Assembly: GCA_028287285.1 (NCBI GenBank)
Contig: JAQBPY010000073.1
Coordinates: 1-64,000, forward strand
Direction: 5' to 3'
Origin: Gemmatimonadota bacterium
GTDB lineage: Bacteria; Gemmatimonadota; Gemmatimonadetes; Gemmatimonadales; Gemmatimonadaceae
Length of the DNA: 64,000 nt
Below, in pieces: positions 1 to 64,000 of this stretch. Each line of letters starts with the position of its first letter. The stretch's first letter is position 1. The notes below the pieces were generated by a model. It had not been told where the DNA came from and ran no database searches. It was given only the letters and a program-made list of their open reading frames with translations. A program made the translations under genes and the position numbers.

Positions 1-2
1 GG

Positions 3-1841
3 TCGTTCACCTACGCGGGCAGCATCACCAATGCGACCACGCTGGCGGTGAACATCGCGAGCAAGACGGGGGGCACGGTGACGCTGGCCGGCGACATCAA
101 CCCGGCAGGTGCCGCGAAGGGCATCTCCGTGGCGAGCAACAACAGCGGCGCCAATACCATCACCTTCAGTGGGTCGGCGCAGAAGATCAGTTCCGGTGCC
201 GCCGTGGGAGTGAGTCTCTCGGGCAATACGGGCGCTACGGTCAACCTGAGCGGCGGCGGGCTTGCCATCGCCACCACCACCGGCAGCGGCGTCAGCGCCA
301 CCGGCGGCGGCACCGTGACTGTGACGGGCGCGAACAACTCCATTGCGAGCGTGGGGGGCGTCGCGCTCAACGTCAACGGCACGACGATCGGCGCGAGCGG
401 ACTCACCTTCAAGAGCATCAGCGCGAATGGCGGCACGAACGGCATCGTCCTCAACAGCACGGGCAGCAGTGGCGGGCTGTCCGTGACGGGTGATGGAGTC
501 ACCGCGGGATCCGGCGGCACCATTCAGGGCGTGAGCGGCGCCGGCATCGACCTGACCAGCACGCAGAGTCCGAGCTTTACGCGTATGATCATCCAGAACA
601 CCGGCTCGCACGGTATCTCGGGCTCGCTGGTGACCAACTTCAGCCTCACCAACAGCAGCATCTCGGTATCGGGCACCACAGAAGTGGCGGGTCGCCAGGA
701 GTCGAACATCAGCTTCTACCAGAACGCCGGTACGGGTACGGAAAAGAACGTCACCGGCACCGTGACAATCACCGGCAATTCGCTGCTCAACGCACTGCAT
801 CATGGTGTGAACATCACGCAGTACGACGGCACGATTTCGAGTCTCAACATTTCGAGCAACACGATCACGAGCGCCACGGCGAGCTCGGGGTCCACCACGG
901 GGGCGACGACGTCGCATGGCAGTGGCATCAACATCAATCCCATCGGGAGCGGCAGCACGATCGCAAGCGTCTCGAGTGCCACGATCAGCAGCAACGTCAT
1001 CACCGGGTTCCCGGGCAACGGCGGCATCCTGTTCACCGCCGGCAATGCGAATGTGGGTGCACCATCCGGTATCTACGGAACGGCAGGCGACTCGATCACC
1101 ATCCAGAGCAACCGCGTTCGCGGCCACAGTACGGGAACCCCGATGAACACCCAGGCCATCTCCATCGCGGTGAACGGGCGCGGCACGGGGTACTTCCGTG
1201 TCCTCGACAACGGCACCCTTGCCGAGCCGATCACCGACATGGTCGGCCACGCAGTCAACGTGAGTACTTTTGGCTCGGCGGTGCTCAACATCCGGATCAC
1301 GAACAATCGCATTGTCGCCCACAACACTTTCGGCTCACAGGGCATCAGCATGGGAGCGGACAGCGCGGCCAACTTTCCCACGACGGCCGTGATGAACGCC
1401 GTCATAAACTCCAACATCGTGAGCGCGACCAATGGCAGCGGCATCTTCGTTTCCGTTACGCGTCGTGCGGCGGTGAATGTGCGGGTCGCGAGCAACACGG
1501 TGAGCGCCCCGGGCAGCGGCACGTACGGCATTCAGCTTCTGGCTGCCACGTCCCTCGCCAATACGGGCACGGCGTGCTACGACATCACAGGCAACACGAC
1601 AGCCGGCGGCGTCAACGGCGGCACGACTTTCCCGGGCATCGGCATTCGTCGGCAGAGCGGCGCGGCCACCGCACCCAACATCTTCGGCATCGTGGGGCTC
1701 TCGCCCTCTCCGTCGGGAACGCCCACAGTCGAGAACTACATCAACGGCAAGAACACGAGTACAAGCGGCACATTCGGAACGGGTGGAACGGCCATGGCCT
1801 CGGCCACAACAGGCTTCACGAGCTGCACGCTGGCCTTCTAG
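3..1841 (+). CDS. Right-handed parallel beta-helix / Ser-Gly-Thr-rich surface protein, 5'-truncated by window start
   Basis: The frame is open from nt 3 (SFTYAGSITNATTLAVNIASKTGG...), so the GTG at 48 is probably internal. Repetitive G/T/S/N/V composition with parallel beta-helix style repeats; stop at 1841. Confidence 0.75.
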   Translation, partial: SFTYAGSITNATTLAVNIASKTGGTVTLAGDINPAGAAKGISVASNNSGANTITFSGSAQKISSGAAVGVSLSGNTGATVNLSGGGLAIATTTGSGVSATGGGTVTVTGANNSIASVGGVALNVNGTTIGASGLTFKSISANGGTNGIVLNSTGSSGGLSVTGDGVTAGSGGTIQGVSGAGIDLTSTQSPSFTRMIIQNTGSHGISGSLVTNFSLTNSSISVSGTTEVAGRQESNISFYQNAGTGTEKNVTGTVTITGNSLLNALHHGVNITQYDGTISSLNISSNTITSATASSGSTTGATTSHGSGININPIGSGSTIASVSSATISSNVITGFPGNGGILFTAGNANVGAPSGIYGTAGDSITIQSNRVRGHSTGTPMNTQAISIAVNGRGTGYFRVLDNGTLAEPITDMVGHAVNVSTFGSAVLNIRITNNRIVAHNTFGSQGISMGADSAANFPTTAVMNAVINSNIVSATNGSGIFVSVTRRAAVNVRVASNTVSAPGSGTYGIQLLAATSLANTGTACYDITGNTTAGGVNGGTTFPGIGIRRQSGAATAPNIFGIVGLSPSPSGTPTVENYINGKNTSTSGTFGTGGTAMASATTGFTSCTLAF

Positions 1842-1877
1842 CGGACCGTGCGCTCAGGACGACAGACGTAGGTCGAA

Positions 1878-1944
1878 GCAGGTCCTTCGCTCTGCTCAGG
1901 ACGACAGCTGGTAGTGTCGTCCTGAGCGCAGCGAATGGACCTGC
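1878..1944. repeat. Family-B dispersed repeat, inverted pair forming a long hairpin
   Basis: GCAGGTCCTTCGCTCTGCTCAGGACGAC, about 10 nt, then GTCGTCCTGAGCGCAGCGAATGGACCTGC. The arms are near-perfect reverse complements. Confidence 0.8.
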
Positions 1945-2161
1945 TTTCCCGTTGCTGTTCGTTCGAATGCATTCGTAAACAGGGCAGGTTTGCCAGGAAC
2001 GATGCGTGCGTGCTCTTCATGATGCTCGCAGCGCCACGCCCTGCTGCGCCCGAACGCGGGCGACTGCTGCGTCCACTACCGGTCCCGCACCGGATGCGCC
2101 CGGCCTGGAAACATCGTATTCTTTGTCGACTGCCCTCATATCACCGATCAGGCTCTACGAC

Positions 2162-5100
2162 ATGCATCCAGGTATCCGCAGTTCACTCGCAACGCTGCTC
2201 ATCGGCACCGCAACAATTGTCCACGCGCAGGCGCCCGACATCTCGGCGGCCATGCACTGGCGCCAAATCGGCCCCACGCGCGCGGGGCGTGCACGTGCCG
2301 TTGCCGGCGTGCCGAGCCAGCCGAACGTCTTTTACATAGGATTCGACAACGGCGGCGTGTGGCGCTCCACTGACTACGGGTCAAACTGGGAGCCGCTCTT
2401 CGACAAGCAGCCCACGGGCTCCATCGGCGCCATTGCTGTTGCGCCCTCTGATCCCAACATCATCTACGTGGGCACCGGTGCGGGCATCATTCGTCCCGAT
2501 CTCGCGGTTGGCGACGGCGTGTACAAGTCCACCGACGCAGGCAAGACCTGGACGCATCTGGGTCTGCGCGAAACGCAGATGATCGCGAACATCGACGTGG
2601 ACCCCAAGGATCCCAACACGCTGTTCGTCGCCGCCCTTGGCCATCCGTACGGCCCGAACGCGGAGCGCGGTATCTTCCGTTCCACCGACGGCGGCAAATC
2701 GTTCCAGAAGGTGCTCTACAAGGACGAGTACACGAGCGGTGACGACGTCCGCATCGACCCCGCCAACCCCAACATCGTGTATGCCGGCCTGTGGATCCAG
2801 CAGCAGAGCTACATCGAAGGCGGTGGCTTTGGCGGCGCCGGCGGCGGCATCTACAAGTCGTCGGATGGCGGCACGACCTGGAAGCCGCTGACGGATGGCT
2901 TGCCCCCCATCATCCAGGCAAACCTGGCCATTGCGCCGAGCAACTCGCGGGTGGTGTATGCGATGGTGGCCGGCAATACGCCGGGCGGCGGCGGTCGAGG
3001 CGGTGCCACGGGCAGTGTGGGCTTCTACAAGTCCACCGACAACGGCGAGCATTGGCACCTCGCGATCAACGACACCCCAGCGGGCCAGGGCAAGACGCCT
3101 GACGCGCGGCCGCTCGTGCGCATTGGCGGCGGTGACCTGCCTACGATCACCGTTGATCCGAAGAACGAGAACGTGGTCTACAGCTCGTCCACCGTGTTCT
3201 GGCGGACGGAGGACGGCGGCATTACATGGTCAGCCGTGCGCGGCGCGCCTGGCGGCGACGACTACCAGAAGACGTGGATCAACCCGAACAACACCGACAT
3301 CCTCGCGGTCGTCGCGGATCAGGGTGGCGTGATCTCCGGCAACCGCGGCAAGTCGTGGAGCAACTGGTACACGCAGCCCACGGCCGCGATGTACCACGTG
3401 TCCACGGACATGGCGTTTCCGTACCGGGTGTGCGGTGGGCAGCAGGACTCCGGCTCCGCATGTGTGGACAGCCGTTCCAACGACGGCGAGATCACCTTCC
3501 ATGACTGGCATCCCGTCAACATCCAGGAATACGGCGTGGCCGCGTCAGATCCGAAGGACCCGGACATGGTGTTTGGCAGTGCCAGAACTAACGTGTCACT
3601 TTACAACAGGCGAAACGGTCAGACGTCGCAAGTGGGGCCGAGTGCCGATCAGAGAGGAGCGGACTTTGGCCGGAACGTTCGTACGATGCCTATCGTCTGG
3701 GCGCCGACGGACCATAAGACATTGTATTACGCGTCCAACGTGGTGTGGAAGTCAACGGACCAAGCGCACAGCTGGACGCGCATCAGCCCCGACCTCGCGC
3801 GCGCCACGTGGGACGTGCCCGCGAACATGGGCAAGTACACGAGCCAAGTGACGCCGGGCCCGCAGGGCTCGATCACCGCGCTGGCGCCGTCGCCGAAAAA
3901 TGGCAAGGTGATGTGGGCCGGCACCGACGACGGCTATATCCAGGTCACCACAGACGGCGGCGCGAAATGGACCAACGTCACGCCCTCGATGGTCAAGCCA
4001 TGGGCGCGCTTCTTCAATATCGACGCCGGCCACTTCGATGCGCAGACGGCGTACGCCGCGGTGAATACCATGCGGCTCGACGACATGAATCCCCACTTCC
4101 TCCGCACGCACGACGGCGGCAGGAACTGGACGGAGATCAACGTGGGCATCGCGCCGGGCAACGTCGCGAATTCCATTCGTGAGGATCCGCGCCGGAAGGG
4201 CTTGCTGTATGCCGCGACGGACGCGCAGGTGTGGGTGTCCTTCGACGACGGCGACCACTGGCAGTCGCTGCGTCTCGACATGCCGGCGATCTCGGTGCGT
4301 GATCTTCAGGTGAAGGACGACAGCAGCTGTTTCTGCTCCGACCTCATTGCCGGCACGCACGGTCGTGGCTTCTATATTCTCGACGACCTGTCACCGCTGC
4401 GCCAGCTGGCCGGCGTGCAGGGTGCGAAGAATGCCTACCTCTTCAAGCCGTCAACGGCGGTGCGTGTTCGTTTTGCGACCAATGATCCGACCCCCTGGCC
4501 ACCGGAAGTTCCGGCTGGAGAGAATCCGTTGCCGGGCGGCATCATCGACTACTATCTCGCGGCGAATGCGTCGGCGCCGGTGAAGCTCGAGATCCTGGAC
4601 AATGCCGGCACGCTCGTTCGCTCGTATTCGAGCAGCGATCTCACCGTACGTGGCACCGATCCGGCCATGGAGCCGGAGAAGTACAACACGATGTGCCAGC
4701 TCGACCCGAACCTGCCTGATTGCGGACTGCCGCTCTACTGGCCTGCGCCGGCGATTGGTCTGTCCACGCAGGCAGGTGTGCACCGCTTCAACTGGGATCT
4801 GCGGTATGATCCCATTGGCGAAGGTGGTGGGGGCCGTGGGGGCGGTGGTGGCTCGGGCGGCGCCGTTCCGCATCGCACTTACGCGGCGGTGAACGCGCCG
4901 TGGGCGCCGCCTGGCAGCTACACCGTGAAGCTCACCGTCGACGGCAAGACGTACACGCAGCCGCTCACACTTCGGCTCGACCCGCGTGTGAAGACGCCGG
5001 CCACTGCGCTGGCGAAGCTCGCATCGCTCACCAAGGAGCTTTACGCGGGTGCGGGCGTTGCGCATTCCGCGTATCTCCAGGCGCGGGCGTTGAGTGCGCA

Positions 5101-5443
5101 GCTTAGCGGTGCGGATGCGGCTGCGTTGAAGCTGCAGGTTGATTCGATTGCTCCGCCCGCCGTAGCCGGTGGTCGTGGAGGGCGGGGCGGCGGCGGTGGG
5201 CGTGCTGGAGGCGCTGGTCCGGCTGCGCCGCCGTCGCTCGAGTCAGCCAGCACGTCGCTCGTTGCCGCCGCGATGGGGATGCAGAGCGCGGATGTCGCGC
5301 CTACAGCCGCGCAACTCGCCGCGGCGGAGAAGGCGCGTGCGCAGCTTGCAGATGTGATGAAGCGGTGGAATGCGCTCAGGGGAAGCGAGCTCGCAAAGCT
5401 GAATGCCAGGCGGAAGGCGGCTGGTCAGCCGCCCATTGGGTAA
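2162..5443 (+). CDS. Secreted VPS10/sortilin-like BNR-repeat beta-propeller protein (paralog 1)
   Basis: In-frame ATG at 2162 followed by a signal peptide (MHPGIRSSLATLLIGTATIVHAQ). Repeated GGVWRSTDYGxNWEPL / YKSTDAGKTWTHLG blades; C-terminal Gly-rich linkers. Confidence 0.88.
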   Translation: MHPGIRSSLATLLIGTATIVHAQAPDISAAMHWRQIGPTRAGRARAVAGVPSQPNVFYIGFDNGGVWRSTDYGSNWEPLFDKQPTGSIGAIAVAPSDPNIIYVGTGAGIIRPDLAVGDGVYKSTDAGKTWTHLGLRETQMIANIDVDPKDPNTLFVAALGHPYGPNAERGIFRSTDGGKSFQKVLYKDEYTSGDDVRIDPANPNIVYAGLWIQQQSYIEGGGFGGAGGGIYKSSDGGTTWKPLTDGLPPIIQANLAIAPSNSRVVYAMVAGNTPGGGGRGGATGSVGFYKSTDNGEHWHLAINDTPAGQGKTPDARPLVRIGGGDLPTITVDPKNENVVYSSSTVFWRTEDGGITWSAVRGAPGGDDYQKTWINPNNTDILAVVADQGGVISGNRGKSWSNWYTQPTAAMYHVSTDMAFPYRVCGGQQDSGSACVDSRSNDGEITFHDWHPVNIQEYGVAASDPKDPDMVFGSARTNVSLYNRRNGQTSQVGPSADQRGADFGRNVRTMPIVWAPTDHKTLYYASNVVWKSTDQAHSWTRISPDLARATWDVPANMGKYTSQVTPGPQGSITALAPSPKNGKVMWAGTDDGYIQVTTDGGAKWTNVTPSMVKPWARFFNIDAGHFDAQTAYAAVNTMRLDDMNPHFLRTHDGGRNWTEINVGIAPGNVANSIREDPRRKGLLYAATDAQVWVSFDDGDHWQSLRLDMPAISVRDLQVKDDSSCFCSDLIAGTHGRGFYILDDLSPLRQLAGVQGAKNAYLFKPSTAVRVRFATNDPTPWPPEVPAGENPLPGGIIDYYLAANASAPVKLEILDNAGTLVRSYSSSDLTVRGTDPAMEPEKYNTMCQLDPNLPDCGLPLYWPAPAIGLSTQAGVHRFNWDLRYDPIGEGGGGRGGGGGSGGAVPHRTYAAVNAPWAPPGSYTVKLTVDGKTYTQPLTLRLDPRVKTPATALAKLASLTKELYAGAGVAHSAYLQARALSAQLSGADAAALKLQVDSIAPPAVAGGRGGRGGGGGRAGGAGPAAPPSLESASTSLVAAAMGMQSADVAPTAAQLAAAEKARAQLADVMKRWNALRGSELAKLNARRKAAGQPPIG

Positions 5444-5456
5444 ACTGCGAATAACT

Positions 5457-5553
5457 GTCATCCCGCACGCGTTGTGATTGTGGCCGCGTAGGCGCAAGGA
5501 TTGGGATGGGATTTCCCGACACTCGCTCGCGGCGCTCGCTCATGCGGGATGAC
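5457..5553. repeat. Family-A dispersed repeat copies between convergent genes
   Basis: GTCATCCCGCACGCG at 5457 and an inverted CCCGACACTCGCTCGCGGCGCTCGCTCATGCGGGATGACAT near 5517-5553. Confidence 0.7.
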
Positions 5554-5583
5554 ATATAGACGTATATGGGATGACAGGGATGC

Positions 5584-6900
5584 CTACATCGTCATCCCCG
5601 CCATGCCACCCGCTGAATGCACCGGCCGCACACGCAGAAAGAACATCGCGCCCACCGGTGTCCTGCTCCCATAAGTATCACGTAACGCCAAAGGCACCAC
5701 ATTGAGCGTCGCACTCGCACCAAGGCCAATGGTGCCACGACCATATTGAAGCACCTCACGAACGTAGCCAAGAGAAAACGCACGTACGGTGAATCGCTCG
5801 GCCGATGAAAAATGCGACACGTCGAGATCGCCCGCACTTTTCTCCACCTGTTCCGCGCGCCCGAACACGGTGGTGCGGCCGTCCACGATGGCTTCTGCCT
5901 CGACAAGCATCGAAGGAGACAATGCACTGCCGGCTTCGTGATGTTTGTTGGCACCATAGATGGCCGCAACCGACAGTTGGCCTTCGCTGCCGAGCCTGGC
6001 GCCATACAGCACTGACGCCGTCACGCGATGCATAGACGCGGCGGGGTCAAGCGCTTCAGGACTGTTGATGTAACCGTACCCCGCATTGATGCTCCAGGAC
6101 GGCGTTGCATTGTACGTCAGCCGGCCCGAGTACGAATCGAGCACCACGCGATCGACGTTGAACCGGAACTGATCGGGCTCTCGGCCATTGAACACTGATG
6201 CTTCCAGCTTGAGGGTGTGCGTAAAGAGACCGGCACTCAGCACGCCAAAGGAGATGTGCGTGGCATCCTGCCAGTGATGCGAGATGGGCACCGTGGGGTT
6301 GTCTGCCGCCGACGGACGATGCATGAACGCCACGGGGCCGAGTGCGGGCTCGCCGGATGGTGCGGCATACAGCATGAGGCCCACTGATGTCGTGACGGGC
6401 TTCTCGTAGAGCGCGCTCAGCTCCATGAACAGGTCGTGCGGATGCTGGCGGTCGTGCAGCGGCTGTCCGTTGTACGCTTCACCCGATTGCAGCAGCAGCG
6501 GATAGCCCCGCGGCGTGACGCCAATGGCGTCGAGGCTCAGCATGGTGCGCAGCTGGAAGCGTCCGTCGGCAAGGGAGTGTGCAGCCATCAGCATCATCCA
6601 GTTCAACGATCCGAACTGTGACTCGCCCCGTGTGCCGCCCTGTTTGTCGTACTGCGCGAAGAGATAACCGTGGCCCGTGATGTCCCAGTGTCCAGGTGCG
6701 GCAAAGTACAACGACGGAATGGGGGCCGCCTCGGGAATCCATGTCGTACCGGATCCCATGCGCTCCATGGAGATGCCGAGTGGATCGGCGGTCATCATCG
6801 TGGACATCGACATCTGTTGTGCCGCGACGTGGCGCATTGGCACCGCCGCGAGAACGCACCACGTGAGCACGTGGCGCGCGAGCTTCATTGTGATCTTCAT
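5584..6900 (-). CDS. Predicted outer-membrane beta-barrel protein, Met/His-rich N-terminus; possibly copper-related
   Basis: 438-aa ORF, signal peptide, MSMSTMMTADPLGISMERMGSG near the N-terminus, alternating barrel-like strands, C-terminal GGMAGMTM. Confidence 0.7.
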   Translation of the reverse strand: MKITMKLARHVLTWCVLAAVPMRHVAAQQMSMSTMMTADPLGISMERMGSGTTWIPEAAPIPSLYFAAPGHWDITGHGYLFAQYDKQGGTRGESQFGSLNWMMLMAAHSLADGRFQLRTMLSLDAIGVTPRGYPLLLQSGEAYNGQPLHDRQHPHDLFMELSALYEKPVTTSVGLMLYAAPSGEPALGPVAFMHRPSAADNPTVPISHHWQDATHISFGVLSAGLFTHTLKLEASVFNGREPDQFRFNVDRVVLDSYSGRLTYNATPSWSINAGYGYINSPEALDPAASMHRVTASVLYGARLGSEGQLSVAAIYGANKHHEAGSALSPSMLVEAEAIVDGRTTVFGRAEQVEKSAGDLDVSHFSSAERFTVRAFSLGYVREVLQYGRGTIGLGASATLNVVPLALRDTYGSRTPVGAMFFLRVRPVHSAGGMAGMTM

Positions 6901-6955
6901 GTCCCGTGTTGAGAAGGCCTGTCCACGCGCGAGTGTCGCGCGGGAAGAGATGGGA

Positions 6956-7306
6956 TCAGGCCTTGGGCGGGGGCGGCTCGGGCGCGCTGTTGAAGAATGG
7001 CACCGGGCGGAGCCGCGACTGGGGAATGCGCTGCGTCGACGGCGCCGGCACCGCGATGGGCTGGCTCGCGCCGTCGAGTGCGCCCAGCTGCGAACATCCG
7101 GTCATCTCGACACAGCAGCGCTGCTGCGCCGGCATCTCGTGTGCGGGCGTATGCGGAGCCGACGTCGCTGCGGCATCGCCCATGTCCATCGACATCTCGC
7201 TGTCATCCGGCCCGCGTGTCACGCACATCGATTCGGCAGGCACCGCCACCGAGAGATGGAAGAGCGTGAAGAGGGTGAGCAGCGAAAGAAATGGACGACG
7301 TCGCAT
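6956..7306 (-). CDS. Small secreted Met/His/Cys-rich protein (possible metal binding)
   Basis: Re-sited start (ATG 7306): MRRRPFLSLLTLFTLFHLSVAVPAESM..., then EMSMDMGDAAATSAPHTPAHEMPAQQRCC. Lies 55 nt upstream of the 5584-6900 gene. Confidence 0.55.
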   Translation of the reverse strand: MRRRPFLSLLTLFTLFHLSVAVPAESMCVTRGPDDSEMSMDMGDAAATSAPHTPAHEMPAQQRCCVEMTGCSQLGALDGASQPIAVPAPSTQRIPQSRLRPVPFFNSAPEPPPPKA

Positions 7307-7493
7307 GGCTTCTGCAATGTAAGCGCGTCGACGCGAGGCAGATACGGGCTGAAGCAGAGTCGCGACGAGGTACGCTCCGGTCGGCACGCCACGTGCCCTT
7401 GCGAGGCTGGAAGGCCCCCGGAAACGGCAATGCGTAAGCGCAAGTGCGACGTGGACTTTCAGCGCGGCAGAGATATTGCCAAGTGGCCGCACC

Positions 7494-8063
7494 ATGATCA
7501 GCTCACGCATATGTCGCACTCTTCTGGTCGCCGTCGTGGTCGTTCATGCGGCGGCGCCTCGACTCGCCGCGCAAAGCCGGGTCGGATCTGACTCGAGCAC
7601 CCGCTGGAACCGCTACGGACACGACCTGGTGTACGGTACCACCCTGGGTCTCGTCTACGCGGGCGTGGACCAGCTGCGCACCGACCCACCGGAGTGGGGC
7701 AAGGACTTTACGGGGTACGAAAAACGCGCCGCGTCGGACATCGGGGAGTTCCTGGTGCAGGAAACCGTCACGGACATTCTTGCCGGGGCCATGAACAGGC
7801 CGCTGGACTATCAGCGCTGCCGCTGTCATGGAACGGCCGACCGGCTGGGCTGGGTGGCCATGTCCGCGCTGGAAGATCCCACGCCGAGTGGAGGCCATGT
7901 GCTCGCGGTGCCACGAATCGTGGGCGCATTTGCGGGAAGCTTCGCGCAGGCCGCGTGGCGCCCGCGTACGGGCGGCGTTGCCAGGCTCGGGCTCGTGAAC
8001 GGCGCGACGTCATTGCTCATCGGGGCAGGCATCAACCTGTACTACGAATTCCGGCATCGATGA
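7494..8063 (+). CDS. Hypothetical exported protein
   Basis: ATG 7494 with signal peptide (MISSRICRTLLVAVVVVHAAAPRLAAQ). Divergent from the 7306 gene. Confidence 0.65.
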   Translation: MISSRICRTLLVAVVVVHAAAPRLAAQSRVGSDSSTRWNRYGHDLVYGTTLGLVYAGVDQLRTDPPEWGKDFTGYEKRAASDIGEFLVQETVTDILAGAMNRPLDYQRCRCHGTADRLGWVAMSALEDPTPSGGHVLAVPRIVGAFAGSFAQAAWRPRTGGVARLGLVNGATSLLIGAGINLYYEFRHR

Positions 8064-8140
8064 GCGACAGGCGCTGACGGCGCTTCTCCAACACTGGTAT
8101 AGTTCCCGGACGACCTCATTCTCTCCGGAGACACCCCACT

Positions 8141-11100
8141 GTGAGAAGCACCTTCTTTTGCGCGCTGCTGGCCTGTTCACCGTCCATTTCCGTGATCGCG
8201 GCGCAGGCACCGCTGCCCACGATGCCGCTCGACACCTTGGCGCTCAGGACACTCAGGTGGCGTGAAGCCGGCCCATTTCGTGGCGGCCGCTCCGTGGCCG
8301 TCGCGGGCTCCGATGCGCGGCCCGGCGAGTACTACATGGGCACCACCGGGGGCGGCGTTTTCAAGACGCTCGACGCCGGCGAGTCCTGGGCACCGATCAC
8401 CGACAAGTATTTCGGCGGCACCATCGGCGGCATCGCCGTTTCGCCGTCGAATCCGGACGTGGTCTACGTGGGCGGCGGTGAATATCCCATGCGCGGCAAC
8501 GTGTCGCACGGCGAAGGCGTCTGGAAATCCGTCGACGCCGGCAAGACATGGACGTCGCTGGGACTCACGCTCACGCGACAGGTGTCGCGCGTGCTGGTGC
8601 ACCCCACGAATCCGGACGTGGTCTACGTGGCCGCACAGGGCAACATCTGGGCACCGACCCCGGACCGCGGCGTCTATCGCTCGAAGGACGGCGGCCGGAA
8701 CTGGGAGAAGATTCTCTTTCGCAACGATTCCACGGGCGCCGCGGATCTCGTGTTCGATCCGTCGAACCCCAGCGTGTTGTACGCGGCTTTCTGGCAGGCG
8801 GGACGCACGCCGTGGATGCTCAACTCGGGCGGCAGGGGGAGCGGCGTCTTCAAGTCCACCGACGGTGGCGACCACTGGACCGACATCAGCCACAATCCCG
8901 GCATGCCCGAGGGCATCTTCGGCAACATCGGGCTCACGGTCTCACCGGCGAACCATAACCGCGTGTTCGCGCTCATCGAGGCCGATTCTGGCGGTGTCTA
9001 TCGCTCCGACAATGCGGGCGCGACGTGGACGCGCGTCAATGCGGATCGCGCCCTTCGCCAGCGCGCGTGGTACTACTCCAAGATTCACGCCGACCCGAAG
9101 GATACGAACATCGTTTACGTCAACAACGTGAACTTCAACAAGAGCACGGATGGCGGAAAGACATTTCGCCCCGTGCGCGGCATTCCGCACAGCGATTCAC
9201 ACGACTTCTGGATCGCGTCGAACAACAACCAGCGCATGATCGAAGCGGATGATGGCGGCGCGAGTGTGTCGAACGATGGCGGCAAGACCTGGAGTGAACA
9301 GGACTTTGCCACCGCGCAGTTCTATCACGTCATCACCACGAACCATTTTCCGTACCAGATCTGCGGCGCGCAGCAGGACAACAGTACGCTGTGTGGTCCG
9401 AGCCGCAAGGCCGGAGGCATCGATGTGCGCGATTGGGTCGAAGCGGGGGGCGGTGAGTCGGGCTACATCGCGTCACGATCGGACAACCCGGATGTTGTTT
9501 ACGCTGGCTCTTACGGTGCGCTGCTCACCCGCAAGGATCTGCGCACGGGCCTCTCGCGCAACATCAATCCGTGGCCAGACAATCCCATGGGGCATTCGGC
9601 AATCGATCTCAAGTATCGATTCCAGTGGACGTACCCGATCGTGCTGTCGCCGTTCAGTCCAAATGTACTTTACGCAACATCTAACTACGTCCACCGTACG
9701 ACGAACGACGGCCAGAGCTGGGACGTCATTTCTCCCGATCTCACCCGGAACGACCCGAAGACGCTCGGCCCTTCCGGCGGTCCGCTCACGAAAGATCAGA
9801 CATCGGTGGAGTACTACGGCGTCATCTTCGCATTCGCCGAGTCACCGAAGCAGAAAGGCGTGCTGTGGGCGGGGTCTGATGATGGGCTCGTCCATGTATC
9901 GCGCGACAACGGCAAGAGCTGGCAGAACGTCACGCCGAAGGACATGGCGATCTACACGCGCGTGTCCATCATCGAGCCTTCGCGATACAACGCCGGCACT
10001 GCGTACGTGGCCGCGAATCGTTTTCAGCTCGACGACATGAAGCCGTATCTCTGGAAGACGTCCGACTTTGGAACGACATGGAAGCGCATCGACGCCGGCA
10101 TCGACCAGGCGGAGTTCACGCGCGCCATTCGGGAGGACGACGAACGCCAGGGCCAGCTCTATGTAGGCACGGAGCGCGGCGTATGGTTCTCGCACGACGA
10201 CGGCGCGAGCTGGCAGCGGCTGCAGCTCAACCTGCCGCCGGTGCCGGTACATGATCTTGCCGTGAAGGAAGGCGACCTCATTGCCGCGACGCATGGCCGA
10301 AGCTTCTGGGTAATCGACGACATTTCGTCGCTGCGCCAGCTCACGCCGGCCGTCACGCAGAAGGACGCGTTTCTGTTCAAGCCGCGTGATGCCTATCGCG
10401 TGAGCTTTGGCGGACGTGGAGGCGGTGGAGGTGGAGGTGGAGCTGCGGCTGCGGCAGGGCCGGCAGTGCATCCCATCGCGGCAAGTCCGAACGGGGGCCC
10501 GGTGGTGAGCTACTGGCTCAAGCGTCCGAGTCGCGAAGTAGTGCTCGAGTTCATGGATGCGAGCGGAACGTTGATCAGGTCATTCACCAGCCGGCAGGAT
10601 TCGGTGACCGCGGCTGATTCCATCGCGCGCGGTGGCCGGCCTGCCGCAGCAGCGGGCCAGCCGGCGGCCGAGGAGGACGGTCCGGTTCGTACACCGCCGG
10701 CACCGCGCGTGGCGAACAAGGCGGGCATCAACAGCTTCGCGTGGAACATGCGTTACCCTGATGCCTCGAGTTTCGAGGGGCTGATCATGTGGGCTGCGGG
10801 CACGCAGGGGCCGGTTGCGCCGCCCGGTACATACAAAGTACGGATGATCGTCGATGGGCAGCCGGTCGGCACCGAGCCGTTCGTGTTGAAGAAGGATCCG
10901 CGCACGAAGGCCACGCAGGCCGATCTCGATGCACAGTTTGCGTTCCTGCAGCAGATCCGCACGCGCACGACCGAAGCGAACGATGCGGTCAAGACGATCC
11001 GGTGGATCAAGGCGCAGCTGGATGACCGCGAGAAGAGGATGACTGGCCAGGCGCAGGCCGATTTCCATGCGATGGCGGCCAGGCTTCGCGACGAGCTTTC

Positions 11101-11431
11101 CGTCGTGGAGGATTCCGTGTACCAGACGAAGAACCGCAGTGGGCAGGATCCGCTCAACTATCCCATCCGCCTGAACAACAAGATCGCCGCACTCGCCGGC
11201 GTGGCGGGCAGCGCCGAGGCCAGGCCCACGAAGCAGACGTCGGATGTGATGACGGTGTTGTCGACGCAGCTGGCGGGTGAGCTCGGGAAGATGAAGAAGA
11301 GCCTCAACAGCCGGTTGCCGGAGATCAATGCGACGCTGCGGAAGGTGGATCTGCCGGAAATCGTGGCTCGTCCGGCGGATGTTCCGGCGGCGCCGGGGAC
11401 GATCAGCGAAGTGGATGCTGATCCGGATTGA
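8141..11431 (+). CDS. Secreted VPS10/sortilin-like BNR-repeat beta-propeller protein (paralog 2)
   Basis: GTG start and signal peptide; GGVFKTLDAGESWAPI, VYRSKDGGRNWEKI blades; Gly-rich linker GGRGGGGGGGG. Confidence 0.88.
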   Translation: MRSTFFCALLACSPSISVIAAQAPLPTMPLDTLALRTLRWREAGPFRGGRSVAVAGSDARPGEYYMGTTGGGVFKTLDAGESWAPITDKYFGGTIGGIAVSPSNPDVVYVGGGEYPMRGNVSHGEGVWKSVDAGKTWTSLGLTLTRQVSRVLVHPTNPDVVYVAAQGNIWAPTPDRGVYRSKDGGRNWEKILFRNDSTGAADLVFDPSNPSVLYAAFWQAGRTPWMLNSGGRGSGVFKSTDGGDHWTDISHNPGMPEGIFGNIGLTVSPANHNRVFALIEADSGGVYRSDNAGATWTRVNADRALRQRAWYYSKIHADPKDTNIVYVNNVNFNKSTDGGKTFRPVRGIPHSDSHDFWIASNNNQRMIEADDGGASVSNDGGKTWSEQDFATAQFYHVITTNHFPYQICGAQQDNSTLCGPSRKAGGIDVRDWVEAGGGESGYIASRSDNPDVVYAGSYGALLTRKDLRTGLSRNINPWPDNPMGHSAIDLKYRFQWTYPIVLSPFSPNVLYATSNYVHRTTNDGQSWDVISPDLTRNDPKTLGPSGGPLTKDQTSVEYYGVIFAFAESPKQKGVLWAGSDDGLVHVSRDNGKSWQNVTPKDMAIYTRVSIIEPSRYNAGTAYVAANRFQLDDMKPYLWKTSDFGTTWKRIDAGIDQAEFTRAIREDDERQGQLYVGTERGVWFSHDDGASWQRLQLNLPPVPVHDLAVKEGDLIAATHGRSFWVIDDISSLRQLTPAVTQKDAFLFKPRDAYRVSFGGRGGGGGGGGAAAAAGPAVHPIAASPNGGPVVSYWLKRPSREVVLEFMDASGTLIRSFTSRQDSVTAADSIARGGRPAAAAGQPAAEEDGPVRTPPAPRVANKAGINSFAWNMRYPDASSFEGLIMWAAGTQGPVAPPGTYKVRMIVDGQPVGTEPFVLKKDPRTKATQADLDAQFAFLQQIRTRTTEANDAVKTIRWIKAQLDDREKRMTGQAQADFHAMAARLRDELSVVEDSVYQTKNRSGQDPLNYPIRLNNKIAALAGVAGSAEARPTKQTSDVMTVLSTQLAGELGKMKKSLNSRLPEINATLRKVDLPEIVARPADVPAAPGTISEVDADPD

Positions 11432-11557
11432 GCTGGCGGGTGGCGCCGGATTCCATGGAATGATGACACGCGCCGTATTCTGGTGACGCTCGTGAGCCAT
11501 GCCGTAGACAAACTCCGGCATGGACACTTGCTCACTCGGCGCCGAGCGATCTATCGT

Positions 11558-12121
11558 ATGTACATGCCCCAGCTTACGCGGCAGTGGACTGTTGAGTCAG
11601 TCCATGCCTTGCCGGACGACGGCAACCGGTACGAGGTCATCGACGGCGAGCTGTTCATGACGCCGGCTCCGTCCCGGCGTCACCAGAATGCTGTTGGCGA
11701 GTTGTACGCGCTTCTGCGCGAGTACCTGCGTCGCGAGCGAGTCGGCCACGCATATGTATCACCGGTCGACGTGGTGTTCTCGGCAAAGCGCCTCGCGCAG
11801 CCCGACGTACTGGTCGCACCGCTCGTGAATGGGCGTCGCGCGGAAACGCCTGCCCATTCCGGTCTGCTCATGCTTGCGGTAGAGGTGTTGTCACCGAGCA
11901 CGGCCCGCGCGGATCGTATCGCGAAGCGGACGTTGTATCGCGATGAAAAGGTGCCGGAGTACTGGATCGTCGACCTCGACGCGCGCACCATCGAGCGCTC
12001 TACGCCGGCCGACTCGCGGCCGGAGATATTCGTCGATGAGATCGTCTGGCAACCCGACGGCGCGGTGACGCCGTGTGTCATCGATCTTGTGCAGTACTTC
12101 GCTGCCGTATTCGACGATTGA
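11558..12121 (+). CDS. Uma2-family (DUF820) restriction-endonuclease-like protein, copy 1
   Basis: DGNRYEVIDGELFMTPAPSRRHQ, QPDVLVAPLV, LAVEVLSPSTARADR..KRTLYRDEKVPEYWIVD (PD-(D/E)XK-like Uma2 signature). Start re-sited to MYMPQLTRQW. Confidence 0.88.
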   Translation: MYMPQLTRQWTVESVHALPDDGNRYEVIDGELFMTPAPSRRHQNAVGELYALLREYLRRERVGHAYVSPVDVVFSAKRLAQPDVLVAPLVNGRRAETPAHSGLLMLAVEVLSPSTARADRIAKRTLYRDEKVPEYWIVDLDARTIERSTPADSRPEIFVDEIVWQPDGAVTPCVIDLVQYFAAVFDD

Positions 12122-12266
12122 GCCGCGTCCGGTGGTCACGGGTCCGTTCTGGAAAGGCCTGGCATGGAATGATGATGCGCGCTGTATTCTGGTGACGCTC
12201 ATGAGCCACGCCGTAGACAGGTTCCGGCATGGCCACTTGCTCACTCGGCGCCGAGAGACCTATCGT

Positions 12267-12830
12267 ATGTACATGCCCCAGCTTACGCGGCAGTGGACCG
12301 TCGAGTCAGTCCATGCCTTGCCGGACGACGGCAACCGGTACGAGGTCATCGACGGCGAGCTGTTCATGACGCCGTCGCCGCGCTGGCGGCATCAGGATGC
12401 CGTGTACGAGCTGCATCACCTGCTCAGGGAATACCTGAAACGCGAACGTGCTGGTCACGCCTTCGGCGCACCGGCCGACGTCATCTTCTCACCAAGGCGA
12501 CTCGTGCAGCCGGATGTATTCGTCGTGCCACTTGTGAACGGTCGCCGGCCGGAGCAATTCGACGACGTGGGACGTTTGTTGCTTGCCGCCGAGGTACTCT
12601 CACCGAGTACTGCGCGCGCCGACCGCGTCGCGAAGCGGACGTTGTATCGCGATGAAAAGGTGCCGGAGTACTGGATCATCGACCTCGACGCTCGCACCGT
12701 GGAGCGCTCCACGCCGGCTGACTCGCGGCCGGAGATATTCGTCGATGAGATCGTCTGGCAGCCCGACGGTGCGGTGACGCCGTGTGTCATTGATCTTGTG
12801 CAGTACTTCGCTGCCGTACTCGGCGAGTGA
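12267..12830 (+). CDS. Uma2-family (DUF820) restriction-endonuclease-like protein, copy 2
   Basis: Same signature and same length; start and stop are each exactly 709 nt from copy 1. Confidence 0.88.
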   Translation: MYMPQLTRQWTVESVHALPDDGNRYEVIDGELFMTPSPRWRHQDAVYELHHLLREYLKRERAGHAFGAPADVIFSPRRLVQPDVFVVPLVNGRRPEQFDDVGRLLLAAEVLSPSTARADRVAKRTLYRDEKVPEYWIIDLDARTVERSTPADSRPEIFVDEIVWQPDGAVTPCVIDLVQYFAAVLGE

Positions 12831-12864
12831 CGATCAGGGTGTTACGCTGATGCGAGGGTGAACA

Positions 12865-13419
12865 CTACCAGAACACCTTGCCCACTCCCGTGCGTTCGCG
12901 GCGCGGTCGCATCGTGAAATAGATGTAGAACCCGGTCACTGACATGACCGCCAGCGCGATGGCCCAGAACATGGCGACGACGAGTCCTCCGTCGCCAAAG
13001 GCCTCACCGCTGTGGAGCCGGTAAAGGAAGGGTTTGTCGACGTAGTCCTCATTGCGCAGCAGCGCACCCGTGTTCGCGTCGAACACGAGCTTCCGATCCT
13101 CGCCCCCCTTGGGCAGGCCCACGAAGATGGTGACGGTGGGCTGCTTTCCCTTGAGCTGCACCTCGATCTTGTCCATGGGTGCCCCGGCCTTTATCCGATT
13201 CGCGCTCTCGACAGCAGCGGCAACAGCACGCTGAACCATGTCAGGCGTGCTCAACGTGACTGGACTCACCAGCGCGCGTGTCGCCTCGCGCAATGACTCT
13301 TCCTCGCCGAAGAACTCCGTGAAAGCGACGAGAAAGCCCGTGACCGCCGCGAAGAGCAGGAAAACAGCGGCGGGGAAGCCGATCCAGCGGTGCCATTTGC
13401 GCCAGAACCTGACAGCCAT
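12865..13419 (-). CDS. PepSY-associated transmembrane protein
   Basis: WRKWHRWIGFPAAVFLLFAAVTGFLVAF, PepSY-like KLVFDANTGALLRNEDYVDKPFLYRLHSGEAFG, C-terminal TM helix. Confidence 0.8.
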   Translation of the reverse strand: MAVRFWRKWHRWIGFPAAVFLLFAAVTGFLVAFTEFFGEEESLREATRALVSPVTLSTPDMVQRAVAAAVESANRIKAGAPMDKIEVQLKGKQPTVTIFVGLPKGGEDRKLVFDANTGALLRNEDYVDKPFLYRLHSGEAFGDGGLVVAMFWAIALAVMSVTGFYIYFTMRPRRERTGVGKVFW

Positions 13420-13523
13420 ATGACAAAACCCCAGCAGTGACGGGAAAAACTAACGGTCGGGCACGGGCGACCGTATAGTACGCAGACGAGCAATCAAGTC
13501 CAGCCACTCGCAGACCATCATAC

Positions 13524-16500
13524 ATGCCTTCACGCCTTTCCACGCTCGCCGCAGCAGTGCTGCTGTCGACTGCGTCGGCCGCCAATGCGCAGGTCCTCGA
13601 CTCATCAACCGTCGCCGGCTTCAAGTGGCGCACCGTGGGTCCTGCGAACTTCATGGGCCGCCTGTCCGACATCGTCGGAATTCCCGGCCCGTCCAAGACG
13701 CTGTTCGTTGCCGCGGCCGGCGGCGGCATCTGGAAGTCCACCAACAACGGCACCACATGGCGCCCGGTGTTCGACGACAAGCGCATCATCTCGATGGGCA
13801 TGCTGGCCATCGCGCCCACCGACACGAACCAGGTGTGGGCGGGCACGGGTGAGCCCAACGCGCGCAACTCCATCGAGCCTGGCAACGGGATCTACAAGTC
13901 GACGGACGGAGGCCTGCACTGGACGCTGATGGGTCTCGAGAAGACGGAGGCGATTGGACGCATTGTCGTCAACCCGAAGAACGCCGACATCGTGTACGTC
14001 GCCGCCATCGGGGCGACATGGAAGTCCACGAAGGATCGTGGTCTCTACAAGACGATCGACGGCGGCAAGACGTGGACGCTCATCAAGTTCGTCAGCGACC
14101 GCGCCGGCATGATCGACGTCGCGCTCGACCCGCGCAACCCGGACGTTATCTACGCCTCGAGCTGGGAGCGCTATCGCACGCCGTATTCACTCAACAGCGG
14201 CGGGCCTGGCTCGACACTGTGGAAGAGCATGGACGCCGGCGCGACGTGGACGGAGATCAAGGGCAACGGCTACCCCGAGGGCACGAAGGGCCGCATCGGC
14301 CTCGCCATTGCGCCGAGTAACCCGGATATCGTGTATGCGTTGACGGAAGCGTATTCGGAGAAGCCGGAAAAGGTCATCATGGGCACACGTCCAAAGGCCA
14401 ACGGACTCTATCGCTCCGCCGACGGCGGCAAGACGTGGGCGCACATGAACAGCATCGACACGCGTCCGTTCTACTACTCGCAGGTGCGCGTCGACCCGAA
14501 GAATCCGGATCGTGTGTACTTCTCGTCGACCGAGCTGCAGGTGTCGAACGACGGCGGCAAGACGAGCACGAACGCCGCGCAGAGCGTGCACGTGGACGAC
14601 CACGGCCTCTGGATCGACCCCAACGACCCCGAGCGCTGGGTGCTTGCGAACGACGGCGGCATTGCGATCACGTATGACAAGGGCGGCAACTTCTTCTATC
14701 CGATGAGCATTCCCATTGGACAGTTCTACGAGATCAGCTACGACATGCAGGTGCCGTACAACATCTGCGCCGGTGCACAGGACAATGGCGCCTGGTGCGG
14801 GCCAAGCCGTCGTCGTGGTGCGCTGAATAATTCGTACTGGTATACCATCTCCGGCGGCGACGGCTTCTACACCGCGCAGGACCCGAGCGGCGACTGGGTG
14901 TTTGGCGAGTCGCAGAATGCCGGCATCCAGGGGCGCAACCTCAAGACGGGCCAGACGCTCCGCATCAACAAGCCGGGGTATCAGGAGCAGTATCGCCAGT
15001 GGGAGGATTCCGTGGCCGTCTCGCAGGGCGATCCGCTGCTCAAGCCGTCGGCCGACGCGGCCCGCCGTACGGCAACTTTTCGCACGAACCAGAAAAACGA
15101 TTCGCTCGCGCTGCTCACGCGCTTCAACTGGAACTCGCCGTTTTTCCTGTCGTCGCACAACCCGAGCGTGATGTACCTGGGCGGCAACAAGGTGTTCAAG
15201 TCGCTCAGGCGCGGCGAGGAGATGTACACCATCTCGCCGGATCTCTCAAGGCAGATGCGCGCGCGGATGGACACCGCCGAAAAGTTTACAGGCGGCGTAA
15301 CGCCGGATGTGACTGGTGCGGAGACCTATGGCACCGTGGTCACGCTCGCGGAGTCGTACATCAAGCCCGGCTTCCTGCTGGCCGGCACGGATGACGGCAA
15401 TGTCTGGCTCACGCACAACGATGGCGGATCGTGGGAAAATCTGAGCGACCGGTTTCCAGGATTGCCTAGCAAGGATGTTTACGTCACACGCGTTGAGCCG
15501 TCGCACTTCGACACGCTCACTTTTTACGTGGCGTTCGACAACCATCGCTGGAACGATTTCACGCCCTATCTCTTCATGACGAAGGACGGCGGCAAGACGT
15601 TCAGGTCGATCGTGAACAATCTTCCAGGTACCAGCCCGGCCGACTATCTGCACGTGATTCGCGAGGATCCGCGCAATCGCGATCTCCTGTTCGTGGGCTC
15701 GTCGCTCGCGGTGTATGCGTCGGTGGATCGCGGTACCACGTGGACGAAGTTCGCGAGCAATTTGCCGAGTGTGCCGGTGTACGACCTGAAGATCCATCCG
15801 CGTGACCGGGAGCTCATGGCCGCCACGCATGGCCGCGGTCTCTGGATCGTGGACATTGCCGCGCTGGAGCAGGTGACGCCCAAGACGATTGCTGCGAGTG
15901 CAACGCTGTTCACACCGCGCACCGCCTACCAATGGAGCGAAGGCCCGGCGCTCGGCATGCCGGGCAATGGGTGGGGCCAGGCGCCACTCGTGATTCCTGC
16001 GCCGCCCTATGGTGCGCAGATATCGTATCGTCTCCGCGATTCGGTTTCGGGTCCGGTGCGCATCACGGTCAGCGACATTGGCGGAGCGCAGCTGTACACC
16101 ACCACAGGCTCATCGCGCGCCGGATTCTACTCGGTGAACTGGGCGTTTCAAGGCGCGCCTGCTGCGCGTGCGGAGCTTTCTCCGGCCGCTCGGCGCGACA
16201 GCATCATCATGCGGGAGCGGGCGCCCAAGGTGCTCGATTCACTGGTCGCGGCAAAGTATGACAGCGCCGCGGTGGCGGCGGTGCGTCGTATCGTGAACCT
16301 CGCTAACAATCCGCCCGCGGCCGGTGCCGGATTCGGTGGGCGCGGCGGCGGCGGCGGTGGCGGTGGTGGCCGAGGCGGTGCGCAGGCGGGTTGTGAGCAT
16401 CCGACCACGCAGTGGGAGGCATTTTGCGCGCGTCCCGCCGAGCCGGCGGCAACGCCAGCACGTGGTGGCCGAGCCGGTGCGCCTGCGACCGCAGCGGATA

Positions 16501-16865
16501 CGTCGGCCGAGGCGATTGCCGCAGCGGTGGCCGGTGGTGGGCGTGGCCCCGTTGATCCGGCGCAGGCGAAGATCTGGGAGACCATCGGCATGCGTGCGCC
16601 GGCGGGTGGTCGAGGGGGCGGTGGTGGCGGCGGCGGCGGCGGCGGAAATGTGGTTGAGCCTGGCACGTATCTCGTGACCCTCGCTGCGGGTGGGGAGACC
16701 TACAAGCAGACGTTCCGCGTGGAGCGTGTGGCGGGTACGGATGAGAATTCCGTGGGTGTCGCCGAAGATTCCAGCGACGATGAGGACATTAACGGCGGCA
16801 TCTTCCCGAAGTTCTTCAACCCGATTGCGCGGTGGTGGGAAGAGCTGTTCAATCGGTATCGGTAG
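13524..16865 (+). CDS. Secreted VPS10/sortilin-like BNR-repeat beta-propeller protein (paralog 3)
   Basis: Signal peptide; GGIWKSTNNGTTWRPV, GIYKSTDGGLHWTLMG, LYKTIDGGKTWTLI blades; two poly-Gly linkers. Confidence 0.88.
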   Translation: MPSRLSTLAAAVLLSTASAANAQVLDSSTVAGFKWRTVGPANFMGRLSDIVGIPGPSKTLFVAAAGGGIWKSTNNGTTWRPVFDDKRIISMGMLAIAPTDTNQVWAGTGEPNARNSIEPGNGIYKSTDGGLHWTLMGLEKTEAIGRIVVNPKNADIVYVAAIGATWKSTKDRGLYKTIDGGKTWTLIKFVSDRAGMIDVALDPRNPDVIYASSWERYRTPYSLNSGGPGSTLWKSMDAGATWTEIKGNGYPEGTKGRIGLAIAPSNPDIVYALTEAYSEKPEKVIMGTRPKANGLYRSADGGKTWAHMNSIDTRPFYYSQVRVDPKNPDRVYFSSTELQVSNDGGKTSTNAAQSVHVDDHGLWIDPNDPERWVLANDGGIAITYDKGGNFFYPMSIPIGQFYEISYDMQVPYNICAGAQDNGAWCGPSRRRGALNNSYWYTISGGDGFYTAQDPSGDWVFGESQNAGIQGRNLKTGQTLRINKPGYQEQYRQWEDSVAVSQGDPLLKPSADAARRTATFRTNQKNDSLALLTRFNWNSPFFLSSHNPSVMYLGGNKVFKSLRRGEEMYTISPDLSRQMRARMDTAEKFTGGVTPDVTGAETYGTVVTLAESYIKPGFLLAGTDDGNVWLTHNDGGSWENLSDRFPGLPSKDVYVTRVEPSHFDTLTFYVAFDNHRWNDFTPYLFMTKDGGKTFRSIVNNLPGTSPADYLHVIREDPRNRDLLFVGSSLAVYASVDRGTTWTKFASNLPSVPVYDLKIHPRDRELMAATHGRGLWIVDIAALEQVTPKTIAASATLFTPRTAYQWSEGPALGMPGNGWGQAPLVIPAPPYGAQISYRLRDSVSGPVRITVSDIGGAQLYTTTGSSRAGFYSVNWAFQGAPAARAELSPAARRDSIIMRERAPKVLDSLVAAKYDSAAVAAVRRIVNLANNPPAAGAGFGGRGGGGGGGGGRGGAQAGCEHPTTQWEAFCARPAEPAATPARGGRAGAPATAADTSAEAIAAAVAGGGRGPVDPAQAKIWETIGMRAPAGGRGGGGGGGGGGGNVVEPGTYLVTLAAGGETYKQTFRVERVAGTDENSVGVAEDSSDDEDINGGIFPKFFNPIARWWEELFNRYR

Positions 16866-16887
16866 GCTGATCCGTAGCGAGTGCGGT

Positions 16888-17134
16888 ATATCTCCCGACA
16901 GGCGTTCGCTGCGCTCACGCCTGCGGGATGACATGTTAACGTCCGCCTCGCTCACGCCTGCGGGATGACACGTTACCGTCCGATTCGCCAACGCCTGCGG
17001 GATGACACTTTTCAGCCCTGTCATCCCGCAGGAGCGAAGCGAATGTCGGGAGATACTGTACGGTTCTTGCGGCTAATCAAGCGCAACGAACGGTTGAGTA
17101 TGTCCCGACGGGCTCACGCCTGCGGGATGACAGC
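16888..17134. repeat. Cluster of family-A dispersed repeats between convergent genes, including a 37-nt tandem
   Basis: Multiple (rc) TGTCATCCCGCAGG..AGCGAATGTCGGGA copies; CTCACGCCTGCGGGATGACA(T/C)GTTA(A/C)CGTCCG... units start at 16914 and 16951, with a degenerate third at 16988. Confidence 0.8.
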
Positions 17135-17158
17135 GCACTGCGGATAACACCCACAGCA

Positions 17159-17791
17159 TCAGCGCGCTTTCGCCGCCATGCACAGTCCAAGCCTGAACGG
17201 CGGCAGCCCCGCGTCCTCGCGGCGCAGATCGGCATGCACCGAATCTTCCATTGGCGCGAGAATCACCCTGCCGTCCGCGCCACTCGGTTTCTGCGTCCCG
17301 TAGATCTGCTTCCGCCCCCACGCAAGACGCAGCTGATCCTCGAGCGTCGCCACGTCGGCGGCCGGTGATTCGGACGGCCCGGCCTCCATCATGCGATGCA
17401 GCGCAGCCCTGGCCAGGCCAGTGTCGCCGCGCACGAGCAGGTACACCGCGTGTGTCCCGGCCCCGCCCACCACACTCCGGGTAGGCCACACCGAGCCACG
17501 CGTCGACGCGAGCTGCTTCAAGCGATCGAGCATTGCCGGCGCATTGATCGCAGGTGCACGCCCTTCCACGAACACACCATGCTGCACGGGCGCCGCGAGC
17601 GGTGCAGAGAGCCCGGCGGCCTCGAGCAGCGCCGTGCGCAGAGAATCGTTGGACCACTCGTGCTTCGAGTCATCGAAGAACTCTGCTTGCCGCTTGACCC
17701 ACGCATCCTTCGCGGTCCACGTGCATTGTGCCTGCGCCGGCGCCGACACCGCGGAGAGCGCACTCAGCGCAACCACATGGAAGAGCCGCAT
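17159..17791 (-). CDS. DUF6624-like exported protein
   Basis: Re-sited start MRLFHVVALSALSAVSAPAQAQ; RGSVWPTRSVVGGAGTHAVYLLVRGDT ... LRLAWGRKQIYGTQ. ATGA overlap with the upstream gene. Confidence 0.65.
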   Translation of the reverse strand: MRLFHVVALSALSAVSAPAQAQCTWTAKDAWVKRQAEFFDDSKHEWSNDSLRTALLEAAGLSAPLAAPVQHGVFVEGRAPAINAPAMLDRLKQLASTRGSVWPTRSVVGGAGTHAVYLLVRGDTGLARAALHRMMEAGPSESPAADVATLEDQLRLAWGRKQIYGTQKPSGADGRVILAPMEDSVHADLRREDAGLPPFRLGLCMAAKAR

Positions 17792-18501
17792 CACTTCACC
17801 GCGGGGGTAAAGGTGAAGTCCTTGAACTCGATCATGCTGTCCGTCTTGGACCACACGCCAATCTTGCCCGATACCGGCTCGGGCAACGTGTACTCCACCA
17901 TCGGCTTTCCGTCGAGCCACGACTGCAGCGCCGTTCCGTGCACGCTCACCTTCAGCGTGTGCCACGTACCCAACTCCAGCGGCACCGCATCCGGTGCACG
18001 CTTCACGAACTTCCGCACGCCCTTGTTGAACGTCCACAGCACCACGTTGTCTTCCGTGCCGTTGTAGCGCACGGTGAGGTAGTCGCCGTTGGGCTTCACG
18101 TTGAAGAGAATGCCCGCGCACCGGTCGAGCGTGCCGCCAAGCATCTGGAAGCGCACCGTGATGTCACCGTTCTCGAAGGTGTCGAGCCCCTTGTACACGG
18201 CGATGGGAAAATACGCGAACGCCTTGATGCTCTCGATGAACTCCTCATTGCGCGCGCCGTACAGTTCGCGCGCCTTGTCGGCCAGGCCGCCAGCGGGCTG
18301 GCCACGCTTCCATACACGTCCGTCAACGAACAACACCTTGTCCTTCGCGTCACTGGACATGACCCAGCTGCCCACCATTGGCGCAAAGCTTTTCGGCTCA
18401 CGTCCAACGACTTCCTTCGCGAAGGAAACGTTCGTCGACGCTTGCGCGGCGGCCACGTACGGCACACATGCGAGTGCCACGAGGAAAAGTCTGAGCGTCA
18501 T
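17791..18501 (-). CDS. DUF1080/LamG-like (concanavalin fold) exported protein
   Basis: Signal peptide MTLRLFLVALACVPYVAAAQ; DITVRFQMLGG...GDYLTVRYNGTEDNVVLWTF...GTWHTLKVSVHGTALQSWLDGKPMVEYTLPEPVSGKIGVWSKTDSMIEFKDFTF. Confidence 0.7.
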   Translation of the reverse strand: MTLRLFLVALACVPYVAAAQASTNVSFAKEVVGREPKSFAPMVGSWVMSSDAKDKVLFVDGRVWKRGQPAGGLADKARELYGARNEEFIESIKAFAYFPIAVYKGLDTFENGDITVRFQMLGGTLDRCAGILFNVKPNGDYLTVRYNGTEDNVVLWTFNKGVRKFVKRAPDAVPLELGTWHTLKVSVHGTALQSWLDGKPMVEYTLPEPVSGKIGVWSKTDSMIEFKDFTFTPAVK

Positions 18502-19820
18502 GAAGTAAGAGCGGTTGGAAAGTCGACCTGGCGAACATGCACGCGCCACCAGAGCAGCACGATGCCAAGGGGAATCAGCGCGAAGAACAGCCATGGCGCA
18601 ATTGCCGATTCAACGTGGGCCGGATACCCGGGATACGCATTTGATTCGGCAGCCGGCGGCACGATGTGCAGCACCTCGTACACCGCGTCCAGTACCACCG
18701 GCTCCGCCACGGATCGCGTCACCACACGGCGCCCTGCGGCATCCAGCCAGATTTCGCCGTAGCTCGATCCGGACGATTCGAAGAGTCCACTCCGGCTCTT
18801 CGCGGCGTACTCGACGTGGAGCTGGTGGACCGTTCGCCGCAGCTTGAACAGCACACCGTGCTCGAGGTCGGTGAGCCGGGGATCTTCCGCCGCCAGGTGC
18901 ACCGTGACGGTCAGCGGCTCGCGGATCCGCGTGAGCACACGCTCGTCTGCGCTGCTGAAGGAATTGCGCCGGTCTTCGCTCACGTCCCAACTCTGCTTCC
19001 AGACGGCAACACCGGCGCACAGCACCATTGCCAGAGCGAGTGTGCCGGCGGCCGCGCGCAGCCGCCACCTACGCGAGCGTCCGGTCTGCGCAGAAGATCC
19101 CCACAGGGTCAAACCGGCCACCACGAGCATTCCGAGCACCAGCACGGCAGAAAGACGGAGCTCGCCCCGCTCAAAGCTGCGGAGCGCCGCGTCCGGCGTA
19201 TACGTGGACAGAACCGCCACGACACCGCCTTTCGCGGCCGCGATGTAATCCAGCATCCACGTGCCGAGTGTGATGGTGAGCGCAATGATCGCCGCGCTCG
19301 ATGCGCTGCCCGTGATGCTGCACGCCGCGGCGCCAATGCCAATCGTCAACGCCCCGCGCAGCAGATAGCCGCCCACCACCACCATCGTCTCGGCCTCGTG
19401 CAGATGTGCACCGTGCGCCTTCCATATCGCCAGCGCAACGCCTGCGGGAATCAGCGCCGCCATCCAGGCGAGAGAGAGCGCAACGGCCTTCGCCGCCACG
19501 AGCAGCCAGAAAGGTACCGGCTGCTGCAGGGACAGCGCGAGCTCGCCCGTCTCGCGCTCGACGGCGAACAGCCGGATCACCACGAACGGAAATACGAGTG
19601 TCGCCATGAGATCGAATGCGCCAAATACCGGCACGACGAGACCGTCCAGTGGGCTGAGCGACTGCGACAGCGCCGCCGGACCACCGCCGCTTCCACTCGC
19701 TTCGGCATAGAACTGCAGCGCGTCGAGGAACGCATGCCCCACGAGTACGCTGCTGACCACGAACATGAGCCAGAGCGATCGGGATTCGGCGAGCACCTGG
19801 AGCTCCTTGCCCACGAGCAT
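18498..19820 (-). CDS. ABC-2 type permease with C-terminal GldG-like/auxiliary domain
   Basis: N-terminal multi-TM region (FPFVVIRLFAVERETGELALSLQQPVPFWLLVAAK), then WDVSEDRRNSFSSADERVLTRIREPLTVTVHLAAEDPRLTDLEHGVLFKLRR, then a final TM helix. Confidence 0.75.
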   Translation of the reverse strand: MLVGKELQVLAESRSLWLMFVVSSVLVGHAFLDALQFYAEASGSGGGPAALSQSLSPLDGLVVPVFGAFDLMATLVFPFVVIRLFAVERETGELALSLQQPVPFWLLVAAKAVALSLAWMAALIPAGVALAIWKAHGAHLHEAETMVVVGGYLLRGALTIGIGAAACSITGSASSAAIIALTITLGTWMLDYIAAAKGGVVAVLSTYTPDAALRSFERGELRLSAVLVLGMLVVAGLTLWGSSAQTGRSRRWRLRAAAGTLALAMVLCAGVAVWKQSWDVSEDRRNSFSSADERVLTRIREPLTVTVHLAAEDPRLTDLEHGVLFKLRRTVHQLHVEYAAKSRSGLFESSGSSYGEIWLDAAGRRVVTRSVAEPVVLDAVYEVLHIVPPAAESNAYPGYPAHVESAIAPWLFFALIPLGIVLLWWRVHVRQVDFPTALTS

Positions 19821-19839
19821 CCGCCGCGCAGCCGGCCGG

Positions 19840-20559
19840 TCAGGTGAGCGCAAGAAACACCTCGTCCAGCGATGCGTGATCGTCCCCGACCCGCGCGCGA
19901 AGCTCCGGCAGGGAGCCCTCGCCCACCACCACGCCGTCACTCAACAGCACCAGGTGGTCGCACACCGTGCCCGCATCGTGCAGCTGATGGATGGACAGCA
20001 GGAGCGAACGGCCACCCGCCGCCTCGGCCCGGAGCAGTGCCTTCACGTCGCGCGTCTGGCGCAGGTCCAGTCCATCGAACGGCTCGTCGAGCAGAAGCAC
20101 CGGATGAGAGGTCATCAGCGCCATGGCAAGCAGCACCCGACGGTGTTCACCCTTTGAGAGCTGGTGCATCCGGGAGGGCAGCAGTGACGTCAGGGCAAGC
20201 GCGCCGATCAGCCCCGCAACCCGCATTTCCGACGCTGCATGAACTGTCCGGAAATAGGACAGCGCCCAGGCGACCTGCTGCTCCGGCCAGGGACGCACAC
20301 TCTCGGGCATGAGAAAGAGCTCGTCCTTCCGCCGCGATACCGGCACGGACCGCGCGCCCACCAGCACCTCTCCGGAGGTAGCGTCCAGGATGCCGGCAAC
20401 GCACTCCAGGAGCGTGGTTTTCCCCGAGCCATTGGGCCCAATCAGACCGGTGACGGCTCGCGGGGCGATTTGAAAATTGACGCCGCGGAGCACATGCTTC
20501 TCTCCGAAGCTTTTTCGCAACGCCCGGATTTCCACGCTCGCAGTCTGCACTCCGCACAA
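19840..20559 (-). CDS. ABC transporter ATP-binding protein
   Basis: Walker A GPNGSGKTT, signature-like LSKGEHRRVLLAMAL, Walker B VLLLDEPFDGLD. Confidence 0.92.
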   Translation of the reverse strand: MCGVQTASVEIRALRKSFGEKHVLRGVNFQIAPRAVTGLIGPNGSGKTTLLECVAGILDATSGEVLVGARSVPVSRRKDELFLMPESVRPWPEQQVAWALSYFRTVHAASEMRVAGLIGALALTSLLPSRMHQLSKGEHRRVLLAMALMTSHPVLLLDEPFDGLDLRQTRDVKALLRAEAAGGRSLLLSIHQLHDAGTVCDHLVLLSDGVVVGEGSLPELRARVGDDHASLDEVFLALT

Positions 20560-20634
20560 AAAACAGACAGCACCGCCCAGACGCTAGACGTACTACTCTG
20601 GTCACGCCTGCGCCGACCCCCTCGCCCCCCACGT

Positions 20635-22968
20635 ATGTCCACGTACACAAGCCGTCTTCTTTGTCTCGCCGCCCTTTTTGGCGTTTCCAGCTCCGCGTCT
20701 GCGCAGGCCAGCGGCGCCATCGCCGGCGTCGTCACCAATGCCGAAACGCACACCGCCGTCATGGGCGCGAAGGTGGCCCTGAGCGGACGGGACCGGTCGG
20801 CCCTCACGGATGATCACGGCCGTTACACCCTGCGCGACGTGCCCGCCGGCGCCCAGCGTGTGCTGGTGACGGCCATCGGCCGCAAATCGGACAGCAGCAC
20901 GGTCACTGTCCGTTCCGGGGCAACGGCGACGTTCGACGTCGCTCTCCAGCAGGGCTCGCTCCTCTTGTCCGGCATGGTCGTTTCAGCCACGCGAACGCAG
21001 GTGGACGCCGGGAAAGTGGCCTCAACGGTCAATGTCCTCACGCCGGAGCAGGTGAGACAGAGCCCCGCCCGCGAGTCGCAGGACATGCTCCGCGAGATTC
21101 CATCGGTGGAGCTTCCGCGCACGAGCAGTCTCGTCGGCGGCTCGGCGCAGATCGTCTCCATTCGCGGCGTGGACGAAGGCCGCACCGCGGTGCTGTTCGA
21201 CGGCATTCCGGTGAATGACGCGTGGGGTGAATGGATCGATTGGGGACGTGTGCCCAAGTCGATGGTGGAGCGTGTGGAAGTCGTCGAAGGCGGCACGTCC
21301 AGCCTCTATGGAAACGGGGCGATGGGTGGCGTGATTTCCTTCTTTTCGCATCCCATGGCACCGGGCGACGCCACCGCGCAGATCGACGGCGGCAGCCGGG
21401 AGTCGCGCCACGGCTCGTTCGCCATGGGCATTCCCGTCGTCGGCGCGCTTTCCGCGACGGTGATTGGCGACTATCAGGAAAAGGGCGGGTACATCCTCAC
21501 GGACGCCGCGGTGCGCGGTCCCGTCGACGTCGAATCCAACGTGATCCAGCGCAATGGATATCTCCGGCTGAACTACGCTCCGGGCGGCCAGTGGTCGGGG
21601 TTCCTAACGGGCCACCTGTTCGGCGACTCCCGCAACCTTGGTACGCCGCTCACGTTCGCCAACCGCGACCAGCGCAATGTCGACCTCGGCTTCAACTACA
21701 ACAACCTCGCGAGCGGCGCCCTCTCGGTGCGTGCCTGGGATGGCCGGCAGATCGAGAGCCAGCGGTCGAGCGCCATCCGCTCCGCCGCGCTCCGCAACGT
21801 GGAGGATTCCAGCCTCACCGCACAGATCCCCAGTCACGACTGGGGCGCGTCCGCGCAATGGACGCGCTCATCGTGGATGGGCCTGGAATCGTTCAGCCTT
21901 GGCGGCGACCTCCGGCATTACCAGGGCGACTTCAATGAAGTGGACTTCAATACCACGTGCCCTGGTGCGAACTGTGGAACCATCGCACGGACCGTTTCGT
22001 CGGGCGGCGACCAGACCCTTAGCGGTGCCTTTGCGCAGGCCATTACAAACCCGCTAACACCGTTGCGCGTGGAGTTGAGCGCGCGCGTCGACCAGTGGTC
22101 CAACGACAACGGCCATTCCTTCGACGTGGGCGCCGGCAACACCATCTACCCTGACCGCAGCAAGACGTCGTTCTCGCCGCGGCTGGGCATGCGGTATGAA
22201 GTCGCTTCCACTTTCTCCCTGCGCGGGGCGGTATACCGCGCCTTCCGTGCCCCGAATCTCGCGGAGCTCTACCGCAAGCAGATCAGCGCGACGTCCATCA
22301 CGGTGCCCAACCCGGACCTCAGTGCGGAATCGGCGCTTGGGCGTGAAGTTGGGTTCGATTGGCAGCCCATGCCATGGATTCAGACTAAGGGAACGTATTA
22401 CGTGGCCGATTACAGCGACTTCAACGTACCCGTCACCCTCACGGGCGCCGACAAGCCTGCGGTTTGCGGTACCATCACCACCTGCCGCCAGCGCCTGAAC
22501 GTCACGAAGGTGCGCAGCACGGGTGCCGAGGGATACGTCGCCATTCGTCCCATCGAGCCGCTGCTGCTCAGTGCCGGCGTGAGCTACGACGACGCCCGCC
22601 AGGAGTCCGGCGTGCCCGCGAACACGTCGCACGAAAACAAGCCGCACGTGAACCGCGTGCCCTCGCCGCGGCAGACCATTCGTGCCACGTATACGTCGTC
22701 CCTGGCGGGCGAGTGGACGGTGGTCTGGCGCCACGAGGGCCAGACCACCACGCTCGGCGGCCTTCCCCTGGAGGCGTTCACCGTGGTTGACGCACACGCG
22801 GAGCACGCGCTCACGCGCGGCCTCTCGCTGTTTGGCGCGATGGACAACATCGGTGACGTGAAGTACCAGATCAACATCGCCGGCTCGGGCACGGCCGCCA
22901 GCCCTACCATCATCTCCCGCGGATGGCCGCGCACGGTACGCATTGGCGTGATCGCGAAGCAGATCTGA
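20635..22968 (+). CDS. TonB-dependent receptor with carboxypeptidase-like regulatory domain
   Basis: Signal peptide; AIAGVVTNAETHTAVMGAKVALSG; plug domain QIVSIRGVDEGRTAVLFDGIPVNDAWGEW; C-terminal barrel. Confidence 0.9.
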   Translation: MSTYTSRLLCLAALFGVSSSASAQASGAIAGVVTNAETHTAVMGAKVALSGRDRSALTDDHGRYTLRDVPAGAQRVLVTAIGRKSDSSTVTVRSGATATFDVALQQGSLLLSGMVVSATRTQVDAGKVASTVNVLTPEQVRQSPARESQDMLREIPSVELPRTSSLVGGSAQIVSIRGVDEGRTAVLFDGIPVNDAWGEWIDWGRVPKSMVERVEVVEGGTSSLYGNGAMGGVISFFSHPMAPGDATAQIDGGSRESRHGSFAMGIPVVGALSATVIGDYQEKGGYILTDAAVRGPVDVESNVIQRNGYLRLNYAPGGQWSGFLTGHLFGDSRNLGTPLTFANRDQRNVDLGFNYNNLASGALSVRAWDGRQIESQRSSAIRSAALRNVEDSSLTAQIPSHDWGASAQWTRSSWMGLESFSLGGDLRHYQGDFNEVDFNTTCPGANCGTIARTVSSGGDQTLSGAFAQAITNPLTPLRVELSARVDQWSNDNGHSFDVGAGNTIYPDRSKTSFSPRLGMRYEVASTFSLRGAVYRAFRAPNLAELYRKQISATSITVPNPDLSAESALGREVGFDWQPMPWIQTKGTYYVADYSDFNVPVTLTGADKPAVCGTITTCRQRLNVTKVRSTGAEGYVAIRPIEPLLLSAGVSYDDARQESGVPANTSHENKPHVNRVPSPRQTIRATYTSSLAGEWTVVWRHEGQTTTLGGLPLEAFTVVDAHAEHALTRGLSLFGAMDNIGDVKYQINIAGSGTAASPTIISRGWPRTVRIGVIAKQI

Positions 22969-22979
22969 GCGAGGCAAGC

Positions 22980-23016
22980 GGAGCGCGCCGCGGCTATTGC
23001 GGCTGCGGCACGCTCC
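22980..23016 (+). terminator. GC-rich inverted repeat after TonB receptor gene (likely terminator-like stem-loop)
   Basis: GGAGCGcGCCGCgGC-loop-GCtGCGGCaCGCTCC immediately after the stop; no clear U-tract. Confidence 0.4.
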
Positions 23017-23100
23017 GGCCGTGACACCACGGCAAATGTTATTGGACAGTCAGCGAGGCTGCGTTAGCCTTCTGACAGTTCCCTGACGATCTCGAATCAC

Positions 23101-23817
23101 ATGCGCATTCTCATCGCCGAGGACGACGAGCGCCTCGGCGACGTCGTGGCCCGCGGTCTTCGGAAACAGTCATACGCCGTCGACGTCGTGACCGACGGCG
23201 CGCGCGCGCTCACCGAGGCGGCAGTCACGGAATACGACGTCCTGATCCTGGACGTGATGCTTCCGTCGCGCAACGGCTTCGACGTCGCCCGTGCCTTGCG
23301 AGAGCGCGGCAACCGCGTGCCAATCCTGATGCTCACCGCGCGCGACGCCGTTGCCGATCGTGTGCAGGGGCTCGATGCCGGCGCGGATGACTACCTCGTC
23401 AAGCCCTTTGCATTCGAGGAGCTGCTGGCTCGCGTTCGTGCGCTGCTGCGCCGTGGTGAAACGCTCAGGCCTACCGTGATTGCCGTTGGCGACCTGGAGA
23501 TCGACACAGGGAGGCTCGCGGCAACGCGCGCGGGCGAACCGATCGTGCTCACCAGCAAGGAGTACGCGCTGATCGAGTATCTCGCACGCAATGCCGGCCG
23601 CACGCTGTCGCGTGAAGACATCACGACACACGTGTGGGACGACAACCATGATCCCTTCAGCAACGCACTCGAAGTGCTGATTGGGCGGGTGCGAAAGAAG
23701 ATCGACGCGGGCCGCACCGGCACCCTGATTCAGACGCGTCGAGGGCTCGGCTACGTCCTCGTGACACCGGAAGAAGCGCGTGCGTCGGCCGGTGGTGAAG
23801 AGCAGGGAGTCGAATAG
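23101..23817 (+). CDS. OmpR-family response regulator
   Basis: MRILIAEDDERLGDVVARGLRK, LILDVMLPSRNGFDVARALR, LVKPFAFEELLARVRALLRR, winged-helix C-terminus. Confidence 0.95.
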   Translation: MRILIAEDDERLGDVVARGLRKQSYAVDVVTDGARALTEAAVTEYDVLILDVMLPSRNGFDVARALRERGNRVPILMLTARDAVADRVQGLDAGADDYLVKPFAFEELLARVRALLRRGETLRPTVIAVGDLEIDTGRLAATRAGEPIVLTSKEYALIEYLARNAGRTLSREDITTHVWDDNHDPFSNALEVLIGRVRKKIDAGRTGTLIQTRRGLGYVLVTPEEARASAGGEEQGVE

Positions 23818-23818
23818 C

Positions 23819-25324
23819 ATGGCGTCAATTCGCATGCGTCTCACCGCGTGGAATGGCGGTGTGCTCGTATTCGTGCTCTGCCTCCTGGCTGCGAGCGCGT
23901 ATGCGTTCCTGCGGTATGCGACCCTCGCGCAGGTGGATCGAGCGCTGGAGCAGCAGGTGCGTCTCGTTGTGTTGACCGCCAGGGCGCAGCCGCATGGTGG
24001 AGGCAACGACGACATGGCCGCATTGATCAAGGACCTCGAGGATCACGGCATCGTTGCGACCAGGGCCGGCGACATGCCCGACACCTTTCTCACCACTCCC
24101 GTTCGGCTCGAGGAGAATGACGAGTTGCATCCGACACCGTGGAAGGAGAGTCCCGGGCTGCCGGACATCGACAGGGCCGATCTGCGTGCAAAGCTCTCCA
24201 TGCGGCGCGATGACGAAGAGGCATTCTCGGTGCGCGGACGTCACGGAGGCCTGAGGGCACTCGTGGAGCGGGTACCCCTCGGCCCACGTACGCTCACCGT
24301 CATCGCAACGCAGCCGCTGCACGCCACGGCAGAGCTGCTCGAGACCGCCCGGGTGGCGGCACTGGTTGCGCTGCCGATCGTCGTGCTGCTCGCGCTCATC
24401 ACCGGGTATCTGCTTGCGCGCGGAGCCCTGGATCCCATCGCCGCGATGACGTCGGAAGCGCGACGCATTGGCGCGCGCACGTTGCACGAGCGGCTGTCGA
24501 TAAGGAATCCGCATGATGAGCTGGGGCAGCTCGCCCTGACCTTCAACGAAGTGCTCGAGCGGGTGGACGATGCGATGGAGCAGCAGCGTCGCTTTACCGC
24601 CGATGCATCACATGAGCTCCGCACGCCCATCGCGCTCATTCGTGCCGAGGCAGACGTCGCACTTGCGGGAAGTGCGGCGAGTGAGGATGAATATCGCTCG
24701 GCGCTGGGTGTCATCCGAGATGGAAGCCAACAGCTGAGCCGCATCGTGAACGACCTGTTCTTGCTCGCGCGCGCGGATGCCGGCCAGACGCTGATCTCGC
24801 CGCAGTCCATCGACCTTGCGGAGACGGTGACGTCAGCGGCGTACAGCATGCGTTCGCTGGCGGATGCCGCCGGCGTCACGCTGAATGTGGAGGTGCCGCC
24901 TGACGCTCCGTATCACGGCGACGAGGAACTGCTCCGCCGAGCGCTCGTGAATCTGCTCGACAATGCGATCAAGTATTCGGTGGCGCCCGGCAACGTGGAC
25001 GTCGTGCTCGCGCGTACGGAGACGGAGTACAGGATCAGCGTAACCGACGATGGGCCCGGCATTTCGCCTGACGATCAGTCGCACATCTTCGACCGATTCT
25101 ACCGGGGCGACAGCTCGCGCACGCACAACGAGACCGCCAACGGAGCGGGCGCAGGGCTCGGGCTGGCTATTGCGCGGGAAATTGCCGAGCTGCATGGTGG
25201 GTGCCTGGAGCTGCGAAGGTCCAATTCCTTTGGCAGCTCGTTCGAGCTCCTGTTCCCTGGCCAGCGTCCTGCCGTCACGGCTGGTTCTTTCTCACTCCTC
25301 ACCATCGAGCGCAAGGCACCATGA
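23819..25324 (+). CDS. HAMP-domain sensor histidine kinase
   Basis: Two TM regions; HAMP; H-box FTADASHELRTPIALIRAEADVAL; N-box LVNLLDNAIKYS; DDGPGISPDDQSHIFDRFYRGDSSR; GLGLAIAREI. Confidence 0.95.
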   Translation: MASIRMRLTAWNGGVLVFVLCLLAASAYAFLRYATLAQVDRALEQQVRLVVLTARAQPHGGGNDDMAALIKDLEDHGIVATRAGDMPDTFLTTPVRLEENDELHPTPWKESPGLPDIDRADLRAKLSMRRDDEEAFSVRGRHGGLRALVERVPLGPRTLTVIATQPLHATAELLETARVAALVALPIVVLLALITGYLLARGALDPIAAMTSEARRIGARTLHERLSIRNPHDELGQLALTFNEVLERVDDAMEQQRRFTADASHELRTPIALIRAEADVALAGSAASEDEYRSALGVIRDGSQQLSRIVNDLFLLARADAGQTLISPQSIDLAETVTSAAYSMRSLADAAGVTLNVEVPPDAPYHGDEELLRRALVNLLDNAIKYSVAPGNVDVVLARTETEYRISVTDDGPGISPDDQSHIFDRFYRGDSSRTHNETANGAGAGLGLAIAREIAELHGGCLELRRSNSFGSSFELLFPGQRPAVTAGSFSLLTIERKAP

Positions 25325-26457
25325 TCACACATCGCATGTCGTATCGCACGCTGGCCCTGCTCGTGTCGGTCGCATGGCCTGCGGGTGCCCAGCAGCCTTC
25401 TACGGACTCGCCGTACAAGGTGATCAAGTCGGCGCGCGTGGGCGGGGAAGGCGGCACCGACTACATCTTTGCGGACGTGGCGGGGCGCAGGCTGTACATC
25501 CCTCGCGGCGGTGCGCGTGCCGTAGCCGCAACCGACAGCACGCCCGCGAAGGCAGCCATTCCCGGGCGCATTACCGTATTCGACCTCGAGACCATCGCGC
25601 CGCTCGGCGAAATTCCCGGCACGGGGGGCAACGGTGTCGCCGTCGATCCAAAATCCGGTCATGGCTTTTCGAGCAGCAAGCCCGTGTCGATGTTCGATAC
25701 CAGGGGACTCTCGCTCATCAAGACCATCGACGTCGGCGAAAAGACGCAGCCTGACGGCATCGTGTTCGATGCGTTCAACCAGCGCGTCTACGTCTTCAGT
25801 CATCCCACGAAGGATGCCATCGTCATCGATGCGAAGGATGGCACCGTGCTCGGCAACATCGACCTGGGTGGCGTGCCGGAACAGGCGGTGCCAGATGGCA
25901 AGGGACTGCTGTACGTCGTCATGCAGGATCCCATGGGCAGCGTTACCGTCGTCGACGTGAAGACCATGAAGGCCACGGCACATTATCCGCTCGGCGATCA
26001 CGGTGGTTGCAACGGACTTGCGCTGGACGCAAAGAACCACGTGCTGTTTGCTGCCTGTGCACGCGCCGGCGGTGCGACCCCGCAGCCCGCGCCCACGATG
26101 GTCATCCTCAGCTCCGACGACGGAAAGATTCTCGCGAACCTTCCGCTCGCCGGCGGCTCCGACGGCGCCGCGTTCAACCCCGCCACGATGGAAGCATTCA
26201 GCTCCCACGGTAACGGCACGCTTACGGTGATCAGGGAAAAGAGCCCCACGAACTTCGAGGTCGAGGAGAATCTGTCCACCATGAATGGCGCCCGGACGCT
26301 CACGCTCGACACCAACACCAATCGCATCTTCACCATGAGCGTGGAACGTGGGCCGGCACCACCTCCACCCGCTGGCGGCGGACGCGGTGGCCAGGCGCCG
26401 GCCATTCCTGGCTCGTTCACGATCGTCGTGGTCGGAAAGCCGACTTCGTCACCCTGA
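25321..26457 (+). CDS. YncE-like (YVTN) beta-propeller exported protein
   Basis: Signal peptide; ITVFDLETIAPLGEIPGTGGNGVAVDPKSGHGFSSSKPVSMFDT, VYVFSHPTKDAIVIDAKDGTVLGNIDLGG. ATG overlaps the kinase stop. Confidence 0.8.
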   Translation: MITHRMSYRTLALLVSVAWPAGAQQPSTDSPYKVIKSARVGGEGGTDYIFADVAGRRLYIPRGGARAVAATDSTPAKAAIPGRITVFDLETIAPLGEIPGTGGNGVAVDPKSGHGFSSSKPVSMFDTRGLSLIKTIDVGEKTQPDGIVFDAFNQRVYVFSHPTKDAIVIDAKDGTVLGNIDLGGVPEQAVPDGKGLLYVVMQDPMGSVTVVDVKTMKATAHYPLGDHGGCNGLALDAKNHVLFAACARAGGATPQPAPTMVILSSDDGKILANLPLAGGSDGAAFNPATMEAFSSHGNGTLTVIREKSPTNFEVEENLSTMNGARTLTLDTNTNRIFTMSVERGPAPPPPAGGGRGGQAPAIPGSFTIVVVGKPTSSP

Positions 26458-26497
26458 GCGTAGCGACGGACCTGCTTTCATGGCGGAAAGCAGGTCC
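26448..26497. repeat. Family-B dispersed repeat with perfect 12-bp hairpin, overlapping stop of YncE-like CDS
   Basis: GTCACCCTGAGCGTAGCGACGGACCTGC; GGACCTGCTTTC-atggcg-GAAAGCAGGTCC stem. The stop TGA lies inside CCCTGAGCG. Confidence 0.8.
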
Positions 26498-26516
26498 CCA
26501 CGTCAACGGTGCGTGA

Positions 26517-28955
26517 TCACGCGCCGGGATCACTCAGGTCGATCTTCTCCGGCTTTTCGGGTTTGCCGAACGACCAGTTCACGCTCAGCAGCAGGCCACG
26601 GATGGCGCGCCGCCGGTCGGACACCTGGTAGAATCGCGGATCGATGGTCGTGTTCACTTCGCGCGATGTATTGAACGGATCGATCACACGCATGGTCACG
26701 CTCAGCTGATCCTGCATGAGCTTCTGCCGAGCAGCCAGGCTGAATTGCGTGCGGCTTGCGTTGCGGCCTTGTTCGACATTCATCGCTGCCTGGTAGGACA
26801 GCAATCCCTGCACGTCGAGCGTGCTGGACGCATGGTACGCGGCATTTGCGCGCGTCCTCCAGCCAAAGGTGCGAATCGAAAGGCCGGGAGCGACGTTGGA
26901 TCCGTCGCTTACCTGCCGGTACGCGCTCGCACCCGCAAAGCCACTCACCTTTCCTCCGCTGATGGCGAGGTTGGCGTCGCCGCCATACGAGTCGCTCGTG
27001 GAGACATTGGCATACGTCCGAGTGGCGACACCCACGCTGTCGATGGAGCGCAGCGAGCGAACGGCGTCGATCGTATGACGCCAGAAAGGCGTGAGCTGGA
27101 TCGTCATCCTGTCTGCCGTGCGCTGCAGGCCAAGCTCGAACGCACGGATGTATTCCGGCTTCAGGTACGGATTGCCGCGCGACACGTTGAGAGGGTCCTG
27201 AAAGTGCAGCGTGGGGTCGAGAACATCGGTGTCGTCGGGGCGCTTGATGCGCGTGGAAAAGCTCAGCTTCGCCTGATACGCCTCATCGATGTTGTAGGCA
27301 ACGAGCGCACTGGGAAAGATGCTGTTGTAGCTGTTGTCGTACGTCGCGTTCAATGTCTTCAGGTGAAACTGCGTGGACGCATGTTCCACGCGAGCACCAC
27401 CCTGCAGCTGAAACTTGCCGTGCTGTGCGCTCAGCATTGCGTACGCAGCGTTCACGAGCTGGTCGTACGTGAAGTTGCTGATACGCGTGGAGTCCGGCTT
27501 GTACACGGACACGGTGTTGTCGAGCACCTGGGTATCGAGCGTGGTATGGAACTGCTGCACCGAGCCCTTGTATCCGGTTTCCATTCTCACGGAGCTCGAG
27601 AGCGGACGCACGTAGTCGGCTTTCAGCGAGCTCTCCCGGGGATGCTCGAGTGCCATTTCATTCTCGAGCGCGTAGGGGCTCTGCGGCACGCCATTCAATG
27701 CCAGGGTGCGCGCGACCACGTCCTGTGGGCCGCTCTCCTGGTTGCCGGAGAAGCGTGCTTCGCCCGAGAACTTGTGTCCCTTGTCGGCGAAAGCATGTTT
27801 GTAGCCGAGCGTCGACTCCAGATTGAAGCGGTCGTTCGAGCCGGTGGTGAGGCGGTCGCTCAACCCGGTGAGGCTGCGTGCGGCGTTCTCGTCGCTGTAG
27901 ACGATGCCGTTCGATTCCTTTTCAATGCGCGTGGTGAAGAGCAGGTCGAGATTGAGCTCGTCGTGTTTGCCGATCTGGTAGTTGGTGCTTCCGGTGAGCG
28001 TGTGCCCGCGCTGGTACTGCGTGCGGTTTGCCGCTTCTTCCAGGTACGTGATGGGATTGAGATAGAGGTTCTGGCGAAACAGCGTCTCGGTGCGCGGACG
28101 CTGGTCGCGAAAGAATCCATAGCTCCCATAGAACGACAACGCGCCGCGCTGCATGGCGACGTTCGCACCAAAGTCCGCTCGGCCGGTCGTCGAGCCGGAA
28201 ACGGTGACACCACCGCTCGTGCCTGCGTCCGGCTCCTGCTTCATCACGATGTTGATGATGCCTGCCACGCCGGTTGGATCATCGCGCGCCGACGGATTGG
28301 GAATCACTTCGACCTTGTCCACGAGATCAGCCGAGAGCTGCGCGAGGTAATCGCCGAGCTGCGCGGCCTTCATGGGGCTGGGCCGGCCGTTGATCTGCAC
28401 CGTGACCCCCGAGTTGCCGCGCAGGCTCACGACGTTGTCGATGTCGACGTCCACCGCCGGAACATTGCGCAGCACGTCGAGTGCATTGCCTCCCTTGGTG
28501 GTGGGCATGTCGCGCACGACATAGCTGTTGCGATCCGGCGCGAGCTGTACATCCTGCCGCTTTTCGGTGACGGCAACGGACTGCAGCTCGAGTGGTGCGG
28601 CGACGAGTGCCACGGTTCCCAGGTCGACGGTGGCCGCTGGCACGTCGACGGAGGCAATGTCCGTGGGCTTGTAGCCCAGCGCGCGGACCTGCACGCGATA
28701 GCGCCCCGGACGAACGCCCTGCACCCGAAAAGCACCGTCGGCACCGGCGACCGCACGCCCCGCCGAGACAGTCGAACCGGGCGCGGTCACGTCCACCGTG
28801 GCCGCGGGAATGGGTGTCTTGCTGGCCGCGTTTACCACACGGCCGCGAATCTCGCCCCTCGTGGCATTCTGTGCTGCGACGGGAAAAGCGGCAGCGAACA
28901 TTGTCAGGACAGCAGAAGCGATGGAACGGACCAGAACTCTCAAGAGATCTCCCAA
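26517..28955 (-). CDS. TonB-dependent outer-membrane receptor (carboxypeptidase-regulatory N-domain, beta-barrel family)
   Basis: GEIRGRVVNAASKTPIPAATVDV; GGNALDVLRNVPAVDVDIDNVVSLRGNSGVTVQINGRPSP; VEVIPNPSARDDPTGVAGIINIVMKQ. Confidence 0.9.
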   Translation of the reverse strand: MGDLLRVLVRSIASAVLTMFAAAFPVAAQNATRGEIRGRVVNAASKTPIPAATVDVTAPGSTVSAGRAVAGADGAFRVQGVRPGRYRVQVRALGYKPTDIASVDVPAATVDLGTVALVAAPLELQSVAVTEKRQDVQLAPDRNSYVVRDMPTTKGGNALDVLRNVPAVDVDIDNVVSLRGNSGVTVQINGRPSPMKAAQLGDYLAQLSADLVDKVEVIPNPSARDDPTGVAGIINIVMKQEPDAGTSGGVTVSGSTTGRADFGANVAMQRGALSFYGSYGFFRDQRPRTETLFRQNLYLNPITYLEEAANRTQYQRGHTLTGSTNYQIGKHDELNLDLLFTTRIEKESNGIVYSDENAARSLTGLSDRLTTGSNDRFNLESTLGYKHAFADKGHKFSGEARFSGNQESGPQDVVARTLALNGVPQSPYALENEMALEHPRESSLKADYVRPLSSSVRMETGYKGSVQQFHTTLDTQVLDNTVSVYKPDSTRISNFTYDQLVNAAYAMLSAQHGKFQLQGGARVEHASTQFHLKTLNATYDNSYNSIFPSALVAYNIDEAYQAKLSFSTRIKRPDDTDVLDPTLHFQDPLNVSRGNPYLKPEYIRAFELGLQRTADRMTIQLTPFWRHTIDAVRSLRSIDSVGVATRTYANVSTSDSYGGDANLAISGGKVSGFAGASAYRQVSDGSNVAPGLSIRTFGWRTRANAAYHASSTLDVQGLLSYQAAMNVEQGRNASRTQFSLAARQKLMQDQLSVTMRVIDPFNTSREVNTTIDPRFYQVSDRRRAIRGLLLSVNWSFGKPEKPEKIDLSDPGA

Positions 28956-29210
28956 TCAGGATCGTTGCATGTTGGCTCCATGCAACGTAGACGGGCTACC
29001 TGACAGTGAGATAAGCACAATGAGCACGAATCTCGCCGACACTCGCTCGGTGTACGCGCGGCAACTGCAAGGTGTGCCGATTGCCACGCGCGTGGCGAGC
29101 CTTGGTGCTGTCGACCAGGGAGCGATCACCGGGCAGCTTGCCAATGGTGGCCATGATGCTCACCTTCGACACCGGCCCACCGCACCCATCGAAGGACATC
29201 GGATTCTCCC

Positions 29211-30536
29211 GTGAGCAACCTCGTGGCAATGGATGCGACGCATCCCGTTCCGCACCTCGCGTCGAGCACGGCGGAAAAGCCCAGGCTCGGTGCCGTTCTC
29301 CGCGTTGCGAGCGGCAATTTCCTCGAGATGTACGACTTCATCGTCTACGGCTACTACGCCGTGTACATCGGCAAGACGTTCTTTCCTGCCGGAAGCGAAT
29401 TTGCATCACTGATGTTGTCGCTCATGACGTTTGGCGCGGGCTATCTCATGCGTCCCATCGGAGCGATCGTCCTCGGTGCCTACATCGATCGCAAGGGGCG
29501 ACGACAGGGACTCATCGTGACCCTTGGTCTCATGGCGGTCGGTACGCTCACGATTGCCGCCACGCCGGGCTATGCCACGATCGGGCTTGCCGCTCCCATC
29601 ATCGTGGTGGCTGGACGTTTGCTCCAGGGCCTGTCGGCCGGAGTCGAACTGGGCGGCGTGTCGGTGTATCTCGCCGAAATCGCCACGCCTGGCCGTCGAG
29701 GCTTCTTCTGCTCATGGCAATCGGCCAGTCAACAGCTCGCTGTCGTGTTCACCGCGCTCATTGCGCTGGTGCTCACCGGTCTGATCACGACGGAACAGAT
29801 GGGCGCGTGGGGATGGCGCATTCCGCTGCTCATTGGATGCCTCATCATTCCGGTCATCCTTTTCCTGCGTCGTTCACTCGAGGAGACGGCGGCGTTCCGG
29901 AACATGGAACACCGCTCGCGCCGCGCAGGCGACGTCTTCCGTGTGGTGGCCGCCAACTGGCGTCTGGTGTTGAGCGGCATGATGCTCGTGGTATTCACCA
30001 CCACGTCGTTCTACCTCATTACCGCCTACACCCCGACCTTCGGCAAGCAGGCGCTGCACCTCGAGCCACGCATGACGTTCTTCGTCACGCTCTGCGTGGG
30101 ACTGTCCAATTTCATCTGGCTCCCCATTGCCGGTGCGATCTCGGACCGCATTGGCCGGCGCCCGCTCGTTACCGCGGTGCCCATTCTCGCGCTGTTCACG
30201 GCCTATCCGGCCATGACGTGGCTCGTGAGCGCGCCAAGCTTCGAGCATCTGCTCGCCGTGGAGCTCTGGTTCTCCGCGCTGTTTGGCTTCTATAACGGCG
30301 GCATGGTACCGCTGCTGGTGGAGATCATGCCGGCCAATGTGCGAACCGCCGGTTTCTCACTCGCCTACAGCCTCGCGACGGCGATATTCGGCGGCTTTAC
30401 ACCGGCGATTTCCACGTATCTCATCGAGCGGACCGGCAATAAGGCCGCGCCCGCCCTGTGGCTCATGACCGCCGCGGTGGTGAGTCTCGCCGGCGTGTTT
30501 CTCTCACGAAACGCGCGCCGCACGACGAGTGGGTGA
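29211..30536 (+). CDS. MFS transporter, metabolite:H+ symporter (citrate/tricarballylate/dicarboxylate-type)
   Basis: [85 protein letters not shown]. Confidence 0.85.
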
Positions 30537-30544
30537 GCCGGCAG

Positions 30545-30958
30545 TCAGTGATTGTCCGTGGTGCCGTCCTCGAACCACTGCACGATGCATGCGGACAGAA
30601 AGCGATCGAACACCTCCCGCCGCTGCGCTTCACTGCCAAACGACACCGGCGGAAGGCTCGCATAGAGCGCCTTGAGCTCGATTACCATCTGCACCGTCGT
30701 CAGCTCTTTCGCATGGGTTTCCGCGCAGGCGTCCGCCACCACGTCGTGGAGCTGGGCATTCACTCCGTGCTCGCGCAGGGCCGCATTGGCAATCAGCACA
30801 TTCGAGAGTCGCTCCCGAAGCTCCGCCGAATAGGGCGAGCTTCGTTCCTCGAGACGGTCAGGCATCATGCACCGGGTATCGCGGGCAATGGACAAGGTGA
30901 GGCGCCGCAGACCCGGTTCGAGCACTGAAAGTGCGGGCCGCGAGTGCGAGACAGGCAC
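30545..30958 (-). CDS. Hypothetical protein
   Basis: 137-aa ORF filling the gap between convergent neighbours; no motif recognised; start uncertain. Confidence 0.5.
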   Translation of the reverse strand: MPVSHSRPALSVLEPGLRRLTLSIARDTRCMMPDRLEERSSPYSAELRERLSNVLIANAALREHGVNAQLHDVVADACAETHAKELTTVQMVIELKALYASLPPVSFGSEAQRREVFDRFLSACIVQWFEDGTTDNH

Positions 30959-31095
30959 TGGAAGTTAGAGGCTCAACCTTACTTCACGATGACATCTGCG
31001 GACACGACCCGCGCAAGCTGACAGCCGGATAACAATTTTGGCATGAGCCCATTTCGTGCAATGCGTCGACCAAACGAACCAGTGCACGGAGAACG

Positions 31096-31959
31096 ATGAC
31101 CATCACGAACGTTCGGCGAGGCATGACGGCGGCCGTCATGCTCTGTCTCACCAGCGTGCAGCTCGCTGCGCAGGTCAAGGACACCACGTCCGACGGACGG
31201 ACGCTTGTGCCAAGAGACACTGCACAGCCAGGAAAGCACCAGGCGCTGTTCACCGGCACCGACGGCATGCTCGCCGTTGGATTCGGGTTCCTCACCGTCG
31301 CCATGTTCCCGGCCGACCGGCACATCGCGCAGAGTCTGCAGGACCCCGAAGTGCAAGCGAACAGGTTCCTGTCCAACACAGGTCATGGCCTCGAGATGAT
31401 CGCGACGCCGGGCGCATTCGTCATCGGGGGCGCGCTCTATTCCATTGGCAGGTTCGGCGGCCACAAGGACCTCGAGGATCTCGGCTGGCATGGCACCGAG
31501 TCCGTGTTGCTTGCCTCAGGCGTTACCACGATCCTCAAGGGCGTCCTCGGCCGCGCGCGTCCATACGTGGCCGGCGACAGCAACGCGCACGACTTCAAGT
31601 TCTTCAGGGGCTTCGCCGACGCCGACCGCCAGTCATTTCCCTCCGGCCACACGACGGCGGCATTTGCCGCGGCATCATCGGTGACTGCCGAGCTCCGGCG
31701 GGTGTGGCCCAAGAGCACGTGGTTCGCCGCTCCGGCATTGTATGGGGGAGCAACGCTGGTGGGACTCTCCCGCATGTATCACAACAACCACTGGGCAAGC
31801 GACGTCGTCCTCGGTGCCGCCATCGGTACCTTCAGCGGATTGAAAGTGGTGCGCTACTCGCACGCACATCCGGACAACCTGCTCGATCGCTGGATCATGG
31901 GTGTGTCGGTCATTCCGGACGCGAGCGGCGGTGGATCACTGATGTTCACGTTTCAATAG
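31096..31959 (+). CDS. PAP2-family phosphatase, exported
   Basis: KGVLGRARPYV...SFPSGHTTAAFAAAS...GLSRMYHNNHWASDVVLGAAIG (three PAP2 motifs). Confidence 0.92.
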   Translation: MTITNVRRGMTAAVMLCLTSVQLAAQVKDTTSDGRTLVPRDTAQPGKHQALFTGTDGMLAVGFGFLTVAMFPADRHIAQSLQDPEVQANRFLSNTGHGLEMIATPGAFVIGGALYSIGRFGGHKDLEDLGWHGTESVLLASGVTTILKGVLGRARPYVAGDSNAHDFKFFRGFADADRQSFPSGHTTAAFAAASSVTAELRRVWPKSTWFAAPALYGGATLVGLSRMYHNNHWASDVVLGAAIGTFSGLKVVRYSHAHPDNLLDRWIMGVSVIPDASGGGSLMFTFQ

Positions 31960-31965
31960 ACGTCA

Positions 31966-32682
31966 ATGACTCCGGACCCGAAGGCGCCCTGGCGCTCTCG
32001 TTTTGCGGCCCTGCATCCCAAGGCATATCTCGGCATTCACGGAGTGGGCGGCATCGTGCTCATTGCCCTCTTGCTCTGGGCGTTCGGCTACATCGCGGAC
32101 GAAATCCCGGAAAAGGGCGTTCTCGTAACGCTCGATACCGGCATCACGAGCTGGCTCCAGACGCACGGTACGGAAACGGGCGAAGCGATCTTCTCCTACG
32201 TGAGCTGGCTGGGCGCCCCCGTCCTCACCGCCGTGCTCGTGACTGCGCTGATCGTTTGCGCGCGAAGGCGCGATTGGACGCGCGCATCGACGATTGCACT
32301 GTGCGGCGGTGGAGCGGCGCTCCTGAACATCGCACTCAAGGCACTATTTCATCGCGGCCGTCCGGAGTACGCCACGGAGTTCATCACCCACACGTCGTGG
32401 AGCTTCCCCAGTGGGCACGCGATGGATTCACTCGCAGGCTACGGCATCATCACGTTTTTCCTGCTCGAGGCACGACGCCTTTCGCGCCCGCGCCGCACGA
32501 TCATCATCGTGGCGACCTCCCTGCTGGTCGCGATCATCGGCTACAGCAGGGTCTATCTGGGCGTGCACTACTTCAGCGACGTCATCGCCGGGTTCCTGGC
32601 AGGCGGCGTGTGGTTGTTCGTGTGCGTCGAGGGATATCGATTTGCGGTGCGCCGCCTCCCCCACGCGAGCACCGCCGGATGA
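31966..32682 (+). CDS. PAP2-family phosphatase, membrane
   Basis: KALFHRGRPEY...WSFPSGHAMDSLAGYG...GYSRVYLGVHYFSDVIAGFLAG. Confidence 0.92.
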   Translation: MTPDPKAPWRSRFAALHPKAYLGIHGVGGIVLIALLLWAFGYIADEIPEKGVLVTLDTGITSWLQTHGTETGEAIFSYVSWLGAPVLTAVLVTALIVCARRRDWTRASTIALCGGGAALLNIALKALFHRGRPEYATEFITHTSWSFPSGHAMDSLAGYGIITFFLLEARRLSRPRRTIIIVATSLLVAIIGYSRVYLGVHYFSDVIAGFLAGGVWLFVCVEGYRFAVRRLPHASTAG

Positions 32683-32855
32683 GCGCGTAGCGTCCCGGTT
32701 GCCCACGCGCGGCCGATGACTGCGAACCCCACAGGTGCGCAATCGTGTACAATACGGTCGGCCGGCCGGCCGGCAAATGGTGGTAACCTGTAACGTTTAT
32801 CCTCCGTAGGTTGTCTTACGTTCGGTTCGACATTCCCCCACACCGATCCCCACCC

Positions 32856-34286
32856 ATGCGACCCAGCGCCCGCGCCCTCGCACTCCTCGCTGTCCTGAGC
32901 ACCACGCTCGGCGCCCAGTCGAGGAAGCCCGGCATCAGCGACCTCAAGATTCCCTTCGAGCGCTATACGCTACCCTCGAACGGCCTCACGGTCATTCTCT
33001 CGGAAGACCACAGCACACCCATGGTTACCGTCGACGTCTGGTATCACGTCGGCTCTCACAATGAAGAGACCGGCCGCACCGGCTTCGCGCACCTGTTCGA
33101 GCACGTGATGTTCACCGGTTCCGGACACGTGCCGTATGGCGTCCAGGATCGCCTCACCGAAGGCGTTGGCGGCCCCGCCAACAACGGGTCCACGACCAGC
33201 GATCGCACGAACTACTACGAGACCGTGCCGTCCAACTATCTCGAGGACCAGTTCTGGATCGAGTCGGACAAGATGGGCTACCTGCTCGACGCACTCGACA
33301 TCGCGAAGCTCGACGCGCAGCGCGACATCGTGAAGAATGAGCGGCGCCAGAACTATGACAACCAGCCCTACGGCCGCGCCGGCGAAATCCTCGATGCCGC
33401 GATGTACCCGGCGGGCCATCCCTATTCATGGTCGGTCATCGGCAGCATGACGGATCTGAGCAATGCCTCCGCCGAGGACGTGAAGAATTTCTTTCGGCTC
33501 TACTACGCGCCGAACAATGCGACCATCACGGTCGTGGGCGACTTCGACCCCAAGACGGTGAAGGCGATGATCGCCAAATACTTCGCCGATATTCCGCGCG
33601 GCAAGTCCATCACACGTCCCAGCACGCCCCTGATCACGCTGCCAGGCGAAAAGCGGCTGGTCTATGAGGACCGTGTACAGCTGCCGCGTCTCTATCTCTC
33701 CTGGCCCACTGTCAACTCGACGCACAAGGACGCTGCCGCCCTTGGCGTATTGAGTGGCGTGCTCTCCGGCTCGCGCACGCGCCGCCTGGACAAGGCGCTC
33801 GTGTACGACAAGCAGTCCGCCGCATCCATTTCCGCCTTCCAGTCGTCCAGCGAAGGCGCCGGCCAATTCAGCATCCAGATGGTGCCGCGGCCGGGACATA
33901 CACTCGCTGAGCTGGAAGCCGCAACGGATTCTGTTATCGATCGCGTAAAAAGAGACGGGCCCACCTCGGCGGAACTGCAGAAGGTGAAAGCAGCACTCGA
34001 GCTGAGCTCCACCAGCAATCTCGAGTCATTCTTCGGCAAGGCGGAAACGCTGGCGAGTGGCAGTGTATTCTTCAATGATCCCGGCGCCTATCGAACGCGG
34101 CTCAACGCAACACTCGCCGTGACTGCGGATGACGTAAAGCGTGTCGTAAACAAGTACTTCACGCAGGGACGTGTGGTGCTCAGCATCGTGCCCGTCGGCA
34201 AGCCGGAGCTCGCATCAAAGCCCGAGGCGAGCACGAAAGTCAGCGCCATTCAGGCGTCCACCACCTCAACCGGGGAGAAGCACTGA
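32856..34286 (+). CDS. M16 family zinc metallopeptidase (catalytic subunit-type)
   Basis: Signal peptide; HxxEH motif in GFAHLFEHVMFTGS; downstream E in AQRDIVKNERRQNYDN. Confidence 0.92.
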   Translation: MRPSARALALLAVLSTTLGAQSRKPGISDLKIPFERYTLPSNGLTVILSEDHSTPMVTVDVWYHVGSHNEETGRTGFAHLFEHVMFTGSGHVPYGVQDRLTEGVGGPANNGSTTSDRTNYYETVPSNYLEDQFWIESDKMGYLLDALDIAKLDAQRDIVKNERRQNYDNQPYGRAGEILDAAMYPAGHPYSWSVIGSMTDLSNASAEDVKNFFRLYYAPNNATITVVGDFDPKTVKAMIAKYFADIPRGKSITRPSTPLITLPGEKRLVYEDRVQLPRLYLSWPTVNSTHKDAAALGVLSGVLSGSRTRRLDKALVYDKQSAASISAFQSSSEGAGQFSIQMVPRPGHTLAELEAATDSVIDRVKRDGPTSAELQKVKAALELSSTSNLESFFGKAETLASGSVFFNDPGAYRTRLNATLAVTADDVKRVVNKYFTQGRVVLSIVPVGKPELASKPEASTKVSAIQASTTSTGEKH

Positions 34287-35737
34287 TGCACACCTCACGC
34301 ATTCTTGCCGCGCTCCTCATTGCCGCCCCGCTCGCCGCCCAGTCAAAGCTCGATCGCACCATCGAGCCGCCACCAACGGCGCCCAAGTCGCTGCGGGTCC
34401 CCACCTGGACGCACACCAGGCTCTCGAACGGCGCCGAGCTCGTCGTGACCCCCAAGCACGACCTTCCGCTCGTGTCGTTCACGATCAGCTTCGTGGGAGG
34501 TGCGAATCAGTTCGAGCCCGCTAACAAGAGTGGTCTCGCGAGCTTTACCGCTGCGATGCTGCGCGAAGGCACGACGACAAAGAGCGGTGACCAGCTGTCC
34601 GACGCCCTCGAGCTCATCGGCGTTCCCCGAATCAATGCCTCCATTGGCGGTGAGAGCGGAGCGCTCAACTTCACGTCGACGAAGTCGCAGCTCGCACCCA
34701 TGCTGTCACTCCTCGCAGAAGTGATGCTCCATCCATCGTTTCCGGCCGACGCCCTGGAACGCCTGCGTGGGCAATCGCTCGTGAACCTCACCCAGTCCAG
34801 GGATCAACCTGGCGCAATCGCGAGCAATACATTCGTACGTACACTGTACGGCGACGAGCATCCATATGGACGCGTGAACACCGAGGCGAGCATCAAGTCC
34901 ATCACGCGCGACGATATCGTGGCGTTCCACAGAACGTACTACCAGCCCGGCCGCGCGATCATCAGCGTTGCCGGCGACGTCGAGCCGAACGCCGTGAAGG
35001 CAGCGGTGGAAAAGGCCTTCGCCGAGTGGAAGGCGGAGGGCTCACGTCCGGCGTTCACATACCCCGCCGTGCCGCCAAAGGCAGCCACGGCCATCTATCT
35101 CGTGGACAAACCCAAGGCCGCACAATCCATTTTCGTCATCGGCCTGGTCGGTCCACCGCGCAACAATCCGGACTACTTTGCGCTTCAGGTGATGAACACC
35201 ATCCTGGGCGGCATCTTTCAATCGCGCCTCAATCACAACCTGCGCGAAGTGAAGGGATACAGCTATGGCGTGAGCTCACGCTTCGCGTACGGCAAGGGAC
35301 CCGGTGCGTTCAGCGGCGGCGGCGCCATGACCACCGCCAAAACCGATAGCGCACTCATTGAATTCATGGGAGAGCTGCGTGGCATTCAGGGCGGCAAGCC
35401 CGTGACGGACGAGGAGATGGCGTCGGGCAAGGCGGCGCTCGCGCAGAGCCTGCCCAGCACATTCGCATCGGTGGGAGCAACGGGCAACGCCATTGGAAAC
35501 CTGTACATCCAGGATCTTCCGCAGGACTACTATCAGACCTTCGCTGCCAGGGTGAATGCCGTCACGAAAGACGACCTCGTTCGCGTGGCCCGGAAATACA
35601 TCGACCTGAACAACCTCGACATCATCATCGTGGGTGACCGCGCGGTCATCGAGGAGCCATTGCGAAAAACCGGAATCGCGCCGATCATCAACCTCGACAT
35701 CGACGGCAGGCGCATCACCAATACGATCACGCCATGA
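34286..35737 (+). CDS. M16 family peptidase-like protein lacking HxxEH (non-catalytic partner type)
   Basis: M16 fold-like sequence (VSFTISFVGGANQFEPANKSGLASFTAAMLREGTTTKSGDQLSDALE) without HxxEH. Its ATG overlaps the upstream stop (TGATG). Confidence 0.88.
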   Translation: MHTSRILAALLIAAPLAAQSKLDRTIEPPPTAPKSLRVPTWTHTRLSNGAELVVTPKHDLPLVSFTISFVGGANQFEPANKSGLASFTAAMLREGTTTKSGDQLSDALELIGVPRINASIGGESGALNFTSTKSQLAPMLSLLAEVMLHPSFPADALERLRGQSLVNLTQSRDQPGAIASNTFVRTLYGDEHPYGRVNTEASIKSITRDDIVAFHRTYYQPGRAIISVAGDVEPNAVKAAVEKAFAEWKAEGSRPAFTYPAVPPKAATAIYLVDKPKAAQSIFVIGLVGPPRNNPDYFALQVMNTILGGIFQSRLNHNLREVKGYSYGVSSRFAYGKGPGAFSGGGAMTTAKTDSALIEFMGELRGIQGGKPVTDEEMASGKAALAQSLPSTFASVGATGNAIGNLYIQDLPQDYYQTFAARVNAVTKDDLVRVARKYIDLNNLDIIIVGDRAVIEEPLRKTGIAPIINLDIDGRRITNTITP

Positions 35738-35741
35738 TCAC

Positions 35742-37586
35742 TTGAACAAAGTCATGTTCGCATGTTTCCTCGGCGCCGTCTCTGCGTTTGCGCAGAAGCC
35801 GGCGCCGAGTGTGCGTGGGGATCTCGTGTACGAGCGTTCGATCATGGATCTGCAAACGGCGATGACGTCGGGCACGGCGACGTCCGCCGATCTCGTCACG
35901 GCGTACCTCGAGCGCATTGCAGCCTATGATCACAACGGCCCCGCGCTCAATGCCGTCATTCGTCTCAATCCCAATGCTCTGAAGGACGCGGCTGTTCTGG
36001 ACAAGGAGCGCAGGGCGGGTCATGTGCGCGGACCGCTGCATGGCATTCCCGTGATCCTCAAGGACAACTACGGCACGCGCGACATGCCGACGTCTGCCGG
36101 GTCCATTGCACTTGCCGGCAACCAACCGGCTGCGGATGCGTTCCAGGTGCGCAGGCTGCGTGACGCCGGCGCAGTGATCATCGGCAAAGCCAACATGCAC
36201 GAGCTCGCGGCCGGTATCACCAGCATCAGCTCACTTGGCGGGCAGACCTGCAACCCGTACGACCCTGATCGCAATCCCGGCGGATCGAGTGGGGGCAGCG
36301 GAGCTGCGGCGGCGGCGAGCTTTGCCACGTTCACCATGGGCTCCGATACCTGCGGCTCCATCCGCATCCCGTCCGCAGTACAGAATCTGTTCGGGCTGCG
36401 GCCAACAAAGGGGTTGTCGAGCATTGCGGGTATCGTACCGCTCGCGCATACGCAGGATGTGGGCGGCCCGCTCACGCGGACCGTTCGCGATCTGGCCATC
36501 GTGCTCGACGCCACAGTGGGGCCGGACCCGGCTGATTCCGCCACGCGCATTCTCGATGGACACTCGCTGCCGCATTTCGTTGAATTGCTGGATACAACAT
36601 CGCTGCGCGGCGCCCGCTTCGCGGTGATCACGTCCTACCTCGGCAGCGAAGCAGACGACGCAGAGGGTACGCGGATCATTCGCGCCGCGATCGAAAAGAT
36701 GCGTGCGCGCGGCGCGGACATCGTCGACGTCACCCTTCCAGGGCTCGATACCGTCGTCAATCGTGCGAGCGTCATCGAGTTCGAGTTCAAGTATGACCTC
36801 ATCGGTTACCTCGCGAATTCGTCCATCCCTTCAAAGTCGCTTGCCGACATCCTGGATCGGGGGCTTTACGCATCGGCGTTGGAGCAGACCTTTCGCCGGC
36901 GCGACAGCACCGGTTCGCGCGACAACGAGCCGTACCGCGCAGCGCTCGCGCGCCGCGTGATTGCCCGCGACATGGTCGTTGCGTTTCTCGATGCCAACAA
37001 GTTTGACGCTTTGATCTATCCGACACTCACGCGCAAGGCGGCGCTGATTGGTGAGCCGCAGCGCGGCACGACCTGCACGCTCAGCGCGGTCACAGGCCTG
37101 CCGGCGCTGACCATGCCGGCGGGCTTTACCCCCGACGGATTGCCCATCGGCGTCGAGCTGCTCGGACGTCCGCTCGCCGATGCACGCCTCGTGGCATTCG
37201 CCTACGACTATGAGCAGGCGACGCATCCGCGTCGTGCGCCGAGTACCACGCCGGCGCTCGTGAATGGGCACGCACCGGCACCGATGACGTTTGCGGCCGC
37301 AGCACGTGGCAAGACCGGCACGGCACGCGGCACGTTCACCTTCGATCCGGGCCGCCGCGCGCTTGGTTATTCCATCAGGACATCCGGAAACGTGTCCGCG
37401 CTGAATCTCGTGCGAGACAGCGCTGGCAAACACGGACCCGTATTGCGCCAGCTCGTGGCGAACGGCACGCATGTGATCACGCTCGGCGAGATCGAGCGGC
37501 GTGATCTGTTGTCGGGCTGGCTCGCGCTCGGGCTTTCTACTCGTGACGAGCCGGCGGCCATGATTCGATCTGTGCTGAAGCATTGA
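35742..37586 (+). CDS. Amidase (amidase signature family), exported, with C-terminal extension
   Basis: NPGGSSGGSGAAAAASFATFTMGSDTCGSIRIPSAVQNLFGLRPTKG; TTG 35742 or ATG 35754 start, then a signal-like sequence. Confidence 0.9.
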   Translation: MNKVMFACFLGAVSAFAQKPAPSVRGDLVYERSIMDLQTAMTSGTATSADLVTAYLERIAAYDHNGPALNAVIRLNPNALKDAAVLDKERRAGHVRGPLHGIPVILKDNYGTRDMPTSAGSIALAGNQPAADAFQVRRLRDAGAVIIGKANMHELAAGITSISSLGGQTCNPYDPDRNPGGSSGGSGAAAAASFATFTMGSDTCGSIRIPSAVQNLFGLRPTKGLSSIAGIVPLAHTQDVGGPLTRTVRDLAIVLDATVGPDPADSATRILDGHSLPHFVELLDTTSLRGARFAVITSYLGSEADDAEGTRIIRAAIEKMRARGADIVDVTLPGLDTVVNRASVIEFEFKYDLIGYLANSSIPSKSLADILDRGLYASALEQTFRRRDSTGSRDNEPYRAALARRVIARDMVVAFLDANKFDALIYPTLTRKAALIGEPQRGTTCTLSAVTGLPALTMPAGFTPDGLPIGVELLGRPLADARLVAFAYDYEQATHPRRAPSTTPALVNGHAPAPMTFAAAARGKTGTARGTFTFDPGRRALGYSIRTSGNVSALNLVRDSAGKHGPVLRQLVANGTHVITLGEIERRDLLSGWLALGLSTRDEPAAMIRSVLKH

Positions 37587-37587
37587 G

Positions 37588-38205
37588 TCGCTTCCCGTCT
37601 GGCGAAACGGCGAGGTTATATGGTCAGCGCCCCGTCGTGAGGCGCCGCGTGATGGACCACTTCGCCCGGTCGATCTCGATGATCTCGTCGGCCTTGTTGC
37701 AGGCGACGAATACCTTCGTCCCATCGATGGACGGCTGCGCCCAGGTCGGGCTGCAGGAATTGGGTGCCATGTCGTGCTTCATGCCGTTGTAGCCCACGTC
37801 GGCAGGGTCGATTTCCACACCGGAGGCAGTTTTCGTGGGACCCATGTGCATGGCCGAATGGTCCTCGAGCGGCAGGGGACCTTCCTTGCCCTTCGCGAGC
37901 GAGAAGCGGCGCGACACCTTGAACGCCCGCGCGTCGATCTCCACGAGCTGGTCGTCCATCATGCAGCCGGAATACTGGAACGCGCCAGCCGGATCAATGC
38001 GGCTGCCGTGCGGCATCACGCAGGTCACGACGCGCGCGATTTCCGTGTTGGTTGGCGTGTAGACCACCGAGATGGACGACGGCACCATGTCGCCATGCAG
38101 GTTGAAGTTCGCCGACATGGTGTACAGTCCATCAGGAGTCACGTCGATGGACGCGGGAAAGTTGCCGAGCAGAATGCCCGCCGACCGTACCCTGAACCTC
38201 GTCAT
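37588..38205 (-). pseudogene. YncE-like/YVTN propeller remnant with in-frame nonsense codon and truncated ends
   Basis: Minus strand: MTRFRVRSAGILLGNFPASIDVTPDGLYTM...DEIIEIDRAKWSITRRLTTGR-TGA-PYNLAVSPDGKRL. The frame continues as propeller sequence past the TGA at 37626-37624 and runs into the amidase stop. Confidence 0.75.
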
Positions 38206-38210
38206 CCAGC

Positions 38211-38292
38211 ACCGATTTGTATCCCGTTCGAAGCACCGATTTGTATCCCGCTCGAAGCACCGATTTGTATCCGGCTCAAAGCACCGATTTGT
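38211..38292 (+). repeat. 24-bp tandem repeat (about 3.4 units)
   Basis: ACCGATTTGTATCCCGTTCGAAGC / ACCGATTTGTATCCCGCTCGAAGC / ACCGATTTGTATCCGGCTCAAAGC / ACCGATTTGT. Confidence 0.95.
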
Positions 38293-38328
38293 CATCCCGC
38301 ACGAGCGACAGCGAGTGTCGGGATATTC
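38291..38328 (+). repeat. Family-A dispersed repeat
   Basis: GTCATCCCGCACGAGCGACAGCGAGTGTCGGGATATTC, directly abutting the 24-bp array. Confidence 0.8.
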
Positions 38329-38361
38329 CCTCCCTTCCCGGGAAATGGTCAAGGAAACAGA

Positions 38362-40032
38362 ATGAACTTCCGACAAGTATTGCCACTGCTCATCGCGGGT
38401 GCCTGCAGCGCCCCCGCCGACACGCCCGCGGCATCCATGCTGTCCCTGCCCGTGCCGGCCGAGGCGGTTGCCGCGATCGACACCGCGACGATCATGCGGC
38501 ACATCCGCGTGCTGTCGCACGACTCGCTAATGGGGCGGCAGCCGGGAACCGCCGGTGAAGACAAGGCGGTCAGATACATCGAGAGTGAATACAAGGCGCT
38601 GGGACTCGCACCCGGAAATACCGACGGCACCTACATCCAGAAGGTGCCGCTCGTGGGAATCACCGTGAAGAACTCGCCCACCCTCACTTTCAGAAAGGGC
38701 AGCACGTCGAAGGCTCTGAAGTGGCGCGACGACTACGTGGCCTGGACGAAGCGCGTGTCACCCGGTGCCTCCCTGGACAGCTCGGAGCTGGTATTCGTGG
38801 GATATGGCGTGGAAGCCCCGGAGTTCAATTGGGATGACTTCAAGGGCGTCGATGTTGCGGGCAAGACGATCGTGGTGCTCGTGAACGATCCGCCGCTCGC
38901 GGACACGTCGAAGTTCGGCGGGCCCCGCATGACGTACTATGGCCGATGGACCTACAAGTACGAACAGGGACAGAAGCACAAGGCCGCCGGCGTCCTCATC
39001 GTCCACGAGACCGAGCGGGCGGGATATCCCTTTGGCGTGGTACAGGGCAAGACCGCCGAACAGTTCGACCTGATCACGCCAGACAGGAACATCACCCGCA
39101 GCAGTGTCGAAGGCTGGATCACACTCGACCAGGCCAGGTCGTTATTCACGATGGCGGGCCAGAATTTCGACTCGCTCAAGGCCCGTGCCGCGACCCCGGA
39201 GTTCAAGCCGGTGCCGCTGGGCGTCACCGCACACCTGCGCATCGAGAACACGCTGCGCATGATCGATTCACGCAACGTGGTGGCCAAGCTTGAAGGAAGC
39301 GATGCAAAGCTGAAGGACGAATATGTCGTTTACAGTGCACATTGGGATCACTTCGGCGTTGGTGAAAAAATCAACGGCGACTCCATTTACAATGGTGCTT
39401 ACGACAATGCCAGCGGCGTGGCGGGGTTATTGAATCTCGCCAAGGCGTTCAAGGCCATGAAGACGCCACCAAAGCGCTCCATTCTTTTTGTCGCGCTCAC
39501 CGCCGAGGAACAGGGGTTGCTGGGCTCGCAGTATTATGCCGTGACGCCCATCTACCCGCTCGCAAAGACCCTGGCGAACATCAACATGGATGAGATCGTC
39601 CAGTGGGGGCCCACGAAGGACCTCACCGTGGTGGGGCTCGGAAATTCCGAGCTCGACGACTACGCCAGGGCCGCGGCAGACGAGCAGGGACGGGTCCTCA
39701 AACCGGATGCGGAGCCCGAAAAGGGATTCTACTATCGCTCCGACCACTTCAACTTCGCGAAGGTGGGCGTGCCGGCCTTCTACCCCGAAGGCGGCATCGA
39801 CTTCATTGGAAAACCGGAGGGCTTCGGGCGCAAAAAGCGGGATGAATACACGGAACAGGACTACCACAAGCCGCAGGACGAGATCAAGCCGGATTGGGAC
39901 ATGACGGGCGCGGTGAAGGATCTCGACCTCTTTCTCGCGATGGGCTACCGCATCGCCAATGCGGCGAAATTCCCGGAGTGGCGTGCGGGCAACGAGTTCA
40001 AGGCCATTCGCGACAAGTCATTGACGCCATAA
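38362..40032 (+). CDS. M28 family metallopeptidase, exported
   Basis: VYSAHWDHFGVGE, GAYDNASGVAGLLNLAKAFK, FVALTAEEQGLLGSQYY; ATG 38362 with signal/lipoprotein-like N-terminus. Confidence 0.92.
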   Translation: MNFRQVLPLLIAGACSAPADTPAASMLSLPVPAEAVAAIDTATIMRHIRVLSHDSLMGRQPGTAGEDKAVRYIESEYKALGLAPGNTDGTYIQKVPLVGITVKNSPTLTFRKGSTSKALKWRDDYVAWTKRVSPGASLDSSELVFVGYGVEAPEFNWDDFKGVDVAGKTIVVLVNDPPLADTSKFGGPRMTYYGRWTYKYEQGQKHKAAGVLIVHETERAGYPFGVVQGKTAEQFDLITPDRNITRSSVEGWITLDQARSLFTMAGQNFDSLKARAATPEFKPVPLGVTAHLRIENTLRMIDSRNVVAKLEGSDAKLKDEYVVYSAHWDHFGVGEKINGDSIYNGAYDNASGVAGLLNLAKAFKAMKTPPKRSILFVALTAEEQGLLGSQYYAVTPIYPLAKTLANINMDEIVQWGPTKDLTVVGLGNSELDDYARAAADEQGRVLKPDAEPEKGFYYRSDHFNFAKVGVPAFYPEGGIDFIGKPEGFGRKKRDEYTEQDYHKPQDEIKPDWDMTGAVKDLDLFLAMGYRIANAAKFPEWRAGNEFKAIRDKSLTP

Positions 40033-40097
40033 GCGAAGCCTTGTCGTCCTGCGTTTCCGTCATGCACATTGGCTGCGTCTCTCCACCAAGAGTTCGC

Positions 40098-42803
40098 ATG
40101 CTGATACTTCGTCGTTCACTCATCGCGCTTGTCCTCGCCTCCAGCTCCGCCGCGAGCGCTCAGCGCCACATCACCACCCCGAAGGAATCATTCGGCGCCA
40201 ACTTCGGCGACGACTACTTCCTCGCCAACTACAAGCAGATCTCCTCCTACTGGCGAACACTCGCCAGGGAGTCGGACCGCATGAAGCTGGTGGAAATCGG
40301 CAAGACGGCCGAAGGCCGCCCGCATCTCATGGCGATCGTGACGTCGCCGGAAAATCACAGGACGCTCGCCCGCTACAAGGAAATTTCGGCGCGCCTCGCA
40401 CACGCCGAGGGGCTCACTGATGAACAGGCGCGCGTGCTGGCGCGAGAAGGCAAGGCCGTGGTGTGGATCGACGGCGGCCTGCACGCAACGGAAACCGTCG
40501 GCGCACAGCAACTCGGCGAGATGGTCTACGAAATGGTGAGCCGAAATGACGAGGAGACCAGGCGTGTCCTGAACGACGTCATCATTCTGTTCGTGCACGC
40601 GAATCCGGACGGCAACGATCTTGTGGCCGACTGGTACATGCGCAATCCGAATCCGAAGGAACGCACCTTCGCGCAGCTGCCCCGCCTGTACCAGAAGTAT
40701 ATCGGCCACGACGACAACCGCGATTTTTTCGCGTCGACGCAGGCGGAAACGGAGAACGAGAACCGCGTGCTCTACCACGAATGGTTTCCACAGCTGTTGT
40801 ACAACCACCACCAGAGTGGGCCGGCAGGCACGGTCGTCTATTCGCCACCGCTCCGCGACCCATACAACTACAATCTCGACCCCATGCTGATCCTGGGTCT
40901 CCAGTCCGTCGGTGCCGCGATGCACACGCGGTTGGCCGCCGAGAACAAAGGTGGGGCGACGATGCGGTCCGGTGGTCCGTATGATGGGTGGTGGAATGGC
41001 GGCATCCGCAACACGGCCACGTTCCACAATACCATCGCGATGCTCACGGAGATCATTGGCGGCCCGACCCCAGTGCGCATTCCACTCGTATTGGCGAGGC
41101 AGATTCCAAGCGCCGACATCGCACTGCCCATTGCGCCCCAGGAATGGCACATGAAGCAGTCGATCGACTATTCACTGTCGCTCGATCGCGCGGTACTCGA
41201 TTACGCGTCGCGCATGCGTGAGAACCTGCTGTTCAACATCTACAAGATGGGCAAGCACTCCATCGAGCGCGGCAGCACCGATACGTGGACCGCGAATCCG
41301 CGGCGGGATGGCGACATCGCCGCAAAGAATGCGAGCGCGGATGATTCGGTGAAGTGGGCCGCCATGAAGGCGCCCGCCATTCGCGACCCGCGTGGCTACG
41401 TCATCCCGAGCGATCAGTCGGATTTTCCCACGGCCACGAAATTCGTGAATGCGCTGCTGGAAACGGGTATCACGGTGGAGCGCGCGACGAAAGCCTTCAG
41501 CGTCGCCGGCAAGCAGTACCCTGCCAATTCATACGTTGTCCATACGGCGCAGGCGTTCCGTCCGCACATCATGGACATGTTCGAGCCACAGGTGCATCCG
41601 GACGTCTTTCCCTTTCCCGGCTCGCCGCCCACGCCGCCGTACGACAATGCCGGCTGGACGCTCGCCTACCAGATGGGTGTGCAGTTCGACCGTATTCTCG
41701 ACGGCTTCACCGGTCCGTTCGAGAAGATCACCGACTGGAACGTCAGGCCGCCTGCCGGCAAGGTTGTCGCGACGAGTGGTGCCACCGGCTACCTGACGAG
41801 CAGCAGGGCGAACGACGCCTTCATCGCGCTCAACCGGCTGCTCAAGGCGAATCAGGCCGTGACACGCCTTGCTGCGCCGATGACGGTGAACGGCAATACG
41901 TACCCGGCAGGTTCCTTGTACGTACAGGCACCACCGGCGCAGCTGCAGCCCATCGCGTCGCAGCTTGGACTCACGTTCGAAGGGACGACGTCGGCACCAC
42001 CGGCCGACGCGATGAAGCTGCGCACGCCGCGTGTTGCATTGTGGGACACGTACGGCGGCTCAATGACCGCAGGGTGGACGCGCTGGATTCTCGAGCAGTA
42101 TGAATTTCCCTTTGAACGCGTATTTGCTCCGGCGCTCGACAAGGGCGGGCTCAACGCGAAGTACGACGTCATCGTTTTCGTGGACGGTGCGATTCCCGGT
42201 GGCGCCGGCGGACGTCGCGGCGGCGGTGCCGCGGGCCCCGATGTCGACATTCCATATCTGCCCGCGGAGTACAAGGATCAGGTGGGACGCGTGACGGCCG
42301 ACAGGACGCTGCCGCAAATTCGCGACTTCATCCAGAAGGGCGGCACCGTGCTCGCCATTGGCGGGTCCGCGTCGAATCTCGCAGCGTTCCTCAAGCTGCC
42401 GCTGGAAAGCCAGCTCGTGGAAAACGGTGCGGCGCTGCCGAGGACGAAGATGTATGTACCGGGCTCCGTGCTGTCGTCCAAGGTTGACGTGTCGAGCTTC
42501 ATCGCGAACGGCATGACGGAGCACACCGATGTGTTCTTCGACGACAGTCCCGTGTGGAAGCTCACGCCGGGTGCTGATGCGAGTGCGCTGAAGACGGTGG
42601 CCTGGTATGACAGCAAGACACCGCTGCGCAGTGGTTGGGCGTGGGGGCAGAACTATCTCGAGAATGGCATCGTCGCCGTGGAGGCGAAGGTCGGAAACGG
42701 CAAGGTATACTTGTTCAGCCCGGAAATTCTCCAGCGTGCGCAGCCGCATGGAACATTCAAGTTCCTGTTCAACGGCATCTACTCATCCGTTGCGGGTAAG
42801 TGA
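40098..42803 (+). CDS. M14 family zinc carboxypeptidase, exported
   Basis: AVVWIDGGLHATETVGAQQLGEMVYEM, LFVHANPDGNDLVADWYMRNPNPKERT; signal peptide from ATG 40098; RGG-type insert GGAGGRRGGGAAG. Confidence 0.9.
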   Translation: MLILRRSLIALVLASSSAASAQRHITTPKESFGANFGDDYFLANYKQISSYWRTLARESDRMKLVEIGKTAEGRPHLMAIVTSPENHRTLARYKEISARLAHAEGLTDEQARVLAREGKAVVWIDGGLHATETVGAQQLGEMVYEMVSRNDEETRRVLNDVIILFVHANPDGNDLVADWYMRNPNPKERTFAQLPRLYQKYIGHDDNRDFFASTQAETENENRVLYHEWFPQLLYNHHQSGPAGTVVYSPPLRDPYNYNLDPMLILGLQSVGAAMHTRLAAENKGGATMRSGGPYDGWWNGGIRNTATFHNTIAMLTEIIGGPTPVRIPLVLARQIPSADIALPIAPQEWHMKQSIDYSLSLDRAVLDYASRMRENLLFNIYKMGKHSIERGSTDTWTANPRRDGDIAAKNASADDSVKWAAMKAPAIRDPRGYVIPSDQSDFPTATKFVNALLETGITVERATKAFSVAGKQYPANSYVVHTAQAFRPHIMDMFEPQVHPDVFPFPGSPPTPPYDNAGWTLAYQMGVQFDRILDGFTGPFEKITDWNVRPPAGKVVATSGATGYLTSSRANDAFIALNRLLKANQAVTRLAAPMTVNGNTYPAGSLYVQAPPAQLQPIASQLGLTFEGTTSAPPADAMKLRTPRVALWDTYGGSMTAGWTRWILEQYEFPFERVFAPALDKGGLNAKYDVIVFVDGAIPGGAGGRRGGGAAGPDVDIPYLPAEYKDQVGRVTADRTLPQIRDFIQKGGTVLAIGGSASNLAAFLKLPLESQLVENGAALPRTKMYVPGSVLSSKVDVSSFIANGMTEHTDVFFDDSPVWKLTPGADASALKTVAWYDSKTPLRSGWAWGQNYLENGIVAVEAKVGNGKVYLFSPEILQRAQPHGTFKFLFNGIYSSVAGK

Positions 42804-42870
42804 GTCGTCCTGAGCGAAGCGAGAGACCTGCATTCACGCGTTTGGTGGAGCAGGTCCTTTCCTTCGCCTG
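42804..42870. repeat. Family-B dispersed repeat, degenerate inverted pair
   Basis: GTCGTCCTGAGCGAAGCGAGAGACCTGC followed by GCAGGTCCTTTCCTTCGCCTGGCTC. Confidence 0.7.
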
Positions 42871-42904
42871 GCTCGAGGGCAGACGCGCCGCACCGGGCAG
42901 CAAG

Positions 42905-43858
42905 TTGTGGTTGCTCCTTGCCCTGTTTTGTGCACCGGAGCTCTCCGCACAGGACTCGCTGTGCCGCATGTCGCTCGTCCCCCGCGCGTCCGGTCCACCG
43001 CAGATTGCCGACACGTCATTCACGCCACACATCGCACACGCTGCGTATCCTGCCGGTACCGGTCCGCGCGTGCTGCTCGACGAAGCCCACTTCAACTTTC
43101 ACAAGATCGACGGACGCTACGCACCTTTCGTTCGCATGCTTCGCCGCGATGGATATGTCGTCGAGCCATTGCGTGCGAAGTTCACCGATGCCTCCCTCGC
43201 GCCCGCGAAGATTCTCGTCATCGCCAATGCGATGAATGCACGCAACAAGGACGGCAACTGGACGCTTCCAACGCCGTCGGCATTCGAGCGTGACGAGATC
43301 GACGCGGTGCACCGGTGGGTTCGTGCGGGTGGATCGTTGCTGCTCATCGCCGACCACATGCCGTTTGGTGGTGCGGCCGCTGATCTGGGATCGGTATTTG
43401 GTGTGTACATGACGAACGGCTACGCCACCGATCAGTATTGCACGGCAGACGAATACGTCTTTCAGCGCGCCGACAGCTCCTTGCGCGATCATCCCATTGT
43501 CCGCGGGCGCAACGAGGCGGAGCGTGTCACGAGCGTCACGACGTTTACGGGCCAGGCGTTTCGGGCCGATCCGTCCGTGCAGCCGTTGTTCGTGCTTGCA
43601 CGGGGCACGGTGTTGCTCCTGCCGGCCGAAGCATGGAAATTCAGCGAATCCACGCCGCACTTCTCGGCAACTGGCATGCTGCAAGGCGCCGCGCTCGATT
43701 TCGGCAAGGGCCGCGTCGCGGTGTTTGGCGAGGCGGCGATGTTCTCGGCACAGGTCTCCGGTCCGGAACGGCGACCGATGGGCATCAATGCGCCCAATGC
43801 GCCGCAGAATACCCAGTTTCTCCTGAACGTGATGCATTGGCTGAGTGGGCTGCTCTGA
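42905..43858 (+). CDS. DUF4350-like / GATase-like exported protein
   Basis: Start re-sited to TTG 42905 (LWLLLALFCAPELSAQ). PRVLLDEAHFNFHKIDGRYAPFVRMLRRDGYVVEPL..LVIANAMN..WVRAGGSLLLIADHMPFGGAAADLGSVFG. Confidence 0.7.
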   Translation: MWLLLALFCAPELSAQDSLCRMSLVPRASGPPQIADTSFTPHIAHAAYPAGTGPRVLLDEAHFNFHKIDGRYAPFVRMLRRDGYVVEPLRAKFTDASLAPAKILVIANAMNARNKDGNWTLPTPSAFERDEIDAVHRWVRAGGSLLLIADHMPFGGAAADLGSVFGVYMTNGYATDQYCTADEYVFQRADSSLRDHPIVRGRNEAERVTSVTTFTGQAFRADPSVQPLFVLARGTVLLLPAEAWKFSESTPHFSATGMLQGAALDFGKGRVAVFGEAAMFSAQVSGPERRPMGINAPNAPQNTQFLLNVMHWLSGLL

Positions 43859-43925
43859 GTATTCCTCTGTCATCGTGCGGGTGTCTCGTGCTTTCGGGAG
43901 ATGCGGACTCCTGTGCAGGGATGAA

Positions 43926-44162
43926 ATCTCCCGGCACTCGCTCCGCTCGTGCGGGATGACAATGTGTTGTCATCCCTTTTACTTGCGCCTGAGCCACTCC
44001 TTGCTGTCATCCCTTGTCGGGATATGCTCTTACGGGATGACAACACATTTGCTGTCATCCCGCAGGCGCAACGCGCCTGTCGGGATATACTGTACCTGCG
44101 CTTTGAGCCAACCACGCACGCAACGTATATCTCAAACACTCGCTGCTCGTGCAGGATGATAC
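43926..44162. repeat. Cluster of family-A dispersed repeats
   Basis: Five or more copies or fragments in both orientations. Best copy 44057-44086: ATCCCG-C-AGGCGC-AAC-GCGCCT-GT-CGGGAT. Confidence 0.85.
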
Positions 44163-44182
44163 ACTGATGATGCACTAAGGAA

Positions 44183-46318
44183 ATGATCCTGCTCCTCCTG
44201 GCCCAACTCGCTGTCACAAACGACTCCGTTTACTCGTCGGCGGCATTGCGCGCGCTCGTCGCACATGCCGCCGTTGAGAACCACGCGCCGCCGACGACAC
44301 TTCGCGGCTACCGCGCGCACGTGGAGTCCGAACTCTCCTTGATTCTCCGCGATACGCTCGGCCGCGAACGCGCAGGACAGATCGAGCAGCTCGCCTCGTC
44401 CGCGGAATGGACGCGCGGCAACGCCTATGACATGCACGTCATCGGCTACCGAACGCAGGGGCTCGGATCCCCGATCTCCACGTTGAGCTTCGTGCGCGGC
44501 TGGACGGAGCCCACACTCTACAGCGAGCGCATGCGCCTGGGCATCGACGTCAGCGGGCGTGCGGCACCGCCTACGTCGAACAGGGACACCGTGGTCGCCG
44601 TGCATCCGTTCGCCAGTGACCGCGACCGCTACTACAAATATTCGGGCGGCGATACCATCACCGTGCTGCGAACCGCGAATCGCTCCATTGCAATCGTTCG
44701 CATTCGTGTCGCGCCACAGCTGCCCGATTCGACTCGCCTCGCGGCCTTCGACGGAGAAATCGACGTCGACGCCGATCGGCACCAGATCGTGCGCATGCGC
44801 GGACGCTTCGTGGTGCTCTCGCGCCGCGCGCCCAACATGCCACTCGTCGCACGGCTCGCCGGCCTCACCGGAGTGGCGTACGTGGAATTCGTGAACACGG
44901 AGGTGGGTGGAAAATACTGGCTCCCGGCCATACAGCGCACGGAACTCCAGTCCACGATGGCGGTGATGGGACACACGCGCGCAATCATGCGTATCATGTC
45001 CACATTCAGCGGCTATGACGTCACCGATGCATCAGGTGCGCTCGCGGTCGACGAGAGCCGGCGACTCGTGCGGCATACGACATGGGCGCCCTCCGATACG
45101 GTGAGTCGCTTTGCCGATTGGCGCTCGTCGGTTGGCGAGGCAACAGCGAGCGTCACCGCCAATGACTTCGACGACCTCGCTCCGGACGCATGGAAGTCAA
45201 CCGGTGGCGTGCGCATCGACCTCGTGCCAACCAATATCGACAATGTCGTTCGCTTCGATCGGATAGAAGGATTGTTCACCGGATATCAGGCCGACGTGCA
45301 GATGCGAAGCGTCGTCCCTGGCCTCAGCTTTGGCGCACACGGCGGTTGGGCATGGTCCGAGCAGACGATACGTGGAGGCGCACACGTCTCGCTCAAGCAG
45401 AAAGAATGGATTCTTGGTGCCCGCGCCGAGCGGATGCTGGCAACAACCAATGATTTCATCCGCCCTTTCGATCCACAAACAGGCGGACTTGCCGCCATCG
45501 TCGGATCGATCGACGACTTCGATTATGTCGATCGCCGGGTTGCACTGCTTTCAGCCACACGAATCGTAGGCTCGGTGGAAAATGCGATCGTCACTGCCCA
45601 GCTTGGCGTTGGCGGAGACCGCGCCGAGGTCGCCCGACTGACGCATGGGTGGATTGGCACCGGTGCATTTCGTCCCAACCGCGGCGTACAGAGCGGCAAC
45701 TACACGCTCGGCATCATCGACGCCGAATGGCATCCGGGTATCTCGGGTGATTTCGTGCAGCCGGGCGTTGGTGCGCGCATCCATCACGAAGTGGGACGCG
45801 GCTCGCTCGAATGGCAGCGCACGGAGCTGTCCATCTCGGCGCTGCACTATTGGGGCTCCGTCGCGGTGCTCCTGCAAGGCGACGGCGGCACCGTATCCGG
45901 GTCATCCATTCCACCACAGAAACTGTTCGAGTTGGGTGGAAGTGGCGTGTTGCCCGGCTATGCCTACAAGGAGTTCGCCGGTGATCGAGCGGCACTCTTT
46001 CGCGGTTTCGGCAGTTACTCGCTCCCTATCTGGAAAGAGCCGCACCGGTTCAGGAACAGCTTTTTCATTCCCGGTGTTTCGCCCGCACTTGCCGTGGGCA
46101 TCCAGGGCGGATGGACTCAGCTGTCCGGCGACGCGGCACGTGTCGCCGTTTACGGACTTGGCGGCGGGGCACCGCTTTCGCACGCAACAGACGGCGTTCG
46201 TGCAACGCTCGGACTCGGCATGACGTTCTTTTCGGGCTCTATCCACGCCGGCGTTGCGCGGCCCATCGATCGCTCGGCACCGTGGCGATTCACGATTGGC
46301 GGTGGGCCGGCGTTCTAA
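44183..46318 (+). CDS. Predicted large outer-membrane beta-barrel protein, unknown function
   Basis: 711 aa. C-terminus resembles Omp85-type barrels (GGSGVLPGYAYKEFAGDRAALFRGFGSYSLPI...GVARPIDRSAPWRFTIGGGPAF). Confidence 0.6.
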   Translation: MILLLLAQLAVTNDSVYSSAALRALVAHAAVENHAPPTTLRGYRAHVESELSLILRDTLGRERAGQIEQLASSAEWTRGNAYDMHVIGYRTQGLGSPISTLSFVRGWTEPTLYSERMRLGIDVSGRAAPPTSNRDTVVAVHPFASDRDRYYKYSGGDTITVLRTANRSIAIVRIRVAPQLPDSTRLAAFDGEIDVDADRHQIVRMRGRFVVLSRRAPNMPLVARLAGLTGVAYVEFVNTEVGGKYWLPAIQRTELQSTMAVMGHTRAIMRIMSTFSGYDVTDASGALAVDESRRLVRHTTWAPSDTVSRFADWRSSVGEATASVTANDFDDLAPDAWKSTGGVRIDLVPTNIDNVVRFDRIEGLFTGYQADVQMRSVVPGLSFGAHGGWAWSEQTIRGGAHVSLKQKEWILGARAERMLATTNDFIRPFDPQTGGLAAIVGSIDDFDYVDRRVALLSATRIVGSVENAIVTAQLGVGGDRAEVARLTHGWIGTGAFRPNRGVQSGNYTLGIIDAEWHPGISGDFVQPGVGARIHHEVGRGSLEWQRTELSISALHYWGSVAVLLQGDGGTVSGSSIPPQKLFELGGSGVLPGYAYKEFAGDRAALFRGFGSYSLPIWKEPHRFRNSFFIPGVSPALAVGIQGGWTQLSGDAARVAVYGLGGGAPLSHATDGVRATLGLGMTFFSGSIHAGVARPIDRSAPWRFTIGGGPAF

Positions 46319-46324
46319 TCGTGG

Positions 46325-46392
46325 AGTAGGTTCTTCGCTGCGCTCGGAACGACAAACTACAACTGTAGTCGTGTCGTCCTGAGCATGGAAGG
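46325..46392. repeat. Family-B dispersed repeat, degenerate inverted pair between convergent genes
   Basis: GTAGGTTCTTCGCTGCGCTCGGAACGAC ... GTCGTCCTGAGCATGGAAGGATCGG. Confidence 0.6.
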
Positions 46393-46403
46393 ATCGGTTT
46401 TTC

Positions 46404-46594
46404 CTACTTTGTGAAAAGCCTGGCCGCCAAGCGCTCCGCCAACTCCTGCGCATTCATCGTCGCACGATTACTCAGCACGATCACCACCGCCTTGCGCCCG
46501 GGAAAACGGATGAAGGCATTCTGCGCGCCCTTTGACGTCCCGAAGGCGCTCATGCGTGGTTGGCCAAGGTACGTGTCGGTCGTCCAGCCGGGGG
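46404..46594 (-). pseudogene. Out-of-frame C-terminal continuation of the S51/beta-lactamase-like gene
   Basis: Alternate minus frame reads GWTTDTYLGQPRMSAFGTSKGAQNAFIRFPGRKAVVIVLSNRATMNAQELAERLAARLFTK-stop. Adding one C to CCCCC restores frame as VEPPGWTTDTYLG. Confidence 0.75.
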
Positions 46595-47986
46595 CTCGAC
46601 AGACGCGATGTTCTTCGAGAACCCCTGCATGTTCTCCATCACCAGCTCGAGACGATACAGCTCGTCGACATTCGACATGAACGCACCCACGGCATTCACG
46701 GTGGTCTTGTGTGCGCCGATCGGTGTATAGATCGCGCGCGTCACCACGGCGGCATACGTGGAATCCGTGCGCATGGCCACGAGCTCGGCGATCAGCTTGT
46801 CGCTGCCCGGGATCTCGCGCTCACTCGCGAGATACTGGCCGAGCGTCAGGCCGGAGCTTCCGAGCATCTCGTCGCGCTTGAGCTTTCCGTCGGCGATGAA
46901 GAGCTCCGCAACGAGCGCGTTGATGGGATGCGAGAGTCCGCCGAGTGGAAAGTTCGGAACCGTTGTGCCAGGCATGTACTTTGGATGATCGGGCACGCCA
47001 TACGAGCGGTCCACGAGCACCGTTCCATTGCGCGCCACGAGTACCGTCGTCATGCCACCGGTGCTTGCGCCGAACTCCTGCATCAACCCGTCCACGTATG
47101 CACCGGTGAGCGGAGAATCATCACTGCCCCGATGTACGATGCGACGTGCGCCAAGGTCGTACGTGTCGCCCGGGTACAGGGTGGTGAACGGCTTCCGTGG
47201 ATCAGTGGCGTCCTTGCCCCCGTAGACAAAGGCCTTGTTGCGTCCGATGACGTCGGCCACGTCGCCGCGAATGACCCACGCGGTGCCTTCGTCCTCGGAG
47301 ATTCCCAGCAGCTCCGGGTGCTTCGGCATGAGTGAGTCGGCAAGATCGCGAAGGCGCTCACGCGCCACGACATGCTGGTCGATGGCAACGCCGCGCAGAA
47401 AGCCGAACGCCTTTTCGTATCCCGGCGCCATGACAGCCTCATTGCCCTCGCGTGCGCCGCGGAGCATGTAGCTCGAGAGGATGGATGCACCCGCCGACGA
47501 GCCACCCACCACGCCCCCGCGTGCGAGCACGTCGTGGAATCCCTGCTCGGACTTCGTGTCCGCGTAGCTGTCGACCAGGTGCCACTGTCTGCCACCCTCG
47601 AACCACACGCCGCCTGCTCGCTTGAGTGGCTCCACGAACTGGTCGCTGTTCGCGACCGCCTTGTCGGTGGTATGCATGACGACCACGTTGCGCGCGCCAC
47701 CGGCCTTGAGAAAATCGGTGCCGCGCCAGTTGGGCGCATACGTGGCGGCTCCGCCAGCCGTCGGCACATCGACGATGAGCGCATCCGGACCGCCGGCCGC
47801 CTCGATGAATTTCGCGACGATCTCCGGCCCCACCACGCCGCCGCCCACGACGATCACCGTGCCCCTGTCAGGCCCAACCCTGGGCGCTCCCGTCGCGGCA
47901 GCATTTGGCTGGCTCGCACGCTGTGTGCATGAGAGCGTGGCAAGCGTGACGACAGCGGCAATTCTCTGGAGGCGGGGCATTGGCAT
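46550..47986 (-). CDS. Peptidase S51 (cyanophycinase-like) domain fused to serine hydrolase/beta-lactamase-like C-terminal domain; frameshifted
   Basis: TVIVVGGGVVGPEIVAKFIEAAGGPDALIVDVPTAGG, GGVVGGSSAGASILSSYMLRG; C-terminal half GGLSHPINALVAELFIADGKL. The reading frame breaks near a G5 run at 46590-46594. Confidence 0.82.
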   Translation of the reverse strand: MPMPRLQRIAAVVTLATLSCTQRASQPNAAATGAPRVGPDRGTVIVVGGGVVGPEIVAKFIEAAGGPDALIVDVPTAGGAATYAPNWRGTDFLKAGGARNVVVMHTTDKAVANSDQFVEPLKRAGGVWFEGGRQWHLVDSYADTKSEQGFHDVLARGGVVGGSSAGASILSSYMLRGAREGNEAVMAPGYEKAFGFLRGVAIDQHVVARERLRDLADSLMPKHPELLGISEDEGTAWVIRGDVADVIGRNKAFVYGGKDATDPRKPFTTLYPGDTYDLGARRIVHRGSDDSPLTGAYVDGLMQEFGASTGGMTTVLVARNGTVLVDRSYGVPDHPKYMPGTTVPNFPLGGLSHPINALVAELFIADGKLKRDEMLGSSGLTLGQYLASEREIPGSDKLIAELVAMRTDSTYAAVVTRAIYTPIGAHKTTVNAVGAFMSNVDELYRLELVMENMQGFSKNIASVEPPAGRPTRTLANHA

Positions 47987-48073
47987 TGCGCAGGAAGAGA
48001 GTCAGGAGATGCAGTCATTTTACGCACGGCCCTCCAACTCCGTTACCATTCAAGGCACCCATTTCTCAGGCTC

Positions 48074-48526
48074 ATGTCCCGATTTGACGTTTCGGAGCTC
48101 GTACCCGGCATCGTTGTCCGCCTCGATACCCGCCGCCTTCGCGCCCTGGGCGGCAGCGAGACGAACGCGCAGCGCACCGACACGGAAGACCGCGCGGTCA
48201 CGGAGACGCACGATTTTCTCATCGTGGCGCGCGACGCAAAGTCCGACGTCTGCCTCGCCGTGCCGCTCTTTGCCCGCTCGTCTCCGGGCAGCGCCCCACT
48301 TGTCGCCACGAAACGTGCGGGCGACGTCGGCAGCTGGCTCACCGAAGACGTCCATTACTCCCGCTGGCAGCATTGGCGGATGCCGGCGTCGGCCATGGTC
48401 GACGCTTCGGACAGCGATCCGGGCGACGAGGGCAACCGCCGCAGCTTCGCGCTCGGCGACGCAGACATCCTGCAGGATCTGGCCAACTGGGCAACGCGCA
48501 ACCGGTGCGCATTTCGCACGGCATGA
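48074..48526 (+). CDS. Hypothetical protein
   Basis: 150-aa ORF directly preceding the VF530-like gene; no recognised motif. Confidence 0.5.
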   Translation: MSRFDVSELVPGIVVRLDTRRLRALGGSETNAQRTDTEDRAVTETHDFLIVARDAKSDVCLAVPLFARSSPGSAPLVATKRAGDVGSWLTEDVHYSRWQHWRMPASAMVDASDSDPGDEGNRRSFALGDADILQDLANWATRNRCAFRTA

Positions 48527-48529
48527 ACA

Positions 48530-48751
48530 ATGGCTGAGCCACAGGCGAACAACCCGATGCACGGACTCACGCTCCAGGCAATCCTGGAGCGCCTCGTCGC
48601 ACATTATGGCTGGAGCTCACTCGGCAAGATCATCGACATCAAGTGTTTCACGAGTGACCCGAGCATCAATTCGTCACTCAAGTTCCTGCGCAAAACGCCG
48701 TGGGCACGCACGAAGGTGGAAAACCTCTATCTGCGTACGCATTTCGATTGA
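48530..48751 (+). CDS. VF530 family (DUF2132) small DNA-binding-like protein
   Basis: [61 protein letters not shown]. Confidence 0.88.
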
Positions 48752-48804
48752 CCTGAACCGCGTCCTTCTCGCGGCCTCTGCGATTTTGTCGTTGTGCCCG
48801 TTGG

Positions 48805-50853
48805 TCACGGCAAGGCAAACGCCACCACGGACCCACCAGAGGGTGCATCGTTCTTTCCGCCGCCACAGACGATGACCACATATTCGCGTCCGTTCACCAT
48901 GTAGAGCGATGGCGTCGCATTTCCGGATGCCGGCAGCGCCGCCTCCCATAGCAGCGTGCCCGTCAGCTTGTCGAAGGCGCGTATCTTCTTGTCATACGTC
49001 GTTGCGGCGATGAAGAGCAGTCCGTTGGCTGTCACCACCGGGCCGCCGTAGCTGTCCGTCCCGGTGTTTTTCAGCCCTTTCGCGGCAAGAGTGGGATATT
49101 CGCCAAAGGGAATGCGCCACCGGATGGTGCCCGTGTTGAGATCGACAGCGTTCAGCGTGCCCCATGGCGGCTTGATTGCCGGATATCCATCGGGGTCGAG
49201 GAAGATGGAAATTCCGTCGTTGCGGTATTTCAGGTAGTTGGGATTCGTCCCCGCCGTTTCCGCAACGTCATGACCGGTCATGAGAAAGTTCACCAGGTCC
49301 GTTGTCGCCCCGTTGTCGAGCGAGCCCGCAAAACCCGGCATGCGTCCGCGGCCGAGTCGAATGATCGACGTCAGCTCCTCGCGTGTAAGCCGCTTGCCGA
49401 TGTCGACGAGGCCTGGAATGGAGCCCGGTGTTCCCGTACGGTCCGTCTTGTGGCAGCTCGCACAGTTGCTCTCGTAAAGCGACTTGTCACTCCGCGGCAC
49501 CATGCGAATGAGCCACGGCATCTCGTTCACGTTCACATACAGCAGTGACGATTCGGGATCGTACGCAACGCCGCCCCACTCCGCCCCGCCGTCAACACCC
49601 GGGTAGATGATCGTGCCGCCCTTCGCGGGCGGTGCAAACAATCCGCGTGACGTGTATTGCCTGAAGATCTTGAGCGCACCCGCATGAGCCGCCGGCGTGC
49701 GTGTCGTCAGTATGTCTTCGGTGAGCGTCTGGCGAACGAGCGCCGGTGGCTTCAGCGGAAGATGCTGCGTCGGGCTCGCCTGCTCCCCATCGAGCTCCGA
49801 CGCCGGTACCTTTCGCTCGGCGACAGGAAACAGTGGTGTGCCCGTGCGGCGGTCGAGCAGCCAGATGTGCCCTGTCTTTGTCACCTGTGCGAGGGCGTCC
49901 ACGGGCTTTCCACCGTGACGCACCGTGACGAGCGCCGGTGGCGCAGGAAAGTCGAGATCCCACAGGTCGTGCTTGATGCCCTGGAAATGCCAGACACGCT
50001 TTCCGGTGCGTGCGTCGAGCGCGAGGATCGTGTTCGCAAAGAGATTATCGCCAATGCGGTTTACACCATAGAAATCGTACGACGCCGAGCCTGTCGCACC
50101 GAAAACCATGCCGAGCGTGTGATCGACCGTAAGGCCCGCCCACACGTTGGTGCCGCCATTGATCCTGTACGACTCCGGCGACCACGTCTCATAGCCAAAT
50201 TCCCCGGGGTGGGGAATGGTGTGAAAGGTCCAGCGCAGCTCGCCGGTCGTCAGGTCATACGCGCGAATGTCACCCGGCGACGACGGCAGACTCTCGGCGA
50301 CGGTGCTGCCGATGATGAACAGGTCCTCGAACACCACGCCAGGCGTGCTCGCGCTGATCGACACCCCCTCGATTGGCCGCTCGAGTCCTTTTCTGAGGTC
50401 GACGCGACCTGAATCGCCGAATGCCTGGATGGGCTGGCCCGTACGGCGATCGAGGCACCACAGCCAGTTGCGGTGCGTGAAGAACAGGCGGTCGCCACTC
50501 ACCGTCACGCCACGGTGGCGAAAGCGCTGGGTCGATGGCTTTCCGAATGTCGGGTCGAAGCTCCACCGCTCCTTGCCCGTTGCGGCGTCCAGCGCCACCA
50601 CCCGCAACCTCGGCGACGTGAGATACATCGTTCCGTCGATCACGATGGGATTGGACTGCATCTCCGAGCCCTTGAACTCGTCGTGTGTCTCGTACGACCA
50701 CGCGAGTTTCAGCTGCTTGACGTTCCTGGGCGATATCTGCGCGAGCGTGGAGTAGCGAGTGTTGTCGGTGGTGCCACCGTACAGCGGCCAGTCGGCCGAG
50801 CCCTGTGCGCCGAGCAGCGCGGGCACGAGGAGCAGGAGCGGAGAGATTTTCAT
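48805..50853 (-). CDS. PQQ-dependent membrane/periplasmic dehydrogenase with embedded cytochrome c domain
   Basis: DWPLYGGTTDNTRYSTLAQISPRNVKQLKLAWSYET; CxxCH in YESNCASCHKTDRTG; LLWEAALPASGNATPSLYMVNGREYVVIVCGGGK. Start re-sited to MKISPLLLLVPALLGAQ. Confidence 0.9.
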   Translation of the reverse strand: MKISPLLLLVPALLGAQGSADWPLYGGTTDNTRYSTLAQISPRNVKQLKLAWSYETHDEFKGSEMQSNPIVIDGTMYLTSPRLRVVALDAATGKERWSFDPTFGKPSTQRFRHRGVTVSGDRLFFTHRNWLWCLDRRTGQPIQAFGDSGRVDLRKGLERPIEGVSISASTPGVVFEDLFIIGSTVAESLPSSPGDIRAYDLTTGELRWTFHTIPHPGEFGYETWSPESYRINGGTNVWAGLTVDHTLGMVFGATGSASYDFYGVNRIGDNLFANTILALDARTGKRVWHFQGIKHDLWDLDFPAPPALVTVRHGGKPVDALAQVTKTGHIWLLDRRTGTPLFPVAERKVPASELDGEQASPTQHLPLKPPALVRQTLTEDILTTRTPAAHAGALKIFRQYTSRGLFAPPAKGGTIIYPGVDGGAEWGGVAYDPESSLLYVNVNEMPWLIRMVPRSDKSLYESNCASCHKTDRTGTPGSIPGLVDIGKRLTREELTSIIRLGRGRMPGFAGSLDNGATTDLVNFLMTGHDVAETAGTNPNYLKYRNDGISIFLDPDGYPAIKPPWGTLNAVDLNTGTIRWRIPFGEYPTLAAKGLKNTGTDSYGGPVVTANGLLFIAATTYDKKIRAFDKLTGTLLWEAALPASGNATPSLYMVNGREYVVIVCGGGKNDAPSGGSVVAFALP

Positions 50854-50866
50854 GTGGACAATGTTG

Positions 50867-50903
50867 GTCATCCCGCAGGAGCGAAGCGAGTGTCGGGAGA
50901 TAT
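50867..50903 (+). repeat. Family-A dispersed repeat in 5' leader of PQQ-dehydrogenase gene
   Basis: GTCATCCCGCAGGAGCGAAGCGAGTGTCGGGAGATAT, 13 nt from the ATG (minus strand). Confidence 0.8.
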
Positions 50904-51002
50904 CCGAACACCCCGGTAGCCCAACTGGCCCAAAGAACGGATGTCCCGACAGCCGGACGGCTACCAGAACGACAACGGCAACGCGCCCCGTTGACACCGT
51001 AT

Positions 51003-51022
51003 CGGTAAGCTGTTACTTACCG
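51003..51022. promoter_or_regulatory. Perfect inverted repeat upstream of ArsR gene (putative operator)
   Basis: CGGTAAG-CTGTTA-CTTACCG, 3 nt before the ATG and just downstream of TTGACA (50991-50996). Confidence 0.6.
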
Positions 51023-51025
51023 TAA

Positions 51026-51337
51026 ATGAACACTAACCATTCGCAGGCCTTCCTCGCACTCGGCGACCCCACCCGACAGCTCCTCATGGAGCGCCTGGCA
51101 AAACGGCCCATGCCCGTCGGCAAGCTCGCCGCCGGACTATCCATTAGCCGGCCCGCGGTCTCGCAGCACCTCAAGGTGCTGCACAATGCCGGACTCGTCA
51201 CCGTGCAGCAGGAAGGCACCCGCAACATCTACCACATCGATCCACGAGGTGTCGAGGCCATGCGCACCTACCTCGACAGGTTCTGGGATCGAGCACTGGC
51301 CGCGTTCAAGCGCGCCGCCGAAGAGGACATGGAATGA
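51026..51337 (+). CDS. ArsR-family transcriptional regulator
   Basis: FLALGDPTRQLLMERLAKRPMPVGKLAAGLSISRPAVSQHLKVLHNAGLVTVQQEGTRNIYHID. Confidence 0.92.
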   Translation: MNTNHSQAFLALGDPTRQLLMERLAKRPMPVGKLAAGLSISRPAVSQHLKVLHNAGLVTVQQEGTRNIYHIDPRGVEAMRTYLDRFWDRALAAFKRAAEEDME

Positions 51338-51640
51338 CCACCATCGCACCTGTCAGGAAAGTCATCGAAGTCCAGGCGCCCATTGCACATGCATTCGAGG
51401 TGTTCACCGATGGCATCGACCGCTGGTGGCCACGGCAACACCACATTGGCTCGGCACCGCTCGAGCGTGCAGTGCTCCACCCCCACGAGTGCAAAATCCA
51501 CCAGGGTGGTCATGGAACACCGAAACCTCGACCGCTACGGCGCTGCGGCAGCGTCCACCCGGGCGAGCATCGATTCCCCCGATGGCTGGGGCGCCATCAT
51601 GGACAGCTTCGCCAGGGTCGCCGGAGAGTACACCGAATAA
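51334..51640 (+). pseudogene. AHSA1/SRPBCC-domain gene with internal deletion and frame change
   Basis: Frame 1 N-terminus MTTIAPVRKVIEVQAPIAHAFEVFTDGIDRWWPRQHHIGSAPLERAVLHP; frame 2 C-terminus STRVVMEHRNLDRYGAAAASTRASIDSPDGWGAIMDSFARVAGEYTE. The central part of the domain is missing around 51480-51500. Confidence 0.75.
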
Positions 51641-51770
51641 CCAGGATATCTGCTCGGCCGGAGTACGCCGCGGGGATTCGTGAACACATAGGGGCTGGCA
51701 CATTTTCCCGGGGGCCGTCACCTTTCGCCGCGTCATTCACTACCGGTGACTCTCTTCCGAGGAAATACCG

Positions 51771-52292
51771 ATGTCCCACTCCACGCTCGTTCTTTTCCGG
51801 CTCATTCACATTGTCGTCGGTGTGTTCTGGGCCGGCAGCATCATCTTCCTTGCCGCCTTCGTTCTGCCGGCGGTCACCAAAGCAGGTCCGGGCGGCAGCT
51901 CGGTCATGCAGCAGCTCATGACCGTGCGAAAGCTCCCCGTCTATCTCATGGCAAGCGTCTTCATCACCATCTTGTCGGGGATTGGGCTTTACTGGTACGA
52001 CTCCGCCGGCTTTACATCGAAGGTGTGGCTCGCCTCCCCGCAAGCGCGCATCCTTGGCATTGGCGCGATACTCGGCATCATCGTAGCCATTATTGGGGGT
52101 ACGGTAAACTCGCCAACAGCGGCCAGGCTTGCAAAGCTTGGCGCTCAGGTCCAGGCGGCAGGCGGCCCGCCAACATCGGAGCAGGCCGCGGAATTGCAGC
52201 GGCTGCGCAACCGCCTAACGTCCGCCGTCAACATCGCGGCTGTAATGCTCATTGTCATCGTGGCATGCATGGCTGTGGCACGATACATCTGA
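51771..52292 (+). CDS. Predicted membrane protein (about 4 TM), unknown
   Basis: LFRLIHIVVGVFWAGSIIFLAAFVLPAVTKAGP...LMASVFITILSGIGLYWY; DUF2269/CopD-like feel, not certain. Confidence 0.7.
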   Translation: MSHSTLVLFRLIHIVVGVFWAGSIIFLAAFVLPAVTKAGPGGSSVMQQLMTVRKLPVYLMASVFITILSGIGLYWYDSAGFTSKVWLASPQARILGIGAILGIIVAIIGGTVNSPTAARLAKLGAQVQAAGGPPTSEQAAELQRLRNRLTSAVNIAAVMLIVIVACMAVARYI

Positions 52293-52303
52293 GCTGATGC
52301 ACC

Positions 52304-52341
52304 GGAGTACCTGTACCTTTGTATTTCGGTACAGGCACTCC
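52304..52341. terminator. Bidirectional terminator-like hairpin between convergent genes
   Basis: GGAGTACCTGTACC-TTTGTATTTC-GGTACAGGCACTCC; 14-bp arms with one mismatch. Confidence 0.65.
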
Positions 52342-52351
52342 ATACCACGGC

Positions 52352-53401
52352 TTATGACAGTGACGCGAGATCGATGACGAACCGGTACTTCACGTCGCTC
52401 TTGAGCATGCGCTCGTAAGCGCCATTGATCTCCTTCATCTGAATCACCTCGATCTCCGACACGATGCCATGCTCGGCGCAGAAGTCGAGCATCTCCTGCG
52501 TTTCCTTGATGCCGCCAATGAGCGAGCCAGCGAGCGAGCGCCGCTTCATGATCAGGTTGAAGACAGTCGGCGACGGATGCGGCGTAGGCGGAGCGCCAAC
52601 GAGCGTCATCACGCCATCGCGGGCGAGCAGCGAGAGATACACATCGAGATTGTGTGGCGCCGATACCGTATCGATGATGAAGTCGAGGCTGTTGGCCTTC
52701 GCCGCCATGGCATCGGGATCGGTGGAGATCACCACTTCATCAGCGCCCAGCTTGAGCCCATCGTCGCGCTTATTGGCCGACGTGGTGAACAGCGTTACGT
52801 GCGCACCAAGGGCATGCGCGAGCTTTACGCCCATGTGGCCGAGTCCACCAAGACCGACGATCCCCACGCGCGACCCCTTGCCAACGTTCCAGTGACGAAG
52901 CGGTGACCATGTCGTGATGCCGGCGCACAACAGCGGCGCCGCACCGGCGGGATCGAGCTTGTCCGAGATGTGGAGCACGAACTTTTCGTCGACCACGATG
53001 GCCTTGGAGTAGCCGCCAAACGTATAGCCGCCCGTGTGCTTGTCGGGAGCGTTGTACGTACCCACCATGCCCGACTCGCAATACTGCTCGAGGCCATCGG
53101 CACAGCTCGCGCAGTGCTGGCAGGAATCGACCATGCATCCCACGCCGACCGTTTCGCCCACGACAAAGCCCTTGACGTCACTTCCAACCGCGACGACTCG
53201 GCCAACGATTTCATGGCCAGGAACGCACGGATACAGCGTGCCGGGCCATTCGCTTCGTGCCGTGTGGAGATCCGAGTGGCAGACGCCACAAAAGAGGATC
53301 TCGATGTGCACGTCACTGGCGGTGGGCTCACGCCGAGCGATGGTGGATGGACCGAGTGGCGCGGTGGCGCTGGGGGCTGCGTAGGCGAGGGTGTTTATCA
53401 T
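52352..53401 (-). CDS. Zinc-dependent NAD(P) alcohol dehydrogenase (cinnamyl-ADH/YahK-like)
   Basis: CGVCHSDLHTARSEW, YPCVPGHEIVGRVVAVGSDV, GCMVDSCQHCASCADGLEQYCE, VGIVGLGGLGHMGVKLAHALG. Confidence 0.93.
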   Translation of the reverse strand: MINTLAYAAPSATAPLGPSTIARREPTASDVHIEILFCGVCHSDLHTARSEWPGTLYPCVPGHEIVGRVVAVGSDVKGFVVGETVGVGCMVDSCQHCASCADGLEQYCESGMVGTYNAPDKHTGGYTFGGYSKAIVVDEKFVLHISDKLDPAGAAPLLCAGITTWSPLRHWNVGKGSRVGIVGLGGLGHMGVKLAHALGAHVTLFTTSANKRDDGLKLGADEVVISTDPDAMAAKANSLDFIIDTVSAPHNLDVYLSLLARDGVMTLVGAPPTPHPSPTVFNLIMKRRSLAGSLIGGIKETQEMLDFCAEHGIVSEIEVIQMKEINGAYERMLKSDVKYRFVIDLASLS

Positions 53402-53498
53402 GGTGCGAAGTTAATCCATGCAACCGCCATTCGTTCCCGAAATTCTGGCGTTTCAGCCGAGCCCGCCCCATACTCACGGTCTTCACTCGGAGATCAAC

Positions 53499-54380
53499 AT
53501 GCCCCTGCATCGCCTGCTGCTGGCCATCGTTTTATTCGTGGGGCTGAGTGACAAGCTCTGCGCGCAGGACACAGCGCGCACGGCGAACCTCACAGTCACG
53601 CCCGTGGGACGCCTAACGCAGCTTTCCCTGCGCGATGGGTCCACGCTCAACGGCCGCGTCCTGGAAGTCACCCCCGGCACAGTGCGCTTCGAGTCTTCCA
53701 TTGGGGAGACCACCATTTCGCGCGCCAACATCGTGTCCGTCAGGCAGGTGGATCCCGAGTCCGTTCATGAGGGCGAGGTCTGGCCGGAAGATCCCAGCCG
53801 AACGCGGCTGTTCTTTGCACCAACGGGCCGCACCATGCGCGCCGGCGAATATTACTTCTCCGACGTCTTCATTTTTCTGCCGAGCGGGCAGGTGGGAGTC
53901 ACTGATCGCATTACGCTGGGTGGCGGCATGTCGCTCATTCCGGGCCTCGGCGTGGACGAACAGCTGTTCTACCTCACGCCCAAGGTTGGCCTCTATGCGA
54001 GCGACAACGTACACGTGGCCATTGGTGCACTCGTCGCGAGCGCCCGGAATCTTCTCGACGTCGGACCGGCGGGCATAGGCTATGGCGTGGCGACATTTGG
54101 TGGTGAGAACGCCAGCGTTACCACGGCCGCCGGGGTCGCCTTCGCCAATGGCGAGACGGCATCGTCCACATTGCTGATGATCGGCGGATCCACGCGCGTC
54201 TCACGGAGTCTCGCGTTGGTCACCGAGAATTACCTCGTGACCGGCCATTCGGGCAGCGTCATCTCTGGCGGCGTGCGCGTACTGAGCGATCACATCGCCG
54301 TGGACATTGCGCTCGGCTCCCAGGCAGACCCCGATCACTTTGGGCTCTTTCCGTATCTGTCATTCATCTACCGCTGGTAG
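53499..54380 (+). CDS. Hypothetical exported protein
   Basis: Signal peptide MPLHRLLLAIVLFVGLSDKLCAQ; SLRDGSTLNGRVLEVTPGTVRFESSIGETTISRANI; Gly-rich beta-strand C-terminal half. Confidence 0.65.
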   Translation: MPLHRLLLAIVLFVGLSDKLCAQDTARTANLTVTPVGRLTQLSLRDGSTLNGRVLEVTPGTVRFESSIGETTISRANIVSVRQVDPESVHEGEVWPEDPSRTRLFFAPTGRTMRAGEYYFSDVFIFLPSGQVGVTDRITLGGGMSLIPGLGVDEQLFYLTPKVGLYASDNVHVAIGALVASARNLLDVGPAGIGYGVATFGGENASVTTAAGVAFANGETASSTLLMIGGSTRVSRSLALVTENYLVTGHSGSVISGGVRVLSDHIAVDIALGSQADPDHFGLFPYLSFIYRW

Positions 54381-54383
54381 CCA

Positions 54384-55337
54384 ATGGAGCTCACCGCGCC
54401 CACGCTCGATGCCGTTCACGCCGCGCGTGCACGGATTACCGGCATTGCGCTTCGCACACCTCTTGTTCGGTTGCAGTACGGCACCGGCGACGTGTGGCTC
54501 AAGCTCGAGAATCTCCAGCCCATTGGCTCGTTCAAGCTCCGTGGTGCCGCTAACGCAATGGCACTCGCCGGCGTAGAAGCAATGCGTAGTGGTGTTTACA
54601 CCGCGAGCGCCGGCAACATGGCGCAAGGCGTCGCGTGGTGCGCCCGTGAGCTGGGCGTCCGCTGCCGCGTCGTCGTCCCCGAACATGCACCCAACGCCAA
54701 GACGGACGCCATCGGGCGCCTCGGCAGTGAAGTCATTCGTGTTCCCTTCGACGTCTGGTGGAAGACACTTGTCGACCATGGCTATCCGGGAATGGAGGGC
54801 GTGTTCGTCCACCCATTCGCCGACGATGCCGTCATGGCCGGCAATGGCACCATCGCCCTGGAAATCTTCGAGGACATCGGCGACGTCAATACGATCGTGG
54901 TGCCCTACGGCGGCGGCGGGCTCGCCTGCGGCATTGCTGCCGCGGCGCGCGCGCTGAGTCCCGCCACAAAGGTGTATGCCGTCGAGGCAGAAACGGCGGC
55001 GCCACTCACCGCATCGCTTGGCGCGGGAGCTCCCACTCCGGTCACGCGTACACAAACGTTCATAGACGGCATGGGAAGCGGCGCGGTGTTCGGCGAGATG
55101 TGGCCGCTCGTCCAGTCGCTGCTCGCAGGCACGGTTGTCGTCAGCGTGGCGCAGGTCGCGTCGGCCGTAAAGCTGCTTGCGGAACGCGCTCGCGTAGTGG
55201 CAGAGGGCGCTGGAGCTGCGGCCGTTGCGGCTGCCCTGGGCGGAGCGCTGGAGGGCCAGCGCGTTGTGTGCATCGTGAGCGGGGGAAACATCGATCTCGA
55301 TACGCTGTCCCGCATTCTCACGGATCAATTGCCATAG
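54384..55337 (+). CDS. PLP-dependent threonine/serine dehydratase
   Basis: TPLVRLQYGTGDVWLKLENLQPIGSFKLRGAANAM, SAGNMAQGVAWCARELG, VPYGGGGLACGIAAAARALSP, VVCIVSGGNIDLDTL. Confidence 0.92.
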   Translation: MELTAPTLDAVHAARARITGIALRTPLVRLQYGTGDVWLKLENLQPIGSFKLRGAANAMALAGVEAMRSGVYTASAGNMAQGVAWCARELGVRCRVVVPEHAPNAKTDAIGRLGSEVIRVPFDVWWKTLVDHGYPGMEGVFVHPFADDAVMAGNGTIALEIFEDIGDVNTIVVPYGGGGLACGIAAAARALSPATKVYAVEAETAAPLTASLGAGAPTPVTRTQTFIDGMGSGAVFGEMWPLVQSLLAGTVVVSVAQVASAVKLLAERARVVAEGAGAAAVAAALGGALEGQRVVCIVSGGNIDLDTLSRILTDQLP

Positions 55338-55369
55338 CGCAGTTCGAGCGAGCTCATCACTGGGATGTC

Positions 55370-56410
55370 GTGCTCGGTACGCGCCTTGCCCGTACCGGTG
55401 TCGTGGAAACTGCCGAATGGGAAATCGAGCGCGCACAGCTTTTGGGACGGCGCATCTCGGAGCTTGGGCTCGCGGTTCGGGGCACGCGCGTGGAGCAACT
55501 GACCAGGCGCCTCTACGACGAGCTCGAACGTCGCGGCATCGTATTTCGCCCCCCGGTCTACCTCAGCGACGAGTGGGGCTGCCCGGACGGAACGCCCATC
55601 ATCGGCGTTCCGTTTTACCTCGCTGACGAGCGCCTCGAGCGCATCGAAGCCGAGCATGCAGGTTCCATCGAGAGTAACGACGAAGCGATGCGGTATCTTC
55701 GTCACGAAGCCGGCCACGCGCTCAACTACGCCTTTAAAGTTCACGCGCGCAAAGAGTTCGCGTCGCTGTTCGGTGACTATGCGCGTCCGTATCGCGACCA
55801 CTACCCCGCCAATCCGTTGTCCCGCGCCTATGTGAGACACATTCTGGGATGGTATGCGCAGAAACATCCCGATGAGGATTTCGCCGAGACGTTCGCGGTG
55901 TGGATGACTCCCGACCTCGACTGGAAGACGGAGTATGCCGGCTGGCCAGCGCTTGCGAAGCTCCAATGGCTCGATGCGCTCATGCAGGACATCGGCACGC
56001 GGCAACTCGACAGTCCGGAAATCACGGAAGACGACATACCCGTGGAAGCAATGACCTGGACGCTCGCCGAACATTACGACGACGATGAGCTACTTGAGGT
56101 TGGCGACGGACGACAATTCGATGGTGATCTCCGGAGAATTTTTGCCTCCGCGCTGGTGGCGCCCGACGGTGCGCTCGCCGTTGCCTTTCTTGCCGCGCAC
56201 GAAGGCGAGCTCGTGGCGCGCATCTCGTACTGGGCCGGTGTAGGTCCGGCCACTGTCCGCTCGCTTCTCCGGGCGCTGCGGTCACGGGCCGGACTGCTCG
56301 AGCTTCGTGTGGCCGGTCTCGATGCAACATCGCTCATCGAGCTCACGGCTTTCGGCACGGCGGTCCTGCTCCACTGGCGATACACTCACTCCCTTTCTCA
56401 GGATACATGA
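55370..56410 (+). CDS. Putative zinc-binding metallopeptidase
   Basis: RLYDELERRGIVFRPPVYLSDEWGCPDGTPIIGVPFYLA...AMRYLRHEAGHALNYAFKVH...GWYAQKHPDEDFAETFAVWMTP. Start uncertain; the ORF is open from within the preceding gene. Confidence 0.82.
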   Translation: MLGTRLARTGVVETAEWEIERAQLLGRRISELGLAVRGTRVEQLTRRLYDELERRGIVFRPPVYLSDEWGCPDGTPIIGVPFYLADERLERIEAEHAGSIESNDEAMRYLRHEAGHALNYAFKVHARKEFASLFGDYARPYRDHYPANPLSRAYVRHILGWYAQKHPDEDFAETFAVWMTPDLDWKTEYAGWPALAKLQWLDALMQDIGTRQLDSPEITEDDIPVEAMTWTLAEHYDDDELLEVGDGRQFDGDLRRIFASALVAPDGALAVAFLAAHEGELVARISYWAGVGPATVRSLLRALRSRAGLLELRVAGLDATSLIELTAFGTAVLLHWRYTHSLSQDT

Positions 56411-57399
56411 AGGTCGCAATCCTGCACGGCGCCGAAGATCCGGATGCACTGGATCCTGTGTTTCCGCAAATCGAAGCGGCATTGCGCGTACTCGAGCACG
56501 AGCCCACACGGATTGCCGTGGACGCCGATGTAGTTCCGGTCGTCGACGCGCTCCGGACGCTCGATCCCGCCATCGTGTTCAACCTCACCGAATCCTTCGA
56601 CGGAAAAAGCGCGCTGGACTCCAACCTCGCGGCGCTGCTCAACCTCCTCGGCCTCCGCTACACGGGTTCCAGTCCCGCGGGGTTGATGATGTCGGGCGAC
56701 AAGAGCCTCACGAAGAAGGTGCTCAGCTTTCACGAGATCCTCACACCGCAGTTCGCCACGATCTTTCGCGGTGCCCTCGATCACGTGGGTGATCTTTCCT
56801 TTCCCCTGATCGTCAAGCCGCCGCAGGAAGATGCATCCATCGGCATCACATCCAGGAGCGTCGTCCGCGACATCCGGGAGCTGTTGGGTACCATGGACTC
56901 GCTCCAGCGGGAATTTCAATCGCCCGTGCTCGTCGAGGAGTTCATCGAGGGTCGGGAGTTCTACGTCGGCGTGCTGGGCAACGTGGCGCCCATGGCACTT
57001 CCCATCATGGAGCTCGACTTTACCGGCTTTCCCGCCGATCGGCCCAGGGTGGCCAGCTGGGAAGCCAAGTGGGGTGAAGGGGGTAGTGGGGGAATGGGCG
57101 AAACGGGCGCGGAGTTCACGGGCACGAAATCCGTTTTCCCCACGGATATTCCGCCGGAGCTCGCCGAGCGAATGCAGGCCGTGGCAGTGGAGGCGTTCAA
57201 TGCGCTCCGGCTCCGCGACTACGGACGCGTGGACTTTCGTGTGACACCCGATGAGAAGATCTACGTGATCGAAGTGAATCCCAACTGCTACCTCGAGCAG
57301 TCCGCGGAATTTTCACGCGCTGCCGCCGAGGCCGGAATTCCGCACGACGCATTGATCGCACGCATTCTCGAGTTGGCACAGGGCCGATATACACGCTAG
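56407..57399 (+). CDS. D-alanine--D-alanine ligase-like ATP-grasp protein
   Basis: VFNLTESFDGKSALDSNLAALLNLLGLRYTGSSPAGLMMSGDKSLTKKVL, FPLIVKPPQEDASIGITSRSVV, VDFRVTPDEKIYVIEVNPNCYLEQ. ATGA overlap with upstream gene. Confidence 0.9.
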   Translation: MKVAILHGAEDPDALDPVFPQIEAALRVLEHEPTRIAVDADVVPVVDALRTLDPAIVFNLTESFDGKSALDSNLAALLNLLGLRYTGSSPAGLMMSGDKSLTKKVLSFHEILTPQFATIFRGALDHVGDLSFPLIVKPPQEDASIGITSRSVVRDIRELLGTMDSLQREFQSPVLVEEFIEGREFYVGVLGNVAPMALPIMELDFTGFPADRPRVASWEAKWGEGGSGGMGETGAEFTGTKSVFPTDIPPELAERMQAVAVEAFNALRLRDYGRVDFRVTPDEKIYVIEVNPNCYLEQSAEFSRAAAEAGIPHDALIARILELAQGRYTR

Positions 57400-57440
57400 C
57401 CCATGTAGCGGTAACTGCCCCGAGAGCGCATCTTCGTCGC

Positions 57441-58643
57441 ATGCGCACTCTTCCTGCCCTGTTCTGCATCGCTGCCTCGGCACTCTCGGCACAGGCTCCT
57501 GCCCGCCAGACCGAAGCCGACGCCTACACCCGCTATGAGCTGCTGGCGCCTGGTTCGGCGAAGTTCCGGATCATATATGAGGTTACCGCCACGACAGCCG
57601 GCGCGATCCATTACTTCAATCCCATCAGAAAGGGCAGCATCGCCACGGATGAAAGCGTGAGCGACCGCGCCACGGGCAAGCCGCTTGCTTTCGACGTGGT
57701 CGGTGCCGCCGAGGCTCGGGCTGGTGGTATCCCGGGTCGGGATACCACCCAGACGTACATCCGTGTGACGCTTTCACGTCCCGTGCCGGTGGATGGCGGC
57801 GAAGCACGCGTCCTCATTCTCAAGACGTACGAGGATACGACCAGCTACTTCAGGCGCGGCGACACCATCGTGTTCACCAGGCCACTCGGGATCAAGCGCA
57901 ATGCCGTGGTGCTGCCAAGGGGATACGAGCTTGTGTCGTCGACATTTCCGGCGCAGGTGCTTCAGGAGCCCGATGGCCGCGTGGGAATCAGCTTCTGGAA
58001 TGAGACACCTTCGGAAGCGGCGGTGACGATGCGCGCAGTACCCGTACGCGAGATTGCAGCGGCCACGTCGAGCGTCGCGGCGCGACTCGATGAGCGCGCG
58101 CACCAGAACAGGAAAATCACGTACTACCTGCGCGCTCCTGAAACAGGCGCGTTCGATCTCTACCACGACTACACCGAGTCACGCCCGGGCACGAGCTTCT
58201 ATATCAATGAAGTGCGTGCCGGCAGCAGCGTCTCCAACCCTCGCGCCCGCAACCTCGATACGGGCGAGGAGCTGAAGTTCGAGATCCTCAAGGGTGACGC
58301 GATCACCAGGGCGAACCTTGGCGTCAGGAATGTCACGCCGCAGAGCGAGATCGTCGTCTTTCGTTTTCCGCCTGTCGTTGCGGGCACGTCCACGCGTCTC
58401 CGCATGTACGAGACGTATACGGATACCGCGCGCTACAAGGTCGTGAACGGTGAGTTGATCTGGGACAGGAGCTTTGGCCGGCCGGCGAATTCCGTGGTAC
58501 TGCCTCCGGGATGGATGTTGACCAACAGCTCGATTCCTGCCACGGTAAGTGCGCAGGCTGATGGGCGCGTTCGTCTCGACTTCATCAATCCCCGGCCCGA
58601 TGAGATCGCGGTGCTGATCACGGCGCGGCGGCGGGCTTTGTAA
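57441..58643 (+). CDS. Hypothetical exported protein
   Basis: Signal peptide MRTLPALFCIAASALSAQ; long conserved-looking beta-rich ORF; no family recognised. Confidence 0.65.
   Translation: MRTLPALFCIAASALSAQAPARQTEADAYTRYELLAPGSAKFRIIYEVTATTAGAIHYFNPIRKGSIATDESVSDRATGKPLAFDVVGAAEARAGGIPGRDTTQTYIRVTLSRPVPVDGGEARVLILKTYEDTTSYFRRGDTIVFTRPLGIKRNAVVLPRGYELVSSTFPAQVLQEPDGRVGISFWNETPSEAAVTMRAVPVREIAAATSSVAARLDERAHQNRKITYYLRAPETGAFDLYHDYTESRPGTSFYINEVRAGSSVSNPRARNLDTGEELKFEILKGDAITRANLGVRNVTPQSEIVVFRFPPVVAGTSTRLRMYETYTDTARYKVVNGELIWDRSFGRPANSVVLPPGWMLTNSSIPATVSAQADGRVRLDFINPRPDEIAVLITARRRAL
57723..57749. repeat. Perfect 12-bp inverted repeat (3-nt loop) inside CDS
   Basis: GGTGGTATCCCG-GGT-CGGGATACCACC. 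Confidence 0.9.
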
Positions 58644-58706
58644 GGTCGTTGGGCAACTACGGCTTTCGCAGTGCAAGGGGCTTTCGACCACCACACATTC
58701 TCGCTC

Positions 58707-60614
58707 ATGAATCGCACTATCCTGATCTCGGCGCTCGCGGCAATCAGTGGCGTGGCGCGTGCTCAAACCGGCGAGCTGACAGTCGCGGACACCTCGCACT
58801 TTCGACGCCTGGATCTTCCAGCGCCCGGCGACGTCCGCAACGGCGCGGGCCGGCCTGGTGCAAAATACTGGCAGCAGCGCGTGGACTACAGGATTACCGC
58901 GACGCTCGACTCCGCGAAGAACGAGCTGCGCGCCAGGGAGACGATTCATTACGAGAATCACTCGCCCGATGCGTTGCCGTACCTGTGGCTGTTCGTCGAG
59001 CAGAACATCTGCGCCCCCACGAGCATCACGAACGTGCTCAACGCGCCGCCGCTCGTGTTCGGCGAAACGGCATTCGATTTTTCGTGCGGCAATTTTGTCG
59101 GCACGCCAACGCTCGAATCGGCGACCGTGAATGGTGTGGATGCGAAGCGTGCGACGTTCGGCACGACCATGCGCATCGACCTGCCCAGGCCACTCGCGCC
59201 GGGCGCGGCCGTGGAGCTCGCGTTTGCGTGGCGCTTCACCATTCCCGAGCAGGGTGGTGGACGCATGGGGCGCGATGGTGTCCTCGTGGAGATCGCCCAG
59301 TGGTATCCCAGAATGGTCGTATACGACGACGTCCGCGGCTGGAACCACGAGCCGTACATCGGAGCGGGGGAGTTCTATCTCGAGTACGGCAGCTTCGACG
59401 TGTCACTCACGGTACCGGCCAGCTACATCATCGCCGCGACGGGTGAATTGCAGAACGCGTCGAGCGTGCTTACCGCCACGCAGTTGAAGCGCTTGAACAT
59501 TGCGAAGGATTCCACGTGGGCGGTCACGATCATTTCGCGTGAAGAAGCGGGCAGGCCGGCCGTCACACGGCCCGGCAATCATCCTTACACATGGCACTTC
59601 ACGGCAAAGAACGTTCGTGATTTTGCATGGGCTGCGAGCCCTGACTGGATCTGGGAAGCGAGCAACTATGAGGGCATCCGGATCGAGACGCTGTATCGGC
59701 GCGCGGCTGACAAATGGACCGAATCACACAGGATGGCGCGCGGCGCGATCAAGCACTTCAGCGAGCAGTGGTACAGGTACCCATACTCGCACGCCACGAC
59801 GGTAGAGGGCCCGGTGGGCGGGATGGAATATCCCATGCTCACCTTCGTCTCCAACAATACCACCCGTGAGATCCAGCAGTGGGCGCTCGCGCACGAGTTC
59901 GGCCACGAATGGTTTCCCATGATCGTGGGCTCCAACGAGCGTCTCTATCCGTGGATGGATGAGGGCTTCAACACCTTCATCGATCTTGATAACGCGGCGA
60001 GCTACTTCAAGGGTACCGCATACGGCGACACGATCAACGCGAATCCGCTGCACATGGCGGCCGAGCATTCACGGCCCGGCCAGGATCAGCCGTTGATCAC
60101 CAATCCGGTTGAGGTGCGCGACCTGATGTGGGTGGGATACCAGAAGCCGGCGCTCATGCTGCAGACGCTCCGGTATGAAGTGATGGGCAAGGAGCGGTTC
60201 GACGCGGCGTTCCGTGAATACATTCGCGCATGGGCGTACAAGCATCCCACACCGGCCGACTTTTTTCGCATCATGCGTGACGCATCGGGGATGGAGCTGG
60301 ACTGGTTCTGGCGTGATTGGGTCTTCACGACGGCGCGTCTCGATCAGGCCGTGGACGGCATTTCCACGGACAGCACGGGGCATGCGCTGATCGCACTGAG
60401 CAATCGCGGCACGATGGTAATGCCGGCCGAATTGCGCATCACGTACGGCGGCGGAGAGAGCGAGACGATCAGGCTCCCGGTGGACATGTGGAACCTCGGC
60501 TCGCGGTTCATCTATCACGTGCCGTCCAAACGGACCGTGCTTCGCGTCGAGATGGATCCTCGGCAGGTGTTGCCGGATTTCAATCGGTCGAACAATTCCT
60601 GGCCGGCCCGGTAG
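58707..60614 (+). CDS. M1 family metallopeptidase, exported
   Basis: GPVGGMEYPMLTFV (GxMEN-like) and LAHEFGHEWFPMIVGSNERLYPWMDEGFNTF; signal peptide from ATG 58707. Confidence 0.93.
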   Translation: MNRTILISALAAISGVARAQTGELTVADTSHFRRLDLPAPGDVRNGAGRPGAKYWQQRVDYRITATLDSAKNELRARETIHYENHSPDALPYLWLFVEQNICAPTSITNVLNAPPLVFGETAFDFSCGNFVGTPTLESATVNGVDAKRATFGTTMRIDLPRPLAPGAAVELAFAWRFTIPEQGGGRMGRDGVLVEIAQWYPRMVVYDDVRGWNHEPYIGAGEFYLEYGSFDVSLTVPASYIIAATGELQNASSVLTATQLKRLNIAKDSTWAVTIISREEAGRPAVTRPGNHPYTWHFTAKNVRDFAWAASPDWIWEASNYEGIRIETLYRRAADKWTESHRMARGAIKHFSEQWYRYPYSHATTVEGPVGGMEYPMLTFVSNNTTREIQQWALAHEFGHEWFPMIVGSNERLYPWMDEGFNTFIDLDNAASYFKGTAYGDTINANPLHMAAEHSRPGQDQPLITNPVEVRDLMWVGYQKPALMLQTLRYEVMGKERFDAAFREYIRAWAYKHPTPADFFRIMRDASGMELDWFWRDWVFTTARLDQAVDGISTDSTGHALIALSNRGTMVMPAELRITYGGGESETIRLPVDMWNLGSRFIYHVPSKRTVLRVEMDPRQVLPDFNRSNNSWPAR

Positions 60615-60644
60615 TGCGGGCTGATTGCTCCGCATTCCTGTATT

Positions 60645-62393
60645 TCATTTCGCCTGGCGCTGCACCCATGCGGTCATGCGCTTCTCCAGAATGTCCAGGG
60701 GAAGTGCGCCAGCACCAAGGAGCTCGTCGTGGAACGAGCGGATGTCGAACTTGGGACCGAGCGCTTTCTTTGCCTGCTCGCGCATCCGGAGCATGGACAA
60801 CTGCCCGATCTTGTAGCTCAACGCCTGGCCCGGCAGCGCGATGTACCGATCGGTCTCGGCCTGAATGCCCGCTTCGTTGATGCTCGAGTGTGCGCGAAAG
60901 AAGTCGAGCACCTGGTCGCGCGTCCAGTGTTTGCCGTGGATACCCGTGTCGACGACGAGCCGGATGGCGCGCAGCATCTCATCGTCGAGCCGGCCGTAAT
61001 TCTTGTACGGATCGGTATAGAATCCAAGCTCCTTGCCAAGCCGCTCCGAGTAGAGCGCCCATCCTTCCACGTATGCGGTGTAGCCGCCCTGCTGGCGAAA
61101 CGGCGGCAGCGACGGCAGCTCCTGTGCAATGGAGATCTGCATGTGGTGGCCCGGCACGCCCTCGTGGTACGCCGTTGATTCGTTGTTGATCGTGAGCTGC
61201 TTCTCGAACTCGTAGGTGTTGACGAACACGTGGCCAGGGCGCGAGCCGTCCGGTGTACCCTGGTTGTACGATGTGGATGCTTCCTTTTCGCGGAACGGCT
61301 CGATGGGAAGAATCTCCAGCCTGGCCTTGGGCAAACGGCCAAAGAGCGACGGCAGCTTTGCAGACATCTGGTCGATGTAGGTTTTGTACTCGTCGAGAAT
61401 TGCCTGGCGCGACGCGGGATGCAGGAAGGCGAGCCTGGGAATGGAATCGCGGAACGCCTTGATGTTCCTGTAGCCAAGCTTTTTCGCGATGACGGTTTGT
61501 TCCGCTTCGATGCGTGCCACTTCCGTCAGTCCGAGTGCATGAATTGCCTCGACGCTCATGGTGGTGGTCGTCATCCGGCGGACGTCGAATGCGTAGCGCT
61601 CCTTTCCATTCGGTAGCGCCGAGGTGCCGATCTCGGCACGCCCCTTGGGGGCGTATTCGTCGCGTACGAACGCCGTGAACTTCACATACGCCGGCAGCAC
61701 ACTGTCACGAACGGCGGCGAGTATCGCGTCCGTGAGGCGCGACTTGTCCGCGATGCTGAACTGCGCGGGAATCTGTGTCGTCGGAATGGCAAAGGGTGTG
61801 TCCTCGGCCTTTTGGGTGGCGATGTTGCCGGCCTGGGAGGCCACCTGGACCAGCAGGATTCCTGGCGGAATCAATCCGTCGGCCATGCCTTTCCGCATGT
61901 TCGCCGTCACCTCGGCAAAAACGCGCGGAATCTGCTTCAGCCGGGCACCGTAGTCCTCGTAATCCTTGACAGTCTCGAACGAAAGGGACGTCACGAGCTG
62001 CGGCAGGTTGATGTGCAGGCCGTCGAACTGCGTGATGGGCATCTCCCAGTCGTTGAACGTCGATGCCTCGGCCGACTCGCGCAGTGTGCGCACCATGAGG
62101 TCGTGATTGAGCTTGTCCTGCTCGGCGAACCCCCTGGTGTCGATGGCCTCGAACTGCCCAAGAAATTTCCTTGTTTGGGCGACGTCTCTTTCAATAGCCG
62201 CCGGCGTATAGTCGCTCAGCCGGTCATTGTAGCGTTTGTCGCCCAGAATGGAGGCGAATTCCGGACTGGTGCGGAGGGTGTACTCCCACTGCTCGGCGAT
62301 CAAGCGGTTCTGGGTGTCGAGCCGGGATTGAAGCGTGGAGGACTGCGCGAGCATTGGAGCGGAGAGTAATAGGAGGAGGAGGAGCGTCTTCAT
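60645..62393 (-). CDS. DUF885 family (M32-like) exported protein
   Basis: NESTAYHEGVPGHHMQISIAQELPSLPPFRQQGGYTAYVEGWALYSERLGKELG; signal peptide. Confidence 0.92.
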   Translation of the reverse strand: MKTLLLLLLLSAPMLAQSSTLQSRLDTQNRLIAEQWEYTLRTSPEFASILGDKRYNDRLSDYTPAAIERDVAQTRKFLGQFEAIDTRGFAEQDKLNHDLMVRTLRESAEASTFNDWEMPITQFDGLHINLPQLVTSLSFETVKDYEDYGARLKQIPRVFAEVTANMRKGMADGLIPPGILLVQVASQAGNIATQKAEDTPFAIPTTQIPAQFSIADKSRLTDAILAAVRDSVLPAYVKFTAFVRDEYAPKGRAEIGTSALPNGKERYAFDVRRMTTTTMSVEAIHALGLTEVARIEAEQTVIAKKLGYRNIKAFRDSIPRLAFLHPASRQAILDEYKTYIDQMSAKLPSLFGRLPKARLEILPIEPFREKEASTSYNQGTPDGSRPGHVFVNTYEFEKQLTINNESTAYHEGVPGHHMQISIAQELPSLPPFRQQGGYTAYVEGWALYSERLGKELGFYTDPYKNYGRLDDEMLRAIRLVVDTGIHGKHWTRDQVLDFFRAHSSINEAGIQAETDRYIALPGQALSYKIGQLSMLRMREQAKKALGPKFDIRSFHDELLGAGALPLDILEKRMTAWVQRQAK

Positions 62394-62562
62394 CGTCGTC
62401 GGCCTGGGCTGGTTTGCTACGTAGTGCGGGGGAACGGTGTCGCACTGCGGTGGTCGTCTTAGTCCATTTCCTAGACGGACGGCGTATTCATGCCAGCTTC
62501 GTCGTCATTGTTTCCAAAACAGCGCATCACGGCAATCCTTTCTCATAACTCCGAAGACAAAT

Positions 62563-62958
62563 ATGACTTCTCTCGGCCACCCTTCGGCGCTTGTGCATGC
62601 CGTCATCGGGGCTTTCTTTGACGTCTACAATGAGTTGGGATACGGGCTGCACGAGAGGGTATATTGCGCCGCGTTGGAGATATTGCTGCTCGAGCGTGGA
62701 TATTCGGTACGGCGGGAGGTCCCCATCGCCATCTTCTTTCATGGAAAGAGGATTGGCCGTCTCAGATCCGACATGATCGTGAATGATACACTCATGATTG
62801 AATCAAAGGCCGGCCCGCTACTCCGCACCGGTTCCAAGGCGCAATTGATCAACTACCAGAAGCGGGCAGGGCTAGAGTTCGGTCTATTGCTGTTCTTTGG
62901 CCCCGTCCCCGAGTTCACCAAGATCCACTTGCCCTGCGGTACGAGGGATGTGCACTAA
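62563..62958 (+). CDS. GxxExxY family protein
   Basis: ALVHAVIGAFFDVYNELGYGLHERVYCAALEILLLERGYSVRREVPIAIFFHGKRIGRLRSDMIVNDTLMIESKA. Confidence 0.9.
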   Translation: MTSLGHPSALVHAVIGAFFDVYNELGYGLHERVYCAALEILLLERGYSVRREVPIAIFFHGKRIGRLRSDMIVNDTLMIESKAGPLLRTGSKAQLINYQKRAGLEFGLLLFFGPVPEFTKIHLPCGTRDVH

Positions 62959-63025
62959 TGCGCCGTTTTCAGAATTCATCTTTAGGATTTGCTTCAACCT
63001 GAAAATTGGACTCGGGAAGCAAAGC

Positions 63026-63991
63026 CTACTGCAACCTCAGCGCATCCAGCCTGTACTCACTCCGCCTTGGCAACAGCATCGCAAATCCGGACACCCACGA
63101 CTCGAACGCCAGCTCCGAATGATTCATGGAATCAATGAGCCGCGGAATCAACAACGGATCCGTATCCGGACTCGCTATCTCCGGCACGCACGTGGTCGCA
63201 TACTTCACCCCGGTCTCGCGCAGCCACGGCAGGAATTCTCCATAATAGTCACCACTGGGGTAACAAAAATGCTCGAGTGGCAGCTCCGCACCTCGGATCT
63301 GATGGATGGCCGCAATGTTGTCCACGATCTCGCTCACGAAGAGCGCACGATCGCGCGGTGTACGATGACGATGCGTATGCAGTTGCACGTCCACGATGTC
63401 CGACGGCAGTGACCGCACCACCTCCGGCGACATCAACGTCAAGAGCTCCCGGCGCTGGATGTCCTCGTAATCCACACCAAGCGCGGCGGCTACACGAGGG
63501 AGCAACGCATTCTTTTCTTCGGCATTCAGGTTTGTTCGCGCAACCACCGCCTGAATGAGCTCGAAGGCATGCTCGTGCTGCTCATCCGTCTTTACCGGCA
63601 CTGGCTCCGCGACTTCACACACATGGCGCAGATCGCCGCCGCTGTTACGGCCCCGCCACATGACATAGCTGAGCATCGTATCAAAAACCGGCAGCCGAAC
63701 GAAACAATAGTACGTTGATAGATAGAGTGTGACGGGCACATTGAACTCGCGAAGCACCGGCAGCGCATGCGTCGCAAAGTCGGCGGCGCCATCGTCAAAG
63801 GTGATCGCGACGCTGCGCGCCGGCAGCGTGCCATCGTACAACCGACGCGTCGCCTCGGCCAATGGGAGAATGGTGTAACCACCATTCACCAGCATCCGCA
63901 GCCGATCCCGCAGGTGGTCCTGCGTAACGTAAAAGGCCGGATCCCACTCATGCTGGTCGTCCACGGACACGCCGTGATAGCAGAGAATCAT
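63026..63991 (-). CDS. Polysaccharide deacetylase (NodB-like) family protein; start may lie beyond window
   Basis: MILCYHGVS, SVAITFDDGAADFATHALPVLREFNVPVTLYLS, VDVQLHTHRHRTP. Confidence 0.85.
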   Translation of the reverse strand: MILCYHGVSVDDQHEWDPAFYVTQDHLRDRLRMLVNGGYTILPLAEATRRLYDGTLPARSVAITFDDGAADFATHALPVLREFNVPVTLYLSTYYCFVRLPVFDTMLSYVMWRGRNSGGDLRHVCEVAEPVPVKTDEQHEHAFELIQAVVARTNLNAEEKNALLPRVAAALGVDYEDIQRRELLTLMSPEVVRSLPSDIVDVQLHTHRHRTPRDRALFVSEIVDNIAAIHQIRGAELPLEHFCYPSGDYYGEFLPWLRETGVKYATTCVPEIASPDTDPLLIPRLIDSMNHSELAFESWVSGFAMLLPRRSEYRLDALRLQ

Positions 63992-64000
63992 CAGCCGGCG

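Follow-up and report, generated by a model that had tools for sequence, protein, structure and literature searches.

Why does one palindromic sequence recur between genes along this DNA, and what would carry it from gap to gap? The window (the whole 64,000-nucleotide stretch that was analysed) comes from a Gemmatimonadota MAG (label G000; 6.1 Mb in 441 contigs, 84% complete, 3.8% contamination), and a sequence-only reading had named five places in it where a palindromic repeat occurs. We propose that the repeat consists of non-autonomous miniature elements of the REPIN type, with dimers mobilised in trans, arrays grown by slippage and a young subset carried within CTAG-bounded elements, a reading to which we give a probability of about 0.72.

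A covariance model made from 69 distinct genome copies of the hairpin detects eight hairpins in the window, all of them complete (E about 3e-16 to 3e-7), and these, together with the sequences as read, place the repeat at all five named places. The features of the window are the following.

5456..5554, no single strand: head-to-head dimer of 99 bp with a decayed left arm, its tag at 5456-5464 (+); in a convergent gap between genes 2162-5443 (+) and 5584-6900 (-)
5504..5554, minus strand: complete right hairpin of the 99-bp dimer, covariance match 6e-12
5555..5576, minus strand: truncated end module next to the 5504-5554 hairpin, on its tag side; a 22-bp unit with an exact tag at 5568-5576
16883..16933, minus strand: complete hairpin with a 25-nt inner part, covariance match 8e-10
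16934..17007, minus strand: two truncated 37-bp modules next to the 16883-16933 hairpin, on its tag side; their tags lie at 16962-16970 and 16999-17007
17019..17132, no single strand: 114-bp head-to-head dimer made up of 17019-17061 (+) and 17093-17132 (-), both covariance matches; in the convergent gap 16866-17158
38208..38304, plus strand: four 24-bp tandem units, AGCACCGATTTGTATCCCGCTCGA; they run into the tag of the 38290 hairpin
38290..38333, plus strand: single complete hairpin in a divergent gap, covariance match 1e-13
43919..43961, minus strand: complete hairpin, covariance match 1.5e-13
43968..44042, no single strand: truncated or decayed modules, tags at 43968 (+), 44005 (+) and 44034-44042 (-)
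44053..44095, plus strand: complete, near-perfectly paired hairpin, covariance match 2.5e-15
50866..50908, plus strand: single hairpin with the tag GGTC, covariance match 1.4e-10

The named stretches do hold the repeat, although several of them also contain truncated modules, and the hairpins are real, although the usual unit is not one palindrome but two hairpins joined head to head as a dimer. The near-perfect fold claimed for the copy at 44057-44086 pairs as described, with one bulged T in addition (ATCCCG CAGGCGC AAC GCGCCTG [T] CGGGAT for 44053-44095), and as single-stranded DNA this hairpin folds at -15.5 kcal/mol against -5.1 for shuffles (z -6.4). A decayed right arm at about 44125-44163, judged by eye, probably completes a dimer with it, and among the modules at 43968-44042 there is a weak covariance match at 44005-44032 (E 0.003). 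The 17019-17132 dimer is predicted by folding to form a single long hairpin (-40.2 kcal/mol, z -8.2), and the units at 38208-38304 are decayed truncated modules together with upstream flank. The hairpin at 50866-50908 lies in a divergent gap before gene 48805-50871 (-) and overlaps its predicted start by a few bases. An Rfam search of the window gave zero matches.

The complete hairpin has the consensus 5' TGTC A TCCCG CAsNNGC-GNA-GCNNsTG [T] CGGGA 3' and comprises a TGTC tag, five outer pairs, seven inner ones and a loop of 3 nt, with a T bulging out of the 3' arm in 195 of 203 hairpins. Within the hairpin set the T-A is always paired, and the outermost A stands opposite a T in only 34 of the 203 copies. 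Compensatory change keeps the twelve-pair stem palindrome, as in a REPIN. Stem covariation is 0.134 against 0.050 when shuffled, and there are 45 double-change cells over the whole stem with 19 expected, neither value being equalled in any of 500 shuffles; all of the slid structures give covariation far below that of the true register. The five outer pairs are invariant because the search pattern demanded them (or nearly so), and the covariation test rests on the inner pairs. At inner pair 3 (G-C, C-G, T-A, T-G) 82% of the distinct inner sequences are paired compared with 44% after shuffling, and at inner pairs 4 and 5 Watson-Crick pairing (G-C, C-G) is about as frequent as G.A / A.G. Of 185 odd-length cases, 139 have the central GNA loop on the tag strand and 4 have it on the opposite one, a polarity that singles out the tag strand. 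Mini-hairpins of the d(GCGNAGC) type are extraordinarily stable in DNA (PMC4686876), and it may be that the tag strand acts as single-stranded DNA.

Two hairpins placed head to head, tags outward, make up the basic unit, a dimer of approximately 117 bp: 55 tag-outward pairs are spaced 76-129 bp, with a mode of 117, and such an inverted pair of tagged hairpins is the arrangement of a REPIN or REP doublet. A linker of about 45 bp with partly complementary ends separates the two hairpins. The linkers of plain dimers are 66% identical to their best match on another stretch, compared with 49% when shuffled and 53% for the 40-bp flanks; the linkers are homologous but the flanks are not, and therefore the dimer is the dispersed unit. 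Single hairpins also occur alone.

The core 10-mer, TGTCATCCCG, has 583 occurrences in the 6.1 Mb, evenly on both strands, and its reversed control has 0; in the window alone, with one mismatch allowed, the count of 25 is mildly above the 17 expected by chance, and the matter is settled by the genome-wide count. Placement was scored in 1.63 Mb of the MAG (83% coding) using our own gene calls, in a sample biased to repeat-bearing contigs, which affects densities more than placement ratios. Here 299 of 305 repeat ends (98%) are intergenic, and the repeat occupies 31 of 73 convergent gaps (42%), 52 of 399 tandem gaps and 9 of 160 divergent gaps (6%), with p 4e-11 for convergent against divergent. 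Over the first 1.15 Mb, the repeat lies at a median of 65 bp from gene 3' ends and 146 bp from 5' ends. High copy number at extragenic sites is a further property of REPINs seen here. The sequence-only reading had held that the repeat is absent from the coding regions it covered, which the intergenic ends bear out, and had suggested selection for a hairpin or a REP/MITE-like spread, which gains support from the hundreds of intergenic copies, the compensatory changes and the dimers with unrelated flanks; none of the outcomes it had named as counting against this (few copies, no covariation, equal coding density) occurred. A plasmid search for the repeat gave zero matches, and two viral pattern matches, which lack a hairpin or dimer, look like chance.

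Besides dimers there are arrays, defined as same-orientation tags less than 45 bp apart. We found 52, in 48 of which the innermost module is complete, whereas the outer modules are truncated in 69 of 69 cases. The 6 bp before successive array tags agree at 3.8 positions on average against 1.8 in shuffles (shuffle maximum 2.4), and therefore the duplicated unit includes the upstream flank. The simplest reading would be that arrays grow by tandem duplication through slippage at the hairpin, and the growth of these truncated modules may reveal how such hairpins disturb replication. A clear bias of array orientation with GC skew or gene strand was not seen in the 1.63-Mb sample. Reading the 30-bp arrays as CRISPR was ruled out, the units being hairpin fragments plus flank.

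Copy number differs widely within the genus. By covariance search there are at least 150 complete hairpins in this genome (where 150 candidates were scored), 109 in G001, 40 in G005, 13 in G002, 2 each in G006 and G007, and 0 in four other congeners. The full pattern is present in 3 of 298 genomes of the phylum (this one, G001 and, as one copy, G269), and the family is also found in the Gemmatimonadaceae MAGs RYN_360, RYN_356 and Bin8.6. No empty site in the genus was comparable because the relatives' matches, about 65-81% identical, are too divergent and are scattered over different contigs. The pattern also turns up in unrelated phyla (Devosia, Leifsonia, Nocardia and others), apparently by chance except perhaps on one Planctomycetota MAG contig (L199:3594-3626), where a convincing hairpin copy is followed by CCGATTATA as in RYN_356, reflecting either horizontal transfer or misbinning. 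In RYN_360 (L191, L203, L214, L228) dimers are framed by inverted GCGTCCCGGGCGGC...GCCGCCCGGGACGC and sometimes adjoin heptamer repeats (GAGTAAC and similar).

A sister type, TGTCATCCCGAGCGAAGCGAGGGATCT, occurs in G007 and G022. These TGTC-ATCCC-GAGCGAAGCGA-GGGATCT repeats have the tag, the ATCCC stem start and the GCGAAGC core in common with the present family, but their stem is shorter and their 3' arm is another one, and G022 has 0 matches to this family's pattern. In G022 (99% complete, 203 copies of the sister-type 10-mer) the TGTC tags are nearly one-stranded over long stretches (all but one of those listed on C15, 4 of 4 on C8), possibly as a replication-strand bias. Another REP type, GTCGTCCTGAGCGAAGCGAAGGACCTG, has the tag GTCG and the same GCGAAGC core (L099, L098, L103 and other loci); GTCGTCCTGAGCG, with 28 copies in the 1.63-Mb sample, goes with it, and this REP type sometimes lies within a longer palindrome, TGGACTGTTTCTGAATTACAG....

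The enzyme suggested by the sequence-only reading was a RAYT, and here the search was negative: a RAYT/Y1 transposase (PF01797) was not found in this MAG, in the hairpin-rich G001 (92% complete) and G005 (91%), or in G022 with its sister type. Y1 transposases are present in 21 of 60 relatives' genomes, including two genes in G007, and 0 of the 30 RAYT loci examined there has a full TGTCATCCCG repeat pair alongside. With no RAYT here and none repeat-flanked in relatives, the family is REP-like but an orphan, a better match for the CGTC-tagged REPs than for the GTAG REPs that go with RAYTs. The alternative that survives best is that these are nevertheless RAYT-mobilised REPINs, the RAYT having been lost recently or lying in the unassembled 15% of the genome. 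REPs with bulged stems do occur with RAYT subclass 2.2 (PMC6006769), and the relatives' Y1 transposases lend this some weight, but the relatives' RAYT loci are not flanked by the repeat, G001 and G005 carry their 109 and 40 hairpins without one, and the tag is TGTC, not GTAG/GTGG, so that we consider it unlikely.

Another possibility is an ordinary MITE of a DDE insertion sequence, of which TGTCATCCCG would be the terminal inverted repeat. The inverted termini would be explained in this way, as would a subset of dimers that lies inside CTAG-bounded palindromes, IS630 of this genome being also at CTAG. Directly outside these dimers is CAATGCTGTTCAGTTAGC, with 38 matching ends in the sample, and CTAG is situated within 9 bp of 26 of the 38, where 0.0015 is expected per end. 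The best identity among composite dimers is 93% against 80% for plain dimers, and they are a young subset, probably amplified inside the CTAG-bounded palindromes. A second, CTAG-bounded palindromic element, CTAG-TGGCAATGCTGTTCAGTTAGC ... GCTCAAAGTGAACAGTATTGCCA-CTAG, has REP dimers inside it (L081-L110; 39 matches genome-wide in G000). The genome has two IS630 transposases: an intact-looking IS630-family element at L252:1369-2530, with a 371 aa transposase (DDE_3), is inserted at CTAG, and a second, 5'-cut copy on L251 directly adjoins a composite repeat. IS630 prefers TA within CTAG (Tenzen and Ohtsubo 1991, as cited in PMC2170065). The CTAG borders, together with an IS630 that sits at CTAG, though with other ends, make it plausible that an IS630-type MITE carries the composite subset; the CTAG-bounded palindrome looks like such a MITE, its partner not found in a search for an autonomous DDE partner that covered IS630 (DDE_3) only and gave the two copies, whose ends differ from those of the repeat. 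IS630 itself was rejected as the source of the repeat, its terminal repeats being different. As an account of the family as a whole the DDE-type MITE is improbable: 76 dimers show no conspicuous target-site duplication between 2 and 10 bp long, single hairpins exist alone, the internal stems covary, which a plain terminal repeat does not need, and only 3 sampled genes are bracketed by repeats lying no more than 400 bp away on either side, none of them a recognisable transposase (the first has no Pfam match, the second has a BTAD domain and the third is a tricorn-like protease).

That these are regulatory or terminator hairpins, kept for a function at gene ends and not spreading, is more doubtful still, for while convergent and 3'-end placement, compensatory changes and a stable fold would suit it, the family is absent or nearly so in six of nine genus relatives, linkers are homologous at unrelated loci, no T-run after the hairpin is seen in the copies read, and truncated arrays carrying flank are hard to explain as regulators.

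If the repeats are non-autonomous REPIN-type elements, as we prefer, units would spread via a single-stranded intermediate with the help of a trans-acting enzyme, which would read, on the tag strand, the 5' TGTC and the GNA-capped hairpin with its bulge. No RAYT having been found here, it may have been lost, may be encoded on the missing part of the MAG, or may be of another kind. Copies would persist where they are least harmful, in convergent gaps and at gene 3' ends, where they may also have a role in mRNA ends as hairpins. The truncated modules on the tag side would arise later, by tandem duplication of the upstream flank and the 5' part of the hairpin, for which slippage of replication at the hairpin is the simplest route, and the young subset would have been amplified inside CTAG-bounded palindromic elements resembling IS630-type MITEs. 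More tentatively, TGTC/CGTC REPINs might be moved by a non-RAYT enzyme acting on the single-stranded tag strand, with TGTC, the bulged T and the GNA mini-hairpin as its recognition features; should this be true, the large copy-number differences between congeners would let the enzyme be found by comparison. A large Gemmatimonadota family that numbers at least 150 complete hairpins in one species, while searches of several congeners gave none, offers a comparative system for the mobiliser, and a strand-polar stable DNA loop with no RAYT found bears on a question left open in 2013 (PMC3733652).

How, then, does the family compare with known systems? It differs from a DDE-type MITE in the missing target-site duplication of its 76 dimers; with IS630/Tc1-type MITEs it shares the CTAG-bounded inverted repeats of the young subset (26/38 ends), but plain dimers have no duplication and CTAG borders occur only with the composite subset. 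It resembles REPINs, as defined in PMC3116915, and GTAG REPs (PMC3116915, PMC2817692) in its inverted doublet of tagged hairpins, its compensatory changes and its tandem clusters that include flanks, but the tag is TGTC rather than GTAG/GTGG, no RAYT was found in this genome, and a RAYT flanked by the repeat as its cognate REP was found neither here, in an incomplete MAG, nor in relatives. A term search of three REP papers found no mention of Gemmatimonadota, and Gemmatimonas is not named in the survey of CGTC/TGTC-tagged REPs (Di Nocera 2013, PMC3733652). That survey, whose tagged REPs include Neisseria dRS3 and Rickettsia RPE-4/RPE-6, describes families CGTC-1 to -4 with a complementary A and T at the first two positions of the stem, stems of 8-9 bp, loops of 4-5 nt, CCA-like tails, mainly head-to-head dimers, rare clusters and no linked known transposase, the mover being left open. 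The present repeat is like them in its unpaired 5' tag of the CGTC/TGTC/CCTC type (TGTC here), the AT that opens the 5' stem, its head-to-head dimers, its intergenic placement near gene 3' ends and the lack of a linked transposase gene, and in other species some dimers inside longer palindromes are also a shared trait. It is unlike them in its stem of 5 bp, bulged T and 7 bp, its 3-nt GNA loop and its other tails, and in clustering, which is rare there, whereas here truncated arrays (52) are frequent beside frequent dimers. The stem and loop sizes are not those of the four CGTC families, so we do not file the repeat among them; it works like a REPIN/BIME of the TGTC/CGTC-tagged sort, set apart by its stem, its loop and its clustering.
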